Source: Planctomycetota bacterium
GTDB taxonomy: Bacteria > Planctomycetota > Planctomycetia > Planctomycetales > Planctomycetaceae
Length of the DNA stretch: 64,000 nt
Reading direction: 5' to 3'
NCBI GenBank assembly: GCA_016872645.1
Contig: VGZH01000009.1
Location: forward strand, 1 to 64,000
Positions 1 to 64,000 of this stretch are shown here, piece by piece (the stretch's first letter is position 1; every line of letters starts with the position of its first letter). The notes under the pieces were generated by a model. That model was not told where the DNA came from, did no database searches, and saw only the letters and a list, made by a program, of their open reading frames with translations. A program made the position numbers and the translations under genes.

Positions 1-379
1 TACTGCTAATCAATGCGACGATTTGCGATGGTTTGCAACAGCCAGCCTTTTGCTGTAACACACGTAGCACAAAGGCATTTTGGCTGAAAACTCAAGCAGC
101 CATTCCGCAAACTACGGAACCGAAGGGGTCATGTCACTGCTGGCGTCCGAGTTTGAAGCGATCCAGCCCGCCACGCCGCTCACGCCCTGACCAGCATCCG
201 CCTCGCCGCCCTCAACCTTGCTCGCCGACTCCACCAATCCGTCGGCTCCCTCTGCCGAGAACACGCCCTCGAACCCCACCTCTTGTTGAACAGACTACGC
301 ATCTTCAAAAAATAGCCAGCCGTGACTTGCCGGTACCCGCGTTCTTGGCGAACGCGGACACGGTCAATCACCTTACACT

Positions 380-1375
380 TCAAAACTCAGTCACGACTTC
401 TCGATTGGATTTGGTTCCAATAGCTCGCCAAGTCGAGAGGCTAATCGTCGAATTGATGAATCGCGTGGCCCCATCGGCCATCAGCGTGTGAACTCCACCC
501 GCGTGAAAACTGCGGGCCGCGAAGTATCCCGGATATGACCACAATTCACATTCGTGGTTGCTTTGAGCGACGTCATTGGGGCGAAACGATGTCGTGTAGG
601 TCCACGATTGATTCGAAACGGCCATAAACCACGAATAACCCCGCCCAACGGTTCCGCCGGATCCTCCAGAAGCACTCCAATTGTTTGTCACTGGGGGGTC
701 AGCACCTGCCTGACAGGCGGAATAATTACCAGCATTTCCTTCATAGCGATAAACCCACGGTTCATTAATTTTGCATTCGGAAACAATCATCGTCGAGGAA
801 GTACCATCCCTCACCTCGGAGATTCGAGTATTGGAGTTGATGGACATGACATTTTGCTTTGAGAGACCGTCATCGGTATTCCCCAAGCACGTCACATAGT
901 TCGTCGGAGCATAGGCCACCGAAGAACCAACCATCTTTCCATCGGTCGGGCAGATGTATCCCGCAATGCGCGTTCTCATGATTGTCGCATGGGCTGCGGC
1001 ATCACCGGGATAAAGTTTCCAGTTGATTTTCTTCGAGGTTTCCGACTGATCCAAAAAGGGCAGAATCCGAGCCTGCCAGCTCAACATGCTGGTGGCCCAT
1101 GAGCCACCGGCAAAAGTGAAGTCCCGAACGGAGCCCGGCGGGAACGATTGGGACTGATCAATATAGTTGTGAATCGCCAAGCCGATTTGCTTGAGGTTGT
1201 TCTTGCACTGACTGCGCCGCGCTGCCTCGCGAGCTTGTTGCACGGCCGGGAGCAACAAGGCAATCAAGACCGCAATGATGGCAATTACCACGAGCAATTC
1301 GATCAATGTGAATCCGGCTTGTTGTTTTGGGGAAAGGCTCTTCACAACAGATCTCCGAAAGATGAAACGAACCAA
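380..1375 (-). CDS. DUF1559 domain-containing protein with prepilin-type N-terminal methylation motif
   Basis: N-terminus [53 protein letters not shown] is the planctomycete DUF1559 pilin-like signature; C-terminal [18 protein letters not shown] matches the H-x-G-G-x-x-x-x-x-x-DG box. Confidence 0.95.
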
Positions 1376-1403
1376 AACAATGACGTTGGCCGCGTGATCT
1401 CAG

Positions 1404-1868
1404 TTACCGACCGCGGGGGGCTGACGGCGCGGAGACTCGCGGCTTTACTCCTGTCTCCAGATCGAAATTCTGATTGGTATTTTCCCCTGCCTTCAACGTC
1501 ACCTTTAACGTTGTTTCGGCGTTGTATTTCTCGGGAATGTATTGCTCGACTTCTTTCATCGGTGTTGCTGGCGTGTTGTTCAGAGTTTCCGCCGGGGCGA
1601 CCGTTTTGCCTGTCTCTCGTGTTCCAAATATCGCAACCACGTATTGCCCTTCGACCAGTCCAGCAGAGCGGGGGATTTCATAGGTTCCGTCCTTGATCTG
1701 TGAACCAATCGTTCTGGCATCGTTTACATCGACGGGATCAAATCGAATCGACCCTGTGGCGACGGCTTCGCCAGCGTACTTGACGGTTCCACTGGCCGAT
1801 GCCGGAGGACGCTTGCTTCCACAGCCCACCAAGACTGCCAACAGTAATACCAACATCCAACGAGACAT
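1404..1868 (-). CDS. Small lipoprotein, carboxypeptidase-regulatory-like/transthyretin-like (planctomycete type)
   Basis: Start trimmed to MSRWMLVLLLAVLVGCGSKRPPASASGTVKYAGEAVATGSIRFDPV, giving a lipobox VGCGS. The gene lies just upstream of the codirectional DUF1559 gene, as is common in planctomycetes. Confidence 0.85.
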   Translation of the reverse strand: MSRWMLVLLLAVLVGCGSKRPPASASGTVKYAGEAVATGSIRFDPVDVNDARTIGSQIKDGTYEIPRSAGLVEGQYVVAIFGTRETGKTVAPAETLNNTPATPMKEVEQYIPEKYNAETTLKVTLKAGENTNQNFDLETGVKPRVSAPSAPRGR

Positions 1869-1938
1869 TTTGAATCGAAACCTCCGACACGCGTTTTGTT
1901 GCGATTCGGCATTACAATTCCGAGAGAGCATTCGGTCA

Positions 1939-4794
1939 ATGTGGCTTGGGGAATTCTTCGTGTGGACCTTACGTCGGTTTACTTTGCTGCTGTTCGTGGT
2001 CGTGGCCGGAGGAGTGCTGTTTCGGCCGATTTCCTCGCCAGAGTGTTGGTACGAAATGTGTCGTGGCGGTGTGGTGCTCGATGGATTTCTTCGGCCATCG
2101 CATCGGTTATTAATCCAGGAGTCGTCGGCCGATGCGAATTGGTTGGGTGGTGTCCCGTTTGCCGTTTTGAATGCCTTGGGAGGAATTTCCGGGTTGATGA
2201 ATCTCAAAGTACTCATCGGGGCATTCGTCGCGGCCCGATGCTGGAGATTGACTGGTTGTTCCCGATCACCTCAAACCTGTTGCTGGCTGTGCTTGGCATT
2301 GTTGGCCAACCTGGCGAACTGGGACGTTACGGCCTCGCTTTGGGATGTGATCGGACTCGTGTTGCTGTTTGAGTGTCTACAAAAAGACCGGACTCCCGGT
2401 TGGCGAGAGTTCGTGGTTCTTTGGATCTGGGCTCAGTTGGGGACGCTGGTGGTTGTCGGACTGGCGACGTGGTGCCTAGTTCGTATTTTCGAGCCATTCG
2501 ATCCGACGATCGGGGGACAGATTCTGCTTCGTGATCGCTGGCGTTGGGGAACATTGGCCATTGTCGTGTGCCAATTGACGCCGCGTGGAGTTCATACGCT
2601 TTTGGATTCACTACGGCTGGCCGTCCCACGACTGTTTGAGGACGGCTCAATGCTGGCTGAAACAGAATGGCGTCCATTGTTCTTGGCGAATTGGGACGTT
2701 TCGCATCTCGGCTTTCTCATTTTGGCCGGAAGCTCAATCGGCGTGGCGAGCCGGAGACCGATGTCGTTTCCACGAATCGTCCTAGTTTTGTTGGCGTCAG
2801 GAATGGGACTGCTGTGCCAACGGCATATCGGCATTGCCAGCATCTGGTTGCTGATGTTGTTGACATGCCAAACGCAACATGGAGTTTTGAGTCCAATTCA
2901 GCTCTCGTCGAGTCGGCCACGCATCATTGATTCCGCCTGGGGATTGGCGATGACCGTATTGGCAATCGTGTCCTGGTGGCCGATTGAGGGACGACGACCA
3001 GGTTGGGGACTTGATCCGCGAGTTGATGAGAGGTTGCTTGGGGACGCGATCTCAACGACTTCTTGGAAAGGGACCATTTGGGCAGACGACATTCTGAGTG
3101 CCGGAATGTCGCTGTGGGTGACAAATCAACGAGTCCGCGTGCATGACATCCCCGAGCGGGCATTGCTCGGCGGACGGTTGACGGAGTTTGTCCGCTTGAG
3201 GCGCGATCTCGAACAAGGCCGCCTGATGGCCTATCGCCGCGAGGATCAATCTGCCGGTGGTTGGTGGCTTCCGCTGCGGGATCGCGACACGGACTTAATA
3301 GTTGTCGGCGCGGAACGGACCCAACTCATACGCAGTCTCGAACCAACTCTTTGGAAGCCGTTGTCGTTGGATTCCCCTGTCTTGCCGTTCGGAAAATCGG
3401 GGGAACACGATGTCTCACACCGAATTGTGGACGTGCTGCGACAGCGCGACTTCGTGGAGAACCAAAACTGGTCACCCAGTCTGCTTGGCGCCGCTGGTAA
3501 CGATCGATGTTGGGATGTTTGGGGGGTGCTGCGTGTCTCAGCCAATGTCGAACAAGAATTGCGACAAGCGCGAGTCCTTCAAGCTTTTCAATTGCCGCGC
3601 GCGGGATTGCGTTTGGTGGAGTCGGCCATGCGAACATCGTCCTGGCGATCTCTGGCAGTTGAAGCGACGAAATGTCGGCGAGAACTCGACTTCGATCTGA
3701 CCGCTCACCCTGGTCCCAGCGTAGCGGACTTAAAACTCCAATCGCCCGATCTGAAACGTTGCGGTGCGTGCCATGCCGAGCAGACGAAGCACTTTGGCGA
3801 TGCCGGCCATCACAACACTCTTCGACCACTTGATCGCGAACGTGCTTCGGAGGTTTTCGGTCCCACAACGTTGACGGACCCCGTCGAGGTGTCGGACGTC
3901 CGAATGTCGTGGAAGGACGACACCAGCCAATGTGTGTCGTCGTCCCGTCAGATCGAGCGGGGCATTCCGCTGCAATGGCTGTTTGGTTCGGGGCGACATG
4001 CACGCACGCCGGTCAGCCTGTGGATCAACTCGGACGGACGCGCGGAAGTTCTGGAGCATCGTCTGTCGTGGTATCCACCTCACCAATGGAGCACAACTTT
4101 GGGTCTGAAGGAGACGACGTTCGGAACCTCGCCCGCCACGGGATTCCCCGGAAAAGACGTGCGACGTTCGCTTGAGTCATTAGGCAAGATTCACGACCCC
4201 GCCGCGACTCGCGATTGCTTTGGATGTCACACCACGCGGTCACCAATTTCCGACGATCAACGGTTCGTTAATGACCAACCTGTTGTTTTGGGCGTTTCCT
4301 GCGATCGCTGTCATCCCGGCAGTGCTGATCATGCTCAACACCAAGACCATGGATCGGCGATTCGGCCATTCGACAATTGGCAATCGCTTTCGCCATTGGA
4401 ATCGGTCAATCGCTGCGGCGAGTGTCATCGACGGGCGGACCACTTCACGCCCGACGAATTAAATCCCGACAATCCGTTGTTGCTTAGATTCGCTTCCGTC
4501 GGACTGGTGCAAAGTGCCTGTTTCCGCCGACAGACATCCACACCTTCAAAGCCGACGTCTCGCTCCCAACGCAATCGTTTCGACTGCATCACCTGCCATG
4601 ACCCACATAGGCCCCTGGAAACTGATGCCGCTGTTTATGCGGCGCGATGTGCCGATTGTCACTCCGCCGATGCGCCACGGTGTTCGCAACAGCCCAATGA
4701 TTCCAACTGCCTGCCCTGCCACATGCCGAAAGTCGAAGTTCAACCTCCATTACGGTTCACAGACCATTGGATTCGAGTCAGAAAGTCTCCGTGA
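1939..4794 (+). CDS. Polytopic membrane protein with C-terminal multiheme cytochrome c domain (seven CXXCH)
   Basis: Start trimmed to MWLGEFFVWTLRRF. N-terminal half has many hydrophobic segments; C-terminal part contains CGACH, CFGCH, CDRCH, CGECH, CITCH, CADCH, CLPCH. Confidence 0.85.
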   Translation: MWLGEFFVWTLRRFTLLLFVVVAGGVLFRPISSPECWYEMCRGGVVLDGFLRPSHRLLIQESSADANWLGGVPFAVLNALGGISGLMNLKVLIGAFVAARCWRLTGCSRSPQTCCWLCLALLANLANWDVTASLWDVIGLVLLFECLQKDRTPGWREFVVLWIWAQLGTLVVVGLATWCLVRIFEPFDPTIGGQILLRDRWRWGTLAIVVCQLTPRGVHTLLDSLRLAVPRLFEDGSMLAETEWRPLFLANWDVSHLGFLILAGSSIGVASRRPMSFPRIVLVLLASGMGLLCQRHIGIASIWLLMLLTCQTQHGVLSPIQLSSSRPRIIDSAWGLAMTVLAIVSWWPIEGRRPGWGLDPRVDERLLGDAISTTSWKGTIWADDILSAGMSLWVTNQRVRVHDIPERALLGGRLTEFVRLRRDLEQGRLMAYRREDQSAGGWWLPLRDRDTDLIVVGAERTQLIRSLEPTLWKPLSLDSPVLPFGKSGEHDVSHRIVDVLRQRDFVENQNWSPSLLGAAGNDRCWDVWGVLRVSANVEQELRQARVLQAFQLPRAGLRLVESAMRTSSWRSLAVEATKCRRELDFDLTAHPGPSVADLKLQSPDLKRCGACHAEQTKHFGDAGHHNTLRPLDRERASEVFGPTTLTDPVEVSDVRMSWKDDTSQCVSSSRQIERGIPLQWLFGSGRHARTPVSLWINSDGRAEVLEHRLSWYPPHQWSTTLGLKETTFGTSPATGFPGKDVRRSLESLGKIHDPAATRDCFGCHTTRSPISDDQRFVNDQPVVLGVSCDRCHPGSADHAQHQDHGSAIRPFDNWQSLSPLESVNRCGECHRRADHFTPDELNPDNPLLLRFASVGLVQSACFRRQTSTPSKPTSRSQRNRFDCITCHDPHRPLETDAAVYAARCADCHSADAPRCSQQPNDSNCLPCHMPKVEVQPPLRFTDHWIRVRKSP

Positions 4795-5099
4795 ATCGTA
4801 TTTCAACTCAGGGCTCTAAGTGTGCCTGGCCATTCGCCACCGATTTTTTGGAGTGCCCCCCGTTTTTGTGCGCGCCGAGAAGCGTAAATTGCGAACGAGT
4901 CCTCAACGCCGTGACCGAGTTCATCGACCACCACAAAGACTTGAAGGGCAAGTCCCGACTGTCTTATGCCTTATGCGCTCCTGGGCGACGGAATGGACCT
5001 GAAAACCCACACGCACAAACTGATTCAAGGGAACGCTGCGGCAGTCTGAATTCTTCGACTGACTTGATCGCGAATTCGGTGCGCAGAGAATCACCGCAC

Positions 5100-5340
5100 G
5101 CGGGCTGTCGTTGTGGGTTGCAAACCGCCAACGGCTGAAATGGCAAGCAGCGGAACGATCCCTAATTCGTTCGGCCGACTTGCTGACTTTCGACACGCAG
5201 TTCACAGCCGATCCCGGGCCTCTACGCTGCCGGCGAGCTGACAGGTTTGGCGGAGATCAATGCCAAAGCCGCGCTCGAACGAACATTAGCCCTCCCAAGC
5301 TTTTTGCGTATATGCTGCTTTTTTACCCTGTAACAACGAT
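5100..5340 (+). pseudogene. Decayed fragment resembling the C-terminus of a FAD-dependent oxidoreductase
   Basis: From 5214, PGLYAAGELTGLAEINAKAALERTLALPSF resembles the GLYAAGE-x-x-G FAD-binding end of fumarate-reductase-like flavoproteins. The upstream part (SADLLTFDTQFTADPG) is in a different frame and no start is present. Confidence 0.4.
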
Positions 5341-5480
5341 TTTTCGACATGGGGTAGACCGCGACTGCCAAAACCGGCTGGAAGTACCTTGGGCGTTTTT
5401 TTGCCCGATACCCACCACGGCATCGACACGTCATTCGCATTCGACTTCGATGAGTTGCTGAGCGGACAGTCGTGATCGCG

Positions 5481-6047
5481 TTACTTGTCGGAGGCGAACT
5501 CGGAGAAGAAACCCTCCCACAAACGCTTTTCGCGTGCGGTCGAGGGATAGACGACTTCCAGCAGGAGATCGCGGCGTAGGAGATGGTCTTCAAGCTGGAT
5601 CGTCTCCAAGCGGCTGAGGTCTTCTCTGCCCAATTTCCAAAGCAGCCACGCCAGAACGCTCGGCGTTTCGGCTGGTTTCACGGTCGCCTCCAAATGGTCG
5701 CGTGCCCATTTCAGAGCGTCGGTCAAATTGCAGTCCCATGCGGTGACTCGTTGAGCCAGTTCGATGAGTTCTCGCCGCTCGTCATCCGTGTGTCGGATGA
5801 CGACCCCTTCGTTGACGATCTCGATTTCCTCGCCGTCGTCGTCTTGATCGGACATCGTTTGCGACACGGCTGCGCCTTTCGGCCGAAACTTGCTCAACAT
5901 CGCGTCCCACGATTTGCGACGAGCAACCTCTTTGCTGTGCCCCGCCGCCCTCAAACGTCGCCGCTCGGTCTCCCGGTACTCGCTGGCGGTTGGCCAGCGT
6001 CCTTCTGCCCGCAATCGCTGGTAATCCCTCAACTCCTTCTCGGTCAT
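5481..6047 (-). CDS. Hypothetical protein
   Basis: Start trimmed to MTEKELRDYQRLRAEGRWPTASEYRETERRR; codon bias and acidic/basic composition look like a real gene. Confidence 0.65.
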   Translation of the reverse strand: MTEKELRDYQRLRAEGRWPTASEYRETERRRLRAAGHSKEVARRKSWDAMLSKFRPKGAAVSQTMSDQDDDGEEIEIVNEGVVIRHTDDERRELIELAQRVTAWDCNLTDALKWARDHLEATVKPAETPSVLAWLLWKLGREDLSRLETIQLEDHLLRRDLLLEVVYPSTAREKRLWEGFFSEFASDK

Positions 6048-6319
6048 GTCGCCCTCCTTCAAAAAATTGATCCCAAAAAAATTTGGAAACACTGCGCGGG
6101 ATTAGCCACCTACTGGAGACGCCGCGACCGGGTGGGGGTCTGGGCAAAAATCCGTCCGGCGAAATCTCTGCGCCCTCAATTCGTCAACGCCTTCGCCAGC
6201 GCCGCCGGTTCGTCCGCCGCCAGCTTGGCCAGCACTTCGGCGACATCTTGGCCGCTCGTTGGATCGGATGCCGTAGCGACGCTCACCGACGCCTCGTTGA
6301 TCGCTCCAGGAATGCAGCA

Positions 6320-6535
6320 TCATCGCGACACCCTGCTTTCGTGGGCGGCGGCAACCGAGTGCGGATGCTCACCGCAGTCAGCATCCAAGGCGGCGAGAAT
6401 CATCCGCTTGACAACCGCCGACAACAGCGGCCACGCGCTCACCAGCCGAGCCAAATCGGGGTCTGTTTCATCAGCCGACATCAGCCGTTCGCAGCCGGTT
6501 TCCGCCATCTCCGTTGCAACCATTTGTGCAACCAC
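6320..6535 (-). CDS. Small hypothetical protein
   Basis: 71 aa; LARLVSAWPLLSAVVKRMILAALDAD resembles a short helical motif I recall from planctomycete hypothetical or integrase-associated proteins. Confidence 0.4.
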   Translation of the reverse strand: MVAQMVATEMAETGCERLMSADETDPDLARLVSAWPLLSAVVKRMILAALDADCGEHPHSVAAAHESRVSR

Positions 6536-6667
6536 ACTCGAAATATCTGCGTTTTTACGGCGTTTACGACGGTCTACGAAACCGAAGGGGTTATCGCTTT
6601 ATGGCCAAGCTTCATTTCGGAACCGGGCCGCGTAAGACGAATCACCGTCCCTTCTTCCTGGCGAACT

Positions 6668-7585
6668 TCAATGGTCTCGTTCGAGAACGAACCAAGCCAT
6701 CGCTTGGAGGCGTTGGCCGCGCTCACCCAATGGAGCAATTGCAAGACAAGCCTCGTTGATCAAGTCGCGCGCCATCTGTCGGCTGCGGTCCACGCCGATC
6801 AGGCCAGGGTACGTCAGTTTGCCGAGACCCGCGTCCTTGCCGACTCCTTTGCCGAGCTTGTCCTCTAAACCGGTCACATCGAGCACGTCGTCGGCAATCT
6901 GAAAGGCCAAACCGATGCAGGTGCCGTAGTGATCGAGCATGCCGAGCGTCGCGACATCAGCTTGCGCGATGCGTCCCCCCATCGTCAGAGCCGAACGGAT
7001 AAGTCGGCCGGTCTTCCGCCGATGAATCGACTGGAGGTGTTCGAACATTTTCGTGCCGCGATCGGTTTGGCTTTCGGCTTCGAGGTCCGCCACTTGACCA
7101 CCGACCATTCCGCAGGCTCCGGCCGCGAACGCGAGGTCCGCGCAGCAGGCCGCTGCGACCGCAGTTGGACGGACGTCACGAGCGGTGACCTCGAACGCCA
7201 ACGTCAGCAGTGCATCTCCCGCCAGAATTGCCAGTGCTTCACCGAAGACTTTGTGATTGGTCAGTCGACGCCGGCGGTAGTCATCGTCATCCATCGCTGG
7301 CAGGTCGTCGTGAATCAGCGAGTAGGTGTGAATCATCTCGAGGGCACACGCCGCTGGCACAGCCGCGTCGGAGTTGCCGCCACACGCCTCGCAAGCCATC
7401 AGCACTAACACCGGTCGCAAACGCTTGCCGCCGGCGAGCAGGCTGTACGACATCGCCTCGCGCAACCGTGGCGGACACTCGCCGCCGAGTCCACCGTCGG
7501 TCGTGAGGTACTTCGCCAATGCCTGCTCGACTTGCGTCTTCCAGCCGGACCATGACGCTTGCAATGAATCGGCACTGTCAGACAT
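6668..7585 (-). CDS. ispA: Polyprenyl synthetase (geranyl/farnesyl diphosphate synthase)
   Basis: Contains LLAGGKRLRPVL, IHDDLPAMDDDDYRRRRLTNHKVFGEALAILAGDALLTLAF and FQIADDVLDVTG. Start trimmed to MSDSADSLQ. Confidence 0.95.
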   Translation of the reverse strand: MSDSADSLQASWSGWKTQVEQALAKYLTTDGGLGGECPPRLREAMSYSLLAGGKRLRPVLVLMACEACGGNSDAAVPAACALEMIHTYSLIHDDLPAMDDDDYRRRRLTNHKVFGEALAILAGDALLTLAFEVTARDVRPTAVAAACCADLAFAAGACGMVGGQVADLEAESQTDRGTKMFEHLQSIHRRKTGRLIRSALTMGGRIAQADVATLGMLDHYGTCIGLAFQIADDVLDVTGLEDKLGKGVGKDAGLGKLTYPGLIGVDRSRQMARDLINEACLAIAPLGERGQRLQAMAWFVLERDH

Positions 7586-7601
7586 GAGGCAGACCTTTGT
7601 C

Positions 7602-7660
7602 GCCGCGTTTCGCCAGAACACGGGCAGCGAACCCAAGCCGGCGTTCTGGCGAAACGCGGC
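7602..7660. repeat. Intergenic inverted repeat, 18-bp perfect arms (GCCGCGTTTCGCCAGAAC / GTTCTGGCGAAACGCGGC)
   Basis: Arms 7602-7619 and 7643-7660 are exact reverse complements, in the gap between two codirectional minus-strand genes. Confidence 0.9.
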
Positions 7661-7676
7661 TACGAATTGTGACGTA

Positions 7677-9113
7677 CTATTTGTCCGATTTCAGTTTGAA
7701 CTTTACGTTGACCTTGCCCTTGTTGTCGGCCAACCGATTCCAAGCCTCTTCGCAGCGCAAGAAGAGCTGGCCTTCCCCGGGGGCGACAAAGACTCCGTCG
7801 GCGGGGATCGCGAATGGCTCGCTTAGTTCGTAATCGTTGAACAGCACTCCGACCAGTTGACCGGGTTTGAACCGGGACTCATAGTGCATGACGCTCGGTA
7901 ATTCTTCGAGAGCCTCGGTTGCACTTTTGGATGCTCGCTTTGGTGTTGCGGCCTTGGAAGATTTTCCCGGCTTCTCGAGATCCGGCTTCGAAGCGGGCAA
8001 CTCGGCACCGAACGGAGTGAATTCCGGGCCATCGGCCGACAGACTCCAAGTTCCTTCGGCGGAGATTTCGATCTCGTCGCCCGCTTTGACCTGTAATCGC
8101 GACGCTTGCCATCCGCGTTTGGCCTCGACAACACAAGTGACGGGCAATGCTGCTGTCACGGAGCGGAATTTCGTCTTCCAGTCCCAGGCGGTCAGCGTAA
8201 CTTCGTAGCCCAGATCGAAGTTTTGCAGAAAGAACAAATACTCGAACGCAATCTCTTGAGACATCGAACCGTAAACGCGTTCGAACGTGGCGTCAGGTTG
8301 ATCGGCCAGGATGCCCAGTCCCAGAGGACGGAATCGGTCAAAGTAATTCGGATTGTTCGCGAGCAGATGACAGAGCGCCCAACGCCAAGCATAGTTCTGC
8401 CATGAGTCGCCGGTCTGGTCGCGACCGTTGACAATCGCTCGAAGCGGCTTGGGTGGGACACTCCGCAAATACTTCACATTTTGGGGCAGGCAATGCACGC
8501 GAGACTCTCCCTCGCGCCAGCAGTGTCCCATCTCGGCCATCCCTTCGGCGTACCACGTTGGCCCCGCTCGGCCAAATGTCTGATGACAGTAGGCGTGGAC
8601 CGCCTCGTGCTGCGGAACGCCTCGATCGGCGATCGCGTACACTCGCGACTTGGCGGCCAGCAACTGGCCCGTCTGTCGATTCACCGAACCGCGCGTGATC
8701 GTGAGTCCCGCCCGTTGCTCAATTGATTCACGACCAGGAGGCTCCAGCGAATCGGGAGGCCAGACCTCCAGATCACGCACCACGAACATCTCGATGGTCT
8801 GTTTGTTTGGCCTGCCCCAATACTTCGAAATCAACGCCAGCATAGTCTCCAATCGCTTGAGCAATTCATTGGCTTCCTCAGCGGGCAAGTCGGTATGCAC
8901 CAGAAAATTCGCCGAACGATAGTCTCGTGGCCCACTCGACGGAGCGGAGTCCACCTTCTTGCCCTTTTCTTTGGCGTTCGACTTGGCGGACGTTTGACCT
9001 GACACAAAATCCGGCAAGGCGAGAATAGCCAAGACCGACAGAACCATCGCCAAGAGTTGACGAGCCGTCGCCGTTCGTGACCAGTTGTTGAATGGTGATG
9101 GGTTGATGCTCAT
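7677..9113 (-). CDS. Secreted gluzincin-like putative metallopeptidase (DUF1570-like)
   Basis: Signal-like N-terminus MSINPSPFNNWSRTATARQLLAMVLSVLAILALPDFVSG; HEAVH (HExxH) followed by TWYAEGMAEMG. Confidence 0.75.
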   Translation of the reverse strand: MSINPSPFNNWSRTATARQLLAMVLSVLAILALPDFVSGQTSAKSNAKEKGKKVDSAPSSGPRDYRSANFLVHTDLPAEEANELLKRLETMLALISKYWGRPNKQTIEMFVVRDLEVWPPDSLEPPGRESIEQRAGLTITRGSVNRQTGQLLAAKSRVYAIADRGVPQHEAVHAYCHQTFGRAGPTWYAEGMAEMGHCWREGESRVHCLPQNVKYLRSVPPKPLRAIVNGRDQTGDSWQNYAWRWALCHLLANNPNYFDRFRPLGLGILADQPDATFERVYGSMSQEIAFEYLFFLQNFDLGYEVTLTAWDWKTKFRSVTAALPVTCVVEAKRGWQASRLQVKAGDEIEISAEGTWSLSADGPEFTPFGAELPASKPDLEKPGKSSKAATPKRASKSATEALEELPSVMHYESRFKPGQLVGVLFNDYELSEPFAIPADGVFVAPGEGQLFLRCEEAWNRLADNKGKVNVKFKLKSDK

Positions 9114-9271
9114 TACTCTCAGCTTTCCGCGCAGCGACGGAGTTGTCGCGGGATACCAGAGTCGCGGGCCTTTCAACAGTTTGCAACGTCAATAGAATCC
9201 GGCCCACCGACAAGTTGAATTTCCCGCCAGAGGAGTTCCACCGAGTGTCCCCCGATTCGTTGCCGCGATTG

Positions 9272-10114
9272 ATGTCGACCACCGCTGATATCGCCGAGTT
9301 GCGTCGCCGCGTCGCTGCGTCCCGGCATGCAGGCCAGCTTATCGGCTGCGTGCCAACGATGGGCGCGCTGCACGCCGGACACGTCAGTTTGATGCAACAA
9401 GCTCGTGCGGAATGTGACTTCGTCATTGCCACGCTGTTCGTGAATCCGACTCAGTTTGGGCCGAAGGAAGACCTGCAAAAATATCCTCGGCCGTTTGAGC
9501 TGGACTGCGACAAGTGCCGCGCGGCGGGAGTTGATCTGCTGTTTCATCCCGACGCTTTAACGATGTATCCGGCTGGGTTCGCGACATTTGTCGAGGTCGA
9601 CGAGCTGACTGCCTCTTGGGAGGGAGCTGTCCGGCCGACTCATTTTCGAGGTGTGACAACAGTCGTGGCGAAGCTGCTGAATTTGACTCAGCCGGACAAG
9701 GCGTACTTCGGTCAGAAGGATTTTCAGCAGCAAGCGATCATCCGTCGTATGTGCCGCGACCTCGACATGCCGACTCAGATCGTCACATGTCCCACGGTGC
9801 GTGACCCTGATGGATTGGCGCTAAGCAGTCGTAATGCCTACCTCAACCCCAGCGAACGAGCGTCGGGGCTGTCGCTGCATCGAGCGTTGTGCTTGGCTCG
9901 CGCGAAGGTGCGGGCAGGCGAGACAAACCTCGCGGCGATTCGTCTGGCCATGCGAGCGGAAATGGAACAGACTCCCGGCGTCGCCGCCGATTACGCGACG
10001 ATCGCCGATCCAGACTCATTGGTCGAATTGAACGAACCGCAATCGCGCATGGTCGCGCTGGTGGCAGCTCGCGTGGGACCGACTCGGTTGATCGACAACT
10101 TGTTGATTCCCTGA
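9272..10114 (+). CDS. panC: Pantoate--beta-alanine ligase
   Basis: VPTMGALHAGHVSLMQQAR, FVNPTQFGPKEDLQKYPR, FRGVTTVVAKL, PDKAYFGQKDFQQ, LALSSRNAYL. Confidence 0.97.
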   Translation: MSTTADIAELRRRVAASRHAGQLIGCVPTMGALHAGHVSLMQQARAECDFVIATLFVNPTQFGPKEDLQKYPRPFELDCDKCRAAGVDLLFHPDALTMYPAGFATFVEVDELTASWEGAVRPTHFRGVTTVVAKLLNLTQPDKAYFGQKDFQQQAIIRRMCRDLDMPTQIVTCPTVRDPDGLALSSRNAYLNPSERASGLSLHRALCLARAKVRAGETNLAAIRLAMRAEMEQTPGVAADYATIADPDSLVELNEPQSRMVALVAARVGPTRLIDNLLIP

Positions 10115-10132
10115 CCGCCAACGGAGTAGTTC

Positions 10133-11182
10133 ATGCGGCCGATTTTGTTCCGCATTCCGCTCAATGAATCGATCGACCTGGGACCACTCGGCAAACTGCC
10201 GGTGTTCGGTATCGGGTTGCTGCTCGGCGTGTGGCTGGCGGTCGGATTATTCTTTTGGTTTCGCGCACGTCGCGCCGGAGGCACTACGCCGTTGGCCGGC
10301 GACTTCGTGACCTTCGGTCTGGGCGGTGCCGCGATCGTGCTCGCACCGAGCATTGCCGCTCGATTCGGTCCGAATCCAGGAATTCCGATTTTTGGCTACG
10401 GGCTGATGATGTGCCTGGGCTTTGTCTCTGCAACTTTGTTGGCCGCGCGTCGAGCGACCAAGGTCGGCTTTCCTCCCGAGACGATTTGGGATCTGACGTT
10501 TTTGTTTCTGGTCTCCGGAGTCGGTGGAGCGAGACTGTTCTATTTAATCCAACATGGCGATCGAGTTTTTGCCAACTGCCGGTCCGCATTCGACTATTTG
10601 AAGGCCGCAGTCAATCTGCCGGACGGCGGCTTGGTGTTGTACGGTGGCTTGATTGCCGGAGCGGTTGTCTATTGGCGGTTCTGCCGCTCGCGAAAGTTGG
10701 AAGCCTGGAAACTCGGCGACCTGATCGTGCCGTCTGTGTTTTTGGGAATCGCGTTTGGGCGGCTCGGCTGTTTCTTTTACGGCTGTTGCTTCGGCGATCG
10801 ATGTGAACTGCCGTGGGCGGTTGAGTTTCCAGTAGACAGCGTGCCCTTTAAAGCTCAGTTGCAGCGTGGATTCTTGCCGGACGATGCGGCGGCCAGTCTG
10901 CCGATTCATCCGACTCAGCTTTACAGCGTCATCGACGGGTTGCTGCTGTGTTTGTTGACACTGGCGTACTACCCGATTCGAACACGCGATGGTTCCGTCG
11001 TCACGCTCGCGTTGCTGACTTATCCCGTGACGCGGTTTTTCATCGAGCGTCTGCGTGGGGACGAAATGGGGCAGTTCGGGACGTCGCTGACGATCGCGCA
11101 GTGGATCAGTTTGGCGATGTTCGCAGGAGGAATCGGGCTGGCCACGATGCGTCCACCGCTGCTGAGACGGTCGCCGGGTTGA
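10133..11182 (+). CDS. lgt: Prolipoprotein diacylglyceryl transferase
   Basis: GGLVLYGGLIAG, FGRLGCFFYGCCFG, HPTQLYSVIDGLLL, RFFIERLRGDE. Confidence 0.95.
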   Translation: MRPILFRIPLNESIDLGPLGKLPVFGIGLLLGVWLAVGLFFWFRARRAGGTTPLAGDFVTFGLGGAAIVLAPSIAARFGPNPGIPIFGYGLMMCLGFVSATLLAARRATKVGFPPETIWDLTFLFLVSGVGGARLFYLIQHGDRVFANCRSAFDYLKAAVNLPDGGLVLYGGLIAGAVVYWRFCRSRKLEAWKLGDLIVPSVFLGIAFGRLGCFFYGCCFGDRCELPWAVEFPVDSVPFKAQLQRGFLPDDAAASLPIHPTQLYSVIDGLLLCLLTLAYYPIRTRDGSVVTLALLTYPVTRFFIERLRGDEMGQFGTSLTIAQWISLAMFAGGIGLATMRPPLLRRSPG

Positions 11183-11252
11183 TCGTCAGACGCGGAGTTG
11201 GCATCCTGCTCTGCGGAAATCCTCTATTCGCCAGTAGGACGCACGCCTCATC

Positions 11253-11846
11253 TTGGACGAACTTCGCGCCGAACGCAGTGACCAGGAATTGATCGCCGCC
11301 GCTCTGGCACGCGACACGTCGGCCTTTGGCGAGTTGGTCGCACGCTACCAGAACCGACTGTACGGCGCACTGGTCCACATGATCGGCTCGGCGGAAGACG
11401 CGAAAGACATCTCTCAAGAAGCCTTCGTGCTGGCGTTTCAAAAGCTGGCGACATTTCGCGGCGACTCCCAGTTCTACTCATGGTTATTCCGCATCGCGAT
11501 GAACGCCTCAGTCAACTTTCGCCGCAAGAATCGTTCGCTGGGTGCGTCGATCGAAGCCACGAAAGAACGAATCGGGATCGAACCCACGGATTCGCGCCGC
11601 GATACGCAACCCGATCAACCGATGGAGCAGTCCGAACGGCAGCACATCGTCCGCGAGGCTCTGTCACAAATGACCGAAGAGTTCCGTATCCCGCTGGTCA
11701 TGGCCGAGATGGAAGAAATGAAGTACGAGGAGATTGCCGACCTGCTGAAGTGTCCGATCGGCACGGTCCGCAGCCGCATCCACCGCGGCCGCGAGGAACT
11801 CCGCGAAAAACTGCGGCGGCTGCTGAAGGACGAAGAAGAGTTCTAG
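11253..11846 (+). CDS. ECF-type RNA polymerase sigma factor
   Basis: Region 2: DAKDISQEAFVLAFQKLATFRGDSQFYSWLFRIAMN; region 4: YEEIADLLKCPIGTVRSRIHRGREELREKL. TTG start. Confidence 0.92.
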   Translation: MDELRAERSDQELIAAALARDTSAFGELVARYQNRLYGALVHMIGSAEDAKDISQEAFVLAFQKLATFRGDSQFYSWLFRIAMNASVNFRRKNRSLGASIEATKERIGIEPTDSRRDTQPDQPMEQSERQHIVREALSQMTEEFRIPLVMAEMEEMKYEEIADLLKCPIGTVRSRIHRGREELREKLRRLLKDEEEF

Positions 11847-11867
11847 AAGCATTCATTCAACCTTGCG

Positions 11868-11923
11868 CGACGCGCCAGCGAGTGGCCCGAACGCCGACGA
11901 AACGACCACTCGCTGGCACGTCG
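11868..11923. repeat. Intergenic inverted repeat (CGACGCGCCAGCGAGTGG / CCACTCGCTGGCACGTCG)
   Basis: Arms 11868-11885 and 11906-11923 pair at 17 of 18 positions; located between convergent genes. Confidence 0.85.
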
Positions 11924-11997
11924 TGCTGGTTCTGAAACGGTCGGTCGGTCGAACGCCGACGACCATGCAGACGGAAGACCACGCGTTGTCGTCCAGT

Positions 11998-12996
11998 CTA
12001 CTTTCGTGTCGCGTCCAAATAGGACGCTCGCAACAGCAGTTGCATCTCAACAAACTGAATGCGCCGCAACAGCGAGATCTGCGTCCCCTCCCCCTCTCGC
12101 AGAGCCGATTCGCACCAATCGACGAAGGCGCACGCATTCCAAAACTTTGGAGTGCCGAGTTTTTCTCGCCAACGACGCGCGGACTGCGAGCCATCGGCCA
12201 CGATCAACTCATCGGCCCGGCGAGCGAGTTCGGGAAACATCGGGTGTTGACCGACTCGACGAAACCAGTATTTCGAATTGCCGTAGTCAGGCTCCTGGCG
12301 ATGCATGATCGCGTGCCAGTAATTGCCACAGCGATGACGACCTTGATCCTCGATCGACTGCGAGTGCCGATGACTTGTCTCCGCATCGCCATGCAACAAC
12401 CACAATCCGGCGAGCACCGCCGTGGCGTCGACCGGAGACACGACTGTGCCACACACGTCGCTCAGCCTGGCCAAGCGCAGTTCATTGAACAGCCACTCCA
12501 ACTCGCGGCGCGGCGGCGAAGACAACAAGTCCGGCAAGCCACGCTCATCGAGGTCCGCAGCCTGAGCCCTCGCTTGCGCGGAAGTCCACTCGAGAGGAAC
12601 CGTCCGCACTTCCAGTCCGGAATGGCTTTTGGCAAGTTTCATCAGCGACCATTGCGGAAATGAGCTCGCGATGCTGCTGGGCATTTGCTCGGCAAGTCGC
12701 GACGGATCAAAGCCGCGCGGAAACGATTGACAGCAGGCAGCCGGCGGACGAATCGCCAAGGATGCCAAGCGATTTGGCAGCGCCGTCCAAACTTCCGCGA
12801 ACAGCCGCGTGAACCAGTAGTCACCGAAAACAATGACGATCCCTGTCGAATCGTTCCGCTTGCGGAGGGTCTCATGGATGTCTTTCCGAGCGGAATCCGT
12901 CAACCGCGCTCCCGCCGGGACGGCCGCCAATGAACCGTCCAGGTCCACGCCTGCCCTGGGGACTTCTTCCTTGCCCGATGTCTGGTCCAACGGCAT
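11998..12996 (-). CDS. Hypothetical protein with conserved HAIMHRxEPDYxNSKYWFRRVG motif
   Basis: Start trimmed to MPLDQTSGKEE; C-terminal YWHAIMHRQEPDYGNSKYWFRRVGQHPMFPEL looks like a conserved family of unknown function. Confidence 0.75.
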   Translation of the reverse strand: MPLDQTSGKEEVPRAGVDLDGSLAAVPAGARLTDSARKDIHETLRKRNDSTGIVIVFGDYWFTRLFAEVWTALPNRLASLAIRPPAACCQSFPRGFDPSRLAEQMPSSIASSFPQWSLMKLAKSHSGLEVRTVPLEWTSAQARAQAADLDERGLPDLLSSPPRRELEWLFNELRLARLSDVCGTVVSPVDATAVLAGLWLLHGDAETSHRHSQSIEDQGRHRCGNYWHAIMHRQEPDYGNSKYWFRRVGQHPMFPELARRADELIVADGSQSARRWREKLGTPKFWNACAFVDWCESALREGEGTQISLLRRIQFVEMQLLLRASYLDATRK

Positions 12997-13242
12997 TTTT
13001 TGCCTCTCAGAAATGCTTATGAAAACTATTGGCCGATCCACCAAAAGTCGTGTTGACCGGTTTTTGGGTAAGTCATATTGTCCGCCCGCCTTGGACGGAA
13101 CGAACAAGAACGAAACGTCTGAGACAACACAATTCACAATCGCCTCCCGGAAGTAGCCAGAGTCCTTCGCCCCCCTGGGACCAGCTGCTTCCGGGATTTT
13201 TCTTTGCAGGCCGACGCAACTGGCTTCGCTTTCGCTACCAGT

Positions 13243-13296
13243 ACGACGCGTGAGCGAGTTGTCAATTGATCGATCACTCGCTGGCGCTTCGTGCTA
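13243..13296. repeat. Second, less perfect copy of the CACTCGCTGGC intergenic inverted repeat
   Basis: cactcgctggcgcttcgtgct at about 13276-13296 matches cactcgctggcacgtcgtgct at 11907-11927; left arm around 13241-13260 pairs imperfectly. Confidence 0.6.
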
Positions 13297-14538
13297 ATCC
13301 AGATCGGCCAACTGGCTCGATCCATCCGATTTCGCGATGACGACCAATCCGGTCTCCGTGACTTGAAATCCTCGCTGGCGATCGTGCTCCAGGTCGTAGC
13401 CAATCTCCATCCCTTCGGGGACTTGCACTCCTTTGTCGAGGATCGCTCGACGAACGCGAGCGTGACGGCCGATGGTCACGTTGCTCAGAAGGATCGACTC
13501 GCGGACGTCGGCATAGCTGTTGATCCGCACGTTAGGGGAGAGAACCGAACGCTCGACACGTCCACCCGACACGATGCAGCCCTGGCTGATCAGACTGTCG
13601 AGAGCGAGTCCCGCTCGCGGCTGATTTTCGTACATGTCGGCAAAGACGAATTTCGGCGGCGGCAACGGAGCGTGGTACGTACGGATCGGCCACGAGGTGT
13701 CGTACAAATTGAACGGCGGCTGAACCGCGATCAGGTCCATGTTCGCCTCGAACAGCGCTTCCAGCGTGCCGACGTCACGCCAGTACTGTGCCTGATTCGT
13801 GTCCCGGTCACGGAATGGAAACGCTCGCACGCGACGCGTCTGCACGACGGAGGGGATAATGTTCTTGCCGAAATCGTGGGCGCTGTTCTGATTGGTTTCG
13901 TCGTTGCAAAGCTGCTCGAACAGAAACTTCGTGTTGAAGACGTAAATCCCCATCGACGCCAAGCAGCGACTCGGATCGCCGGGAATCGGGTTGGGAGCGG
14001 CTGGCTTCTCACGGAAGTTGACGATCCTGCGATCCGAATCGATCTGCATCACGCCGAACTGATTGCCTTCTTTGAGATCCACCGGCAAGCAGCCGATCGT
14101 CAGATCCGCTCCCGATTCGATGTGATCGCGGAGCATCTCGGAATAATCCATCTTGTAGATGTGATCGCCGGAAAGGATCAGCACGTACTTCGAGTGGGTC
14201 TTCTCGATCGAGTAAATGTTCTGATAAACCGCGTTGGCCGTTCCGGAATACCACTGCTCGCCGATCCGCTGCTGGGGCGGCAGGATGTCGATGAATTCAT
14301 CCAGTTCTCGACACAGAAACCGCCACGCCAAATTGATGTGCCGGTCGAGGCTGGCCGCCTTGTACTGGGTCAGCACCAGAATCCGTCGCAGCCCGCTGTT
14401 GACGCAGTTCGACAGCGTGAAATCAACGATGCGATAGCAGCCTCCAAAGGGAACCGCCGGCTTGGCGCGATCACGAGTCAGCGGCATCAGCCGCTCTCCC
14501 TTGCCTCCCGCCAGCAGTAACGTCACGACATCTCGCAT
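13294..14538 (-). CDS. glgC: Glucose-1-phosphate adenylyltransferase
   Basis: MRDVVTLLLAGGKGERLMPLTRDRAKPAVPFGGCYRIVDFTLSNCVNSG, GTANAVYQN, LSGDHIYKMDY. Confidence 0.95.
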   Translation of the reverse strand: MRDVVTLLLAGGKGERLMPLTRDRAKPAVPFGGCYRIVDFTLSNCVNSGLRRILVLTQYKAASLDRHINLAWRFLCRELDEFIDILPPQQRIGEQWYSGTANAVYQNIYSIEKTHSKYVLILSGDHIYKMDYSEMLRDHIESGADLTIGCLPVDLKEGNQFGVMQIDSDRRIVNFREKPAAPNPIPGDPSRCLASMGIYVFNTKFLFEQLCNDETNQNSAHDFGKNIIPSVVQTRRVRAFPFRDRDTNQAQYWRDVGTLEALFEANMDLIAVQPPFNLYDTSWPIRTYHAPLPPPKFVFADMYENQPRAGLALDSLISQGCIVSGGRVERSVLSPNVRINSYADVRESILLSNVTIGRHARVRRAILDKGVQVPEGMEIGYDLEHDRQRGFQVTETGLVVIAKSDGSSQLADLD

Positions 14539-14670
14539 CCGTAGCCCTTTTCCCGTGAGTGGCTCCAAGCGTTGCACGAGAATTATGGAGACTTCGTCCG
14601 CCGGAGCAATTCACTCACGGCTCGTTTGCCGACACCCGCGCCGTTCGCCTATTGTTCGCGCTGCGTAGGC

Positions 14671-14740
14671 CAGTCTTTCCAGGCTGACCTGAGCGCTTAC
14701 CAAAACGTCGATTGCGCAGCCCTTCAGCCTGGAAAGGCTG
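14671..14740. repeat. Intergenic inverted repeat (CAGTCTTTCCAGGCTGA / TCAGCCTGGAAAGGCTG)
   Basis: Arms 14671-14687 and 14724-14740 pair at 16 of 17 positions; between glgC and trxB. Confidence 0.85.
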
Positions 14741-14758
14741 ACCCACGAGGAGTCTCCA

Positions 14759-15820
14759 GTGTCTGATCATCTCGAACATGTCGTCATCATCGGATCCGGC
14801 CCCGCCGGCTGGGCCGCTGCGATTTATGCCGCACGAGCCAGTCTCAACCCGCTCTGTATCGAAGGGGCGATGACGGAAGAGAACCGCATCAAGGGAACGT
14901 TGCCGAAAGGCCAGCTCGCGCTGACTAGCGAAGTCGAAAACTATCCCGGCTTCCCGGCCGGCAACTTGAACGAGTACCTCAAGACGGCGATCAGCGACGA
15001 CCGCAAAATGATGCTCAACCCGGATGCCTCGCACGGCATCGACGGCCCGGACCTTGTCGAATTGATGCGGCAGCAAGCCACCAACTTCGGCACGCGAGTC
15101 ATCACCGACGACGTCGTCAACATCGATTGCCGCCAGCATCCGTTCGTGTTGCAGACGCTCGAAGGCCAAACGATCCGAGCGTTGTCCGTCATCATCGCCA
15201 CTGGTGCACGAGCCAATTACCTCGGCCTGGAAAGTGAAGACCGCTTCAAGAATCGCGGTGTCTCGGCCTGTGCCGTCTGCGATGGAGCGTTGCCGCGATT
15301 TCGCAACAAGCCGCTGGTTGTCGTCGGCGGCGGAGACAGCGCGATGGAAGAGGCCAGCTACCTCTCGAAGTTCGCCTCGAAGATTTTCCTTGTCCATCGC
15401 CGTGATGCCTTTCGAGCCAGCAAGATCATGGGGGAGCGAGTCCTCAAGAATCCGAAGATCGAAGTGAAATGGAACTCGACCGTCACCGAAGTCCTCGGCG
15501 ACGATAAGGCCGGCGTCACCGGAGTCCGCCTGCAAAGCACGGTCGATTCGTCGCAGACCGAGCAACTCGATTGCTCCGGCTACTTCTGTGCGATCGGTCA
15601 CACGCCAAATACCGACTTCTTAAAAGGCCAACTCAAACTGACCGACAAAAAATACATCGTCTGGACGACTCCGCAGCGCACCTACTCCAGCGTCGAAGGA
15701 GTCTTCGCGGCCGGTGACGTGGCTGACGATTATTACCGCCAAGCCATCACCGCCGCCGGTTCCGGCTGCCAAGCCGCTCTTGACGCCGAACGCTGGCTCG
15801 CCGCCAAGGGGTTTGAGTGA
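14759..15820 (+). CDS. trxB: Thioredoxin-disulfide reductase
   Basis: [30 protein letters not shown] active-site [46 protein letters not shown] start. Confidence 0.95.
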
Positions 15821-15825
15821 GGCTG

Positions 15826-15868
15826 TCAGTGGTCCGTAGTCCGTGGTTGCCACTTCACGGACCACTGA
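15826..15868. repeat. Intergenic inverted repeat (TCAGTGGTCCGT / ACGGACCACTGA)
   Basis: Arms 15826-15837 and 15857-15868 are perfect 12-bp reverse complements. Confidence 0.8.
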
Positions 15869-15896
15869 TCACTCATCACTGCCAAAGGACATTGGG

Positions 15897-17051
15897 ATGC
15901 TCACGAAAGAAGGCTGCCTGACTCGTTGCGCTCGACTGTGGAACGTCGTGCCCAAAGACGTCGAATGGCTGCTGATCGCCGATCCCCGGCACGTCAAATA
16001 TCTCGCGAACTTTTGGATTCCGCCATTCAGCTTCTCCGGCGGCGAGCGGGCGTTGCTGCTGCTCGAACGAGATGGCAAAGCGACACTGCTCGGCGACAAT
16101 TTTTCGTTGAAGTCGGGAGTCGGTGAGGCGTTCGTTGACGAAGAGGTGATCGAAAAGTGGTACGACCATCAGCACTCAGTGGCAAATCGCGATCACGTTT
16201 TGTTCCGCGCCTTGCTGCAAGTCGCCGGCAAGCTGCGTGGACGCAAGGGGGCCATCGAATCGGAATGGCTGCCAGTCGGAGCACGAGACGCGCTCGGAGT
16301 CGGTGACGCCGAGTTGGTTCCCGCCGCAGTTGGTTCTTTGATCCGAAACCTGCGTCGTCAAAAAGAACCGGACGAGATCGCGCTGATGGAACAGTGCATG
16401 CGGGCCACGGAAGCCGGCCAAGCGTGGGCTCGCGAAAATGTTCGCGCCGGGATGACCGAGTTGGACGTCTTTCGCGGCGTGCAATCGACCGCTCTCCAAG
16501 CGGCTGGCCGGGCCGGTTTGATCTACGGTGACTTTCGAGTCACCAGCGGCGCGTCCCCGAAAGCCGGTGGATTGCCAACTCAGCATGTCCTGCAAAACGG
16601 CGAGCTGTTCATCCTCGATTACTCGGTCGTGCTCGAAGGCTATCGCAGTGATTTTACGAACGTGATCGCGGTCGGCACTCCGTCGCTGGAGCAACGCGAA
16701 GTCTTCGCGGTCTGTCAGCGAGCGATGGCCGCTGCCGAAAAAACTTTGAGGGCGAGTGCTCGCGCGGCCGACGTGTATGCCGCCGCGAGCGCTCAATACA
16801 AGCCGTCGTCGTTTGTCGCGAAGGGCTATGACCACCTGACGCATCATGCCGGCCACGGCATTGGTCTCGCACACCCCGAACCGCCGATCCTCGTCCCGCA
16901 ATCGGACGATGTGTTAGTGGCCGGGGACGTCGTGACGCTCGAACCGGGCCTGTACGTGGACGGCGTTGGCGGAGTTCGCATCGAACACAATTACCTCATC
17001 ACCGAAACCGGCTACCGCCGACTCAGCCACCACACGATCGCGTTGGACTAA
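15897..17051 (+). CDS. M24 family aminopeptidase (Xaa-Pro peptidase-like)
   Basis: [61 protein letters not shown]. Confidence 0.92.
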
Positions 17052-17136
17052 TTGGAAGTGCGGTGTGTCAGCACCGCCGTGAATTTTTGGAGCAACGGAA
17101 AGCGGCGATGCCCTGCCGCACTCCAAAGGGGAAAAC

Positions 17137-18414
17137 ATGCTCGACCTGCAATTTGTCTGTGACAATCTTGAAGCCGTCGAAACGAACTGCCGCAATCGTG
17201 GAGTGGTTGTTGATCTCAGCCAGCTCACTTCGCTGAGGGAACTGCGCAGCAAGTTGATCGTCGAAGGAGACAACCTGCGGCGTGAGCAGAAAGAAGTCTC
17301 AGCTCAGATTCCGACGACGAAGGATGCAGAAGCCAAGCAAAAGCTGATTGCCAAGGGCAAAGAACTCCGCGAAGCGATCACGGCGAACGAGAAGCAAGTC
17401 GCCGATGTTGAACCGCAGCTTCGCGAGGTGATGAGCGGCATCCCGAACATGACGCATCCGGATGCTCCGACAGGCGGGGAAGCAGACAGCAAGTGCCTGC
17501 GGATCGTTGGTGAGATCAAAAAGTATGACTTCAAGCCGCTCGATCACGTCGCGCTGGCCGAGAAACACGACCTCATCGACCTGGAGGCCGGAGCACGAGT
17601 CACCGGGCACGGCTTTTACTTCTTGAAGAACGAGGCGGTACTGCTCGAACTGGCGTTGATTCAGTACGCAGTCGAAAAGTTGCGAGCGGCCGGGTTCACT
17701 CTGCACACGACGCCGGACCTCGCGCGGCATGAGGTGCTTGAAGGAACCGGCTACATGCCGCGTGGGCCGGAGACACAGATTTATTCCGTGAACAACAGCG
17801 ACCTCGCGCTTGTCGCGACGGCCGAGATCACGCTCGGCGGCATGTTGAAGGATCAGATTCTCGACGTCGAAAAGCTGCCGCTGAAGGTCGCCGGCATCTC
17901 GCACTGCTTTCGGACCGAGGCCGGCGCTCACGGCAAGGCGACGAAAGGGATCTATCGCGTGCATCAATTCACGAAGGTCGAGATGTTCGGCTTCACCGCA
18001 CCGGATGTCGCCGAATCCGACAAGTTTCACCAACTCATCCTGAGTATTGAGGAAGGCATCTTCCAAGGCTTGGGGATTCCGTACCGAGTGCTCGACATCG
18101 CCAGCGGCGACCTGGGCGGACCGGCGTATCGCAAGTTCGACCTCGAAGCCTGGATGCCCGGCCGCGGCGCAGCGGGCGAGTGGGGCGAAATCACCTCCGC
18201 CTCCAACTGCACCGACTTCCAATCCCGCCGCCTCGGCATCCGCTGCAAGCTGCCCGATCGCAAAGGCACCTTCTTCGTCCACACCCTCAACGGCACCGCC
18301 GTCGCGATCACGCGAGCCATGATCGCCCTGCTGGAAAATCACCAGCAAGCGGATGGCAGCATCGTCATCCCGGAAGTGTTGCGGAAATGGATGGGGATTG
18401 AGCGGATTGGATGA
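17137..18414 (+). CDS. serS: Serine--tRNA ligase
   Basis: MLDLQFVCDNLEAVETNCRNRG coiled-coil N-terminus; class II motifs FRTEAGAHGKATKGIYRVHQFTKVEMF and GEITSASNCTDFQSRRLGIR. Confidence 0.97.
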   Translation: MLDLQFVCDNLEAVETNCRNRGVVVDLSQLTSLRELRSKLIVEGDNLRREQKEVSAQIPTTKDAEAKQKLIAKGKELREAITANEKQVADVEPQLREVMSGIPNMTHPDAPTGGEADSKCLRIVGEIKKYDFKPLDHVALAEKHDLIDLEAGARVTGHGFYFLKNEAVLLELALIQYAVEKLRAAGFTLHTTPDLARHEVLEGTGYMPRGPETQIYSVNNSDLALVATAEITLGGMLKDQILDVEKLPLKVAGISHCFRTEAGAHGKATKGIYRVHQFTKVEMFGFTAPDVAESDKFHQLILSIEEGIFQGLGIPYRVLDIASGDLGGPAYRKFDLEAWMPGRGAAGEWGEITSASNCTDFQSRRLGIRCKLPDRKGTFFVHTLNGTAVAITRAMIALLENHQQADGSIVIPEVLRKWMGIERIG

Positions 18415-18469
18415 TCGGCCAATGTGGCTTGGGCGGCATGTCGCGGCTTGAATTGGCGAACGACGTGGA

Positions 18470-18865
18470 TTACGCGACGGTTGGTTCCCATTTTCCTGGC
18501 ACAATGGTGGCCTCATCTTCGCCGGGCCACGGGGGCATAGTGATCGCGACGGCCATGAGTGGTTCGTCCCCGAGCGCGCGGAATTGGAAATGCGTCTTCA
18601 GCGGGATCGTGAGACAAATGCCCGGTTCCAGGGAGACGATCTCTTCGCGGTCTGCTTGCTTGCGCCACATTTCGCCTCGGCCGGACAGGCAGAACCAAAT
18701 CTCCTCGACGGTTCGATGAGTCACCGCTTTCGACGTTTGACCGGGTGACAAGTCAAAGTGAGCCATCCCGCCGCTGCTCAGTCCGAGCAGAATGCGCACA
18801 CCCGATCCATCCGGGGCGATCACATCGGGCTGAACGGGCAATCGCATGGTGCTGAACTCTGTCAT
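18470..18865 (-). CDS. Cupin domain-containing protein
   Basis: GGMAHFDLSPGQTSKAVTHRTVEEIWFCLSGRGEMWRK and PGICLTIPLKTHFQFRALGDEPL. Confidence 0.85.
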   Translation of the reverse strand: MTEFSTMRLPVQPDVIAPDGSGVRILLGLSSGGMAHFDLSPGQTSKAVTHRTVEEIWFCLSGRGEMWRKQADREEIVSLEPGICLTIPLKTHFQFRALGDEPLMAVAITMPPWPGEDEATIVPGKWEPTVA

Positions 18866-19559
18866 TGAACCGGGCCTTTGTCTGAAAATAAGTTTCGTTT
18901 GAAAACCACAGGTCGCGTCCCTCGAGTTACGAAATCGACATGACCGAAACAGAGTCCGATTCGGAATCGAACGCAATTTGCCTGGACTAGTTTCTGAATT
19001 TGAACTCGCTGGCGGAAACGGAAGGGCACCCCAAGTTCATGATTTCGAATGGGGAAGTTTGAGTGATCGGTGAAATGGAAACTCGTCGACGCCGAAAGCG
19101 GGTGGTCAATGACCTTGTCGAAGTTTGCGGTCTACGACTGACAGTGCCAAATGAAAAGTGAACAGGCAAGACGTCCGTTAGCGTTTTGATTTTGCACTTT
19201 GCGATTTTCCCCGAGCATTTTGCACTCATCAGTCATCGCTGTGTACTGCGTTCGGCTGATCGTGCGGAGCCGTGACGGCGACAATGGCTTGCGAGTGGCT
19301 TGACTGTCACCCGTCGAGCCGCAAAAGTTTGTTCCTCTTCGGCGTGCCGTTGTGAGCCACAGGGTCAGGTTTCGCGGTTCGTCGGTTGCGAGCAAACGGA
19401 TTTGATTCGTCGGTGGTCGCGCAGATGAGAGCCTTCGTGGCTCGCAGGCTGGCTGGGAACTCAGCCTGAGCGACGCCGCCTCATGCGAAGTCGTTGGCGG
19501 AAACGTCGCGCGCTTCGTGGCCAGTCTGTCGGTCGTCGCCTGGCGGCCTCGCTGGCAGA

Positions 19560-20048
19560 ATGAAGGAAACGGAATTCATGCTCGCGAGCCTGACCATGTT
19601 GTTGCTGATGGACCCCACCGTCGGCCTGCAGCCGCAGTATTTTTCGGCCAATCTGCCCACGCATTTCACCAGCTACACGCTGGCGTATCGAGAAGCTCAG
19701 CGATCCAAAAAGCCACTGCTGGTTGTACTGAATCCCGGTGAGGAAACTTCCGAAGTACCCGTGCATTTGGAGGACGTCCGCAAGACAGCGCAACGTCGCC
19801 AGCTGCTCGAACGGTTCGTGGTCGTTGAAGTCGACACTTCGACCGATCACGGCAAGGCGGTACACCAGCTGTTCGACAACAAACCGCTGCCGCATGTCGC
19901 GGTGATCGAACGCGATCAGCAATGGCAGGTCTTCCGCACCAGCCGAAAGCTGCAAGGGGAAGACTGGAACAGAATTCTGCAGACATTTCAGAACGGAGAT
20001 CGTACGGCCTCGTTGAATCTCGACATTCAACTGCAGTGCGTCACCTGA
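19560..20048 (+). CDS. Thioredoxin-like protein lacking a CXXC motif
   Basis: YTLAYREAQRSKKPLLVVLNPGEE resembles a thioredoxin_7-like strand-helix start; only one Cys, at the C-terminus. Confidence 0.6.
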   Translation: MKETEFMLASLTMLLLMDPTVGLQPQYFSANLPTHFTSYTLAYREAQRSKKPLLVVLNPGEETSEVPVHLEDVRKTAQRRQLLERFVVVEVDTSTDHGKAVHQLFDNKPLPHVAVIERDQQWQVFRTSRKLQGEDWNRILQTFQNGDRTASLNLDIQLQCVT

Positions 20049-20150
20049 CTGTGACCGCACCGCTTGCCCGTGCGGCAAGCATTTTCTGACAGGCGTAAAC
20101 ACGGAGGAATCGTTGCGGAAGGAGTCTGCGACGGGTGAAAGGATTCACCG

Positions 20151-20176
20151 AAGGGGGCGGTTGCACGCCCCCTTTT
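20151..20176 (+). terminator. Rho-independent terminator
   Basis: aagggggcg-gttgca-cgcccccttttt hairpin followed by a T-run, 100 bp downstream of the 19560-20048 CDS. Confidence 0.75.
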
Positions 20177-20280
20177 TGTTGCGCGGATGGTTCGCGTGGG
20201 GGGATGTCGGCAATAGAATCTCGCCGGTTGCAGAGTGACTTGCGGCAGTGACGCAAGTCGTCGAACTCAGAGAGGGTGCG

Positions 20281-22524
20281 ATGCGGATTTGTTGTCTCAG
20301 CCTTGGGGTCGCACTTATCGCGAGCGTGCTGGTGGTCAAGGCGGGCGAGCCGGACGCTACGCCCGTCGCTGCCAAGTCCGATCATTGGGCGTACCTGCCG
20401 CCGAGACAAACGAATCTGCCAGCCGTGCGTCAGCGACACTGGTGTCGCAACGCCATTGATTTTTTTGTGCTCAACCCAATCGAATGGGCAGGGTTGTCGC
20501 CGTCGCCGGTCGCCGAGAAGGCAAAACTCTTGCGCCGCGTCTCGCTCGATTTGATCGGCCTGCCACCAACGCTCGACGAACTGAATTCTTTTTTGACAGA
20601 TGAGTCATTCGACGCATACGAACGAGCGGTCGATCGATTGCTGGCATCGCCGGCCTATGGCGAGCGGTGGGCGGCTCCGTGGCTGGATGCGGCGCGGTAT
20701 GCGGACAGCAATGGCTTTCAGCGAGACGGGCACCGATCGGCCTGGGCCTTTCGGAATTGGGTGATCAAGGCGCTCAACGACGACATGCCGTTCGATCAAT
20801 TCACGGTCGAGCAACTCGCGGGAGATCTGCTTCCGAACGCGACGCTGGAGCAACGCATCGCCACCGGCTTTCATCGCGGCACGACAGTCAACGTCGAGGC
20901 TGGCACGGATCAGGAAGAGAACCGCGTCAATCAGGTCTTCGATCGCGTGAACGTCACCGGCACGGTCTGGCTGGGAACGACATTGGAATGTTGCCAGTGC
21001 CACAATCACAAATACGATCCGTTCTCACAGGAAGAGTACTACCGGCTGTTCGCGTTCTTCAACAACACCGAGATCGAAACACGGGAGCAGTCGAAGGGGA
21101 GTGCGGCTCGCGACTTTTATGGCCCGTCGGTTCCATTGGACGACTCACCGGAGGCGCTTTTACGTCGCAAAGCCGCAAACGAGCGAATGCAGATTTTGAC
21201 GGTCGCGTGCGAGCAACATGAGCAATCTCACGAGGCGGACTTCACTGCGTGGCAAACGTTGATGACCGATACCGTCCAAGCGGGCAATTCGTCGAAAGAA
21301 CTTACTCCAGTTTTGGTGAAGATTCTCAAAACAGCGGAGGCTCGCAGAAATAAAAAGCAGCAACAGCAGTTGAAGGACTTCTTCTTTGACCGTGATGACG
21401 ACTTGAAAGCGATGCGACAGGAGTTGGCTCGCGCAAAGCAGGAACTCGAGCAACTGAAACCGGCGACATCGCTGGTGATGGTCGAACGGCCCGAACCGCG
21501 CGAGACGCGACTGCTCAAGCGTGGCAACTTCGAGACCCCGGGTGATGTCGTCGAGGTTGGCACGCCGCGCGAATTACCGACATGGCAGGCAGAGTTGCCA
21601 CGCAACCGGTTGGGGTTCGCTCGCTGGTTGGTCGGAGCAAACAACCCGCTGGTTGCACGAGTCACCGTCAATCGTTGGTGGGCGGAATTTTTCGGGCAAG
21701 GACTGCACGCAACGCCCGAAGATTTCGGAGTGATGTCGGAGGAACCGTTGCATCGCGAACTGCTCGATTGGTTGGCGGTGGAGTTTGTCCGCAGCGGCTG
21801 GTCGATGAAGCACGTCCATCGATTGATTGTCACGTCAGCGACGTATCGGCAAGAGTCTGTTGTTTCGACTGACCGCGATCCGGATAACCGACTGCTGGCT
21901 CGTGGTCCTCGGCAGCGATTGACGGCGGAGTTGATTCGGGATCAGGCGTTGGCGGTCAGCGGTTTGCTGGCTCGCAAGCTGGGTGGGCCGCCGGTTTATC
22001 CGCCTCAGCCGGCGGACATCTGGCGTGTGACGGGTGCGGTCGACAACAAGTATCCGACGTCGACGGGTGCGGATCGCTTTCGGCGCGGGGTTTACACGGT
22101 TTGGCGGCGCAGTTCGCCGTATCCGAGCTTCGTGAATTTCGACGCTCCTGATCGAGCGGCCTGCGTCGTCAAACGTCCGCGAACGAACACGCCATTGCAG
22201 GCGCTGACGCTGCTTAATGATCTGGTTTACGTTGAGGCGGCGGTCTCACTGGCGGAGTTGTTGCGAACAGACGACGTCGCCGCTGGCATCGATTCGGGAT
22301 TTCGTCTGTGCCTGGCACGTTCGGCCAGCGGTGCGGAGACCGCGATCCTGTTCGAGTTGTGGAAGTCGGAACGAAGTCGTTTCGAGGCGAATCTGGATGA
22401 GGCCAAGCGAGTGCTTGGGGCGAAGGCCACGGGAGTCAGTGCTCGCGATCTGCCGGCGTGGGCGGCTTGGGTTTCGGTGACGAATGCATTGCTCAATCTC
22501 GACGAGCTGATCACGAAAGGTTGA
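20281..22524 (+). CDS. DUF1549/DUF1553 domain-containing protein
   Basis: LLRRVSLDLIGLPPTLDEL, WLDAARYADSNGFQ, TLECCQCHNHKYDPFSQEEYYRLFAFFNNT, TASATYRQ-like TSATYRQES, FDAPDRAACVVKRPRTNTPLQALTLLND. Confidence 0.93.
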   Translation: MRICCLSLGVALIASVLVVKAGEPDATPVAAKSDHWAYLPPRQTNLPAVRQRHWCRNAIDFFVLNPIEWAGLSPSPVAEKAKLLRRVSLDLIGLPPTLDELNSFLTDESFDAYERAVDRLLASPAYGERWAAPWLDAARYADSNGFQRDGHRSAWAFRNWVIKALNDDMPFDQFTVEQLAGDLLPNATLEQRIATGFHRGTTVNVEAGTDQEENRVNQVFDRVNVTGTVWLGTTLECCQCHNHKYDPFSQEEYYRLFAFFNNTEIETREQSKGSAARDFYGPSVPLDDSPEALLRRKAANERMQILTVACEQHEQSHEADFTAWQTLMTDTVQAGNSSKELTPVLVKILKTAEARRNKKQQQQLKDFFFDRDDDLKAMRQELARAKQELEQLKPATSLVMVERPEPRETRLLKRGNFETPGDVVEVGTPRELPTWQAELPRNRLGFARWLVGANNPLVARVTVNRWWAEFFGQGLHATPEDFGVMSEEPLHRELLDWLAVEFVRSGWSMKHVHRLIVTSATYRQESVVSTDRDPDNRLLARGPRQRLTAELIRDQALAVSGLLARKLGGPPVYPPQPADIWRVTGAVDNKYPTSTGADRFRRGVYTVWRRSSPYPSFVNFDAPDRAACVVKRPRTNTPLQALTLLNDLVYVEAAVSLAELLRTDDVAAGIDSGFRLCLARSASGAETAILFELWKSERSRFEANLDEAKRVLGAKATGVSARDLPAWAAWVSVTNALLNLDELITKG

Positions 22525-22527
22525 GAT

Positions 22528-23109
22528 GTGTTGGAACGATCGTGGCGACCGCGTGTGCTAGTTCTGCCGATGGCGGCGGCGCTCATTGCAGGATTGGTGG
22601 CATTCAAACTGTCCCAACCACCGCAGCGACGTTCAACGTCGATGCTCGATGAGCGGCGGCCGGCTCCCAAATTCTTGGCGCTCGACAGCGACAACAAGCT
22701 TCTGAAGTTCGAACGATATCTCGGTCGCCAGGAGGTGTTGTTGATCTTCTTCGACGGCGAAGCGGGGGCCGATCGCGATCCCGTATTGCTGCGGGCGCGA
22801 CAGCAGTACCCTGAACTCAAGCGTCGCGGTGTGCAGGTCGTAGGAGTCAGTGCCGCGATTCCGCAGTATAATCGGCAAGCGATGGAACGGGGCGGCCCGT
22901 TTCCGTTCACGCTGTTGTCCGATCCGGAGTTTCTGATTCATCAAATGTGGGGACGTTACGACGAGGACCGAATGGAAACTCGAACCGGAGCCTTCTGGAT
23001 CGACCGCGCGGGGCAGGTGGCTTGGTCGGGCAAGTCTCCGCGACCTGAGGCGGACCTCGATCGTCTGCTGCCGCCGTTGAAAGAATCCTCTTCTTTAGAA
23101 TTGAAGTGA
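22528..23109 (+). CDS. Peroxiredoxin/AhpC-TSA-fold protein without cysteines
   Basis: RRPAPKFLALDSDNKLLKFERYLGRQEVLLIFFDGE..GVQVVGVSAAIP..FPFTLLSDPE..GAFWIDRAGQVAWSG; N-terminal TM segment. GTG start. Confidence 0.75.
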   Translation: MLERSWRPRVLVLPMAAALIAGLVAFKLSQPPQRRSTSMLDERRPAPKFLALDSDNKLLKFERYLGRQEVLLIFFDGEAGADRDPVLLRARQQYPELKRRGVQVVGVSAAIPQYNRQAMERGGPFPFTLLSDPEFLIHQMWGRYDEDRMETRTGAFWIDRAGQVAWSGKSPRPEADLDRLLPPLKESSSLELK

Positions 23110-23110
23110 C

Positions 23111-23590
23111 ATGTCAGAATCTGTTCCCGATCAATTCGCCGCCGGTTCGCAGCGTTTTGGAAATTCGCCGCGTGAGTTTTCCGGAACAAAGGTGATGCTT
23201 CTGGTCTTTGCACTCGCGATTGCGGCGTCGGCGAGCGTTTGGATCTTCTCGTATTACCACGCGAAGCCGTTTCAGCCGTTGCAGACTGCGATTCATCGTG
23301 CATTTCCGAAGGCGTACCCGCAAGTACAGGGGGGGCAACGGCGAATGCACCGGAACACGCCAAAAACTCTGCGGATCACCATGCAAGTCGGTTTCGATCC
23401 CGAACCTCCCGAAGCGGATCAGCAAGTCGAGGAAGTAATCGCCCGCCTGGAGGGATTGGCTCGGCAGCACCTCGAGTTTACGAGCTACGAGATCTTCGAA
23501 ATTCACCTGGTGCGACGCGTACCGGAACACAAGGCCAAGATGCGAACGATCACGCGTGAGATTCCCCAGTCGGTCAAAGAGGCGCAGTGA
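23111..23590 (+). CDS. Hypothetical membrane-anchored protein
   Basis: One hydrophobic segment VMLLVFALAIAASASVWIFSYYH; adjacent to and codirectional with the previous gene (1-bp gap). Confidence 0.75.
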   Translation: MSESVPDQFAAGSQRFGNSPREFSGTKVMLLVFALAIAASASVWIFSYYHAKPFQPLQTAIHRAFPKAYPQVQGGQRRMHRNTPKTLRITMQVGFDPEPPEADQQVEEVIARLEGLARQHLEFTSYEIFEIHLVRRVPEHKAKMRTITREIPQSVKEAQ

Positions 23591-23591
23591 A

Positions 23592-24224
23592 TTATCCCGG
23601 CAGGAAGCCCCGTTCGCGAAGCTCTTGGACGTTGTCAGGCGCGCTGGCCATCACTCGCTCGGTCGTGTATCGCAGAAGTGCGACTCCGCCGAGTTTCGGT
23701 GGAGCAGTCAGGATCGCCACGCGGTCTTCGTCCTCAGCATCGAGCTGCTTGTTGAGTTTCTCGACAATCTCTTCGACGCTGTCGCTGACCAGTTTCTTCT
23801 CGGTGGAGGAATTGCGGATCTTCAGATTTGAAAATGCCGCCGTCCGGGCCATCAAGAATTGAACAAATTCTGACTCGTCATTTTCCTCGAAGAAGTCCTC
23901 GAACTCCGGCCGCATGTTGTCCGGCGTGATAATTAACGGGCGGCTGACTTTGACTTCACCCTTCGTGACGCTGACGGTCGCTCCCGGCTTCCGGCCGCCG
24001 CAGACCAAGAAGTACGGCAAGTCGGAGACGTCAAAGGTGAACAGCCCCTGCTGCACCGGGCGAGCGATCTCGACCGCATGCCAAGCTCTCATGAAGCGGG
24101 CTTCGTCGTCAAAAGGGTTGAACAACATCGTTCGTTTCCGTTGAGGATTCATCATCTCTGGCGACACCAATTGGGCCACAGGAGTCGACAGCAACACGCG
24201 ATAGTTGAGTTGGACTGGTGTCAT
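23592..24224 (-). CDS. Hypothetical protein
   Basis: 210 aa coherent ORF converging on the previous gene; no recognised family. Confidence 0.7.
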   Translation of the reverse strand: MTPVQLNYRVLLSTPVAQLVSPEMMNPQRKRTMLFNPFDDEARFMRAWHAVEIARPVQQGLFTFDVSDLPYFLVCGGRKPGATVSVTKGEVKVSRPLIITPDNMRPEFEDFFEENDESEFVQFLMARTAAFSNLKIRNSSTEKKLVSDSVEEIVEKLNKQLDAEDEDRVAILTAPPKLGGVALLRYTTERVMASAPDNVQELRERGFLPG

Positions 24225-24451
24225 CTGACAAGCCCTCCTGAATGACTGCCCAGAATCTCCTGGCCCGCGATCTTGTGGCAGTGGCAGGCGTCAGCCGCAA
24301 AGTCCGTGCCCAGATCGAAGCGGCTCGGTCAGGTGTTTGACAAGAAAACGGTCCGTGCGGCATAGTTGTGATGTTCGACGAAACTGCGATGTTCGTGTGT
24401 CGTCGAGCAAGTCGATTGTTCAAGAGCTGCAAGTCGAGGAGAAATCACAGC

Positions 24452-24643
24452 ATGAGCGGACCGATCGTTCGAACAGGCACGACCCCGGAATTCTGGAAGA
24501 ATTGGGATCAGGTCTTCGGTGGAAAAAAGAAGAGCACGTCCTCCGCACCCCCGAAGGCTGCCAAAAAGAAGGCGACCAAAGCGGCCGCCACCCCCAAAAA
24601 AGCGGCAAAGAAGTCCGCCAAAAAGGCAGCAAAGAAAAAATAG
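24452..24643 (+). CDS. Small protein with Lys/Ala-rich (histone H1-like) tail
   Basis: MSGPIVRTGTTPEFWKNWDQVFGGKKKSTSSAPPKAAKKKATKAAATPKKAAKKSAKKAAKKK. Confidence 0.8.
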   Translation: MSGPIVRTGTTPEFWKNWDQVFGGKKKSTSSAPPKAAKKKATKAAATPKKAAKKSAKKAAKKK

Positions 24644-24763
24644 GCTGGCACCTTTCGCCACAGATCAAACACGGATCAGAGTGTTTATTCGCCGTCCGAA
24701 TTCCTGTTCGATCTGTGTCTGCTCTGTGGCTGAAACATTCCTGCGAGGAAAGCCCAACGCATC

Positions 24764-26320
24764 GTGGCCGAGCGTCGTTCCAAGTTGCTCGTCGTCGCAG
24801 CGGTCTGGCTTAGCTTTCTGCTTGTGTCGCTCATCTCTGCGCCGATCCCAGCGGTGAATGAGCCACACTACCTCGCGATGGCCAGGCACTCTTGGAGCCC
24901 GGCCTGGTGCGCGGACGATCTTTTCTTGTCGTCGTTTCCGGCACACCACGTTTTCTATTGGACGTTCGGCTGGCTGACACTGTGGTTCGACTTTGCGACC
25001 GTTGCGTTGATCGGACGAGCGATCAGCCTGTTGATGGTTGCCGCCAGTTGGACTGCACTAGCTCAGCGGCTGCAATGTGACGGCTCCGATCGACCGGCAC
25101 CGTTTGGCTCAGCGATTCTTTCCGCGTGGCTGTTCCTGGGGCTGCAGGCGGTCGGCAATCTATCGGGTGAATGGCTGGTGGGAGGGTTCGAGGCGAAAGT
25201 GATCGCCTACGGATTCGTCCTTTGGGCGATCAGTGCCGCACTGGATGGAGGCATCATTGTCCCGGCGGCGCTCAGTGGAGCCGCGATCAGTTTTCATCCC
25301 TTGGTCGGTCTGTGGCATGTGATGTCCGTGATCATTGCGGAGATTGCTTTGCTGATTTCGCGGCGACAAGCCGGACGTGTTTTCCGTCTTCGCGCGATGG
25401 CCGTCTCATTCATCACTCTGTTGGCCTGTGCGGCACCTGGATTGAGACCCGCGCTCGAAATGTTGCGGCAGGCGAAACCTCGCGATGCGTTCGCCTCGAA
25501 TTACATTCAAGTCTTTTACCGGCTGAAGCATCATCTCGATCCGATGGACTTCGGTTGGACACACTTTGCGAGTTACGGATTGTTGATGTCGGCGTGGCTG
25601 GGCGCGATGGTCTGGTTGAGTCGCCAACGACGAATCCGGGAGAAGGACCGCTGGTGGATCGGTTACGTTTTGGCGGCGGCACTCTTCGCGGCCTGTGGAT
25701 TGCTCGCGGGGCTTGGACCGCGGCCGGCGGAGTTGATGGCGGGGTATCAGTGGCGAATGATCCTGCTGAAGTTCTATCCGTTCCGATTGTTCGACCTACT
25801 CTTACCCATCGCGTTCGCCCTCTTGCTGCCGAGGCTTGTCCAACAGCGGTGGCTGTGGGCAGTGGGAGTCGTGGGCCTGTACTGGGGACTGGTTTCCACG
25901 CACGTGTTTCCGCCGCGCAATCAGTTACCGGCAGCGATGCGAGCCGACTGGCGGGAGGTTTGTCGTTGGGTCGCGGCGAACACTCCGGCCAACACCGAAT
26001 TCCACACCCCGTTCGAGGCTGAAGCCTTCAAGTGGTTCGCTCAGCGAGCGGAGTACGTCAATCTCAAGGACTGTCCCCAAGACGCCGCCGGCATCGTCGA
26101 GTGGAATCGGCGAATGAGACTGATCACCAAATGGAGCGAAAAGAGCTTTGCCGGTGACGAGACCTACTCGGCGGACGAACTGCGTGAGTTGGTCCGGCAA
26201 ACTGGAGTCCGATTTGCGATCACACGGACGCGAGTAAGCTACGACGCAGACTTGCTGTACTCGAACGACAGCTACAAGATTCTGCGTTTACCGGAACCGG
26301 AATTGGTCGCTCCCCGATAA
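24764..26320 (+). CDS. Polytopic membrane protein (DUF6798-like, glycosyltransferase-39-like topology)
   Basis: Repeated hydrophobic segments; NEPHYLAMARHSW motif near N-terminus. GTG start. Confidence 0.8.
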   Translation: MAERRSKLLVVAAVWLSFLLVSLISAPIPAVNEPHYLAMARHSWSPAWCADDLFLSSFPAHHVFYWTFGWLTLWFDFATVALIGRAISLLMVAASWTALAQRLQCDGSDRPAPFGSAILSAWLFLGLQAVGNLSGEWLVGGFEAKVIAYGFVLWAISAALDGGIIVPAALSGAAISFHPLVGLWHVMSVIIAEIALLISRRQAGRVFRLRAMAVSFITLLACAAPGLRPALEMLRQAKPRDAFASNYIQVFYRLKHHLDPMDFGWTHFASYGLLMSAWLGAMVWLSRQRRIREKDRWWIGYVLAAALFAACGLLAGLGPRPAELMAGYQWRMILLKFYPFRLFDLLLPIAFALLLPRLVQQRWLWAVGVVGLYWGLVSTHVFPPRNQLPAAMRADWREVCRWVAANTPANTEFHTPFEAEAFKWFAQRAEYVNLKDCPQDAAGIVEWNRRMRLITKWSEKSFAGDETYSADELRELVRQTGVRFAITRTRVSYDADLLYSNDSYKILRLPEPELVAPR

Positions 26321-26414
26321 TCATTTGCCCAATCGACATCATCACAGTCCTTGTCCGCTTGGAAGAAGGTAGCCGAAGGCCGGATGAGAGACTCAACAAC
26401 CAGGAGACTACCGA

Positions 26415-27923
26415 ATGCTCACGCGATGCACCTTGAGCCTCGTCATGAGTGCCCTGCTTTGGACGGCGGCAGAGGAAACGAAGTCCGCCGATTCAAAACC
26501 GACAACTGGCCGCGCGACACTGACCGGTGAGGTCTCGGGTAAGCCGATCACCGACGTGCCGCCGCCTGATCGCAAGGGAGAGGATTGGCCCTGTTTTCTC
26601 GGGACGCTTGGCACCGGGGTCAGCAAAGAAACGAACTGGCTGAAAAGCTGGCCGGAAGGAGGATTGACGACGGCCTGGTCGAAACGACTTGGCACGGGGT
26701 ACAGCGCACCGTCAGTCATGGGAAATCGGCTAGTCGTAGTTCATCGACCGCGCGGCAACGAGGACATCATCGATTGCCTGCGAGCCGACAACGGCGATCC
26801 GCTTTGGCAGTTCAAATACGCGACCGAGTACGAGGACCGCTATGCCTACAACAATGGCCCGCGGTGTACGCCGCTGCTGACGAAGACTCGGGTCTTCACG
26901 TTCAATCCTGAAGGAAAACTCTTCTGCTTAGACCTCGTGACCGGCAAGCAGATCTGGGCCAGGGACTGCGGCCAGGACTTTCGCATCCCCGACGACGAGA
27001 ACTTTTTTGGCGTCGGCTGTACTCCAATTCTCGAAGGCAACTTGCTAATCGTGCTCGTCGGCGGCCAGCCGAACTCTGGAGTTGTCGCGTTCAATGCCGA
27101 AACCGGTGACACCGTATGGCAGAGCGTCGGCAAGAAGACGTGGGACGGCGTCGACACTGGCGGTTCGATCAAACCGAAGTACGAATGGACGGGGACCGAA
27201 TCGCTCTACAGCTACTCTTCACCGATCGCCGCGACGATTCATGGCAAGCGACATGTGTTGTGCTTGATGCGGCAAGGCTTGGTGTCACTCGATCCGACGG
27301 ATGGCTCCGAGAATTTCAAGTTCTGGTTTCGGCCAAAAGAACGCGAGTCGGTCAATGCCGCTCGGCCGGTAGTGATTGGCGACAAGATCTTTCTTTCGGC
27401 CGCGTACAAGGCTGGCTCGGCATTACTGCAAGTCGAACCATCCGGCAAGAACTACTCAGTTCCTTGGCAGGACGCTCGCAACATGCTGAATCATTGGTCG
27501 ACAACGATCCACGTCAACGGTTACCTCTACGGCTTCAGCGGCCGGCACGAAAATGAAGGAGAGCTGCGTTGCCTCGACCTCAAGACTGGTGACGTACTCT
27601 GGCAAACAACTGGCTACGAGGGGGATCTCACGAAGCTCACTCAAAGCCCAGTGACGGGCGAGATCAAAGACGGAGATGGGAAGACGATTCCGTTTCCGCT
27701 GCTCGGCCGCGGATCGAAGATTCAGATCGGCGACCGGTTCTTGATCCTCGGAGAACGAGGCACGCTCGCGCTGGCCAAGGTCAATTCGGAAAAGTACGAG
27801 GAGCTCGGCCGGATGTCGGTGGCCGGCATCAAGTACCCCGCTTGGGCCGCTCCGGTGCTGTCGCGCGGGCGAGTCTATCTGCGCAGCGAGACGCATCTCG
27901 TCTGCTTGGATTTGGCGGAGTAA
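26415..27923 (+). CDS. PQQ-binding-like beta-propeller repeat protein
   Basis: EDWPCFLGTLGTGVSKETNW, repeated GDPLWQFKY / GKQIWARDC / GDTVWQSVG / GDVLWQTTG blades. Confidence 0.9.
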   Translation: MLTRCTLSLVMSALLWTAAEETKSADSKPTTGRATLTGEVSGKPITDVPPPDRKGEDWPCFLGTLGTGVSKETNWLKSWPEGGLTTAWSKRLGTGYSAPSVMGNRLVVVHRPRGNEDIIDCLRADNGDPLWQFKYATEYEDRYAYNNGPRCTPLLTKTRVFTFNPEGKLFCLDLVTGKQIWARDCGQDFRIPDDENFFGVGCTPILEGNLLIVLVGGQPNSGVVAFNAETGDTVWQSVGKKTWDGVDTGGSIKPKYEWTGTESLYSYSSPIAATIHGKRHVLCLMRQGLVSLDPTDGSENFKFWFRPKERESVNAARPVVIGDKIFLSAAYKAGSALLQVEPSGKNYSVPWQDARNMLNHWSTTIHVNGYLYGFSGRHENEGELRCLDLKTGDVLWQTTGYEGDLTKLTQSPVTGEIKDGDGKTIPFPLLGRGSKIQIGDRFLILGERGTLALAKVNSEKYEELGRMSVAGIKYPAWAAPVLSRGRVYLRSETHLVCLDLAE

Positions 27924-27924
27924 A

Positions 27925-27953
27925 GTAGCCCTGCCGCTCCGCGACAGGGCTAC
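27925..27953. repeat. Tight hairpin between convergent genes (GTAGCCCTGCCGC / GCGACAGGGCTAC)
   Basis: 12 of 13 bp pair with a 3-nt loop; overlaps the trmB stop codon. No T-run. Confidence 0.75.
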
Positions 27954-28726
27954 GAACGGGCCTCCATCTCGTCCAACTTTTGCAGTCGGCGGTCGGCGTT
28001 GAACCTCGGCAGCGGCAGCGAGTTTGCCAGCCGCAGCGCATCGTCGATGCTGATTTCGTCGCGACGGATCGCTTCACCTCGAAAGATCGGCAGGCCGTGA
28101 CGGCAAGCGATGATCTCTCGCCGAGTCCGGCCGCGCGGCGTGTCAGGCCACGGGCCATTGACTTCTCGCAGATCGAAGAAGCAGGGAACGATTGACTTCA
28201 TATAGGCCCAATAGCCCGGATGGTCGGTCTGCAGAAACAACTTGCCACTCGGCACGAGTGCGCGATGCGAGAACGCCAGAAACTCCGGCGCGATGAGCCG
28301 GCGATGAATCTGTGCTGGGTCGTAAAACGGTTGCGGGTGATAGATGTGAATCTCTGCGACCGAGCCCGTGGCAACATGCTCAGCGAGCAGTTCTCGTCCA
28401 CCGATGACAGCGAAGCGAATGTTGCTCAGCCCGCGTTGATTGCCTCGGCGAGTCGCGTAGCGGATCACGACCGGCAGAATGTCGACCCCCAGATGATCGC
28501 ATCCCGGCCTCGCGATCGCGCTGCCGAGCGTCGATCGTCCGTTACCGCAGCCGATGTCGATGATGACCGGCGCTCGTCGACCGAACAGAGATTCCCAATC
28601 CAGCAAACCATCCGGCACTTTTTTGAGAGCGGTCTTTGCCCACTGCTCGGCCGGCAAGATCTGACCGGGAATCGGCACGCCGAACTCGCGTTCGATTTCA
28701 CCAGGTTGCGGTTGTGGCTGTGGCAT
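27950..28726 (-). CDS. trmB: tRNA (guanine-N7)-methyltransferase
   Basis: VIIDIGCGNGRSTLGSAIARPGCDHLGVDI, EIHIYHPQPFYDPAQIHRRL, FLQTDHPGYWAYM. Confidence 0.85.
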   Translation of the reverse strand: MPQPQPQPGEIEREFGVPIPGQILPAEQWAKTALKKVPDGLLDWESLFGRRAPVIIDIGCGNGRSTLGSAIARPGCDHLGVDILPVVIRYATRRGNQRGLSNIRFAVIGGRELLAEHVATGSVAEIHIYHPQPFYDPAQIHRRLIAPEFLAFSHRALVPSGKLFLQTDHPGYWAYMKSIVPCFFDLREVNGPWPDTPRGRTRREIIACRHGLPIFRGEAIRRDEISIDDALRLANSLPLPRFNADRRLQKLDEMEARS

Positions 28727-28820
28727 GAATGCTTCGGCACGGTTGAGTGACACATTCGACACGAACGCGGGGGGGCAACATAATCGCCGGTCGCCTTGTC
28801 CGCATCCCACGAGACCATCG

Positions 28821-29987
28821 ATGAAACTCAAATGCTTGCCTGAGGATTTTCGAGTCATCGAGTTGACCGACCGACCGACTCATGGCCGGGGTTCGTTTGC
28901 CATTTACCGGCTGACCAAGCAATCGCTCGGCACGCCGGAGGCGATGGATACGATTTTGCGACGCTGGAATTTGGCTAGACAACAGGTCAGTTACGGGGGC
29001 TTGAAAGACCGGCACGCTGTCACCGAGCAATTTGTGACGATTAAGAACGGGCCACGAAGTGACTTGTCACAGACCAACCTCGAACTGAATTACCTCGGCC
29101 AAACTGAGCGGCCGTTCGACGCGGCGGATATTCGCGGCAATCGGTTCGAGATCGTGATGCGGTCGATGGCCGATGCCGAGCTTGCGAGCGCTCAGCAGGC
29201 TCTGAGCGATGTCGTGGCCAGCGGTGTGCCGAATTATTTCGACGATCAACGCTTCGGCTCGCTGGGGCAGTCAGGCGAGTTCATCGCCGTGCCGTGGTGC
29301 CGAGGGGATTACGAGCGAGCGTTGTGGCTGGCTCTGGCCGACCCGAACGAACACGATCGACCAGAGGATCGCAAGGAAAAGCAATTGCTCCGTGACCGTT
29401 GGGGGGACTGGCTTGGCCTGAAGACGGACATGCCGCGCGGCAGTCGGCGGAGCATCGTGACGTTTCTCGTCGATCACCCGACCGACTTTCGCCGGGCGCT
29501 GGCGTTGATGCGGAGCGACCTGCGTGGCTTGTGGCTGTCGGCGTTTCAAAGCGCGATCTGGAATCGGTTGCTCACCGAATCGCTGTGCGACCTTTGCCGT
29601 CCAGAGCAATTATTCGATGTCACGTTTGGCGAACGACCGTCGCCGTTCTATTGCTCGCTCGATGAAGATCAACGCCGCGAATTGCTCGAACTCCGCCTAC
29701 CGCTGCCGTCGGCCCGGCTCAAATTAGAATCCGGCCCGCTATTCGACCGCCTGCACCGAGCACTCGCCGAATTTGCCCTCGAACCACGCACGATGCGCGT
29801 CAAATTTCCACGCGACGCCTTCTTTTCGAAAGGCCAGCGAGCTGCGATCTACGTCCCCGCAAATGTGCAGTATCAGGCCGATCGCGACGAACTGTACGAA
29901 GGCCACAACAAGATGGTCCTGGCGTTCGACTTGCCTCGTGGTTCCTACGCAACAATCCTGATCAAGCGATTGACAGAAATAGCCTGA
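28821..29987 (+). CDS. truD: tRNA pseudouridine(13) synthase
   Basis: VSYGGLKDRHAVTEQFVTI, GNRFEIVMR, GVPNYFDDQRFGSLGQSGEFI, FQSAIWNRLL. Confidence 0.92.
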   Translation: MKLKCLPEDFRVIELTDRPTHGRGSFAIYRLTKQSLGTPEAMDTILRRWNLARQQVSYGGLKDRHAVTEQFVTIKNGPRSDLSQTNLELNYLGQTERPFDAADIRGNRFEIVMRSMADAELASAQQALSDVVASGVPNYFDDQRFGSLGQSGEFIAVPWCRGDYERALWLALADPNEHDRPEDRKEKQLLRDRWGDWLGLKTDMPRGSRRSIVTFLVDHPTDFRRALALMRSDLRGLWLSAFQSAIWNRLLTESLCDLCRPEQLFDVTFGERPSPFYCSLDEDQRRELLELRLPLPSARLKLESGPLFDRLHRALAEFALEPRTMRVKFPRDAFFSKGQRAAIYVPANVQYQADRDELYEGHNKMVLAFDLPRGSYATILIKRLTEIA

Positions 29988-30183
29988 TTTCAGGTATTCC
30001 AGTCCGCTGCGGCGGATTGGGTGCCACGAGCATCGGAATTTTGTATGGAATTCGATTGCACCATTGACGCAACAGTTGAGGTAACACGTCAAACTGAAGT
30101 TGCTGAGGCATTGCACACAGTTTTCCTTGAGGGCATGCTGTGCCACCCATGCAATTAATTGTTCAGAAAAGAGGACTTTCGTG

Positions 30184-31668
30184 ATGCCATCCAGAAAACG
30201 TGATACTCGTTCTTCGGTCAGTGGTTCTGTCGTGCTCTTGTTGGTTATTGAGGCCGTGTTGACCAGCGGACTAGTCGCAGTGGCTCAAGAGAAACAATCC
30301 GTGCCGGGTTTTCGAGATCGGACGGAAGAGCTGGGGCTGCAACTGACGAACTCGAAGGCCTGCTGGGTCGATGTCGACAACGACGGCTGGTCCGATCTAT
30401 GCGTGGGAGGTGTCGTCTGGCGGAATAATTTGGGTAAGAAGTTCACCAAACTCGCCGAGGGATTCGGCGATGTCGTCGCTGCCGACTTCGACAACGATGG
30501 ATTCGCGGACTTGTTGTCGTGGTCACCGATCCGCGCGTTTCGCAACAAGGGAGGGCAGAGTTTCGAGCCAGTCGAGATGCCCGCGCTCCCCAAGTGCGTC
30601 TCCATTGGTGGCTGCGGCGGCGACTTCAACGGCGACGGGTTCATCGATTTCTACATCGGAGGCTACGAAGACTGGGACGCGGGGATCACCTACCCGGACT
30701 TGCTGCTGATGAACGAGAAAGGCAAGTCCTTCAAGCTCGCCTGGAACGACGCCCGTTATCGCGCTCGAGGCGTGACTGCTTGTGATTTCGATCAAGACGG
30801 CGATCTGGATGCGTATGTGTCGAACTATCGCTTGCAGCCGAATGTGCTATGGCTCAACGACGGCCAAGGGCAGTTCAAAGATGTGACTGCCGCCCGCAAC
30901 GCCGTGGGCACTTCACCCGGTTTCGGGGGTGGCCATTCCATCGGCGCGGCGTGGAGTGACTTCGACAACGATGGGAAGTTCGATCTGTTTGTCGGCAACT
31001 TCGCGCATGTGGATGATCGCGGGGATCAGCCGAAGTCGCGATTCCTCCGCAACCTTGGCGCGGAGAAAGGCCACACGTTTGAAGACCGAGGTCCATGCGG
31101 AGTCTTCTATCAGGAGTCGTATGCCAGCCCGAGCGCGGGAGACTTCGACAACGACGGTGACCTCGATCTGTTCTTCACGACGGTCTACGAAACGGCCTCG
31201 TTCGGTCGCAAGAATCATCCCGTCCTGTTTCGCAATGACGGCGCTTTCGTGTTCGCCGACGCAACTTCCGCAGCCAAGTTGACATCACTGCCGCCAACCT
31301 ATCAGGCAGCATGGGCGGACTTCGATCACGACGGCGACCTCGACCTTGTCACAGCCGGCAAGCTGTTCGAAAACACGAATCCGCCACGGCGCTGGCTGGC
31401 ACTGCGGCTCGAAGGGGATGGGAACGCCGTCAGCCGCTCCGCGATCGGTGCTCAAGCCCGTATTTCATTCGCAAACCAAACGCTCGCGCGGCAAGTTGAA
31501 GCTGGTACCGGCGAAGGAAATCAAAACGACCTGCTGCTGCATTTCGGACTCGGCGATCACGCTCAGCCGGTACGTCTCGAAATCCTGTGGCCGAACGGCA
31601 AGACTCAGACGGTCGAGCATCTTGAGCACGGTCGTTTGCTGACCGTGCGATTTGGCAACCAGCCTTGA
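30184..31668 (+). CDS. FG-GAP/VCBS repeat protein with ASPIC/UnbV C-terminal domain
   Basis: Repeated DxDxDGxxD calcium-type loops (VDNDGWSDL, FDNDGFADL, FNGDGFIDF, FDQDGDLDA, FDNDGDLDL, FDHDGDLDL); C-terminal GAQARIS..VEAGTGEGNQNDLLLHFGLG..VRLEILWPNGKTQTVEHL. Confidence 0.92.
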   Translation: MPSRKRDTRSSVSGSVVLLLVIEAVLTSGLVAVAQEKQSVPGFRDRTEELGLQLTNSKACWVDVDNDGWSDLCVGGVVWRNNLGKKFTKLAEGFGDVVAADFDNDGFADLLSWSPIRAFRNKGGQSFEPVEMPALPKCVSIGGCGGDFNGDGFIDFYIGGYEDWDAGITYPDLLLMNEKGKSFKLAWNDARYRARGVTACDFDQDGDLDAYVSNYRLQPNVLWLNDGQGQFKDVTAARNAVGTSPGFGGGHSIGAAWSDFDNDGKFDLFVGNFAHVDDRGDQPKSRFLRNLGAEKGHTFEDRGPCGVFYQESYASPSAGDFDNDGDLDLFFTTVYETASFGRKNHPVLFRNDGAFVFADATSAAKLTSLPPTYQAAWADFDHDGDLDLVTAGKLFENTNPPRRWLALRLEGDGNAVSRSAIGAQARISFANQTLARQVEAGTGEGNQNDLLLHFGLGDHAQPVRLEILWPNGKTQTVEHLEHGRLLTVRFGNQP

Positions 31669-31679
31669 GGCGAGGGCCT

Positions 31680-32472
31680 GGTCGAACTTATCCGCGAAGC
31701 AACAAATTGTCGCGCAACTCCGAAGGATCACCGATCGCCTCGAGCAACATTCGGTTGCGCCGTCGAGAATGTTGCCGGTGACGGGCTTGTCGCGACATTG
31801 GCCGAGAAGGCGGATTTCGTGACGCAACGTCAAATCAGCACCTGCGAGATCATCCGCGATTCCGTCGCCGGCTGTACCAAACTCGAAGACGTTGGACATC
31901 GCGATAGGACGCTTGTCCGAGCGACAGAAAGGGCAACGCTCAAGCGAGTTCGTGGGTTTCTGAAACGTAATGCGGAGCCGTGCAGTTTGGACAACACTGA
32001 TCTGACCTCCGGCCAAACTCCCTGCGGTCGCGAACGAAACAGCCGGCCCGTCGCACACTGAAACGACGAATGCCGGTCCTCCGCCCCGACCAGCGAGCAA
32101 ATGATCGCGAACTTATCCATCATCGCTGCGACGCGCGGCATCAGTTCGGAGATTTGAATCACTGGCACGTTAGTCGCCATCGGCCGGAACTGGCCACGGA
32201 CTTCGGCAGGCGCTTCGGGCTTCAAATCCACCATGTCCTGATGAGGCGGACCACCGGCCAGATAGACCAGGATGATCGCCTTTGTGCGACGCACGAACTC
32301 CGGCCTGAGCTTCCGCTCGCAACAACTGCGGCAACGTCAATCCGTCGACAGCCAGCGATCCAATCGTCAAGAACTCGCGTCGCGGCAAGCGGTCACACAA
32401 TCGAATCTCATTTTCCGAAATCTTCGGTATGGTGCGATCCTCATCGTGCTCAAATGGGAAACTACTCTGCAC
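31680..32472 (-). pseudogene. Frameshifted, C-terminally degraded DUF1501 gene
   Basis: RLPRREFLTIGSLAVDGLTLPQLLRAEAQA in one frame, TKAIILVYLAGGPPHQDMVDLKPEAPAEVRGQFRPMATNVPVIQISELMPRVAAMMDKFAIICSLVGAEDRHSSFQCATGR in another; the rest of the domain is missing. Confidence 0.85.
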
Positions 32473-32743
32473 ATGTTGTCGTTCCTAGGGTCTTATCGCC
32501 GCACTTGGTTGCCAACTAACATGCCGAAGTTGAGATTCTCGGTAGTACGCTAGTCCAAGTTGCCGACCGGCCGACATGCCCTGTCAAAAGTGTGAATGTC
32601 AGTCATCTCGTCAGCACTCGCTTCGATGACTCGGGATGTGCCACTCAAATCGGATTCGCCTGACCAACTGCACGGTTTGGTAATCGGTTCGCCACCGACC
32701 AGACGGCTGCGCAACAATTCGAAACCATCCATGCACCGCGTGC

Positions 32744-32786
32744 AGCGACTCTGTATTTCCCCGACTAGCGACTCTGTATTTCCCCG
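32744..32786. repeat. Direct repeat: 20-bp AGCGACTCTGTATTTCCCCG twice, 23-bp spacing
   Basis: Copies at 32744-32763 and 32767-32786 are identical. Confidence 0.9.
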
Positions 32787-32908
32787 GCTTTTGACGCCTG
32801 GTTGGCGAAGCGAATCGTCTTGAGGCAAATGGGAGGTTAGACCTATACCTCGCGCCGCGATGTCGGTGATTTGACCGGATTGGAAAGTCGTCGCGAGCGG
32901 AGAACATC

Positions 32909-34078
32909 ATGCGATTCTGGTTGGGTTGCGGAGTTTCAGCGTTTCTGGGGGCATTACTGGCATTGGCGTTGCAAGAATCACGAGTGCTACTGCCGGCGGA
33001 CGCTCAGGATCGGAATACCGAGCGAGTCACACGGGCATCGTTCTCGTTGGACGAGAATCGGTCGTACGCGCCGACGAATCTGCCGGCCTTGTTCAATCGC
33101 GAGGGACTGACCCCGGAGGAAGCGATCAACGTCGCGGTCTACGAGGCAATCAACAAAAGCGTCGTGAACATCAACACGAAAAGTACACACTCGGCGCTAT
33201 TGGCTTTTGAGGTCACGGCAGAGGGGACCGGCTCGGGATCCATCCTCGACAAGGCCGGGCACATCGTTACGAACTTCCACGTCATCGCCGACGCCAACGA
33301 TGTCATCGTCACGCTGCACGACGGCAAGCAGTACGAGGCCTCGTTTATCGGCGCGGACCCGGACAACGATGTCGCGATCATCCGCGTGAAGGCACCGTCT
33401 GAAATGCTCAATCCGGTCGCGTTGGGTGACTCCAGCCATCTGCGGGTCGGCATGAAGTGTTTCGCTATCGGCAATCCCTTCGGCCTGGAACGAACGCTGA
33501 CGACTGGTAGCATTTCGAGTGTCGATCGCTCGCTGCAAATCCGCAATCGTTCAGTTAAACAGATCATCCAGATTGACGCGGCGATTAACCCGGGAAACTC
33601 CGGCGGGCCACTGCTCGACACGCATGGCCGACTGATCGGCATCAATACGGCCATCGCCAGCAAGACCGGGCAAAGTGCTGGAGTCGGCTTCGCGATTCCA
33701 GTCAATCTGGTCACTCGCGTCGTTCCGGAACTGATTCGTCACGGCAAAGTGATCCGCCCGGAAATCGGCGTACGACTGCTCAAGACTGAAAAGGGATTGT
33801 TGGTTGCTCAACTACAAGCCAACGGACCAGCTGAGAAAGCAGGGCTGCGCGGTCCAAGGGTGTCTCGCAAAACCGGCCTTTTAGGCGGTGTACGAATTGA
33901 TTACGCCGCAGCCGACATCGTCATCGCCGTGGATGAAGAGGAAGTGAAGTCGCAAGACGACTTTTTGAGCATCGTCGAAGCCAAACGCCCAAACGACCAA
34001 GTGATCCTCACCGTGCTGCGTGAAGGCAAGAAAGTGAATGTCTCCGTGACGCTCGGTGGACCGAATCCGGAGAAGTAA
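32909..34078 (+). CDS. S1C trypsin-like serine protease with PDZ domain (HtrA/DegP-like)
   Basis: IVTNFHVIADAND, DNDVAIIRV, INPGNSGGPLLDTHGRLIGINTAI; C-terminal PDZ-like region. Confidence 0.92.
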   Translation: MRFWLGCGVSAFLGALLALALQESRVLLPADAQDRNTERVTRASFSLDENRSYAPTNLPALFNREGLTPEEAINVAVYEAINKSVVNINTKSTHSALLAFEVTAEGTGSGSILDKAGHIVTNFHVIADANDVIVTLHDGKQYEASFIGADPDNDVAIIRVKAPSEMLNPVALGDSSHLRVGMKCFAIGNPFGLERTLTTGSISSVDRSLQIRNRSVKQIIQIDAAINPGNSGGPLLDTHGRLIGINTAIASKTGQSAGVGFAIPVNLVTRVVPELIRHGKVIRPEIGVRLLKTEKGLLVAQLQANGPAEKAGLRGPRVSRKTGLLGGVRIDYAAADIVIAVDEEEVKSQDDFLSIVEAKRPNDQVILTVLREGKKVNVSVTLGGPNPEK

Positions 34079-34215
34079 GGCAGTCGTGCAGCGTAATCGT
34101 ATTGCAAAGCGCAAAGTGAAGACTGCACAGTGAACAACTTGAAGACATCAGCACAACTCCCATTTTTCACTTTGCAGTCTTCTACTCATCACTTTGCACT
34201 CTTGCAGTTGGCCGA

Positions 34216-35655
34216 TCACGCCAGCACTTCGCGGACGACGTGGCCATGCACGTCGGTCAAGCGGTAGTCGCGGCCTTGGAAGCGGAACGTCAGCCGCTCG
34301 TGATCGAACCCGAGGCAGTGCAGAATCGTTGCGTTGAGGTCATGGATGTGGACTGGATCGCGGACGACGTTGTAGCCGTATTCGTCAGTCTCGCCGTGAA
34401 CGATGCCGGATTTGATCCCTCCGCCAGCCAGCCACATCGAGTAACAGCGGCCGTGATGATCGCGGCCGTAGTCTGCTTGCAGTCCGCCTTGACCGTAGAC
34501 CGTACGACCGAACTCACCACCCCAGATGATGAGCGTGTCTTCAAGCAACCCTCGCTGTTTGAGATCGCGAATCAGCGCGGCCTGCGGTTGATCGACGTCG
34601 TGGCATTGCTTGGGAATGTTAGTCGGCAGCGAGCCGTGATTGTCCCAGCCACGATGGTAAAGCTGCACGAAGCGGACTCCTCTTTCCAGCAACCGCCGCG
34701 CGAGCAAACAGTTTGCGGCGAACGTGCCCGGCTTGCGAGACTCTTCACCGTACAACTCGAACGTCGTTGCCGACTCCTTCGAGAAGTCGATCAGTTCTGG
34801 CACCGAAGTTTGCATCCGAAACGCCATCTCGTACTGCGCGATGCGGGTCGTGATTTCGGGATCCCCCGCCTTCGCATGTTCGATCTCGTTGAGCCTCGCG
34901 AGGCCGTCGAGCATCTTGCGGCGCAGTTCGCGGTCGATGCCGGGTGGGTCAGACAGATACAGCACTGGATCACCGCTGCCGCGGAGCTTGACCCCTTGAT
35001 GACTGGTCGGCAGGAACCCACTTCCCCACAAGCGATCGAGCAATCCCTGATTTGCATCCTTGCCGCTGCCGTGCGAGATCAGAACCAGAAACGCGGGCAG
35101 ATCGTCTGCCTCGCTGCCGAGCCCGTAACTCGCCCAAGCTCCGAGTGACGGTCGGCCGGGCTGCTGCGAGCCGGTTTGAATGAACGTGATCGCCGGATCA
35201 TGATTGATCGCCTCCGTGTGCATCGAGCGGATCAAGCAGAGTTCATCGATGACCTGCCCGGTGTGCGGCAACAGTTCGCTGAGCCACGTCCCGTTCTGTC
35301 CAAACCGCCGGAACGCGAACTTCGGAGCGATGACTGGAAAGTTCTTCTGCCCGGACGTCATACCAGTCAATCGCTGTCCCTGCCGAATCGCATCGGGCAG
35401 TTCGGAGCCATGCAGTCGCTTCAACTCCGGCTTGTAGTCCAGCAAATCGAGATGGCTCGGACCTCCGGACTGAAAGAGATAGATAACTCGCTTGGCCAAC
35501 GGCGCAAAATGTGTGCGACCCGGTTGCAGGGCGGACGACGCGAGTCCCTCGCGCGAGAGCATTGTTGCAATGGCCGCCGTACCAAGCGCAGTTCCCGTTC
35601 GACCGCAAAAGTAGCGTCGAGTTATACGCTTGCGATGTTCCTGAATCGGGTGCAT
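34216..35655 (-). CDS. DUF1501 domain-containing protein
   Basis: [104 protein letters not shown]. Confidence 0.95.
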
Positions 35656-35772
35656 CGCCGACCTCGGTGTGCTTTAGCGCGAGAATGATTGTCGGCTGTG
35701 AAGATAACAACTGAGGATCGGGCCGCAATGACCATGAGATCCATAGCGACAGACAAGACAAACCGTCTCTAC

Positions 35773-37086
35773 TCACTCACTGAGCGCTGCCGCGACGTCG
35801 GTGCGGTAGGCGGCGAGGCCGGGGAGGAAGCCGATCAGCGAGCCAAGAACCAGCAGCACCGGAAACAGGACCAACTCCAGCGGTTCGAATGACAGCGGGT
35901 TGACCAGGATGCCACTGCGGGACTCGATGATCGGGCTGGCAACCGCAACGATGCCGTGGCCGAGCAGCAGGCCGATCACTCCACCACCCAGACACAGCAA
36001 CGCGGATTCAGCCAGGATGATCGCGAAAACGGTCTCGCGCCTCGCCCCGAGCGCCCGCATGATGCCGATCTCGCGACGACGGTCGGCCATCGAATTATAG
36101 ATGCTCACAAAAATGCTGACTGCCGAGACGACGATAATCAAGCTGGTCAGCGTCAGCAGCATCAGCTTGATGTTGTCAACGATCATGGTCATCAACCGCT
36201 TCATTGGGAAAATTGGGTTGACCGCCAACGCGCGGACGTCCTCATTAATCTCACCAGCCAAGGCGATTGAGCCGGCGGTGGACTTGGTGCGAATGAAGAT
36301 GGCAGTGACTTCCTTTTGTTCGTCGAGCAATCCGTGGTCGTGGTCGTGTCCATGATCGTGACCCTTTTTCGGCTCCGCGACTGTCTCACGCAGAGACTGC
36401 GGCACTGGGTATCGAAATTTTTCCAGCCGATCGACCGCTTCCTTCAGCGGCTTTTCGTGACCGGCGATCGCCCAGAAGCCGGCGAGGCTGACGAATGCGG
36501 TGCGGTCATTCGGCGTGCCGGTCGGAGCCAGCACACCAACGACCCGGAACTTCTCGTCGTGAACGTGATCGCTCTCGGCCCCGCCATGAATCAGTTTGAA
36601 CTCGCTGCCGATGCCCCAGCCGTTCGTGGCGGCGACTCGCGAGCCGATCACGGCGTCCCAAGGCGTCTTCAAGAACTCGCCCCGCACGCGAAACGGTTTG
36701 CCGTACGCATAGTCGAGATCGAAGAACTCGGGAATCGTGCCGACGATCGGAAAGGCCCCTTGTTGGGTGACATCGCCAATCGCGATTGGCACCGCCTTCT
36801 CGACGGCGCGGTGCTCCTTTAGCTCTTTGTAAAAGAGGTACGGCAACGGCTCACCCGGCTTATCGAGCCGATAGATCGCACTCAGCGCGAGACTCAGATC
36901 GCTTCCCTTCGGTCCGACGACGAGGTTGAAGCCAAAACTGGGCTGGCTGAAGAGATCGCTGACTACGCCGTTGATGATCAACACAGCGACCATCAACATC
37001 ACCCCCAGCGCGACGCTGAGCGCGGTGAGGCTTGATGACAGCAGCCGCTGCTTAATGCTTTTGATGGAAATGGTGACGAGGTTCAT
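35773..37086 (-). CDS. ABC transporter permease (FtsX/MacB-like) with His-rich loop
   Basis: MNLVTISIKSIKQRLLSSSLTALSVALGVMLMVAVLIINGVV; C-terminal ADRRREIGIMRALGARRETVFAIILAESALLCLGGGVIGLLLG. Confidence 0.92.
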   Translation of the reverse strand: MNLVTISIKSIKQRLLSSSLTALSVALGVMLMVAVLIINGVVSDLFSQPSFGFNLVVGPKGSDLSLALSAIYRLDKPGEPLPYLFYKELKEHRAVEKAVPIAIGDVTQQGAFPIVGTIPEFFDLDYAYGKPFRVRGEFLKTPWDAVIGSRVAATNGWGIGSEFKLIHGGAESDHVHDEKFRVVGVLAPTGTPNDRTAFVSLAGFWAIAGHEKPLKEAVDRLEKFRYPVPQSLRETVAEPKKGHDHGHDHDHGLLDEQKEVTAIFIRTKSTAGSIALAGEINEDVRALAVNPIFPMKRLMTMIVDNIKLMLLTLTSLIIVVSAVSIFVSIYNSMADRRREIGIMRALGARRETVFAIILAESALLCLGGGVIGLLLGHGIVAVASPIIESRSGILVNPLSFEPLELVLFPVLLVLGSLIGFLPGLAAYRTDVAAALSE

Positions 37087-37166
37087 GGAATCTCCAGCCA
37101 GACCACGACCGTCAGAGAGCGACGCAAAGCGCCAACGAGATCGCCCTCTGACTCTCGCGGTACGGA

Positions 37167-37832
37167 TCATTGGGGGCGGTTGAAGTCGCTGAGTTTTTCG
37201 ATGCGGCCGAAGCGAGCGGCGACATCCGGCGCGTGCGTCACTAACAGAAGCGAGACCTTGTTCTCTTTGCAGGCGTCGCGGATCAGATCGAGGATCGTGT
37301 TTTGATTGGCGACATCGACACTGGCGGTCGGCTCGTCGGCCAGCAGCAGCGACGGGTGATTCGCGAGCGCTCGCGCAACGGCAACACGCTGTTGCTCACC
37401 AACGGAGAGTTGCGGTGGACGATGATTCAGCCGATGGCCGAGGCCGACTCGTTTGAGAAGATCGGTCGCGCGGTGCGAGTCGGTCCCCTTCCCGGCAAAG
37501 CACATTCCCAGCAACACGTTCTCTAATGCAGTGAAGGCCGGCAGCAGATTGAACGTCTGGAAGACGAAGCCAATCTTCAAGGCTCGAAAACGATCGCGGC
37601 TCGCTTCGTTGAGGCTGGTGACATCAGTGTTGTCGATTAAAACTCGGCCGCTGTCGGGGGCGGTGATGCCCGCGATCACATTCAGCAGTGTGGTCTTTCC
37701 TCCGCCACTGGTACCAATCAACGCAACTTGCTCAGCGGCCTGTAATTCCAAGCGAGCGACGTTCAGGACCGGAATCTTTCCGCCGCCCGGCTCGCGATAA
37801 CTCTTTTTGAGATTGTCGAGCACCAAAGACAT
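37167..37832 (-). CDS. ABC transporter ATP-binding protein (LolD/MacB-like)
   Basis: Walker A LIGTSGGGKTTLL, signature LSVGEQQRVAVARAL, Walker B LLLADEPTASVD. Confidence 0.95.
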   Translation of the reverse strand: MSLVLDNLKKSYREPGGGKIPVLNVARLELQAAEQVALIGTSGGGKTTLLNVIAGITAPDSGRVLIDNTDVTSLNEASRDRFRALKIGFVFQTFNLLPAFTALENVLLGMCFAGKGTDSHRATDLLKRVGLGHRLNHRPPQLSVGEQQRVAVARALANHPSLLLADEPTASVDVANQNTILDLIRDACKENKVSLLLVTHAPDVAARFGRIEKLSDFNRPQ

Positions 37833-38254
37833 GCCGCCTCCATGTGGTTGAAATTTCAATCGCCGATCAACCGGCACGCGTTAGCGCCCGGTTCGTGAAC
37901 CGACTCATGACGTCCCTGCCATTCAAGATCCCGCCCGAAGAGCGGGATTGTGACCGGGCCGTCTTTACGCCACAAGCAAAGTTATCGTTTGACGACTTTG
38001 TGGAGTTGGCGAAATCTCGCCGATACACTGCTTTGCCCGTGGCTGACGAAATTTCCGTTGGCCAGTCGGACGCGACCGCTGCGAAACAACTCTGAATTCG
38101 AGTGCAAACAATCCGCCCCTTGGCGTTAGCCCCGGTTTGAACCGGATCCTGACGCGTTCTGGCTGATTTCCTTCACCCGAATTTCAACAGTTGGCTCAGC
38201 ATTCGAGGTGTCCGCCATGAAACACGACTTAGAGCGACAATAAAAGGTGACAAG

Positions 38255-39172
38255 ATGACGGTTCCGGTGATTGCTCCGGGCGAGACGAAAATTGGCTGGA
38301 TTGGCACCGGCGTGATGGGCAACAGCATGGCCGGGCACCTGCTCGCGGCTGGCTTTGCCGTGTCGGTTTACTCGCGAACAAAGGCCAAGGCCGAAACGCT
38401 GCTCGGAAAAGGTGCCGGCTGGGCCGATTCGCCGAAAGCGCTTGCCCAGCAGAGCGACGTGATCTTTGCGATCGTCGGATTCCCCAGCGATGTTCGGGAA
38501 GTGATGCTCGGCGCGGACGGAGCGTTAGCCGGCTCCAAGGCTGGGAATGTGCTCGTCGACATGACCACCAGCGAGCCATCGCTGGCGGTAGAAATCGCCG
38601 AAGCCGCGAAGGCCAAGGGGGTCTTCAGCGTCGATGCCCCGGTCTCTGGCGGTGACATCGGAGCCAAGAATGCGGCCCTGTCGATTATGGTCGGCGGCGA
38701 CAAACAGGTTGTGGATGCGTTGCAGCCCTGCTTCGGTGCGATGGGCAAAACGATCATCCATCAGGGCGGTCCCGGAGCGGGCCAGCACACGAAAATGGTC
38801 AATCAAATCCTGATCGCCAGCAACATGATCGGCGTCTGCGAGGCATTGTTGTACGGCTACAAATCGGGACTCGATTTAGAAACGGTGATGAAGTCGGTAT
38901 CGGTCGGAGCGGCGGGAAGTTGGTCGCTGTCGAACCTCGGCCCGCGAATCATGGCGAACAACTTCGATCCGGGCTTCTTCGTCGAGCACTTCATCAAAGA
39001 CATGGGAATCGCGCTGGACGAGGCGAAGCGGATGAATCTCGCTCTGCCCGGCTTGGCGTTGTCAAACCAGTTGTATTTGTCGCTCAAAGCTCAGGGAGGC
39101 GGCCGGCTCGGCACACACGCGCTGCAACTGGCGCTGTCGCGGATGTCGGACGTCGATTGGAAGCGCCGATAG
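38255..39172 (+). CDS. NAD(P)-dependent oxidoreductase (3-hydroxyisobutyrate dehydrogenase/tartronate semialdehyde reductase family)
   Basis: [71 protein letters not shown]. Confidence 0.92.
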
Positions 39173-39180
39173 TTTTCGTC

Positions 39181-39237
39181 GCCACGCTCGCCAGAGCGTG
39201 GGCATGTGTCGCTGACCCACGTTCTGGCGAACGTGGC
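39181..39237. repeat. Intergenic inverted repeat (GCCACGCTCGCCAGAGCGTGGG / CCCACGTTCTGGCGAACGTGGC)
   Basis: Arms 39181-39202 and 39216-39237 pair at 20 of 22; core resembles the 7602-7660 repeat. Confidence 0.88.
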
Positions 39238-39253
39238 TACCAATGGACAAATC

Positions 39254-40141
39254 ATGGCAACCAAGGGTGAGAAATTTGCAGGACTGACCGTGGCGATGGT
39301 CACTCCGTTTCGGAATGGTTTGCTCGACGAATCGGCGTTGCGCAAGCTCGTCGATTGGCATGTTGAGCAGGGAACCGACACCGTGTGTCCGGTCGGCACA
39401 ACGGGCGAAAGCCCAACGCTGTCGCACGACGAACATCATCGCGTGATTGATGTCGTCTGCGAACAGGCTCGCGGACGCATCCAAGTCGTGGCGGGAACCG
39501 GTTCGAACAGCACCGCCGAGGCGATTGAACTGACGATCGCCGCCAAGAAATCGGGAGCGGACGGTGCGCTCGTTGTGGGACCCTATTACAACAAGCCGAC
39601 GATGGAAGGTTTTTATCAGCACTTCAAGGCGATCGCTGAAGCGTGCGATTTGCCGATCATTCTTTACAACATTCCCGGCCGCACGGCCAAGAACATCGAA
39701 CCGGAAACGATCGCCCGTATCGGAGAACTGCCCTGCGTCGTGGCGGTCAAAGAATCAACCGGCTCAATGGACGCCGCGTCGCAAATCATCGCCCTGAGCA
39801 ACTTGACGGTCCTCTCCGGCGACGACAGCCTGACCCTGCCACTGCTTTCGCTGGGTGGTCGCGGCGTGGTTTCGGTTGTTGGTAACATCGTGCCGAAGGA
39901 CGTCCGTGCGATGCTGACCGCGTGGAACAAAGGAGACCTCGCCTTGGCGCAAAGCTGGCACCGCAAACTGTTCCCACTGTGCCGCGACATGCTGGGGCTG
40001 TCTACCAATCCGATTCCGGTGAAGGCGGCCATGCAAATGCTCGGCCGCGACAGTGGCGAGGTCAGATTGCCTCTCACGCCACTCGATGCCAAACAGCGGG
40101 AGAGTTTGACCGGCACATTAAAGACCTATGGGTTACTGTAA
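39254..40141 (+). CDS. dapA: 4-hydroxy-tetrahydrodipicolinate synthase
   Basis: [71 protein letters not shown]. Confidence 0.95.
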
Positions 40142-40191
40142 TTTGACGGGGGCCAGAGTGCTCACCCAGCATTTAACAAGGAGATCCGATC

Positions 40192-41505
40192 GTGGGATTG
40201 TTTGGTCGTCGTGCAGAAGAAGACGATGAAGATGAGGAAGAAGTCGAACTTGTACTCTTCCAAGGCGCGCTCAACGGCAAAGAGCCCAACATGAAAGAGA
40301 ACCAGCGACTGGTGCAGGCGGGCTTGAATCCGGCTAAAGAACTGGTCACTGATGGTCTGGCGCGCCGTGCGGAGACGATTCGTGTCGAACCAAAAGGGGA
40401 ACGCTCGCAAGTCGCATTCCTCGTCGACGGGATGCCCTACGCCGGTGGCAAGCTGACGAAGCCACAAGGACTGGCCATAACGCAGATGCTCAAGCTGCTC
40501 GCCGGACTGGACATCAAAGTCCGTAATCAACCGCAGTCCGGCGGCTTAAAGGCTCAATGGAATGAACTGCCGTATGAACTAGTGGTCAACACGAAGCCGC
40601 AACAAGACGGCAGCGAACTGCTCACGATCAAGACTCGGCCGCTCAAGAATCAAATCGTCACGCCAGATGAATTGGGCATGTCTGCTGATCTCAAGAAGAA
40701 AATCCGTGAATGGACCAGTCAGCACAAAGGACTGGTTCTTTCGGCCGGTGCTCCCAACACTGGCGTCACGACAACAGCGTTCGGCATGTTGCGGGGTGTG
40801 GATTGCTACATGTTCCAAGTTCACTCGATTCGTGACTTGGGAACTCGCGAAGTCGTCAACGTCACGTCGTTCCAGGTCAACGCGGAGGACTCGTTGGAAC
40901 AGACGCTGATGCGCGTGGTGCGTGTCGAATCGGATTGCATCTTTATTGATCCGGTCGTCAACGCCGAAATTGCCAAGACGCTGTTCACGATCCAAGACAA
41001 GATCACTCTGCTGTCCGAGATGCCCGCCAAGGACTGTGCCAGTGCGATTGTCCAGTTAGTCCAGTGGATTGGCGATGCCAGCCTGGTGGCGAATGGCCTG
41101 ATGGGAATCATCAACACCAAGCTCATTCGGACGATTTGTCCCGAGTGTAAGCAAGCCTATCGGCCGAATCCCAAGCTCATCGGCAAGGTCGGCCTCCCTT
41201 CTGACACGAAGACGCTGTACCGCAAACCGGTCGCCACCGAGAATGAAAAAGGGGAAGTCGAAGAACCGGACCCCTGCGAGAAGTGCAACGACACCGGCTA
41301 CTTCGGCCGCACGGGCATTTTCGAGTACATCGAGATGTCCGACGGCGTCAAAGAGTGCATCATTGGTGGTGGCGATGCGAATGCGATCCGCACCGTGGCT
41401 CGCAAAGAAGGAATGACCACCTTCTCGAAAGATGCTCTGCGGCATGTCGCCGATGGTATTACGTCCCTCGAAGAGTTGCAGCGAGTCTTTAAGCCCGTTG
41501 CGTGA
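40192..41505 (+). CDS. GspE/PilB-like type II/IV secretion ATPase homologue with degenerate Walker A
   Basis: SAGAPNTGVTTTAFGML at the P-loop position, tetra-Cys CPEC..CEKC, GYFGRTGIFEYIEMSDGVKECI, DALRHVADGITSLEELQRV. Confidence 0.85.
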   Translation: MGLFGRRAEEDDEDEEEVELVLFQGALNGKEPNMKENQRLVQAGLNPAKELVTDGLARRAETIRVEPKGERSQVAFLVDGMPYAGGKLTKPQGLAITQMLKLLAGLDIKVRNQPQSGGLKAQWNELPYELVVNTKPQQDGSELLTIKTRPLKNQIVTPDELGMSADLKKKIREWTSQHKGLVLSAGAPNTGVTTTAFGMLRGVDCYMFQVHSIRDLGTREVVNVTSFQVNAEDSLEQTLMRVVRVESDCIFIDPVVNAEIAKTLFTIQDKITLLSEMPAKDCASAIVQLVQWIGDASLVANGLMGIINTKLIRTICPECKQAYRPNPKLIGKVGLPSDTKTLYRKPVATENEKGEVEEPDPCEKCNDTGYFGRTGIFEYIEMSDGVKECIIGGGDANAIRTVARKEGMTTFSKDALRHVADGITSLEELQRVFKPVA

Positions 41506-41559
41506 CTTTTCAAGAGCGGCGATGAATCGCCGCACTCCAATTGTCTCAGGAGTGACCTC

Positions 41560-42723
41560 ATGCGAACGTGGATTTCTGCCTGGATCAGCTGCGGCGTGCT
41601 GCTTTTTGTCAACCTTCCATTGGCGGCTCAAGTTGCGCAGCGCGGCCACACGACCCGTCTGTTCGATGGTAAGTCTCTCGACGGTTGGACGGTCGAGAAC
41701 GGTGCGAAAGTCGAAATCCAAGACGGCAATCTGCTGCTCAAGGACGGTGACGGCTGGCTGCGCTCGCACCACGTCTACTCCGACTTCCAATTGCACGTCG
41801 AGTGGAAAGCCCTGAAGGCCGACACGTACGACGCAGGCATCTATTTGCGAGCACAGCGTGAAGGTGCTCCGTTCCCGAAGAAGGGCTACCAAGCCAATCT
41901 GCTGCAAGGCAAAGAGGGGAATATTGGCAGCCTGCCCGGCGCCGAAAGCAGAGGACTTGTCCGGCCGGGTGAATGGAACGCCTTCGACATCACCGTCGTT
42001 GGCGACCGAGTCACGATGGTCATCAACGGTTGCCCGGCCTATTCCGTCGGCGGCGTCAAGGAACCGGTCGGTCACGTCGGCATTCAAGTCGAGGTGCCGA
42101 AAGGGGGACAGTTCCTTTTGCGAAATCTCTGCATCACGGAACTCGGCTTCACGTCGCTGTTCAACGGCCAGAACTTCACCGGCTGGGAAGGAGCCGGTCA
42201 ATCGGCCGAGACTTGCTGGAAGATCGAAAACGGCTTGCTCGTCTGTACCGGCCAGAAAGGCCCGTGGTTGCGGAGCTGCCGCGAGTACGACAACTTCTCA
42301 ATGCGGTTCGACTACCTGCTGGCGACCGGCGGCAACAGCGGCGTCTATGTGCGAGTCCCTCAGGATGGCAATCACCACCGCGAGAACGACACGAAGCCCA
42401 CCGCCGGTTTCGAGGTTCAAGTCCTCGATGACGCCGCCAAAGAACACGCAAAGCTCAAGGACTATCAATACTCAGCGTCGATCTACGACATCGCCGGAGC
42501 CAACCCGCGCAACACCCGTCCCCCCGGTGAATGGAATACGCTCGAAATCGTCTGCGACGGCGACCGGGTCATCACGCGGCACAACGGCGTGACCGTCACC
42601 GACATCAACGCCGAATCTCACCCGCTCATCAAACTGCGACAACTCAACGGCTACCTCGGCCTGCAAAATCACAGCACTGAGGTCAAGTTCCGCAACCTCC
42701 GCATCGGTCCGCCGGTCAAGTAG
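41560..42723 (+). CDS. Two-domain DUF1080 (3-keto-disaccharide hydrolase-like) secreted protein
   Basis: Two copies of the LFDGKSLDGW / LFNGQNFTGWEG start with DFQLHVEWK and NFSMRFDYL strands and EWNAFDITVVGDRV / EWNTLEIVCDGDRV. Confidence 0.92.
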   Translation: MRTWISAWISCGVLLFVNLPLAAQVAQRGHTTRLFDGKSLDGWTVENGAKVEIQDGNLLLKDGDGWLRSHHVYSDFQLHVEWKALKADTYDAGIYLRAQREGAPFPKKGYQANLLQGKEGNIGSLPGAESRGLVRPGEWNAFDITVVGDRVTMVINGCPAYSVGGVKEPVGHVGIQVEVPKGGQFLLRNLCITELGFTSLFNGQNFTGWEGAGQSAETCWKIENGLLVCTGQKGPWLRSCREYDNFSMRFDYLLATGGNSGVYVRVPQDGNHHRENDTKPTAGFEVQVLDDAAKEHAKLKDYQYSASIYDIAGANPRNTRPPGEWNTLEIVCDGDRVITRHNGVTVTDINAESHPLIKLRQLNGYLGLQNHSTEVKFRNLRIGPPVK

Positions 42724-42868
42724 TCCTTCAAGTAAAAACCTTGAGTCTTGAACTGACCAGAACCATTTTGCCCATGTCAGCCAGTGGCGAAGCTCACGTA
42801 AACACTCGTCTGTCAGGCCGAGCTGCAGTGGTCACGGCTTTCAGCGTCGAATGATTCCGAGCGTTTCC

Positions 42869-43422
42869 ATCACTATGGGTGAACGGCCACCGTGCGAAAG
42901 CCGATGTGGTCATAGCCACGCTCAGGTTCGAAACGCAGTCGGAAGGCGGATCGGCAGGGCCAACCCTCGTCGGCCCCGCCGTTCTGGTTCGCTGCAGGGA
43001 CTCCCCGTGGCGAATTCTCCGGCTGGGCACCAACAGAGCTTGATGACTGTAAGCAGGCGTGCGTTCCCTGCCCTTGAGCCATTGAACACAGATGCCGTTT
43101 CCTCGAACACCGGCGAACCGCATGAGCAACTGTCAGCCTTTGCGGCACTAAGGGCTGAGCAATCAACAGTCTTCATTGGCGCTTCGGATCGAATGATCGA
43201 TTCAGACTGCTGGCAGCCGAGAACACCGAACACCAACAGGGCGAACGAACCAACTCTCCTCACAAAAGTCACGACTATCTCTGGCAATCTGTCCTTCGAA
43301 CCTCGTGGGGCAAGCCACGAGGCAGGTCGCATGCGCAATTCTCGATGGACTTGCTCTCTCAAAGCAAAAACGAGTGAGCGATGATGAGTCAGAGTTTGAA
43401 TAGTAAACTCCCTCCGATCCAA
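42869..43422 (-). pseudogene. Decayed formylglycine-generating enzyme/SUMF1-family gene with internal deletion
   Basis: LCWCPAGEFATGSPCSEPERR in one frame; CRSAFRLRFEPERGYDHIGFRTVAVHP in another; the roughly 200-aa middle of the domain is missing. Confidence 0.8.
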
Positions 43423-43460
43423 GATTGCACGAATTCAGACGGCTGATCTGTTGGCCCAAC

Positions 43461-45635
43461 ATGGACGAATCGCACACTATCGACATCGCTGAGCGAGATG
43501 AAATTCCGTCGCTCCGGACCCCGGTGCAGTTTCTGCCTGGGGTTGGACCGGCGCGAGTGCCGTTGTTGGAACGTTTGGACCTCAAGACCGCCGAGGATGT
43601 GCTGCTCAATGTGCCGCGAGATGTGTTGGATTTATCGCGTGTCACGCATGTCCGAGACCTGCAGCCAGACATCTTGCAGTCGGTCAAAGGCAAGGTTGTT
43701 AATCGGGACGCTCGGTTGACAAGCACTGGCAAGACGATGACCGCCGTGTTGCTCGATTGCGGCGACGGATACGTGCGCGGCGTATGGTTTAACCAACCCT
43801 GGATGATCCAGAAGTTCGAGGATCAGCAGACGGTGCTGTTCTCCGGCAAGCCGAAATGGAAAACCGGACGGTGGGAGTTCGGTAATCCGGAGGTTCAATA
43901 TCTCGACACTGACGACAGCGACGCGCCGAGCGAAGTGCTGCCGCGATATCACCTGACCGAAGGGTTGCGGATGTTTGAGATGCGGCGCATCTCGCGAGCA
44001 ACCGCCGAACGATTCGCGGACTTGATCGTCGAGCACTTGCCGGATGAATTACTCGCGCGGCACAAGTTGCCTCGACGACGCGACGCGATCCGGCAGTTGC
44101 ATGTCCCCAAGACGATGGCCGAGTTTCAAGCGGCTAAGCGGCGACTCATTTTTGAAGACTTGTTGGAGTTTCAAGTTGGCTTGGCCTTGCGACGCCGAGC
44201 CTGGAAGCGCGGCCCCCCTGCCCCACCCCTGCCGGTCAACGCCAAGATCGACGCGCGAGCACGGCGGTTGTTTCCGTTTCAATTTACCGCCGGACAAAAC
44301 CAAGCCGTCACGGAAATCTGCCGAGACGTCGCTTTCGATCAAGCCATGCACCGGTTGTTGCAAGCGGATGTCGGTGCCGGCAAAACCGCAATTGCGATTT
44401 ACGCGATGCTGGTCGCGGTGGCCAATGGACATCAAGCGCTCATCATGGCTCCCACCGAGTTGCTCGCGACACAGCACTGGAACGTGATCGACTCGCTCTT
44501 GTCCGAAAGCCGTGTCGAGCGGCGCTTACTGACCGGCAGTCTCACCGAGTCGCAGCGACGACAGACTCTCACGGAGATGGAAAGCGGCGCGGCGCAGTTG
44601 ATCGTCGGGACGCAAGCACTGATCCAAAAGCACGTGCGGTTTGCGAAGCTCGGCCTGGTCGTAATCGATGAGCAACACAAATTCGGTGTCGCGCAGCGTG
44701 CTCACTTCGGCGGTGGCGGACTCGCACCGCATGTCCTAGTGATGACCGCAACACCAATTCCGCGCAGCTTGTGCCTGACTCAATTCGGTGATCTCGATAT
44801 CACGTCGATTACGGACCTGCCTCCGGGCCGGCAAAAAATCGTCACCAGTCGTGTCTTTTCGGAACCGACTCGACAGCGAGCTTGGGAGTTCCTCCGTCAG
44901 CAACTTCGCGTCGGCAGGCAGGCGTATGTCGTATGCCCGCGAGTCGGAGCCAGCGACGCCGAGGACGAAGCATCGCTCGTCGAATGGTTGCAAAGCCTCG
45001 CGCCCGGCCCAGCGAGTTCCTCGGCCGATATGCCGCTGGCCGCGGAAGAGGCGTTTGCCAAGCTGTCGGTCGGCGAATTGAACGGCTTCCGAGTCGGGCT
45101 GGTTCACGGTCGGATGCCGCGCGACGAACGAGCGGAGACAATGGATCGTTTTCGCAACGGCGAATTGCAAGTCCTGATCTCAACAACCGTCATCGAAGTC
45201 GGCGTTGATGTTTCGAACGCAACACTGATGGTCATCTTTCACGCCGAACGCTTCGGATTGTCACAGCTTCACCAACTGCGAGGTCGTGTCGGTCGCGGCA
45301 AATTCCAAGGCTATTGCTTCCTGTTTTCGGATGCGGACGATCCCGATGCCTTACGACGACTGCACGCGGTTGAGACCAGCACGAACGGATTTCAAATCGC
45401 CGAGGCGGATTTCGAACTTCGCGGTCCTGGAGACGTCCTGGGGACTCGGCAACACGGCGATTTGCCGCTCCGTTTCGCGAACATCCTGCGCGACCAAGAA
45501 CTCCTGCTTGACGCTCGCCGCGCTGCCGGCGATGCGATCGACAGCGGTTCGATCGACACAGCGGAATACGCCCCACTCAAACTGCGAGTACTCGACCGCT
45601 TCGCAACGCTGATGGATCTGCCACAGACCGGGTAG
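43461..45635 (+). CDS. recG: ATP-dependent DNA helicase RecG
   Basis: LQADVGAGKTAIAIYAML, APTELLATQHW, VIDEQHKFGVAQRAHF, VMTATPIPRSL, LVHGRMPRDERAETMDRFRNGELQVLISTTVIEVGVDVSNATLMVI, HQLRGRVGRGKFQGYC. Confidence 0.97.
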   Translation: MDESHTIDIAERDEIPSLRTPVQFLPGVGPARVPLLERLDLKTAEDVLLNVPRDVLDLSRVTHVRDLQPDILQSVKGKVVNRDARLTSTGKTMTAVLLDCGDGYVRGVWFNQPWMIQKFEDQQTVLFSGKPKWKTGRWEFGNPEVQYLDTDDSDAPSEVLPRYHLTEGLRMFEMRRISRATAERFADLIVEHLPDELLARHKLPRRRDAIRQLHVPKTMAEFQAAKRRLIFEDLLEFQVGLALRRRAWKRGPPAPPLPVNAKIDARARRLFPFQFTAGQNQAVTEICRDVAFDQAMHRLLQADVGAGKTAIAIYAMLVAVANGHQALIMAPTELLATQHWNVIDSLLSESRVERRLLTGSLTESQRRQTLTEMESGAAQLIVGTQALIQKHVRFAKLGLVVIDEQHKFGVAQRAHFGGGGLAPHVLVMTATPIPRSLCLTQFGDLDITSITDLPPGRQKIVTSRVFSEPTRQRAWEFLRQQLRVGRQAYVVCPRVGASDAEDEASLVEWLQSLAPGPASSSADMPLAAEEAFAKLSVGELNGFRVGLVHGRMPRDERAETMDRFRNGELQVLISTTVIEVGVDVSNATLMVIFHAERFGLSQLHQLRGRVGRGKFQGYCFLFSDADDPDALRRLHAVETSTNGFQIAEADFELRGPGDVLGTRQHGDLPLRFANILRDQELLLDARRAAGDAIDSGSIDTAEYAPLKLRVLDRFATLMDLPQTG

Positions 45636-45662
45636 TGACAGACGCGCTGCGCCCCTTCACGA

Positions 45663-47660
45663 TTACGATCTTCGACCTCGGCCACCGCCGCGACGACGTT
45701 GTGGAGGAGGAGGTGGTGGTGTCGGTTCTGCCCCACCCGATCCGCGCGGATCATTTTGCAAGCTTTCATCGGCGTCGTCCGGCCCCAAATTGCGGCCGAC
45801 AAGCTGCGGCTGCAGCAGGTACTTGATCGCGTCTTCCCAGGACGGAATGTTCGAGTAGGCGATCGGTGTCACCACATAGGCGTCCCCATCGACAGCTTCG
45901 ACGACATCAGCTGCACTTCCCTGGGCGATAGGCTCACGATTCGATCGGGAGCTTCCGTCGCTGGCCGGACCTTCAGCGGGTCGACGACGGCGACGGCGAC
46001 GAGAACCACTGCGAGATTCGGACGAAGGACGGTCCGCATCGATGGCATCTTTCGCGATCTCTTCAGCAAATCCATCGCTCACAGCGGAATCACCCACGAC
46101 GGCCGATGGAATGAAATCGGGTGATTCGCCTGCTGCCGCCCAAGCATCCGTTAAATCAAACTTCGTCCCTTCGTTGCCCTCCGGCGACACCGCTCGCGAC
46201 TCGGAACGAGGCTCTCGACGACGACGGCGACGGCGACTTCGTCGCTGCGGGGCATCGTCTTTGTCCAACGGCTCGACATCCGAGGCTGAGACCATCTCAT
46301 CGGATTCACCAGCTGCCTCGGCGGGCGGAAGCCTCGAAGTCTCAAGGACGCTGCCGGCAGGCGCCGGTCTCACATCCGAATCCTCGTCGGGCCAAACGAG
46401 TTCATGATCGATCGACCCGCCGGTCAACCCACTTTGGTCTTTCAGAACGGCATCTGCAGCTTGTGAACTTTGAGCAACGGACTCCTCAAGAGGTTTACGG
46501 TCAGGCACGGCATGTGACACGCTCGATGACGACGGCGTGACTTTCGGTTGCTCGTCGAAGATGCCGCTTCCGAAATCGTCGAAACCACCGTCCGACGTTG
46601 CCGCTGATTGAATCGCTGGTTGGTTGGCCGGCGCGATCGGTCCAGATTCGCCGGGACGGCGATCATCACGTCGGGAACGACGCTCACCGCTCGAGCGATC
46701 TTCGCGTGGACCGCGATCGTCACGAGGACGATCTCCGCGTCGCGGACGAGGCGGCCGTTCGCCAGAATGATTTCCCGATCTTGTGACGGCCTCTGCGGGG
46801 CGATGTTCGTCACGAGATGGTCGTTGATCGGCTGATGAACGATTCTCTAAACCCGGACGTTCATCCCGACCACGATCACGACGGCCACGGTCCCTTCCGC
46901 TGCGTCCACCACGATCTCCTCGGTCGCCCCGTTGCGATCGAGGTCGTTCACCTTCGGCGCGCGGCGAATCAGTCTCGGGTATTTCTTCCCATTCCCAATT
47001 CTCAAGCAAGTCCCAATATGCATCCTCGCGCGTACGCCGTGGTTGCCTTCTGCGGCGAGGCTCCGGCCGCCTTTCTTCAGCTGCATCGACGAGGTCAGGC
47101 GAGAGGACTTCGGTATCACTTTCTTCATCTTCCTCATCTCTGTCCGCGTCATCGTGAATGGCCCCGATTCCTTCCGGTGCCAGAGTGAGCCCATCGTCAT
47201 AATCGGCAGGCAACGTCAACCCTTCGGCATCGTAGTCATCAGGCAAGGTGAGACCATCGTCATCCGAAATGAAACCTGCTTCGGGGGTCGCGCACTCAGC
47301 AGCCGAAGTGCTAGCGGCTTCAACCTCTTCGACAATGCCAAACCCAAACAATTCGTCGCTGCTGACACTCGCTTTGGCCGCTCGTTGCGGAACCGATTTG
47401 ACCGGCGGCTTCTCAGCTACAACTGGCGACGAGTTGGTTGACGGCAGAACCGCGTCGGTCGTCGCTTCCGGAGCAAATTCGATGTCGGACTGAGGGATCG
47501 AGACTGGCATCTCGGGTGGCTTGGGAAGCTCGACCTTAAACATGTCTTCGTCGAGAAGGTCTTCGTCGCCGGTGGCTTTGTCCAAATTGATGCCAAAAAG
47601 ATTCTGAGCCAAACCAGCCAAGTCATCGGCAGGTTGGTCGAATTGCGGTTTCTTGCTCAT
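45663..47660 (-). CDS. Low-complexity, RG/RGD-rich predicted disordered protein
   Basis: N-term acidic repeats GLTLPDDYDAEGLTLPADYDDGLTLAPEG; Arg/Gly/Asp runs RGDRGDRGGRSGRDRGRRDRGRDERPG; C-term PPPPPPQRRRGGGRGRRS. Confidence 0.8.
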   Translation of the reverse strand: MSKKPQFDQPADDLAGLAQNLFGINLDKATGDEDLLDEDMFKVELPKPPEMPVSIPQSDIEFAPEATTDAVLPSTNSSPVVAEKPPVKSVPQRAAKASVSSDELFGFGIVEEVEAASTSAAECATPEAGFISDDDGLTLPDDYDAEGLTLPADYDDGLTLAPEGIGAIHDDADRDEEDEESDTEVLSPDLVDAAEERRPEPRRRRQPRRTREDAYWDLLENWEWEEIPETDSPRAEGERPRSQRGDRGDRGGRSGRDRGRRDRGRDERPGLENRSSADQRPSRDEHRPAEAVTRSGNHSGERPPRPRRGDRPRDDRGPREDRSSGERRSRRDDRRPGESGPIAPANQPAIQSAATSDGGFDDFGSGIFDEQPKVTPSSSSVSHAVPDRKPLEESVAQSSQAADAVLKDQSGLTGGSIDHELVWPDEDSDVRPAPAGSVLETSRLPPAEAAGESDEMVSASDVEPLDKDDAPQRRSRRRRRRREPRSESRAVSPEGNEGTKFDLTDAWAAAGESPDFIPSAVVGDSAVSDGFAEEIAKDAIDADRPSSESRSGSRRRRRRRPAEGPASDGSSRSNREPIAQGSAADVVEAVDGDAYVVTPIAYSNIPSWEDAIKYLLQPQLVGRNLGPDDADESLQNDPRGSGGAEPTPPPPPPQRRRGGGRGRRS

Positions 47661-48064
47661 AGTCGGTAGAGCGTAGCTAGTGCGGACTCATCCGCCAACT
47701 ATCACCAATTGGACGACTCCTCCAGGAAACTCTGGGGGATTATGCCTCATCTCACGGATTGTCAGGATGTTGCGATATGTCCACGCTGCGATTGACTGGT
47801 AGTCCTTTTTGGCGACGCCGTGCGAGTGTAGGGGGATTAGGAAAAATTTTCCGAGTACTTCCTTGCGAAGGAGCAAGGATCTTCTCATGATCTTGCCCTG
47901 CTTACCGGGCGAAACCGGCAAGCTCCTGATAGCCCGCAAAGTGCCGAACAAAAAATAGCTGTTGGGGGGACTCACCCGGTGGCTGGTGAGGTATGTTTGA
48001 GTGGCTGACGTTGCAGTACCGTTGGTCGGGACTCGAGTGTCCAAAGAACAAAAGGAGCGAGAGA

Positions 48065-48469
48065 ATGAAGAATCTGTTGAGTCTGATGGTGGCTGGCATC
48101 TTGGCGATGTCAGTGGCGGTGAGCGATGCACAACCTCCGGCCCCGACGCCAGAACCGGCGGCCCCAGCGGCTGCAGGTGGCCCGGTTGAGTTGTTTCACT
48201 GCGTGAAGTACGTGGACAAAGACGAAATGGCACCCTGCGCAAAGCCAATGATCGTCGAAGTCCGTGACCCTTGCTGGAAGCCGGATCCGTGCAATCCGTG
48301 CAGCAAGCCACCGTGCGTCAAGGTGCAGATTTGCGTGCCCGAGTGCAGCTGCTGCCCGCCGACGATCAAGTGCAGCAAGGACGGCAAAAATGTTCGCTAC
48401 GACTTCGGCAAGTACGCTGTCGATATCCGTGGCAAGAAGGGCTACATCGAAGTCGATTATCAGGACTAA
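48065..48469 (+). CDS. Small secreted Cys/Pro-rich protein
   Basis: Signal peptide MKNLLSLMVAGILAMSVAVSDA; Cys-rich DPCWKPDPCNPCSKPPCVKVQICVPECSCCPPTIKC. Confidence 0.8.
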   Translation: MKNLLSLMVAGILAMSVAVSDAQPPAPTPEPAAPAAAGGPVELFHCVKYVDKDEMAPCAKPMIVEVRDPCWKPDPCNPCSKPPCVKVQICVPECSCCPPTIKCSKDGKNVRYDFGKYAVDIRGKKGYIEVDYQD

Positions 48470-48503
48470 TTCCGAATCGATTATTCGACGATGCTGAAAT
48501 GCG

Positions 48504-48541
48504 AACCGGCCGAGGTGTAATCCCCGGCCGGTTTCGTTTTT
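48504..48541 (+). terminator. Rho-independent terminator
   Basis: aaccggcc-gaggtgtaatcccc-ggccggtt then tcgttttt, 35 bp downstream of the 48065-48469 CDS. Confidence 0.75.
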
Positions 48542-48563
48542 GGGGAATGCAAACTGATGCTGG

Positions 48564-50804
48564 TCACCGTTGCGTGCCGAGCCGAGTGACCCTCACCGCA
48601 CACGATTTGTAGCTCGGTTGCTTCGAGTACGGATCGAAGACCGCATCGGTGAGTTGATTGGCGTTTGACTCATGCATCGCCACAAACACCTGTCCGACCG
48701 GCACGCCGGGAGTCAGAAACGCCTGAGCGGTGACTCGGCCCCGTTGCGATTCGACGGAAACGATTTCATTCGGAGCAATGCCGAGCGATCGAGCATCATT
48801 GGGATTGATCTCGACGTACATTCGCTGCGGATACAGCTTCCGCAAGACTTCAGACTTCGATGTCCTGGTCTGCGTATGCCATTGTGAAGCGGTGCCGCGT
48901 CCCGTCAGCAACACGAAGGGATACTTCGCGGACGCCGGCTCCGGCATCGGCCGAGGAGCCTCAAACAAAAACTTCGCGCGACCGTCAGGATGATAGAAGC
49001 GACCGTCCTCGAACAATCGCTGTTCCTGTCCGGCCGATGGCCGTAACCGTTTTTCCGAAGGGGTCAGATCGCTCACTTCCTGGCTTGCCGTTGGCAGCGG
49101 CCATTGAATGCCACCCGACTCTTCGATCATCCGATAGTCCTCAATGCCGGTGATGTCACACGGCTGGCCAGCGGTAAGCTGCTTCAGGATTTGAAAGACC
49201 GCGGCGGGGGAGTCCCAGTTTTCGAACATCTTGCCGCAGCCCCAGGCGTCGGCAATCAGCCGGAAGATTGAAAAATCGGAGATCGCTTGGCCGGGGGCAC
49301 GCCGCACTTTCTTAAAGACTCCGATGCGGCGTTCGCTGTTGATGAATGTGCCGTCCTTCTCGCCCCATCCGGCGGCGGGCAACACGAGGTGTGCTCGCTG
49401 AACGGTCTCGGTCGTGTGATACATGTCTTGCACGACAAGAAACTCCACGCGGTCGAGGATGTCGTGACACAGCCGCTGATTGATCCACGAGTGGGCCGGA
49501 TTCGTGCAAATGACCCACAGGCCGCGAATCTTTCCTTTGAGGACACCTTCGAGGATTTCGTGATACGACCACGACGCCTCGTGTGGAATACGAGCTTCGT
49601 CGATGCCGAGAATCCCCGCGACCTTCGCGCGGTGATCGGCGTTCGCGAAGTCGTGGCCGCCGATTAATCCCGTCGTGTTGGAAAACAGCCGCGAGCCCAT
49701 CGCATTGCACTGGCCGGTGATCGAATTCGCTCCGGTCCCCGGCTTGCCGATGTTGCCGGTCATCAGCGCGAGATTGATAAGGCTCTGAGCCGTGCGGACT
49801 CCCTGATAGCTCTGATTGACTCCCATCGTCCACCAGAAAGAGACTCGTTTCCCCTCGTGAATCAGCGCCGCAAAGCGTTCGATCGTCTCGGCCGACAAGC
49901 CAGTCGCGGTCGCAACATGGTCGAGCGTGAACGGCAAGACGAATTCGGAAAACGTGCGAAAACCGGTCGTGTTGGCGTCGATGAACTGGCGGTCGATCCA
50001 GCCCCGCTCGATCAAGATCCGTGCGATGCCGTAGAACAAATCCATGTCTGACTTCGGTGCCAGCGGCAGATGCAGCGTCGCGGCCATCGCGGTCTCGGTG
50101 CGACGTGGGTCGATGACGATGATCTCCGGCTTGTTCTTGTTCCGCATCACTCGCTCCCACATGATCGGGTGCGCGAGACACAGATTGCTGCCGACGAGCA
50201 CGATCGTGTCGGATTCCTCGAAGTCGGCGTAGGTGTAGGGCGGAGCGTCGAAGCCGAACGACTGCTTGTAGGCGACGACGGCGGTCGCCATGCACTGCCG
50301 CGTGTTGCCGTCGCCATGCTTCATCCCCATGCCGAACTTGGCGAGTGCTCCGAGGAACGCCATTTCCTCCGTCGCCATCTGCCCGGTGCTGATGAAAGCG
50401 ATCGAATCGTCGCCGTGCCGTGATTGAATTCCCTGCATCCGCGCGACGAATGTCTTCAATGCCGTGTCCCAACCGATCGGCTTGAGCTTGCCGCTCGCAT
50501 CGCGCAGCAGCGGTGTCGTCGCTCGATCAGGTGCGTCGAGCACCGTCAGAGCCTCCCAACCTTTCGGACAGGCCATGCCGAGGTTCACCGGGTAATTCGT
50601 GTTCGGAGACAGCGAGATCGCCTCTCCGTCTTTCAAATGCAAATTAAGGCTGCATCCCGTCGAGCAGTACCCGCACACCGAAGTCGTCACCGCATTCGGC
50701 TGCGACTTCGCTGGGACTTGCCCCAGTCCGAACCCACCCGGTTGCAGCAACAACTCGCGTGTCAGCGGGCCATCAAATGCACGCATTAAGGAACTTTCGA
50801 TCAT
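48564..50804 (-). CDS. nasA: Molybdopterin-dependent assimilatory nitrate reductase catalytic subunit
   Basis: [92 protein letters not shown]. Confidence 0.92.
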
Positions 50805-52468
50805 CGAATTGTCCCCGGCATTCGTGGTGAGGCGACGGCGGCGAAGAACAGATAGCGTTCGAGCAGCTCGCCCACCAAGCAGGCGTTGGCGAGCACGACC
50901 GACGTGAGCAACATCGAAACTGAGGAGGGTTCGACATCACCGATCTGTGTTCGCAGCATGATCGGCATGAGTACGCCGCCGAGCACTCCGCAGGCGAAGC
51001 GAGCTTGCGTCCAGCGAGCGAGCGGGCCGGTCATCAGCAGGGCCGAGCGTTTCAGCGGAGTCGTCTGTTTGCGGAGCAGATGCCGGAAAACCAACGCTTC
51101 GAATCCCAGTTTCGTCAGGGTGACGATCATCAACGCTTGGCAGATCAAGTCCCCTCGGCGAACGAGCAGTCGAGTGACCGGCCCGTTGTTGATGACCGCC
51201 AGAGCCAACAACGTCACCCACGTCGCGGCGATGCCGAGCAATGCCGTCGTCAGCGTGAAGCGAGTGGCCGTTAAGGGAAAACTCCAGAATGCTCGTTGAG
51301 TGAAGGCGTAGATCATCACCGAGCAGAACACGCCGAGCAGCCCGAACGCTCCGACCGACCAGCCGACCGCATCGTGCGCGAACGGTCCCAAGCCGACCGA
51401 TTCGAAGCCGAACCAATTGCCGATCGCGTACACGACGGCGGCTCCGGCGAACGCGCCGAAAACGACGATCTCACGCGAAAGCCACGAGTGCCGCAAACCG
51501 ATGACCGCTCTCCATGCGTATTGCGGCCGGCCGAGATGCAGAGTGCTTGCCCCCAACGCCAGCAGACCGAAGGCCAATGCGTTCAACGAGTGCAGCGGCC
51601 GAATCGCCGCAGCCAACTCGGCAGACAGCAGCCGCTCCAAGCCCAGCCCAACGAGAAACGCGCCGACCGACAACTGCGTCAGCACGAGCATCACGATCAG
51701 CGGCCAGTGCGGATGCTGGGCGCTCACCGAATGAAAATCGACCGGCAGCAGGTTGCGCGGGAAAACCTTTTTGCTTTTGTACGTGGTCGTCGGCAAGGTG
51801 ATCTGCGGTTCGGGAGCGGCTGGCAGGAACGTGTTCGCTTCGCAGTCCTCGACGACTTGAACGCGGCTGACGATCCGAATGGCGATCGCCTCATGCGGAC
51901 ACGCCTGCACGCATGCGGGAGCTTCGCCGTGAGTCAACCGATCTGAGCACATGTCGCACTTGCGCACGATGCCCAGACCGCTGTGATACTTCGGCACGTC
52001 ATACGGACACGCCAGCGTACAGTACTGACAGCCGAAGCATTGGTCGTCGAGATGCTTCACGATCCCTGTGACCGGGTCTTTCTCGTAGGCATCAACCGGG
52101 CACGCGGACATGCAACCCGGTTCCAGACAGTGATGACAAGCCGTTGTGACATGCTGCAACACGGGCAACTCGGTCGTCCCGCCGATCAACATGCCGACAT
52201 CACGCCACGTCTCGTTGTGATCGAGTCCGTTCAACGAATGACACGCCGTCACACACGCCTTGCAACCGGAGCAGCGATCGAGATCAACCTCAAACGCATA
52301 TTGTTGACCCGGAGCAGGCAGGCTCGCCGGTATCAGCGATTTATAGTACCGCGACTGAGCCGGCAGATGGTGGTCATCATGCAACCTCGCGAACTCTTCG
52401 ACGGCGGTGAGTTGCATCTGATCAGCCAGCAGACGTGCGAGAAGCGAGACGCCGCTGACGACAGTCAT
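50801..52468 (-). CDS. Fused DmsB-like four-cluster ferredoxin and DmsC-like membrane anchor
   Basis: Four Cys clusters ([62 protein letters not shown]) followed by eight or so hydrophobic segments. Start taken at [10 protein letters not shown]; the ORF is open to 52579. Confidence 0.88.
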
Positions 52469-52470
52469 CT

Positions 52471-52554
52471 GGCGAGCGGGGGACGTTGACGCCCCGGTTG
52501 GCGAATCGCCGGATGGCACTCGGTCAACCGGGGGGCCGACGTCCCCCGCTCGCC
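52471..52554. repeat. Long imperfect inverted repeat (arms GGCGAGCGGGGGACGT / ACGTCCCCCGCTCGCC extended to 31 nt)
   Basis: Outer 16 bp (52471-52486, 52539-52554) perfect; arms extend inward to 31 nt with 4 mismatches. Confidence 0.9.
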
Positions 52555-52587
52555 TATTGTCTTCAATGATGACACTCATCGCGCGAC

Positions 52588-55500
52588 CTACACTTCCAAC
52601 AGTTCGCGCGGCTGAGCGGGAGTCGCGGCGGACGAGCAGTTCGTCTGACAGGACGTTGCTAAGCGGCAGCCGATTTCCGTCGCCAACTCGCGGTCGAGCA
52701 GTTCGGTTGGCGGAAGTTGCAGCATCACGTCATCGCCAGCGACACGCACCGGAAATGTGCGGATGCGATAGTCCTCACCTTGCAGCGACGCTCCGGTTTT
52801 CAGCGAGAAGGTTTTCTTGTGCAGCGGACACGCGACCTTCGGCGTTCCGGCCGCGTCGCCGAGGATGCCTCGGCCGAGCACGAACGCCTTCTTGTGCGGG
52901 CACATGTTCTGAGTCGCATACCATTCGCTGCGTGACGCGAAGTTGAAGACCGCGATCTGGACTTTGCCGTATTTGATCGTCGCCCCTCCGTCGGTCGGAA
53001 AATCCCAGGTCTTGCCGACCGAGACCCAATCAGTGGACCCTGCCATGGCAGCAGCCTCCTTCGCGTCATGTTCGCCGAGCGTGCGACCATCCAGCATCTT
53101 GAATTGTTCGAGCGACACCACCTCGCTGGGCCAGAAATCCGGCCGAGCTTGTCCACGTTCGGGGACGATCTCGATGCACGATTCGGTTTCATCCGTGTTG
53201 ACGAACTGACTGAAGCGGCGGCGTTTCTCTGGATCGCGGACGACGGCGGCCCATTCGCATTCGTAGGTATCGACCAGCCGCTGCATCATCGCTTCGAGTT
53301 CGGCCGCGATGCCCAGCTTGTCATTCACGACGACGTCGCGGATGTGGTCGATGCCCCCTTCGAGCTTCTCGCACCAGACTGACGTGCGCGTCAGGCGGTC
53401 AGCCGTCATGATGTAGTACATGAAGAAGCGGTCGATGTATTTGAGCGCCGTCTCTTCGTCGATGTCCGCTGCGAGCAACTCTGCGTGACGTGGCTTCGCT
53501 CCGCCGTTGCCGCAGACGTAGAGGTTGTAGCCCTTCTCCGTCGCGACGAGGCCGACGTCTTTGCCCTGAGCCTCGGCACATTCGCGGACGCAACCGCTGA
53601 CCGCCATCTTCACTTTGTGCGGAGCACGCACTCCCTTGTAGCGGTTCTCGACACGCACTGCGAAACCGACCGAATCTTGCACGCCATACCGGCACCATGT
53701 CGTCCCGACACAGCTTTTCACCGTCCGTAGTGCCTTGCCGTAGGCGTGTCCGCTTTCAAATCCCGCATCGACGAGCTGTTCCCAAATGTCCGGAAGATCT
53801 TGCACCGCCGCGCCGAACAAGTCGATCCGCTGCCCGCCCGTGATCTTCGTATAAAGACCGTACTTCTTCGCGACGTCGCCGAGCACGATCAACTTGTCCG
53901 GTGTGATCTCGCCACCGGGAACGCGCGGCACGACCGAATACAAACCGCCGCGCTGCATGTTCGCGAGGAACCGATCGTTCGTGTCCTGCAACGTCGCGTG
54001 CTGCTCATTGAGGATGACATCGTTCCAAAGACTGGCCAGGATCGACGCGACCGCCGGTTTACAGATTTCGCAGCCGTTCCCTTTGCCGCAGTGCTTCAGC
54101 ACGGCATCGAACGACTTGAGTCCTTTGACCTTCACAACCGCGAACAACTCGGTGCGCGACAGCGAAAAATGTTCGCAGAGATGATTCGTAACGACCTTAC
54201 CTGCCTTCTTCAGTTCCGCGTTGAACAGGTCCGTTACCAGCGGCATACAACCGCCGCAGCCGGTGCCGGCTCGCGTGCAGCTCTTCACGGCACCGACCGA
54301 ATCGAGACTCCCTTCCCGGATCGCGTGGCAGATCGCCTGCTTGCTGACGTTGTTACACGAGCAAATCTGCGCGTCATCCGGCATCGCCTCGACACCCCCC
54401 AGCGACGCACCTCCCGTTTTACCGACAAGTAACTCATGCGGCTTGCACGGCAACGGCTGAGTTCCCTTCGCGAGAATCGAGAACGTCCCGTACTCCGACG
54501 CATCGCCGACCAGCACGCCGCCGAGCAGCTTCGTGCCATCGAGGCTGAAGATCAGTTTCTTGTAAACGCCGCCAAACGGATCTTCGAATGTCAGCGGCAC
54601 CGCTCGCTCGGCCGGAGCCTCGTAGTCGCCGAACGATGCGACATCGCAGCCCATCAACTTCAGCTTCGTCGAGAGATCGGTCCCGGTGAAATGTCGCTCA
54701 TCGCCGCACAGATTCGCCGCGACGATCTCGGCCATCTCGTAACCGGGTGCGACGAGTCCGTAAATCATGCCGCGATGCAGAGCACACTCGCCGATCGCAT
54801 ACACGTCGGGATCGGAAGTCCGCAGTTGATCGTTGACGGTGATCCCGCCGCGCGGGCCGACGTGAATGTCGCTCTCCTTCGCGAGATCATCGCGCGGGCG
54901 AATGCCGGCCGAGACGATCACCATTTCCAGATCGAGCGTTGAGCCGTCGTTGAATTCCAACCGCTCGATCCTGCCGTTCCCGTGAGCCTCTTTGCTGGAC
55001 TTGTTGAGATGCACCTGCACGCCGAGCGATTCGATCTTCTTCACCAGCGTCCGCGAGCCAGCGTCATCAATCTGCCGAGGCATCAGTCGCGGAGCGAACT
55101 CAATGACGTGCGTCTCCAAGCCGAGATCAAACGCCGCCTTCGCCGCCTCCAGGCCGAGCAACCCGCCACCGATGACCGCACAGCGTTTTGATTTCTTCGA
55201 GTACTCGATGATCTGATTGAGGTCTTCGATCGTTCGGTAAACGAACACCCCTTGCTTGTCGAACCCCGGTACCGGTGGCACGAACGGGTACGAGCCTGTC
55301 GCCATGATCGCGACGTCGTACTGAATCTCGACACCCTTCTGCGAGCGGATGATTTTCTGCTCGCGATCCATTGAGCACGCACGGTCCCCCAGATGAATCT
55401 CGACGCCGTGCTCGCGATACCACTCCATCCGGCCGATCATCAGCTTCTCGGCATCGCGGTGAGCAAAGAAGCTCGTCAGCCCAACTCGGTCGTAAGCGGC

Positions 55501-55692
55501 ACGCGGTTCCTCGCAGAAGGTGATAATGCGAAACTGCTTGGCCTTGTCGAACTCAACCAGCCTCTCGCAGAAACGCTGGCCGACCATGCCGTTGCCGATC
55601 ACGACAACCGTCTTGCGTGCGAGCATCGGAGCCGAATCCTCGGGATCAGGTTCGTGAGTTGCTGTTTTCATGGCATCGCGGGTTTCGTGCAA
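52588..55692 (-). CDS. nirB: NAD(P)H nitrite reductase NirB-NirD fusion
   Basis: VVVIGNGMVGQRFCERL, CSCNNVSKQAICHAIREG, TRAGTGCGGCMP, siroheme site CVGTTWCRYGVQDSVG..SGCVRECAEAQGKDVG, C-terminal Rieske NMCPHKKAFVLGRG..VACPLHKKTF. Confidence 0.95.
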   Translation of the reverse strand: MHETRDAMKTATHEPDPEDSAPMLARKTVVVIGNGMVGQRFCERLVEFDKAKQFRIITFCEEPRAAYDRVGLTSFFAHRDAEKLMIGRMEWYREHGVEIHLGDRACSMDREQKIIRSQKGVEIQYDVAIMATGSYPFVPPVPGFDKQGVFVYRTIEDLNQIIEYSKKSKRCAVIGGGLLGLEAAKAAFDLGLETHVIEFAPRLMPRQIDDAGSRTLVKKIESLGVQVHLNKSSKEAHGNGRIERLEFNDGSTLDLEMVIVSAGIRPRDDLAKESDIHVGPRGGITVNDQLRTSDPDVYAIGECALHRGMIYGLVAPGYEMAEIVAANLCGDERHFTGTDLSTKLKLMGCDVASFGDYEAPAERAVPLTFEDPFGGVYKKLIFSLDGTKLLGGVLVGDASEYGTFSILAKGTQPLPCKPHELLVGKTGGASLGGVEAMPDDAQICSCNNVSKQAICHAIREGSLDSVGAVKSCTRAGTGCGGCMPLVTDLFNAELKKAGKVVTNHLCEHFSLSRTELFAVVKVKGLKSFDAVLKHCGKGNGCEICKPAVASILASLWNDVILNEQHATLQDTNDRFLANMQRGGLYSVVPRVPGGEITPDKLIVLGDVAKKYGLYTKITGGQRIDLFGAAVQDLPDIWEQLVDAGFESGHAYGKALRTVKSCVGTTWCRYGVQDSVGFAVRVENRYKGVRAPHKVKMAVSGCVRECAEAQGKDVGLVATEKGYNLYVCGNGGAKPRHAELLAADIDEETALKYIDRFFMYYIMTADRLTRTSVWCEKLEGGIDHIRDVVVNDKLGIAAELEAMMQRLVDTYECEWAAVVRDPEKRRRFSQFVNTDETESCIEIVPERGQARPDFWPSEVVSLEQFKMLDGRTLGEHDAKEAAAMAGSTDWVSVGKTWDFPTDGGATIKYGKVQIAVFNFASRSEWYATQNMCPHKKAFVLGRGILGDAAGTPKVACPLHKKTFSLKTGASLQGEDYRIRTFPVRVAGDDVMLQLPPTELLDRELATEIGCRLATSCQTNCSSAATPAQPRELLEV

Positions 55693-55726
55693 ATGGTCGA
55701 AGGTGAAAAGCGGGGGGAATCGTGGC

Positions 55727-57076
55727 TCAAATTGTTTGCGATTCTTGCCGGCGGATGCGGAGCACCACGCAGTGCAACCAGATCAGGCTCGCCACGGTAA
55801 GACCGAACACGACCCAAAACATCGACTGCGGTTGCCCAGTCCATTGCTTGAGGTACGCAAACAGCGGCGGCATCGCGAAGCCACCCAGCGCCGCCAATGA
55901 TCCGACCAATCCGACAACCACACCCACGTCCTTCGGGTAATATTCCGGCACATACTTGATGGTTGACGCTTTGCCGAACCCTTGTGTGATCCCCAAGACG
56001 GTCACACAGATCGTGAACGCTGTCAGGCTCATCGGCATGAACAGCAGCAGCGACATCAGCGAGCCAATGATGAAGACCCCGTAGGTCACTTTGCGCGGAC
56101 CAAACCGATCCGACAACCAGCCACCGAACGGCCGCAGCAGGCTCGATGCAAAGATGAAAGGAGTCGTCAGCAACGCCGCCTTGGCCAGCGGCAGGTCGTA
56201 GACAGTGACGAGGTACTTCGGCAGCCAGGCGGCCATCGCCACATAGGCCCCGAAGACCACTGTGTAGTACAGACTGAATCGCCACACGCGAATGTCCTTG
56301 AGCGGTGCCAGCATCGCGGTGAATGACCGCCCGGCTCCAGGCTTCTTGTCAGTTGCCGGAGCAATCACGGTCACGGCCAGCGCCATTAGCAACAGCAATA
56401 CGCCGTAGAGAAACGGCACGAAGCGCCAACCGCCGGGTATCCAACCGCGCAGTACTCCGGCCGCCGGGACGAGTCCAATGAGCACAGGCCCAACCAATTT
56501 CGTCACCGAGGCTCCGACGTTGCCCGCTCCAAACAAACCCATCGCGAAGCCTTGTTGCTTTGGCGGAAACCAAGCCGCATTCCAGGCCGATCCGACCGAG
56601 AACGAGTTGCCTCCCATGCCAACCAGGAACGCGAAGACCATCAACTGCGCGTAGCTGGTCGCCGATGAAACCAAAAACGAACTGACGCTCGCGAAGAGCA
56701 GCAAGCCGACGAAAGTTCGCTTGCCACCCAAACGGTCGGCCAGCATTCCAAACGGCAACCGCCAGACCGCACCGTTCAGGATCGCGATCGCCGACAGCCA
56801 AGCCAGCGACACATCGTTGAATCGAAACTCCTGCTGAATCGGAATACCGAGCACTCCGAACATTAGCCACGCAGCAAAGCTGAGCGTGAAGCCGCTGAAC
56901 GAAAGCCACAAGACTTTCGCACAATTCGTACGCTCGACGGCCTGAGCAAGATCGATACTTGTGGATAACCCCGGGTCGAGCGACCGCGCAGTACCCAATG
57001 CCGAGGCACTGGCGGGGTGCGACATTTCCGTAGACGACATGCAACAAGTTCCCAACCCGGTTGCGAAGACGTCCAT
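55727..57076 (-). CDS. narK: MFS nitrate/nitrite transporter (NarK/NasA family)
   Basis: LSFSGFTLSFAAWLMFGVLGIPIQQEFRFNDVSLAWLSAIAILNGAVWRLPFGMLADRLGGKRTF; GGNSFSVGSAWNAAWFPPKQQGFAMGLFGAGNVGASVTK. Confidence 0.93.
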   Translation of the reverse strand: MDVFATGLGTCCMSSTEMSHPASASALGTARSLDPGLSTSIDLAQAVERTNCAKVLWLSFSGFTLSFAAWLMFGVLGIPIQQEFRFNDVSLAWLSAIAILNGAVWRLPFGMLADRLGGKRTFVGLLLFASVSSFLVSSATSYAQLMVFAFLVGMGGNSFSVGSAWNAAWFPPKQQGFAMGLFGAGNVGASVTKLVGPVLIGLVPAAGVLRGWIPGGWRFVPFLYGVLLLLMALAVTVIAPATDKKPGAGRSFTAMLAPLKDIRVWRFSLYYTVVFGAYVAMAAWLPKYLVTVYDLPLAKAALLTTPFIFASSLLRPFGGWLSDRFGPRKVTYGVFIIGSLMSLLLFMPMSLTAFTICVTVLGITQGFGKASTIKYVPEYYPKDVGVVVGLVGSLAALGGFAMPPLFAYLKQWTGQPQSMFWVVFGLTVASLIWLHCVVLRIRRQESQTI

Positions 57077-57386
57077 GCCAGCGCACGATCATCATTCGGA
57101 TCGGAAACTCGTTGGAGCGCAAACCGCAATCCGTGGCCGTCTCCTCAGCCCTCGCGGCGTTCAACGATCCCGACTCTTCAGGTGCCACAGGCTCGCTACA
57201 AGCCGCGTGCCAAAGACTGACCTAAGCTGGGGCAACTTCGGTTCAGACGCACGGAATACGAGTTTTTTACTCGCAAAAACCCATGTCACTACGAAGAGTC
57301 TGGATTTGCAGAAAAAAAACTGGTTCACAACCTGGGGACTGTCGGACCGAATTGCTGCTCAAAATCCGTGCGATGATGTTGGGCAA

Positions 57387-57698
57387 TTAGTCGTTGTCGC
57401 CGACACCCGACTTCGTCCTTTGCACGACGAATTTGTGGCCACACTCGCACTGAGCCTTGCGGACATGCACCTGAGCACCGCACTTTGGACAGGGCTTTCG
57501 CCATGCGGACGGGGTTGCATCAAGCGTGACGCTCTTGTCCGGTTTTTTGGCCTTCAGTTTCTTCATCCGCTTTTCGTCAGCTTGCAACTCAGCGCATTGC
57601 GGATGGACACCTGCGGGGGAATACGAAACCTGGCCACAAACAGGACAAATTTTTCGCGGCGGAGTCGTGTACATCGGACCGGGTTTTTTTTGATTCAT
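57387..57698 (-). CDS. Small double zinc-ribbon protein
   Basis: Start trimmed to MNQKKPGPMYTTPPRKICPVCGQ; CPVC..HPQC and CPKCG..CECG pairs. Confidence 0.75.
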   Translation of the reverse strand: MNQKKPGPMYTTPPRKICPVCGQVSYSPAGVHPQCAELQADEKRMKKLKAKKPDKSVTLDATPSAWRKPCPKCGAQVHVRKAQCECGHKFVVQRTKSGVGDND

Positions 57699-57792
57699 GG
57701 GAACCTGCCAGGTGAACTCGCCAATTGGCAGGGTATCGTACCACCCGCGAATCCGAGATTCCATCAGCCCTCCCGAATCAACCGATTTTGGC

Positions 57793-58926
57793 TCAGGGAA
57801 CTGCGTTCGGAACGGATTGCAACGTCACCATCACTTCGACCGTTTGATCGCCACGAAGCAATGTCAGGCGAACCATTGCCCCCACCTCACGGCGGTCCAA
57901 CGAACGATACAAGTCGTTTTGAGTTCGCACGACTTCGTCATCGATCTTGAGAATCACATCGCCGACAACTTGCGCTTCCCAGTCAATTCCGCGAAGGCCG
58001 GCCTTCTCGGCGGAACTGTTCGGAACAACCTGGGCGATCACAACTCCTCGCTTGATTAGCGGCAACGACGCCGCACGACGATCGTCCAATGTCCGAATTC
58101 CCAGACCGGGACGTTTGACTCGTCCGGTGTCGATTAATTGCGGAACCACTCGTTGCACCGTGTCGACTGGAACCGCGAAGCCAATTCCGATCGAACCGCC
58201 ACTCGTCGTCTTGATGGCCGCGGTGACTCCGATCAGGCGGCCAGCACTGTCCAACAGAGGCCCGCCCGAGTTTCCAGGATTGATCGCCGCATCGGTTTGA
58301 ATCACTCCTTGAATCGGACGGCCAGAGATCGATTCGATTTCGCGGCCCAAGCCCCCGATGATGCCGGTCGTAAGCGTCTGATCCAACTGAAACGGGCTGC
58401 CGATCGCAAACACTTTTTGACCGACCTCTAAATCAAACGAGGTTCCCAACGGAATCGGATGCAACTTTTCGGCCGGACATTCGACCTTAAGAACTGCCAA
58501 ATCCTTGGATTCATCCGCTCCAACCCGCTTCGCTTCCAGACGCGTGTTGTCCGCAAGTGTGACCCAAGCTTTGTCCGATCCGTGGATGACGTGGTAGTTG
58601 GTGACGATGTAGCCGCTTCGATCCCACACGAAGCCACTTCCGGAACTTTCCGGGATGTCGACTTCCTTGAGTCTCTGCCAATCAAATCTCTCCACGACGT
58701 TGTCGACATGCACGACCGACGGGGCGACTCGTTTGAAGAGTTCGATCGTCGCCTTTTCATCCGCCGCAAGATCGCCACGCGCGACGATCGGACGCTCTTG
58801 TCGAGTGAAATCGCGGTACACCAACACCAGTACCAGAATCGCCAGCATCATCACCAGCGATCCGTTGACCGACACTCCAGGCCGTAAACGCGAGCCGGGG
58901 GAATCGAGGTCGTGACGAGGTTCCAT
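57793..58926 (-). CDS. S1C trypsin-like serine protease with PDZ domain (HtrA-like), N-terminal TM anchor
   Basis: GYIVTNYHVIHGSD, ESKDLAVLKV, AINPGNSGGPLLDSAGRLIGVTAAI, C-terminal PDZ GLRGIDWEAQVVGDVILKIDDEVV. Confidence 0.93.
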   Translation of the reverse strand: MEPRHDLDSPGSRLRPGVSVNGSLVMMLAILVLVLVYRDFTRQERPIVARGDLAADEKATIELFKRVAPSVVHVDNVVERFDWQRLKEVDIPESSGSGFVWDRSGYIVTNYHVIHGSDKAWVTLADNTRLEAKRVGADESKDLAVLKVECPAEKLHPIPLGTSFDLEVGQKVFAIGSPFQLDQTLTTGIIGGLGREIESISGRPIQGVIQTDAAINPGNSGGPLLDSAGRLIGVTAAIKTTSGGSIGIGFAVPVDTVQRVVPQLIDTGRVKRPGLGIRTLDDRRAASLPLIKRGVVIAQVVPNSSAEKAGLRGIDWEAQVVGDVILKIDDEVVRTQNDLYRSLDRREVGAMVRLTLLRGDQTVEVMVTLQSVPNAVP

Positions 58927-58966
58927 GAGGCACCCCGAATCAGGGGTCAGAGGTGGGGGGGGCAGA

Positions 58967-59791
58967 CTATTTCAAATCGGCAGCTCGCTCGCGCAATTCC
59001 TTCATCGCGGCGGCGAAGCGAACGCGGACTCGTTCGGGAAGTTTCGAAAACTGTCGCTGCACATCCGGAGTGATCGATTTCGCGCAGCGTTCCAGCATCG
59101 CCACCACTCGCTTGACTGTTTGCTCAACGCCGGTGGACGAAACGTTTCCCGGAACGTCGTCCAGCGTTTCACGGGGCGGAGTCGTGGCTCCGGTGCGAAA
59201 TGGAGCGTATTCGCCAGAGGAAGCCGACAACGTCGCGGCATCGGAGGTCTCGCGGCCTCGTTTCGCCGAACCCGCTGGCATCGGTGCTCGGGACGCCGGA
59301 AGATCGAGATCCCCTTCGGCCCGCACCACCCCAGGACGGTCACTGTCGTAGGCGTCAAACGCCGCCGCTCCGTCGTTGCCGACCAACAGAGCTTCCTGAT
59401 CCTCGGTCGCGCTCGTCGTGACGTCCTCGCCCCGTTGGAGCCGACGCCACGCCTTCATCTCGGCGATGGTCGCCTCGTTCTCGTTGGCCCAGCTCAGGCA
59501 TTCGGCCGCATCATCCCAATTCAAAGCGATGTAAAAGTGCGACCACTTCAGGGCCGAGTAATTGTCGCGGACGTCGGTGAAGGTCTCACAGACGCGCCGC
59601 CGCTGATAAACTTGATCGCCAGACATGCCCACTAACTCGCCGAAATCAGCGTCTGTTCGGCCGCGAGCGAACTTCTTGGTCCACTGGACCGCGCATTCGC
59701 CGACGGTCCAGTTGCATTGACTGACCGCCGTTTGTGCTCGCTGAATGAGTTCCTTTTCTGTCTCGTGCTTCGCCGTCTTCGTCTGGCTCAT
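58967..59791 (-). CDS. Hypothetical protein
   Basis: 274 aa coherent ORF; N-terminus CNWTVGECAVQWTKKFARGRTDADFGELVGMSGDQVYQRRRVCETF suggests an HTH-like fold. Confidence 0.75.
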   Translation of the reverse strand: MSQTKTAKHETEKELIQRAQTAVSQCNWTVGECAVQWTKKFARGRTDADFGELVGMSGDQVYQRRRVCETFTDVRDNYSALKWSHFYIALNWDDAAECLSWANENEATIAEMKAWRRLQRGEDVTTSATEDQEALLVGNDGAAAFDAYDSDRPGVVRAEGDLDLPASRAPMPAGSAKRGRETSDAATLSASSGEYAPFRTGATTPPRETLDDVPGNVSSTGVEQTVKRVVAMLERCAKSITPDVQRQFSKLPERVRVRFAAAMKELRERAADLK

Positions 59792-59992
59792 GGACCTGGT
59801 CCCACCGGGTTTGTGACTCCGATCGTGGGTACCTCCGTGCCACCCGGCAGTGATTTCAGAAGCCTGAAAAACGCCTGCCTCCTCGCTCCCAATTGCCGCT
59901 ATCCGTCAGCGGGGCGGGGATGGTATCGGCATGTTTGGGGGAATGCCACTGGCGGATGACACAGGAAATTGAGCCGACACGAAAAATGAACT

Positions 59993-60946
59993 TTATTCCG
60001 CCTTGCGAATTCCAACTTCCGAATTGTTGAAGCGTCGGTGCAAATCCACCAACGACGTCCGCACCGTCTCGCGGTCGCCGACGACGACGAAATTGCGGAA
60101 CGTAAACTCGCCAGGTTCGATTCCGGCAGCAAGACGCAGTCGGAAGACGCTGTTCCACTTCACGACTCGTTCAGGAGTAAATCTCCAACGACCGTAACCG
60201 GCCTTCTCAAATCCTGGCGGCGGTTGTTGTGGCGAGTAGATCCCTATCGCATGGCTGCCGCTCTCCGTCGAAAAGAGGATCGGAAAGGACTGCTCGCCCG
60301 GTCCGTCGTCGAGCGGTTGCAGTTCCCCGGTTTGAGGCCGGAAGGTCCAGAACGAACGAAACACTGCTGGCATGTAGCCGGTCAACGACTCGAATTGCGC
60401 GAACGTGTGGCGTTCGTCGATCGGGACGGTGAAGGTGACGTCGTAACGAATGACGTGCGGCAATTCGGGAAGACCAATCTGCACGCGCTTGGTCAGCAGG
60501 TGATTCGATAATTTGGTGGAATTGAGCGCCGGATGACCTTCCGACTTTTGTCCCGGTGCAAGCCAGAAAGCCATCTGCGTGGTGGTCTGCAACGAGTCCA
60601 GCGTCGACCGTGAATGCAGCAGTCGGCTCGTCGACTTCAATCCAGCTCCGTCATCCCGCGAACCAGATTCGGTCGGATTAAATGCCTCGGCCCAATGCTC
60701 TCCTCCCGAGCTGAAGCTGCTGGCCGATTGCAATTGCCGACCGTGATCCGCGCTGTCGATGAACTCTTGGCCATTCCAGGTCAGCGAATGGATCGCTCCG
60801 GCCAGGCGTGAAGTCGTCCTGATGACGATCTCCGACTTTCCCGCCGCGCGGCGTATCACCAAGTCGGCGCGACGTGGCGGTTCATCAGCCACACCTCGGC
60901 CGATCAGCCCACAAAGCATCACAACGAGCAACAATAGAAAACGCAT
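59993..60946 (-). CDS. Secreted hypothetical protein
   Basis: Signal peptide MRFLLLLVVMLCGLIGRGVADE; beta-rich sequence. Confidence 0.75.
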   Translation of the reverse strand: MRFLLLLVVMLCGLIGRGVADEPPRRADLVIRRAAGKSEIVIRTTSRLAGAIHSLTWNGQEFIDSADHGRQLQSASSFSSGGEHWAEAFNPTESGSRDDGAGLKSTSRLLHSRSTLDSLQTTTQMAFWLAPGQKSEGHPALNSTKLSNHLLTKRVQIGLPELPHVIRYDVTFTVPIDERHTFAQFESLTGYMPAVFRSFWTFRPQTGELQPLDDGPGEQSFPILFSTESGSHAIGIYSPQQPPPGFEKAGYGRWRFTPERVVKWNSVFRLRLAAGIEPGEFTFRNFVVVGDRETVRTSLVDLHRRFNNSEVGIRKAE

Positions 60947-61032
60947 CTCGAAGTGCTCATCGAATGAAATGATCAGTCGCGGGGGCGACTGAGCGACGCA
61001 GGCGAGTCATTCCAAGACTCGCAACCGAATGT

Positions 61033-62478
61033 TTACGCCAGGATGTCGTGAACCACCCGCCCCGCGACGTCGGTCAGACGGAAGTTGCGGCCGGCATAGT
61101 TGTGCGTGAGGCGTTCGTGATCCATGCCAAGCAGATGCAGCGCGGTCGCGTGCAGGTCGTGCATGTGGACTTTGTCGAGAACGGCGTGGTGCCCCCAATC
61201 GTCTGTCTCGCCGTACGCGAAGCCGGGCTTCACGCCGCCGCCTGCCAGCCAGATCGTGAAGCCGCCGGGGTTGTGGTCGCGACCGGTGCCATTCTTCTCG
61301 GCGTACGGTGTGCGGCCGAACTCGCCGCCCCACCAGACCAACGTGTCTTCCAGCAAACCGCGCTGCTTGAGGTCGGTCAGCAATGCCGCGACTGGCTGAT
61401 CGACCGCCTTGGCGTGATCGGCATGCTTGGGCATGTTGCTGTGCTGATCCCACGCGGGATTCGCCGAATTATCGGCGTAGTTCACTTGAATGTACCGCAC
61501 GCCCGACTCGGCCAAGCGGCGGGCCATCAGGCACTGCCGGCCGAAGTCGTCGGTCGGCTTTTGGTCGATGCCGTACATCGCGAGCGTTTCCTTTGACTCG
61601 CGATTGAGGTCGAACACTTCCGGAGCGTGGTTCTGCATCCGAAAGCCCAACTCGAATGAATCGAGCACCGCTTGCAGTTCACCATCACCGGAATGCTGCG
61701 CAATCTGCTCGGTATTGAGCGAGCGGATCAGATCAAAACGCTCACGCTGCTCGGCCAGCGAGAGCCGGACGTTGCTGAGATTGCGAACCTGCGCCTCGCG
61801 TGTCGGGATGCCTGCCCGGCCGATGGCCGTTCCCTGATAGACCGGAGGCAAAAACGCACTGCCGAAGTTGCGTGGTCCGCCGTTCGCGATCGCCGGGCAA
61901 ATTGACACGAATGCCGGCAGGTTTTGGCTCTCGGTCCCCAGACCGTAGCTGACCCACGCACCGACCGAAGGACGAATCAAATTCGTGGAACCGGTGTGCA
62001 AGAACAACGTCGCCGGTCCGTGAGCAACCCCTTCAGTGTGCATGCTGCGGATCACGCACAGGTCGTCAACGTGCTCGGCCATGTGCGGGAAGAGTTCCGA
62101 CGCCCAGCGGCCACATTCGCCATGTTGCCGGAATCTCCACAGCGGTTTCATGACTCGGTGCTGCACGATCTTGCCCGTTTTGGCCAGCGTGCGCGCGTCA
62201 TCGAATTCGCGCATTGCGCCATCGTGCTGATCGAGCAGCGGCTTGTGATCGAACGAATCAACATGGCTGACACCCCCCGCCATGAACAGAAAAATGATCC
62301 GCTTCGCTCGCGCTGGATGATGCGTGACTCGTGCCGCCAGCGGATTCTGGGGCGATCCCGTTGCGGCAGTGGTCTGTTGAGCCAGTCCAGTCAAAGCCAG
62401 CTGCCCGAAACCACAGGCGACCGTTTGCAATGCGCGACGGCGTGAGACTGACGAGCATAAAAACGACGAATCGCTCAT
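61033..62478 (-). CDS. DUF1501 domain-containing protein
   Basis: [90 protein letters not shown]. Confidence 0.95.
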   Translation of the reverse strand: MSDSSFLCSSVSRRRALQTVACGFGQLALTGLAQQTTAATGSPQNPLAARVTHHPARAKRIIFLFMAGGVSHVDSFDHKPLLDQHDGAMREFDDARTLAKTGKIVQHRVMKPLWRFRQHGECGRWASELFPHMAEHVDDLCVIRSMHTEGVAHGPATLFLHTGSTNLIRPSVGAWVSYGLGTESQNLPAFVSICPAIANGGPRNFGSAFLPPVYQGTAIGRAGIPTREAQVRNLSNVRLSLAEQRERFDLIRSLNTEQIAQHSGDGELQAVLDSFELGFRMQNHAPEVFDLNRESKETLAMYGIDQKPTDDFGRQCLMARRLAESGVRYIQVNYADNSANPAWDQHSNMPKHADHAKAVDQPVAALLTDLKQRGLLEDTLVWWGGEFGRTPYAEKNGTGRDHNPGGFTIWLAGGGVKPGFAYGETDDWGHHAVLDKVHMHDLHATALHLLGMDHERLTHNYAGRNFRLTDVAGRVVHDILA

Positions 62479-62678
62479 TGTGAGTTCCTGACTTTGTCGT
62501 CGTGGCGACTTCGACTCAATGAAATTACGGAACCGAGGATTTTCGACTGACCTGACTGCATCTGGCTATCGGAATGACTGGAGGCTGCGTCGCCTGACCA
62601 ACCAATTTCAACTGCAGTCGGGAACGCTTGAAAAACACTTGGCATCAAAAACAAACACACCACCATCGTAGCAATTGA

Positions 62679-63440
62679 TTACGGCATCTCCCAGCTTTTT
62701 CCGTCCCAGGCGATGACCTGCTCAAGCATCTTCACGACTCCGGCCGAGAACGTCTGGAACAGGTATTCCCCTTTGTCGGCCGTCGCGTGGCGTGGGTTGC
62801 CGATGTGACCGGGGACGGTACGGTCCTTTGTTGTCCAACCGCGATAGGCCGGCTCGAACGCGAAGCCGGGGCGGACCTCTTCGAGCTGCGTGACCTCCTT
62901 TTTCACCAGTTGCGGAGCGAGCCGCAGCATCATCGACGTCTCGAATTCGCACGCGTGGCCCATCTGCGTCTGCACCAAATCGGAGCGGCCTTCGTTGGGC
63001 TTGGCACTATCCCAGTAGGTCGCGAACAGCAGCAGCAAGTCGTGGCGATTGCGATGCCTTTGCCGAAGCTCGAAGGTCGCTTGCCGGCCGGGGATCGTGT
63101 TGCCGCCGTGCCCGTTGAGAAACACAATCCGGCGGAACCCATGCATCAGCAGGTTCTCGGCCATGTCGTTGAGCAGATCGAGATACACGCGCGGACTGGC
63201 CGACATCGTCCCCTGAAAATCCATGTGATGGTGCGAGTTCCCCAGCCACATCAGCGGAGCGACAAGCGTTCGCTGGCCCATCGTCTCGTTGACTCGCCGG
63301 ACAATTTCGCCGAGCAACATGCTGTCCACGAAGATTGGCAAGTGATGCCCGTGTTGCTCGATTGCCGCGACCGGTACAAGTACCGGTAGATCACGCGAGA
63401 GATTTCCGACTTCCGGCCAGCTCAGTTCTTGTAACAGCAT
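62679..63440 (-). CDS. Creatininase family protein
   Basis: LVPVAAIEQHGHHLPIFVDSMLLGEIVRRV, RIVFLNGHGGNTIPGRQA, QMGHACEFETSMMLRLAP. Confidence 0.92.
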   Translation of the reverse strand: MLLQELSWPEVGNLSRDLPVLVPVAAIEQHGHHLPIFVDSMLLGEIVRRVNETMGQRTLVAPLMWLGNSHHHMDFQGTMSASPRVYLDLLNDMAENLLMHGFRRIVFLNGHGGNTIPGRQATFELRQRHRNRHDLLLLFATYWDSAKPNEGRSDLVQTQMGHACEFETSMMLRLAPQLVKKEVTQLEEVRPGFAFEPAYRGWTTKDRTVPGHIGNPRHATADKGEYLFQTFSAGVVKMLEQVIAWDGKSWEMP

Positions 63441-63479
63441 TGCGAGTCCCTTTGGTGTGAGAAGTTTCAACGTACAAGA

Positions 63480-63578
63480 CTAACCCCAGGCGCGAGCGAG
63501 GGCGAACGATTCATCGACTCTGAACTCGCATTTGGAAACTCATTCCGAATGCTCGCCCTCGCTCGCGCTTCGGGTTAG
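63480..63578. repeat. Intergenic inverted repeat (CTAACCCCAGGCGCGAGCGAGGGCGA / TCGCCCTCGCTCGCGCTTCGGGTTAG)
   Basis: Arms 63480-63505 and 63553-63578 pair at 24 of 26; between divergent genes. Confidence 0.9.
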
Positions 63579-63658
63579 TGTGTCGGCCAATGGATGGCCC
63601 GCTAATTCTGCCAAATCGTCTTCAAAGAATCATGTCCCACGAATGAGGGGAGCAAACG

Positions 63659-64000
63659 ATGCAAAGATTCTGGTGCAACGTGTGCGTGGCGTTTCTGATT
63701 TTCATGTCCTCGTTGGCAACGGCTGACGAACTTCGTCCCGTGCGGATCGCCAAGCCGGTTGGCGGGCACATTCATCCGGCAGCCTGTGTCAGTTCGAAGG
63801 GGACGATTGTCGTCACCTACGGCCAGATCAATCATCGCGACCTGAGAATCTTGCGATCGGCGGACGGCGGGCGAACCTGGACCGAACCGACCCCATTCGA
63901 GCACACGATCCAAAAGACGTACTATCCCGGCTCGCTGACGACACTCCGCGATGGGCGGCTGATGCACGCCTGGAATCGCTGGAGCGGCGAGAACAACGAA
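63659..64000 (+). CDS. Sialidase-like (exo-alpha-sialidase/BNR repeat) secreted protein, truncated by window edge
   Basis: Manual translation MQRFWCNVCVAFLIFMSSLATADELRPVRIAKPVGGHIHPAACVSSKGTIVVTYGQINHRDLRILRSADGGRTWTEPTPFE..; SADGGRTW is an Asp-box. Open at 64000, so missing from the ORF track. Confidence 0.85.
   Translation, partial: MQRFWCNVCVAFLIFMSSLATADELRPVRIAKPVGGHIHPAACVSSKGTIVVTYGQINHRDLRILRSADGGRTWTEPTPFEHTIQKTYYPGSLTTLRDGRLMHAWNRWSGENNE

Follow-up and report, generated by a model that had tools for sequence, protein, structure and literature searches.

What does it mean that one planctomycete gene encodes both a polytopic membrane protein and a cytochrome c with seven heme-binding motifs, and is the gene a genuine fusion or an artefact of assembly? 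The gene lies in the window analyzed here, a stretch of 64,000 nucleotides (contig VGZH01000009.1, positions 1 to 64,000, assembly GCA_016872645.1). The original prediction described a single ORF with a hydrophobic N-terminal half and seven CXXCH motifs in its C-terminal third, an architecture that it could not assign to a named family.

A single reading frame with seven heme-binding motifs

Translation of positions 1939-4794 yielded 951 uninterrupted residues with exactly seven CXXCH motifs, and all seven motifs listed in the original prediction were recovered: CGACH (residue 608, DNA position 3760), CFGCH (760, 4216), CDRCH (788, 4300), CGECH (826, 4414), CITCH (883, 4585), CADCH (904, 4648) and CLPCH (924, 4708). 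When the protein was shuffled 5000 times, CXXCH occurred 0.03 times on average and twice at most, so that chance does not explain the seven motifs of the real sequence. The frame remains open further upstream, as far as a TTG at 1693. A fused homologue in a second genome begins at a position matching the ATG at 1939, which is taken as the probable start, the TTG being less likely. The features of the locus are summarized in Table 1.

Table 1. Features of the fused gene and its neighbours, in positions of the window
Feature	Position	Strand	Remarks
DUF1559 (PF07596) protein with pilin-type N-methylation motif	380..1375	-	Recurrent neighbour of the gene pair
Small lipoprotein gene, lipobox LVGC	1404..1868	-	Divergent from the fused gene; also beside the fused gene in G005
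Fused gene, predicted GT-C-fold membrane half and heptaheme cytochrome c	1939..4794	+	951 aa; same fusion in G005 (L031 9364-12240)
Polytopic membrane region, residues 1-346	1939..2976	+	~11 TM helices in the model; AlphaFold models, Foldseek GT-C matches
Mixed alpha/beta tail of the GT-C half, residues 350-587, predicted extracytoplasmic	2986..3699	+	Alignment and AlphaFold model
Fusion junction, residues 588-607	3700..3759	+	Without the TPR tail of the membrane partner and without the N-terminal anchor of the cytochrome
Heptaheme cytochrome module, residues 608-951	3760..4791	+	Motif positions, conservation, Pfam, full-length model

The fusion recurs in an independent genome

A separate assembly of the same genus (G005) encodes the same fusion as a protein of 959 aa, with 56% identity over residues 8-949 and no internal stop; it is the sole full-length homologue among 59 relatives. 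Within the genus, the membrane half is present in 2/12 genomes, the window's own (G000) and G005, and it is fused in both. These are the two genomes with the fusion among the ~170 searched in the family, as the wider search of 170 family genomes revealed no third case. One candidate in G341, reported as an open frame of 1112 aa, was rejected because a TAA lies between the two genes.

The window stems from a draft assembly in 213 contigs, and the two halves are separate genes in most relatives, as would be expected if an assembly or sequencing artefact had joined two genes. However, the independent genome carries the identical junction, so that an assembly error would need to have occurred identically in two assemblies, and both the frame and the codon-position composition run unbroken through the junction. 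We regard an artefact of this kind as extremely improbable. For the specific error envisaged in the original prediction, a sequencing error joining two ORFs near 3600-3750, the junction in G005 excludes it. Sequence comparison gives good support for reading 1939-4794 as a genuine fusion of two genes that together form a conserved module.

In relatives, the two halves are neighbouring genes

In related genomes, a membrane protein of ~700-780 aa and a heptaheme cytochrome of ~365-410 aa are encoded by adjacent, codirectional genes, usually with a 4-nt overlap, and the pair occurs in one bacterial family, in at least 15 of its genera. The original prediction, made from the sequence alone, could not reveal this arrangement. 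In the main group (memA), the membrane gene comes first; in the other, more divergent group (memB; L037, L042, L043, L047), the cytochrome gene does. At 35/37 membrane-gene loci, chosen in part because both genes matched, the cytochrome gene is adjacent, fused, or separated by only a DUF1559 gene. An unbiased figure was obtained from a phylum sample of 294 genomes searched with the membrane half alone. Here, 16/294 genomes matched, and in all nine strong matches (E < 1e-100) the cytochrome was encoded by the next gene, by the same fused gene, or just beyond a DUF1559 gene, with this strong form restricted to the window's own family. Overall, the fusion is rare and the underlying pairing common in the family. 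The plasmid collection contained a single distant match, in Granulicella, and the phage collection none; in the literature searched, we found no description of the gene pair or of the fusion.

Several unfused membrane partners carry recognisable C-terminal TPR repeats, and each of the unfused cytochromes checked (20/20) has one N-terminal hydrophobic TM anchor segment that is absent from the fusion. In the fused proteins, the membrane homology stops near residue 587 and the heme module starts at 608. Judged from this alignment, the fusion has lost both the TPR tail and the cytochrome anchor, and since the anchor is gone, export and anchoring of the fused cytochrome would depend on the membrane half.

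Trees of the membrane and cytochrome proteins contain the same main groups, and each places the fused pair, with modest support, next to L131-L134 or close by. The two distance matrices correlate at 0.74, a value reached by 0/2000 permutations, and this congruence may also stem from species history. Exceptions are L032, L033 and L036, with a divergent cytochrome beside a DUF1559 gene and a second, more typical cytochrome nearby. As a separate observation, the same three loci contain a conserved four-gene block (TPR, FG-GAP/UnbV-ASPIC, FG-GAP/UnbV-ASPIC, TPR) between two heptaheme cytochrome genes (L032 5391-11066, L033 9892-15737, L036 8556-14270), and similar FG-GAP proteins occur beside other copies.

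The membrane half is predicted to adopt a GT-C fold

In line with the original prediction, Pfam, NCBIfam and PDB sequence searches returned no named family for the whole protein or its N-terminal half, and the membrane half gave nothing above chance. Its AlphaFold model, built with 15 sequences, reached a mean pLDDT of 83.6 and a pTM of 0.84; a separately computed full-length model reached 79.2 and 0.61, respectively. When the membrane-half model was compared with the PDB using Foldseek, the credible matches were all GT-C proteins (yeast and human STT3, ArnT, PglB, AftA, Pmt4, AftD), and the full-length model again retrieved PglB, DPY19, ArnT and STT3. Over the two models, E-values were 6.5e-5 for STT3, 6.6e-5 for PglB, 1.1e-4 for DPY19 and 2.2e-4 for ArnT, with TM-scores of only ~0.3-0.5. 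A GT-C fold of the membrane half is strongly supported by these models.

With the GT-C superfamily (STT3/PglB, ArnT, PMT, DPY19, AftA), the membrane half shares the predicted TM bundle, an EL1 helix (a short helix at residues 36-48 in the EL1-like loop of the model) and the extracytoplasmic tail, in which W393, G440, G441, W472 and W511 are invariant. It differs by a sequence identity of ~10%, the lack of a Pfam match, an EL1 acid that is not conserved, and the heptaheme cytochrome that it carries or is paired with. A further parallel is provided by the TMTC-type eukaryotic O-mannosyltransferases, which combine GT-C with TPR, as the unfused membrane partners with their C-terminal TPR likewise do. 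In contrast to TMTC, the pair described here is bacterial, its EL1 acid is not conserved, its partner is a cytochrome, and the fused form has no TPR.

The phylum also contains unnamed homologues of the membrane half of ~545 aa and ~1090 aa (profile E ~1e-8 to 1e-15). These GT-C-like proteins have a similar EL1 layout; the longer form also has TPR, and the shorter form retains the EL1 Asp, at a position that varies in the paired proteins. No cytochrome was seen beside those inspected, where the available flanks were short. Such proteins recur at L089, L092, L093, L095, L097 and L098 (~545 aa) and at L090 and L096 (~1090 aa, with TPR), and no Pfam domain was detected in the membrane part of those scanned.

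Hydropathy and the positive-inside rule gave no clear orientation for the membrane half. In GT-C enzymes, the active loop and the C-terminal domain lie on the extracytoplasmic side, which would place the soluble tail and the hemes of the fusion in the periplasm. From this fold homology and the anchors that the unfused cytochromes carry, a periplasmic location appears most likely.

The C-terminal module resembles c554/NrfA/MccA-type cytochromes

The heme region reached the Pfam cut-offs of cytochrome c554, c7 and c3_2 families (PF13435, PF14522, PF14537). For PF13435 (c554), the score was 24.6 bits against a gathering cut-off of 20.8, with partial coverage (residues 752-792). A cytochrome profile, whose alignment included one DUF1559 protein, gave local matches in the PDB to 6i5b (which we take to be OcwA), MccA, c554 and NrfA. 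Among 22 cytochromes, counted with the DUF1559 protein excluded, all seven CXXCH motifs are invariant (22/22), as are five further His residues (H624, H687, H798, H890, H943) and two non-heme Cys residues (C861, C915), the latter representing a possible disulfide or metal site. The genome also encodes a member of the cytochrome assembly family PF01578.

Based on these profiles, the cytochrome half is classified as a divergent member of the c554/NrfA/MccA-type multiheme cytochromes. While it scores at or above the cut-offs of the c554/c7/c3 types, it is distinguished from them by its seven hemes, a beta-rich insert between hemes 1 and 2 in the full-length AlphaFold model, the two invariant non-heme Cys residues and the fusion to a membrane protein. 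With MccA and NrfA it shares a local profile match including a CHMP...DH motif; however, this match is partial, the heme count differs and no special catalytic heme motif is found. Such motifs are CX2CK in NrfA and CX15CH in MccA; both are absent from the window's cytochrome, in which all seven are CX2CH. A selenocysteine was also considered, since one weak match in the PDB was to a 'multiheme cytochrome c selenoprotein' and relatives had in-frame TGA codons. The idea was rejected: in L017 and L101, the TGA proved to be the ordinary stop codon at the C-terminal end, and all relatives inspected have Cys at the invariant position.

Could the cytochrome half be a periplasmic reductase of the MccA/NrfA/c554 type in which one heme site is open, while the membrane half acts as no more than an anchor? 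The profile matches to the four PDB proteins and the invariant C861 and C915 are compatible with this, and with five distal His residues for seven hemes an open heme site is possible. Other ligands are possible as well, since Met or Lys might act in place of His; moreover, the similarity is local and weak, and neither the CX2CK nor the CX15CH motif is present. We consider this explanation unlikely.

Further heme proteins were observed in the window's genome and its relatives. A second, unfused heptaheme cytochrome gene (L041 8324-9484, G000 contig C10) follows a gene for a type II secretion F protein at a distance of 7 bp, and the same locus (1488-4886) encodes a protein of 1132 aa with two CXXCH and a match to the hydrazine synthase alpha middle domain (PF18582, 1.6e-12). 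In genus relatives, a different cytochrome with seven hemes, which ends in a TPR-like region, is encoded beside the solo heptaheme gene (L044 5605-7758, L046 10262-12154).

Membrane scaffold, glycosyltransferase or quinol-linked enzyme

The original prediction proposed that an inner-membrane protein with its own multiheme module could be an electron conduit or a quinol-linked redox enzyme. The heptaheme module, most probably periplasmic, is retained from this proposal, and an electron conduit role for the cytochrome part is possible. For the second alternative, in which the membrane half would oxidise quinol and feed the hemes, the predicted topology does set the hemes near the membrane on the periplasmic side. 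However, the predicted fold is GT-C rather than NrfD, NapC or cytochrome b, no Pfam or fold match to NrfD, NapC/NirT or cytochrome b was found in the membrane half, and none of its His residues is conserved among 28 relatives, which argues against a b-heme or quinol enzyme. This part of the proposal is very unlikely to hold.

The fold itself raises the alternative of a membrane half that still works as a polyprenyl-phosphate-dependent glycosyltransferase on an exported protein, plausibly the neighbouring DUF1559 pilin-like protein, with the cytochrome providing redox control or a redox step. STT3, PglB and Pmt4, which it resembles in fold, modify proteins; a DUF1559 gene of the system type is present at about half of the loci; and the acidic EL1 residue is retained as E35 in the window protein and as D/E in 17/28 paired proteins. 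Against this, the fused sister has Asn at this position, and the paired proteins that lack the acid carry N, G, S or C there, whereas 6/6 short unpaired relatives have Asp, and the memB proteins of the cytochrome-first loci lack most of the EL1 region. To our knowledge, no known glycosyltransferase requires a multiheme cytochrome. An active enzyme of this kind seems rather doubtful, and the EL1 comparison favours a changed or lost transferase activity. This reading concerns one loop position, and the other conserved acids of the paired clade suggest that some activity may remain: D65, D136 and D223 are conserved there, with D136 and D223 absent from the unpaired relatives and the acid at D65 kept.

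A recurrent DUF1559 neighbour

In G005, DUF1559 and small lipoprotein genes are arranged as in the window, divergent from the fused gene; the window's lipoprotein had no Pfam match. A DUF1559 gene scoring at least 370 was found at 19/37 membrane-gene loci, between the two genes in three of them, using a profile built from ten pair-associated copies that are themselves among the 19 loci. As DUF1559 proteins are abundant (37 to 131 copies per genome), single neighbour cases mean little. With DUF1559 genes spaced at about one per 55-155 kb, recurrence at the loci is nevertheless unlikely by chance, with the loci not being independent of each other. The DUF1559 pilin-like protein is probably a third component or a client of the pair. 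DUF1559 is apparently restricted to Planctomycetes, with 68 copies in Planctopirus limnophila (PMC10632474). Its presence in the window therefore points to a planctomycete as the host.

Functional interpretation

The architecture and the conserved pairing are well supported, and for the function we infer the following. The last helix of the GT-C half would deliver the chain to the periplasm, where the soluble tail and then the seven-heme domain would fold. The GT-C half, its transferase activity probably weakened or lost, would serve mainly as a membrane scaffold or docking site that holds the cytochrome to the inner membrane on its outer side. Electrons could pass from a periplasmic donor through the cytochrome to an acceptor or substrate, and as two hemes may be without a His sixth ligand, a reductase site for small molecules is conceivable.

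We give roughly even chances to this explanation, in which a GT-C-fold membrane scaffold, perhaps non-catalytic now, provides the docking site for a heptaheme module that serves electron transfer or acts as a reductase in the periplasm. As the best explanation, it draws on the fusion in G005, the conserved pair, the Foldseek matches to GT-C proteins, the anchors, PF01578, the heme conservation, the agreement of the trees and the incomplete conservation of the EL1 acid. More tentatively, and with somewhat less than even confidence, the GT-C fold may have been recruited as membrane partner of a periplasmic heptaheme cytochrome, forming together with DUF1559 an undescribed planctomycete redox or envelope-modification system in which sugar transfer or pilin handling would be coupled to electron transfer.

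GT-C proteins are known as sugar transferases, and we know of no GT-C protein that works with a multiheme cytochrome, nor was one found in the literature searched. The fusion suggests that membrane proteins of the sugar-transfer type and electron carriers form a pairing that has so far gone undescribed. As a 'Rosetta stone' for the gene pair, it predicts a direct and testable physical complex of the unfused partners, and the recurrent DUF1559 neighbour would give a first hint at the function of a paralogue family that ranks among the largest unexplained ones in planctomycetes.
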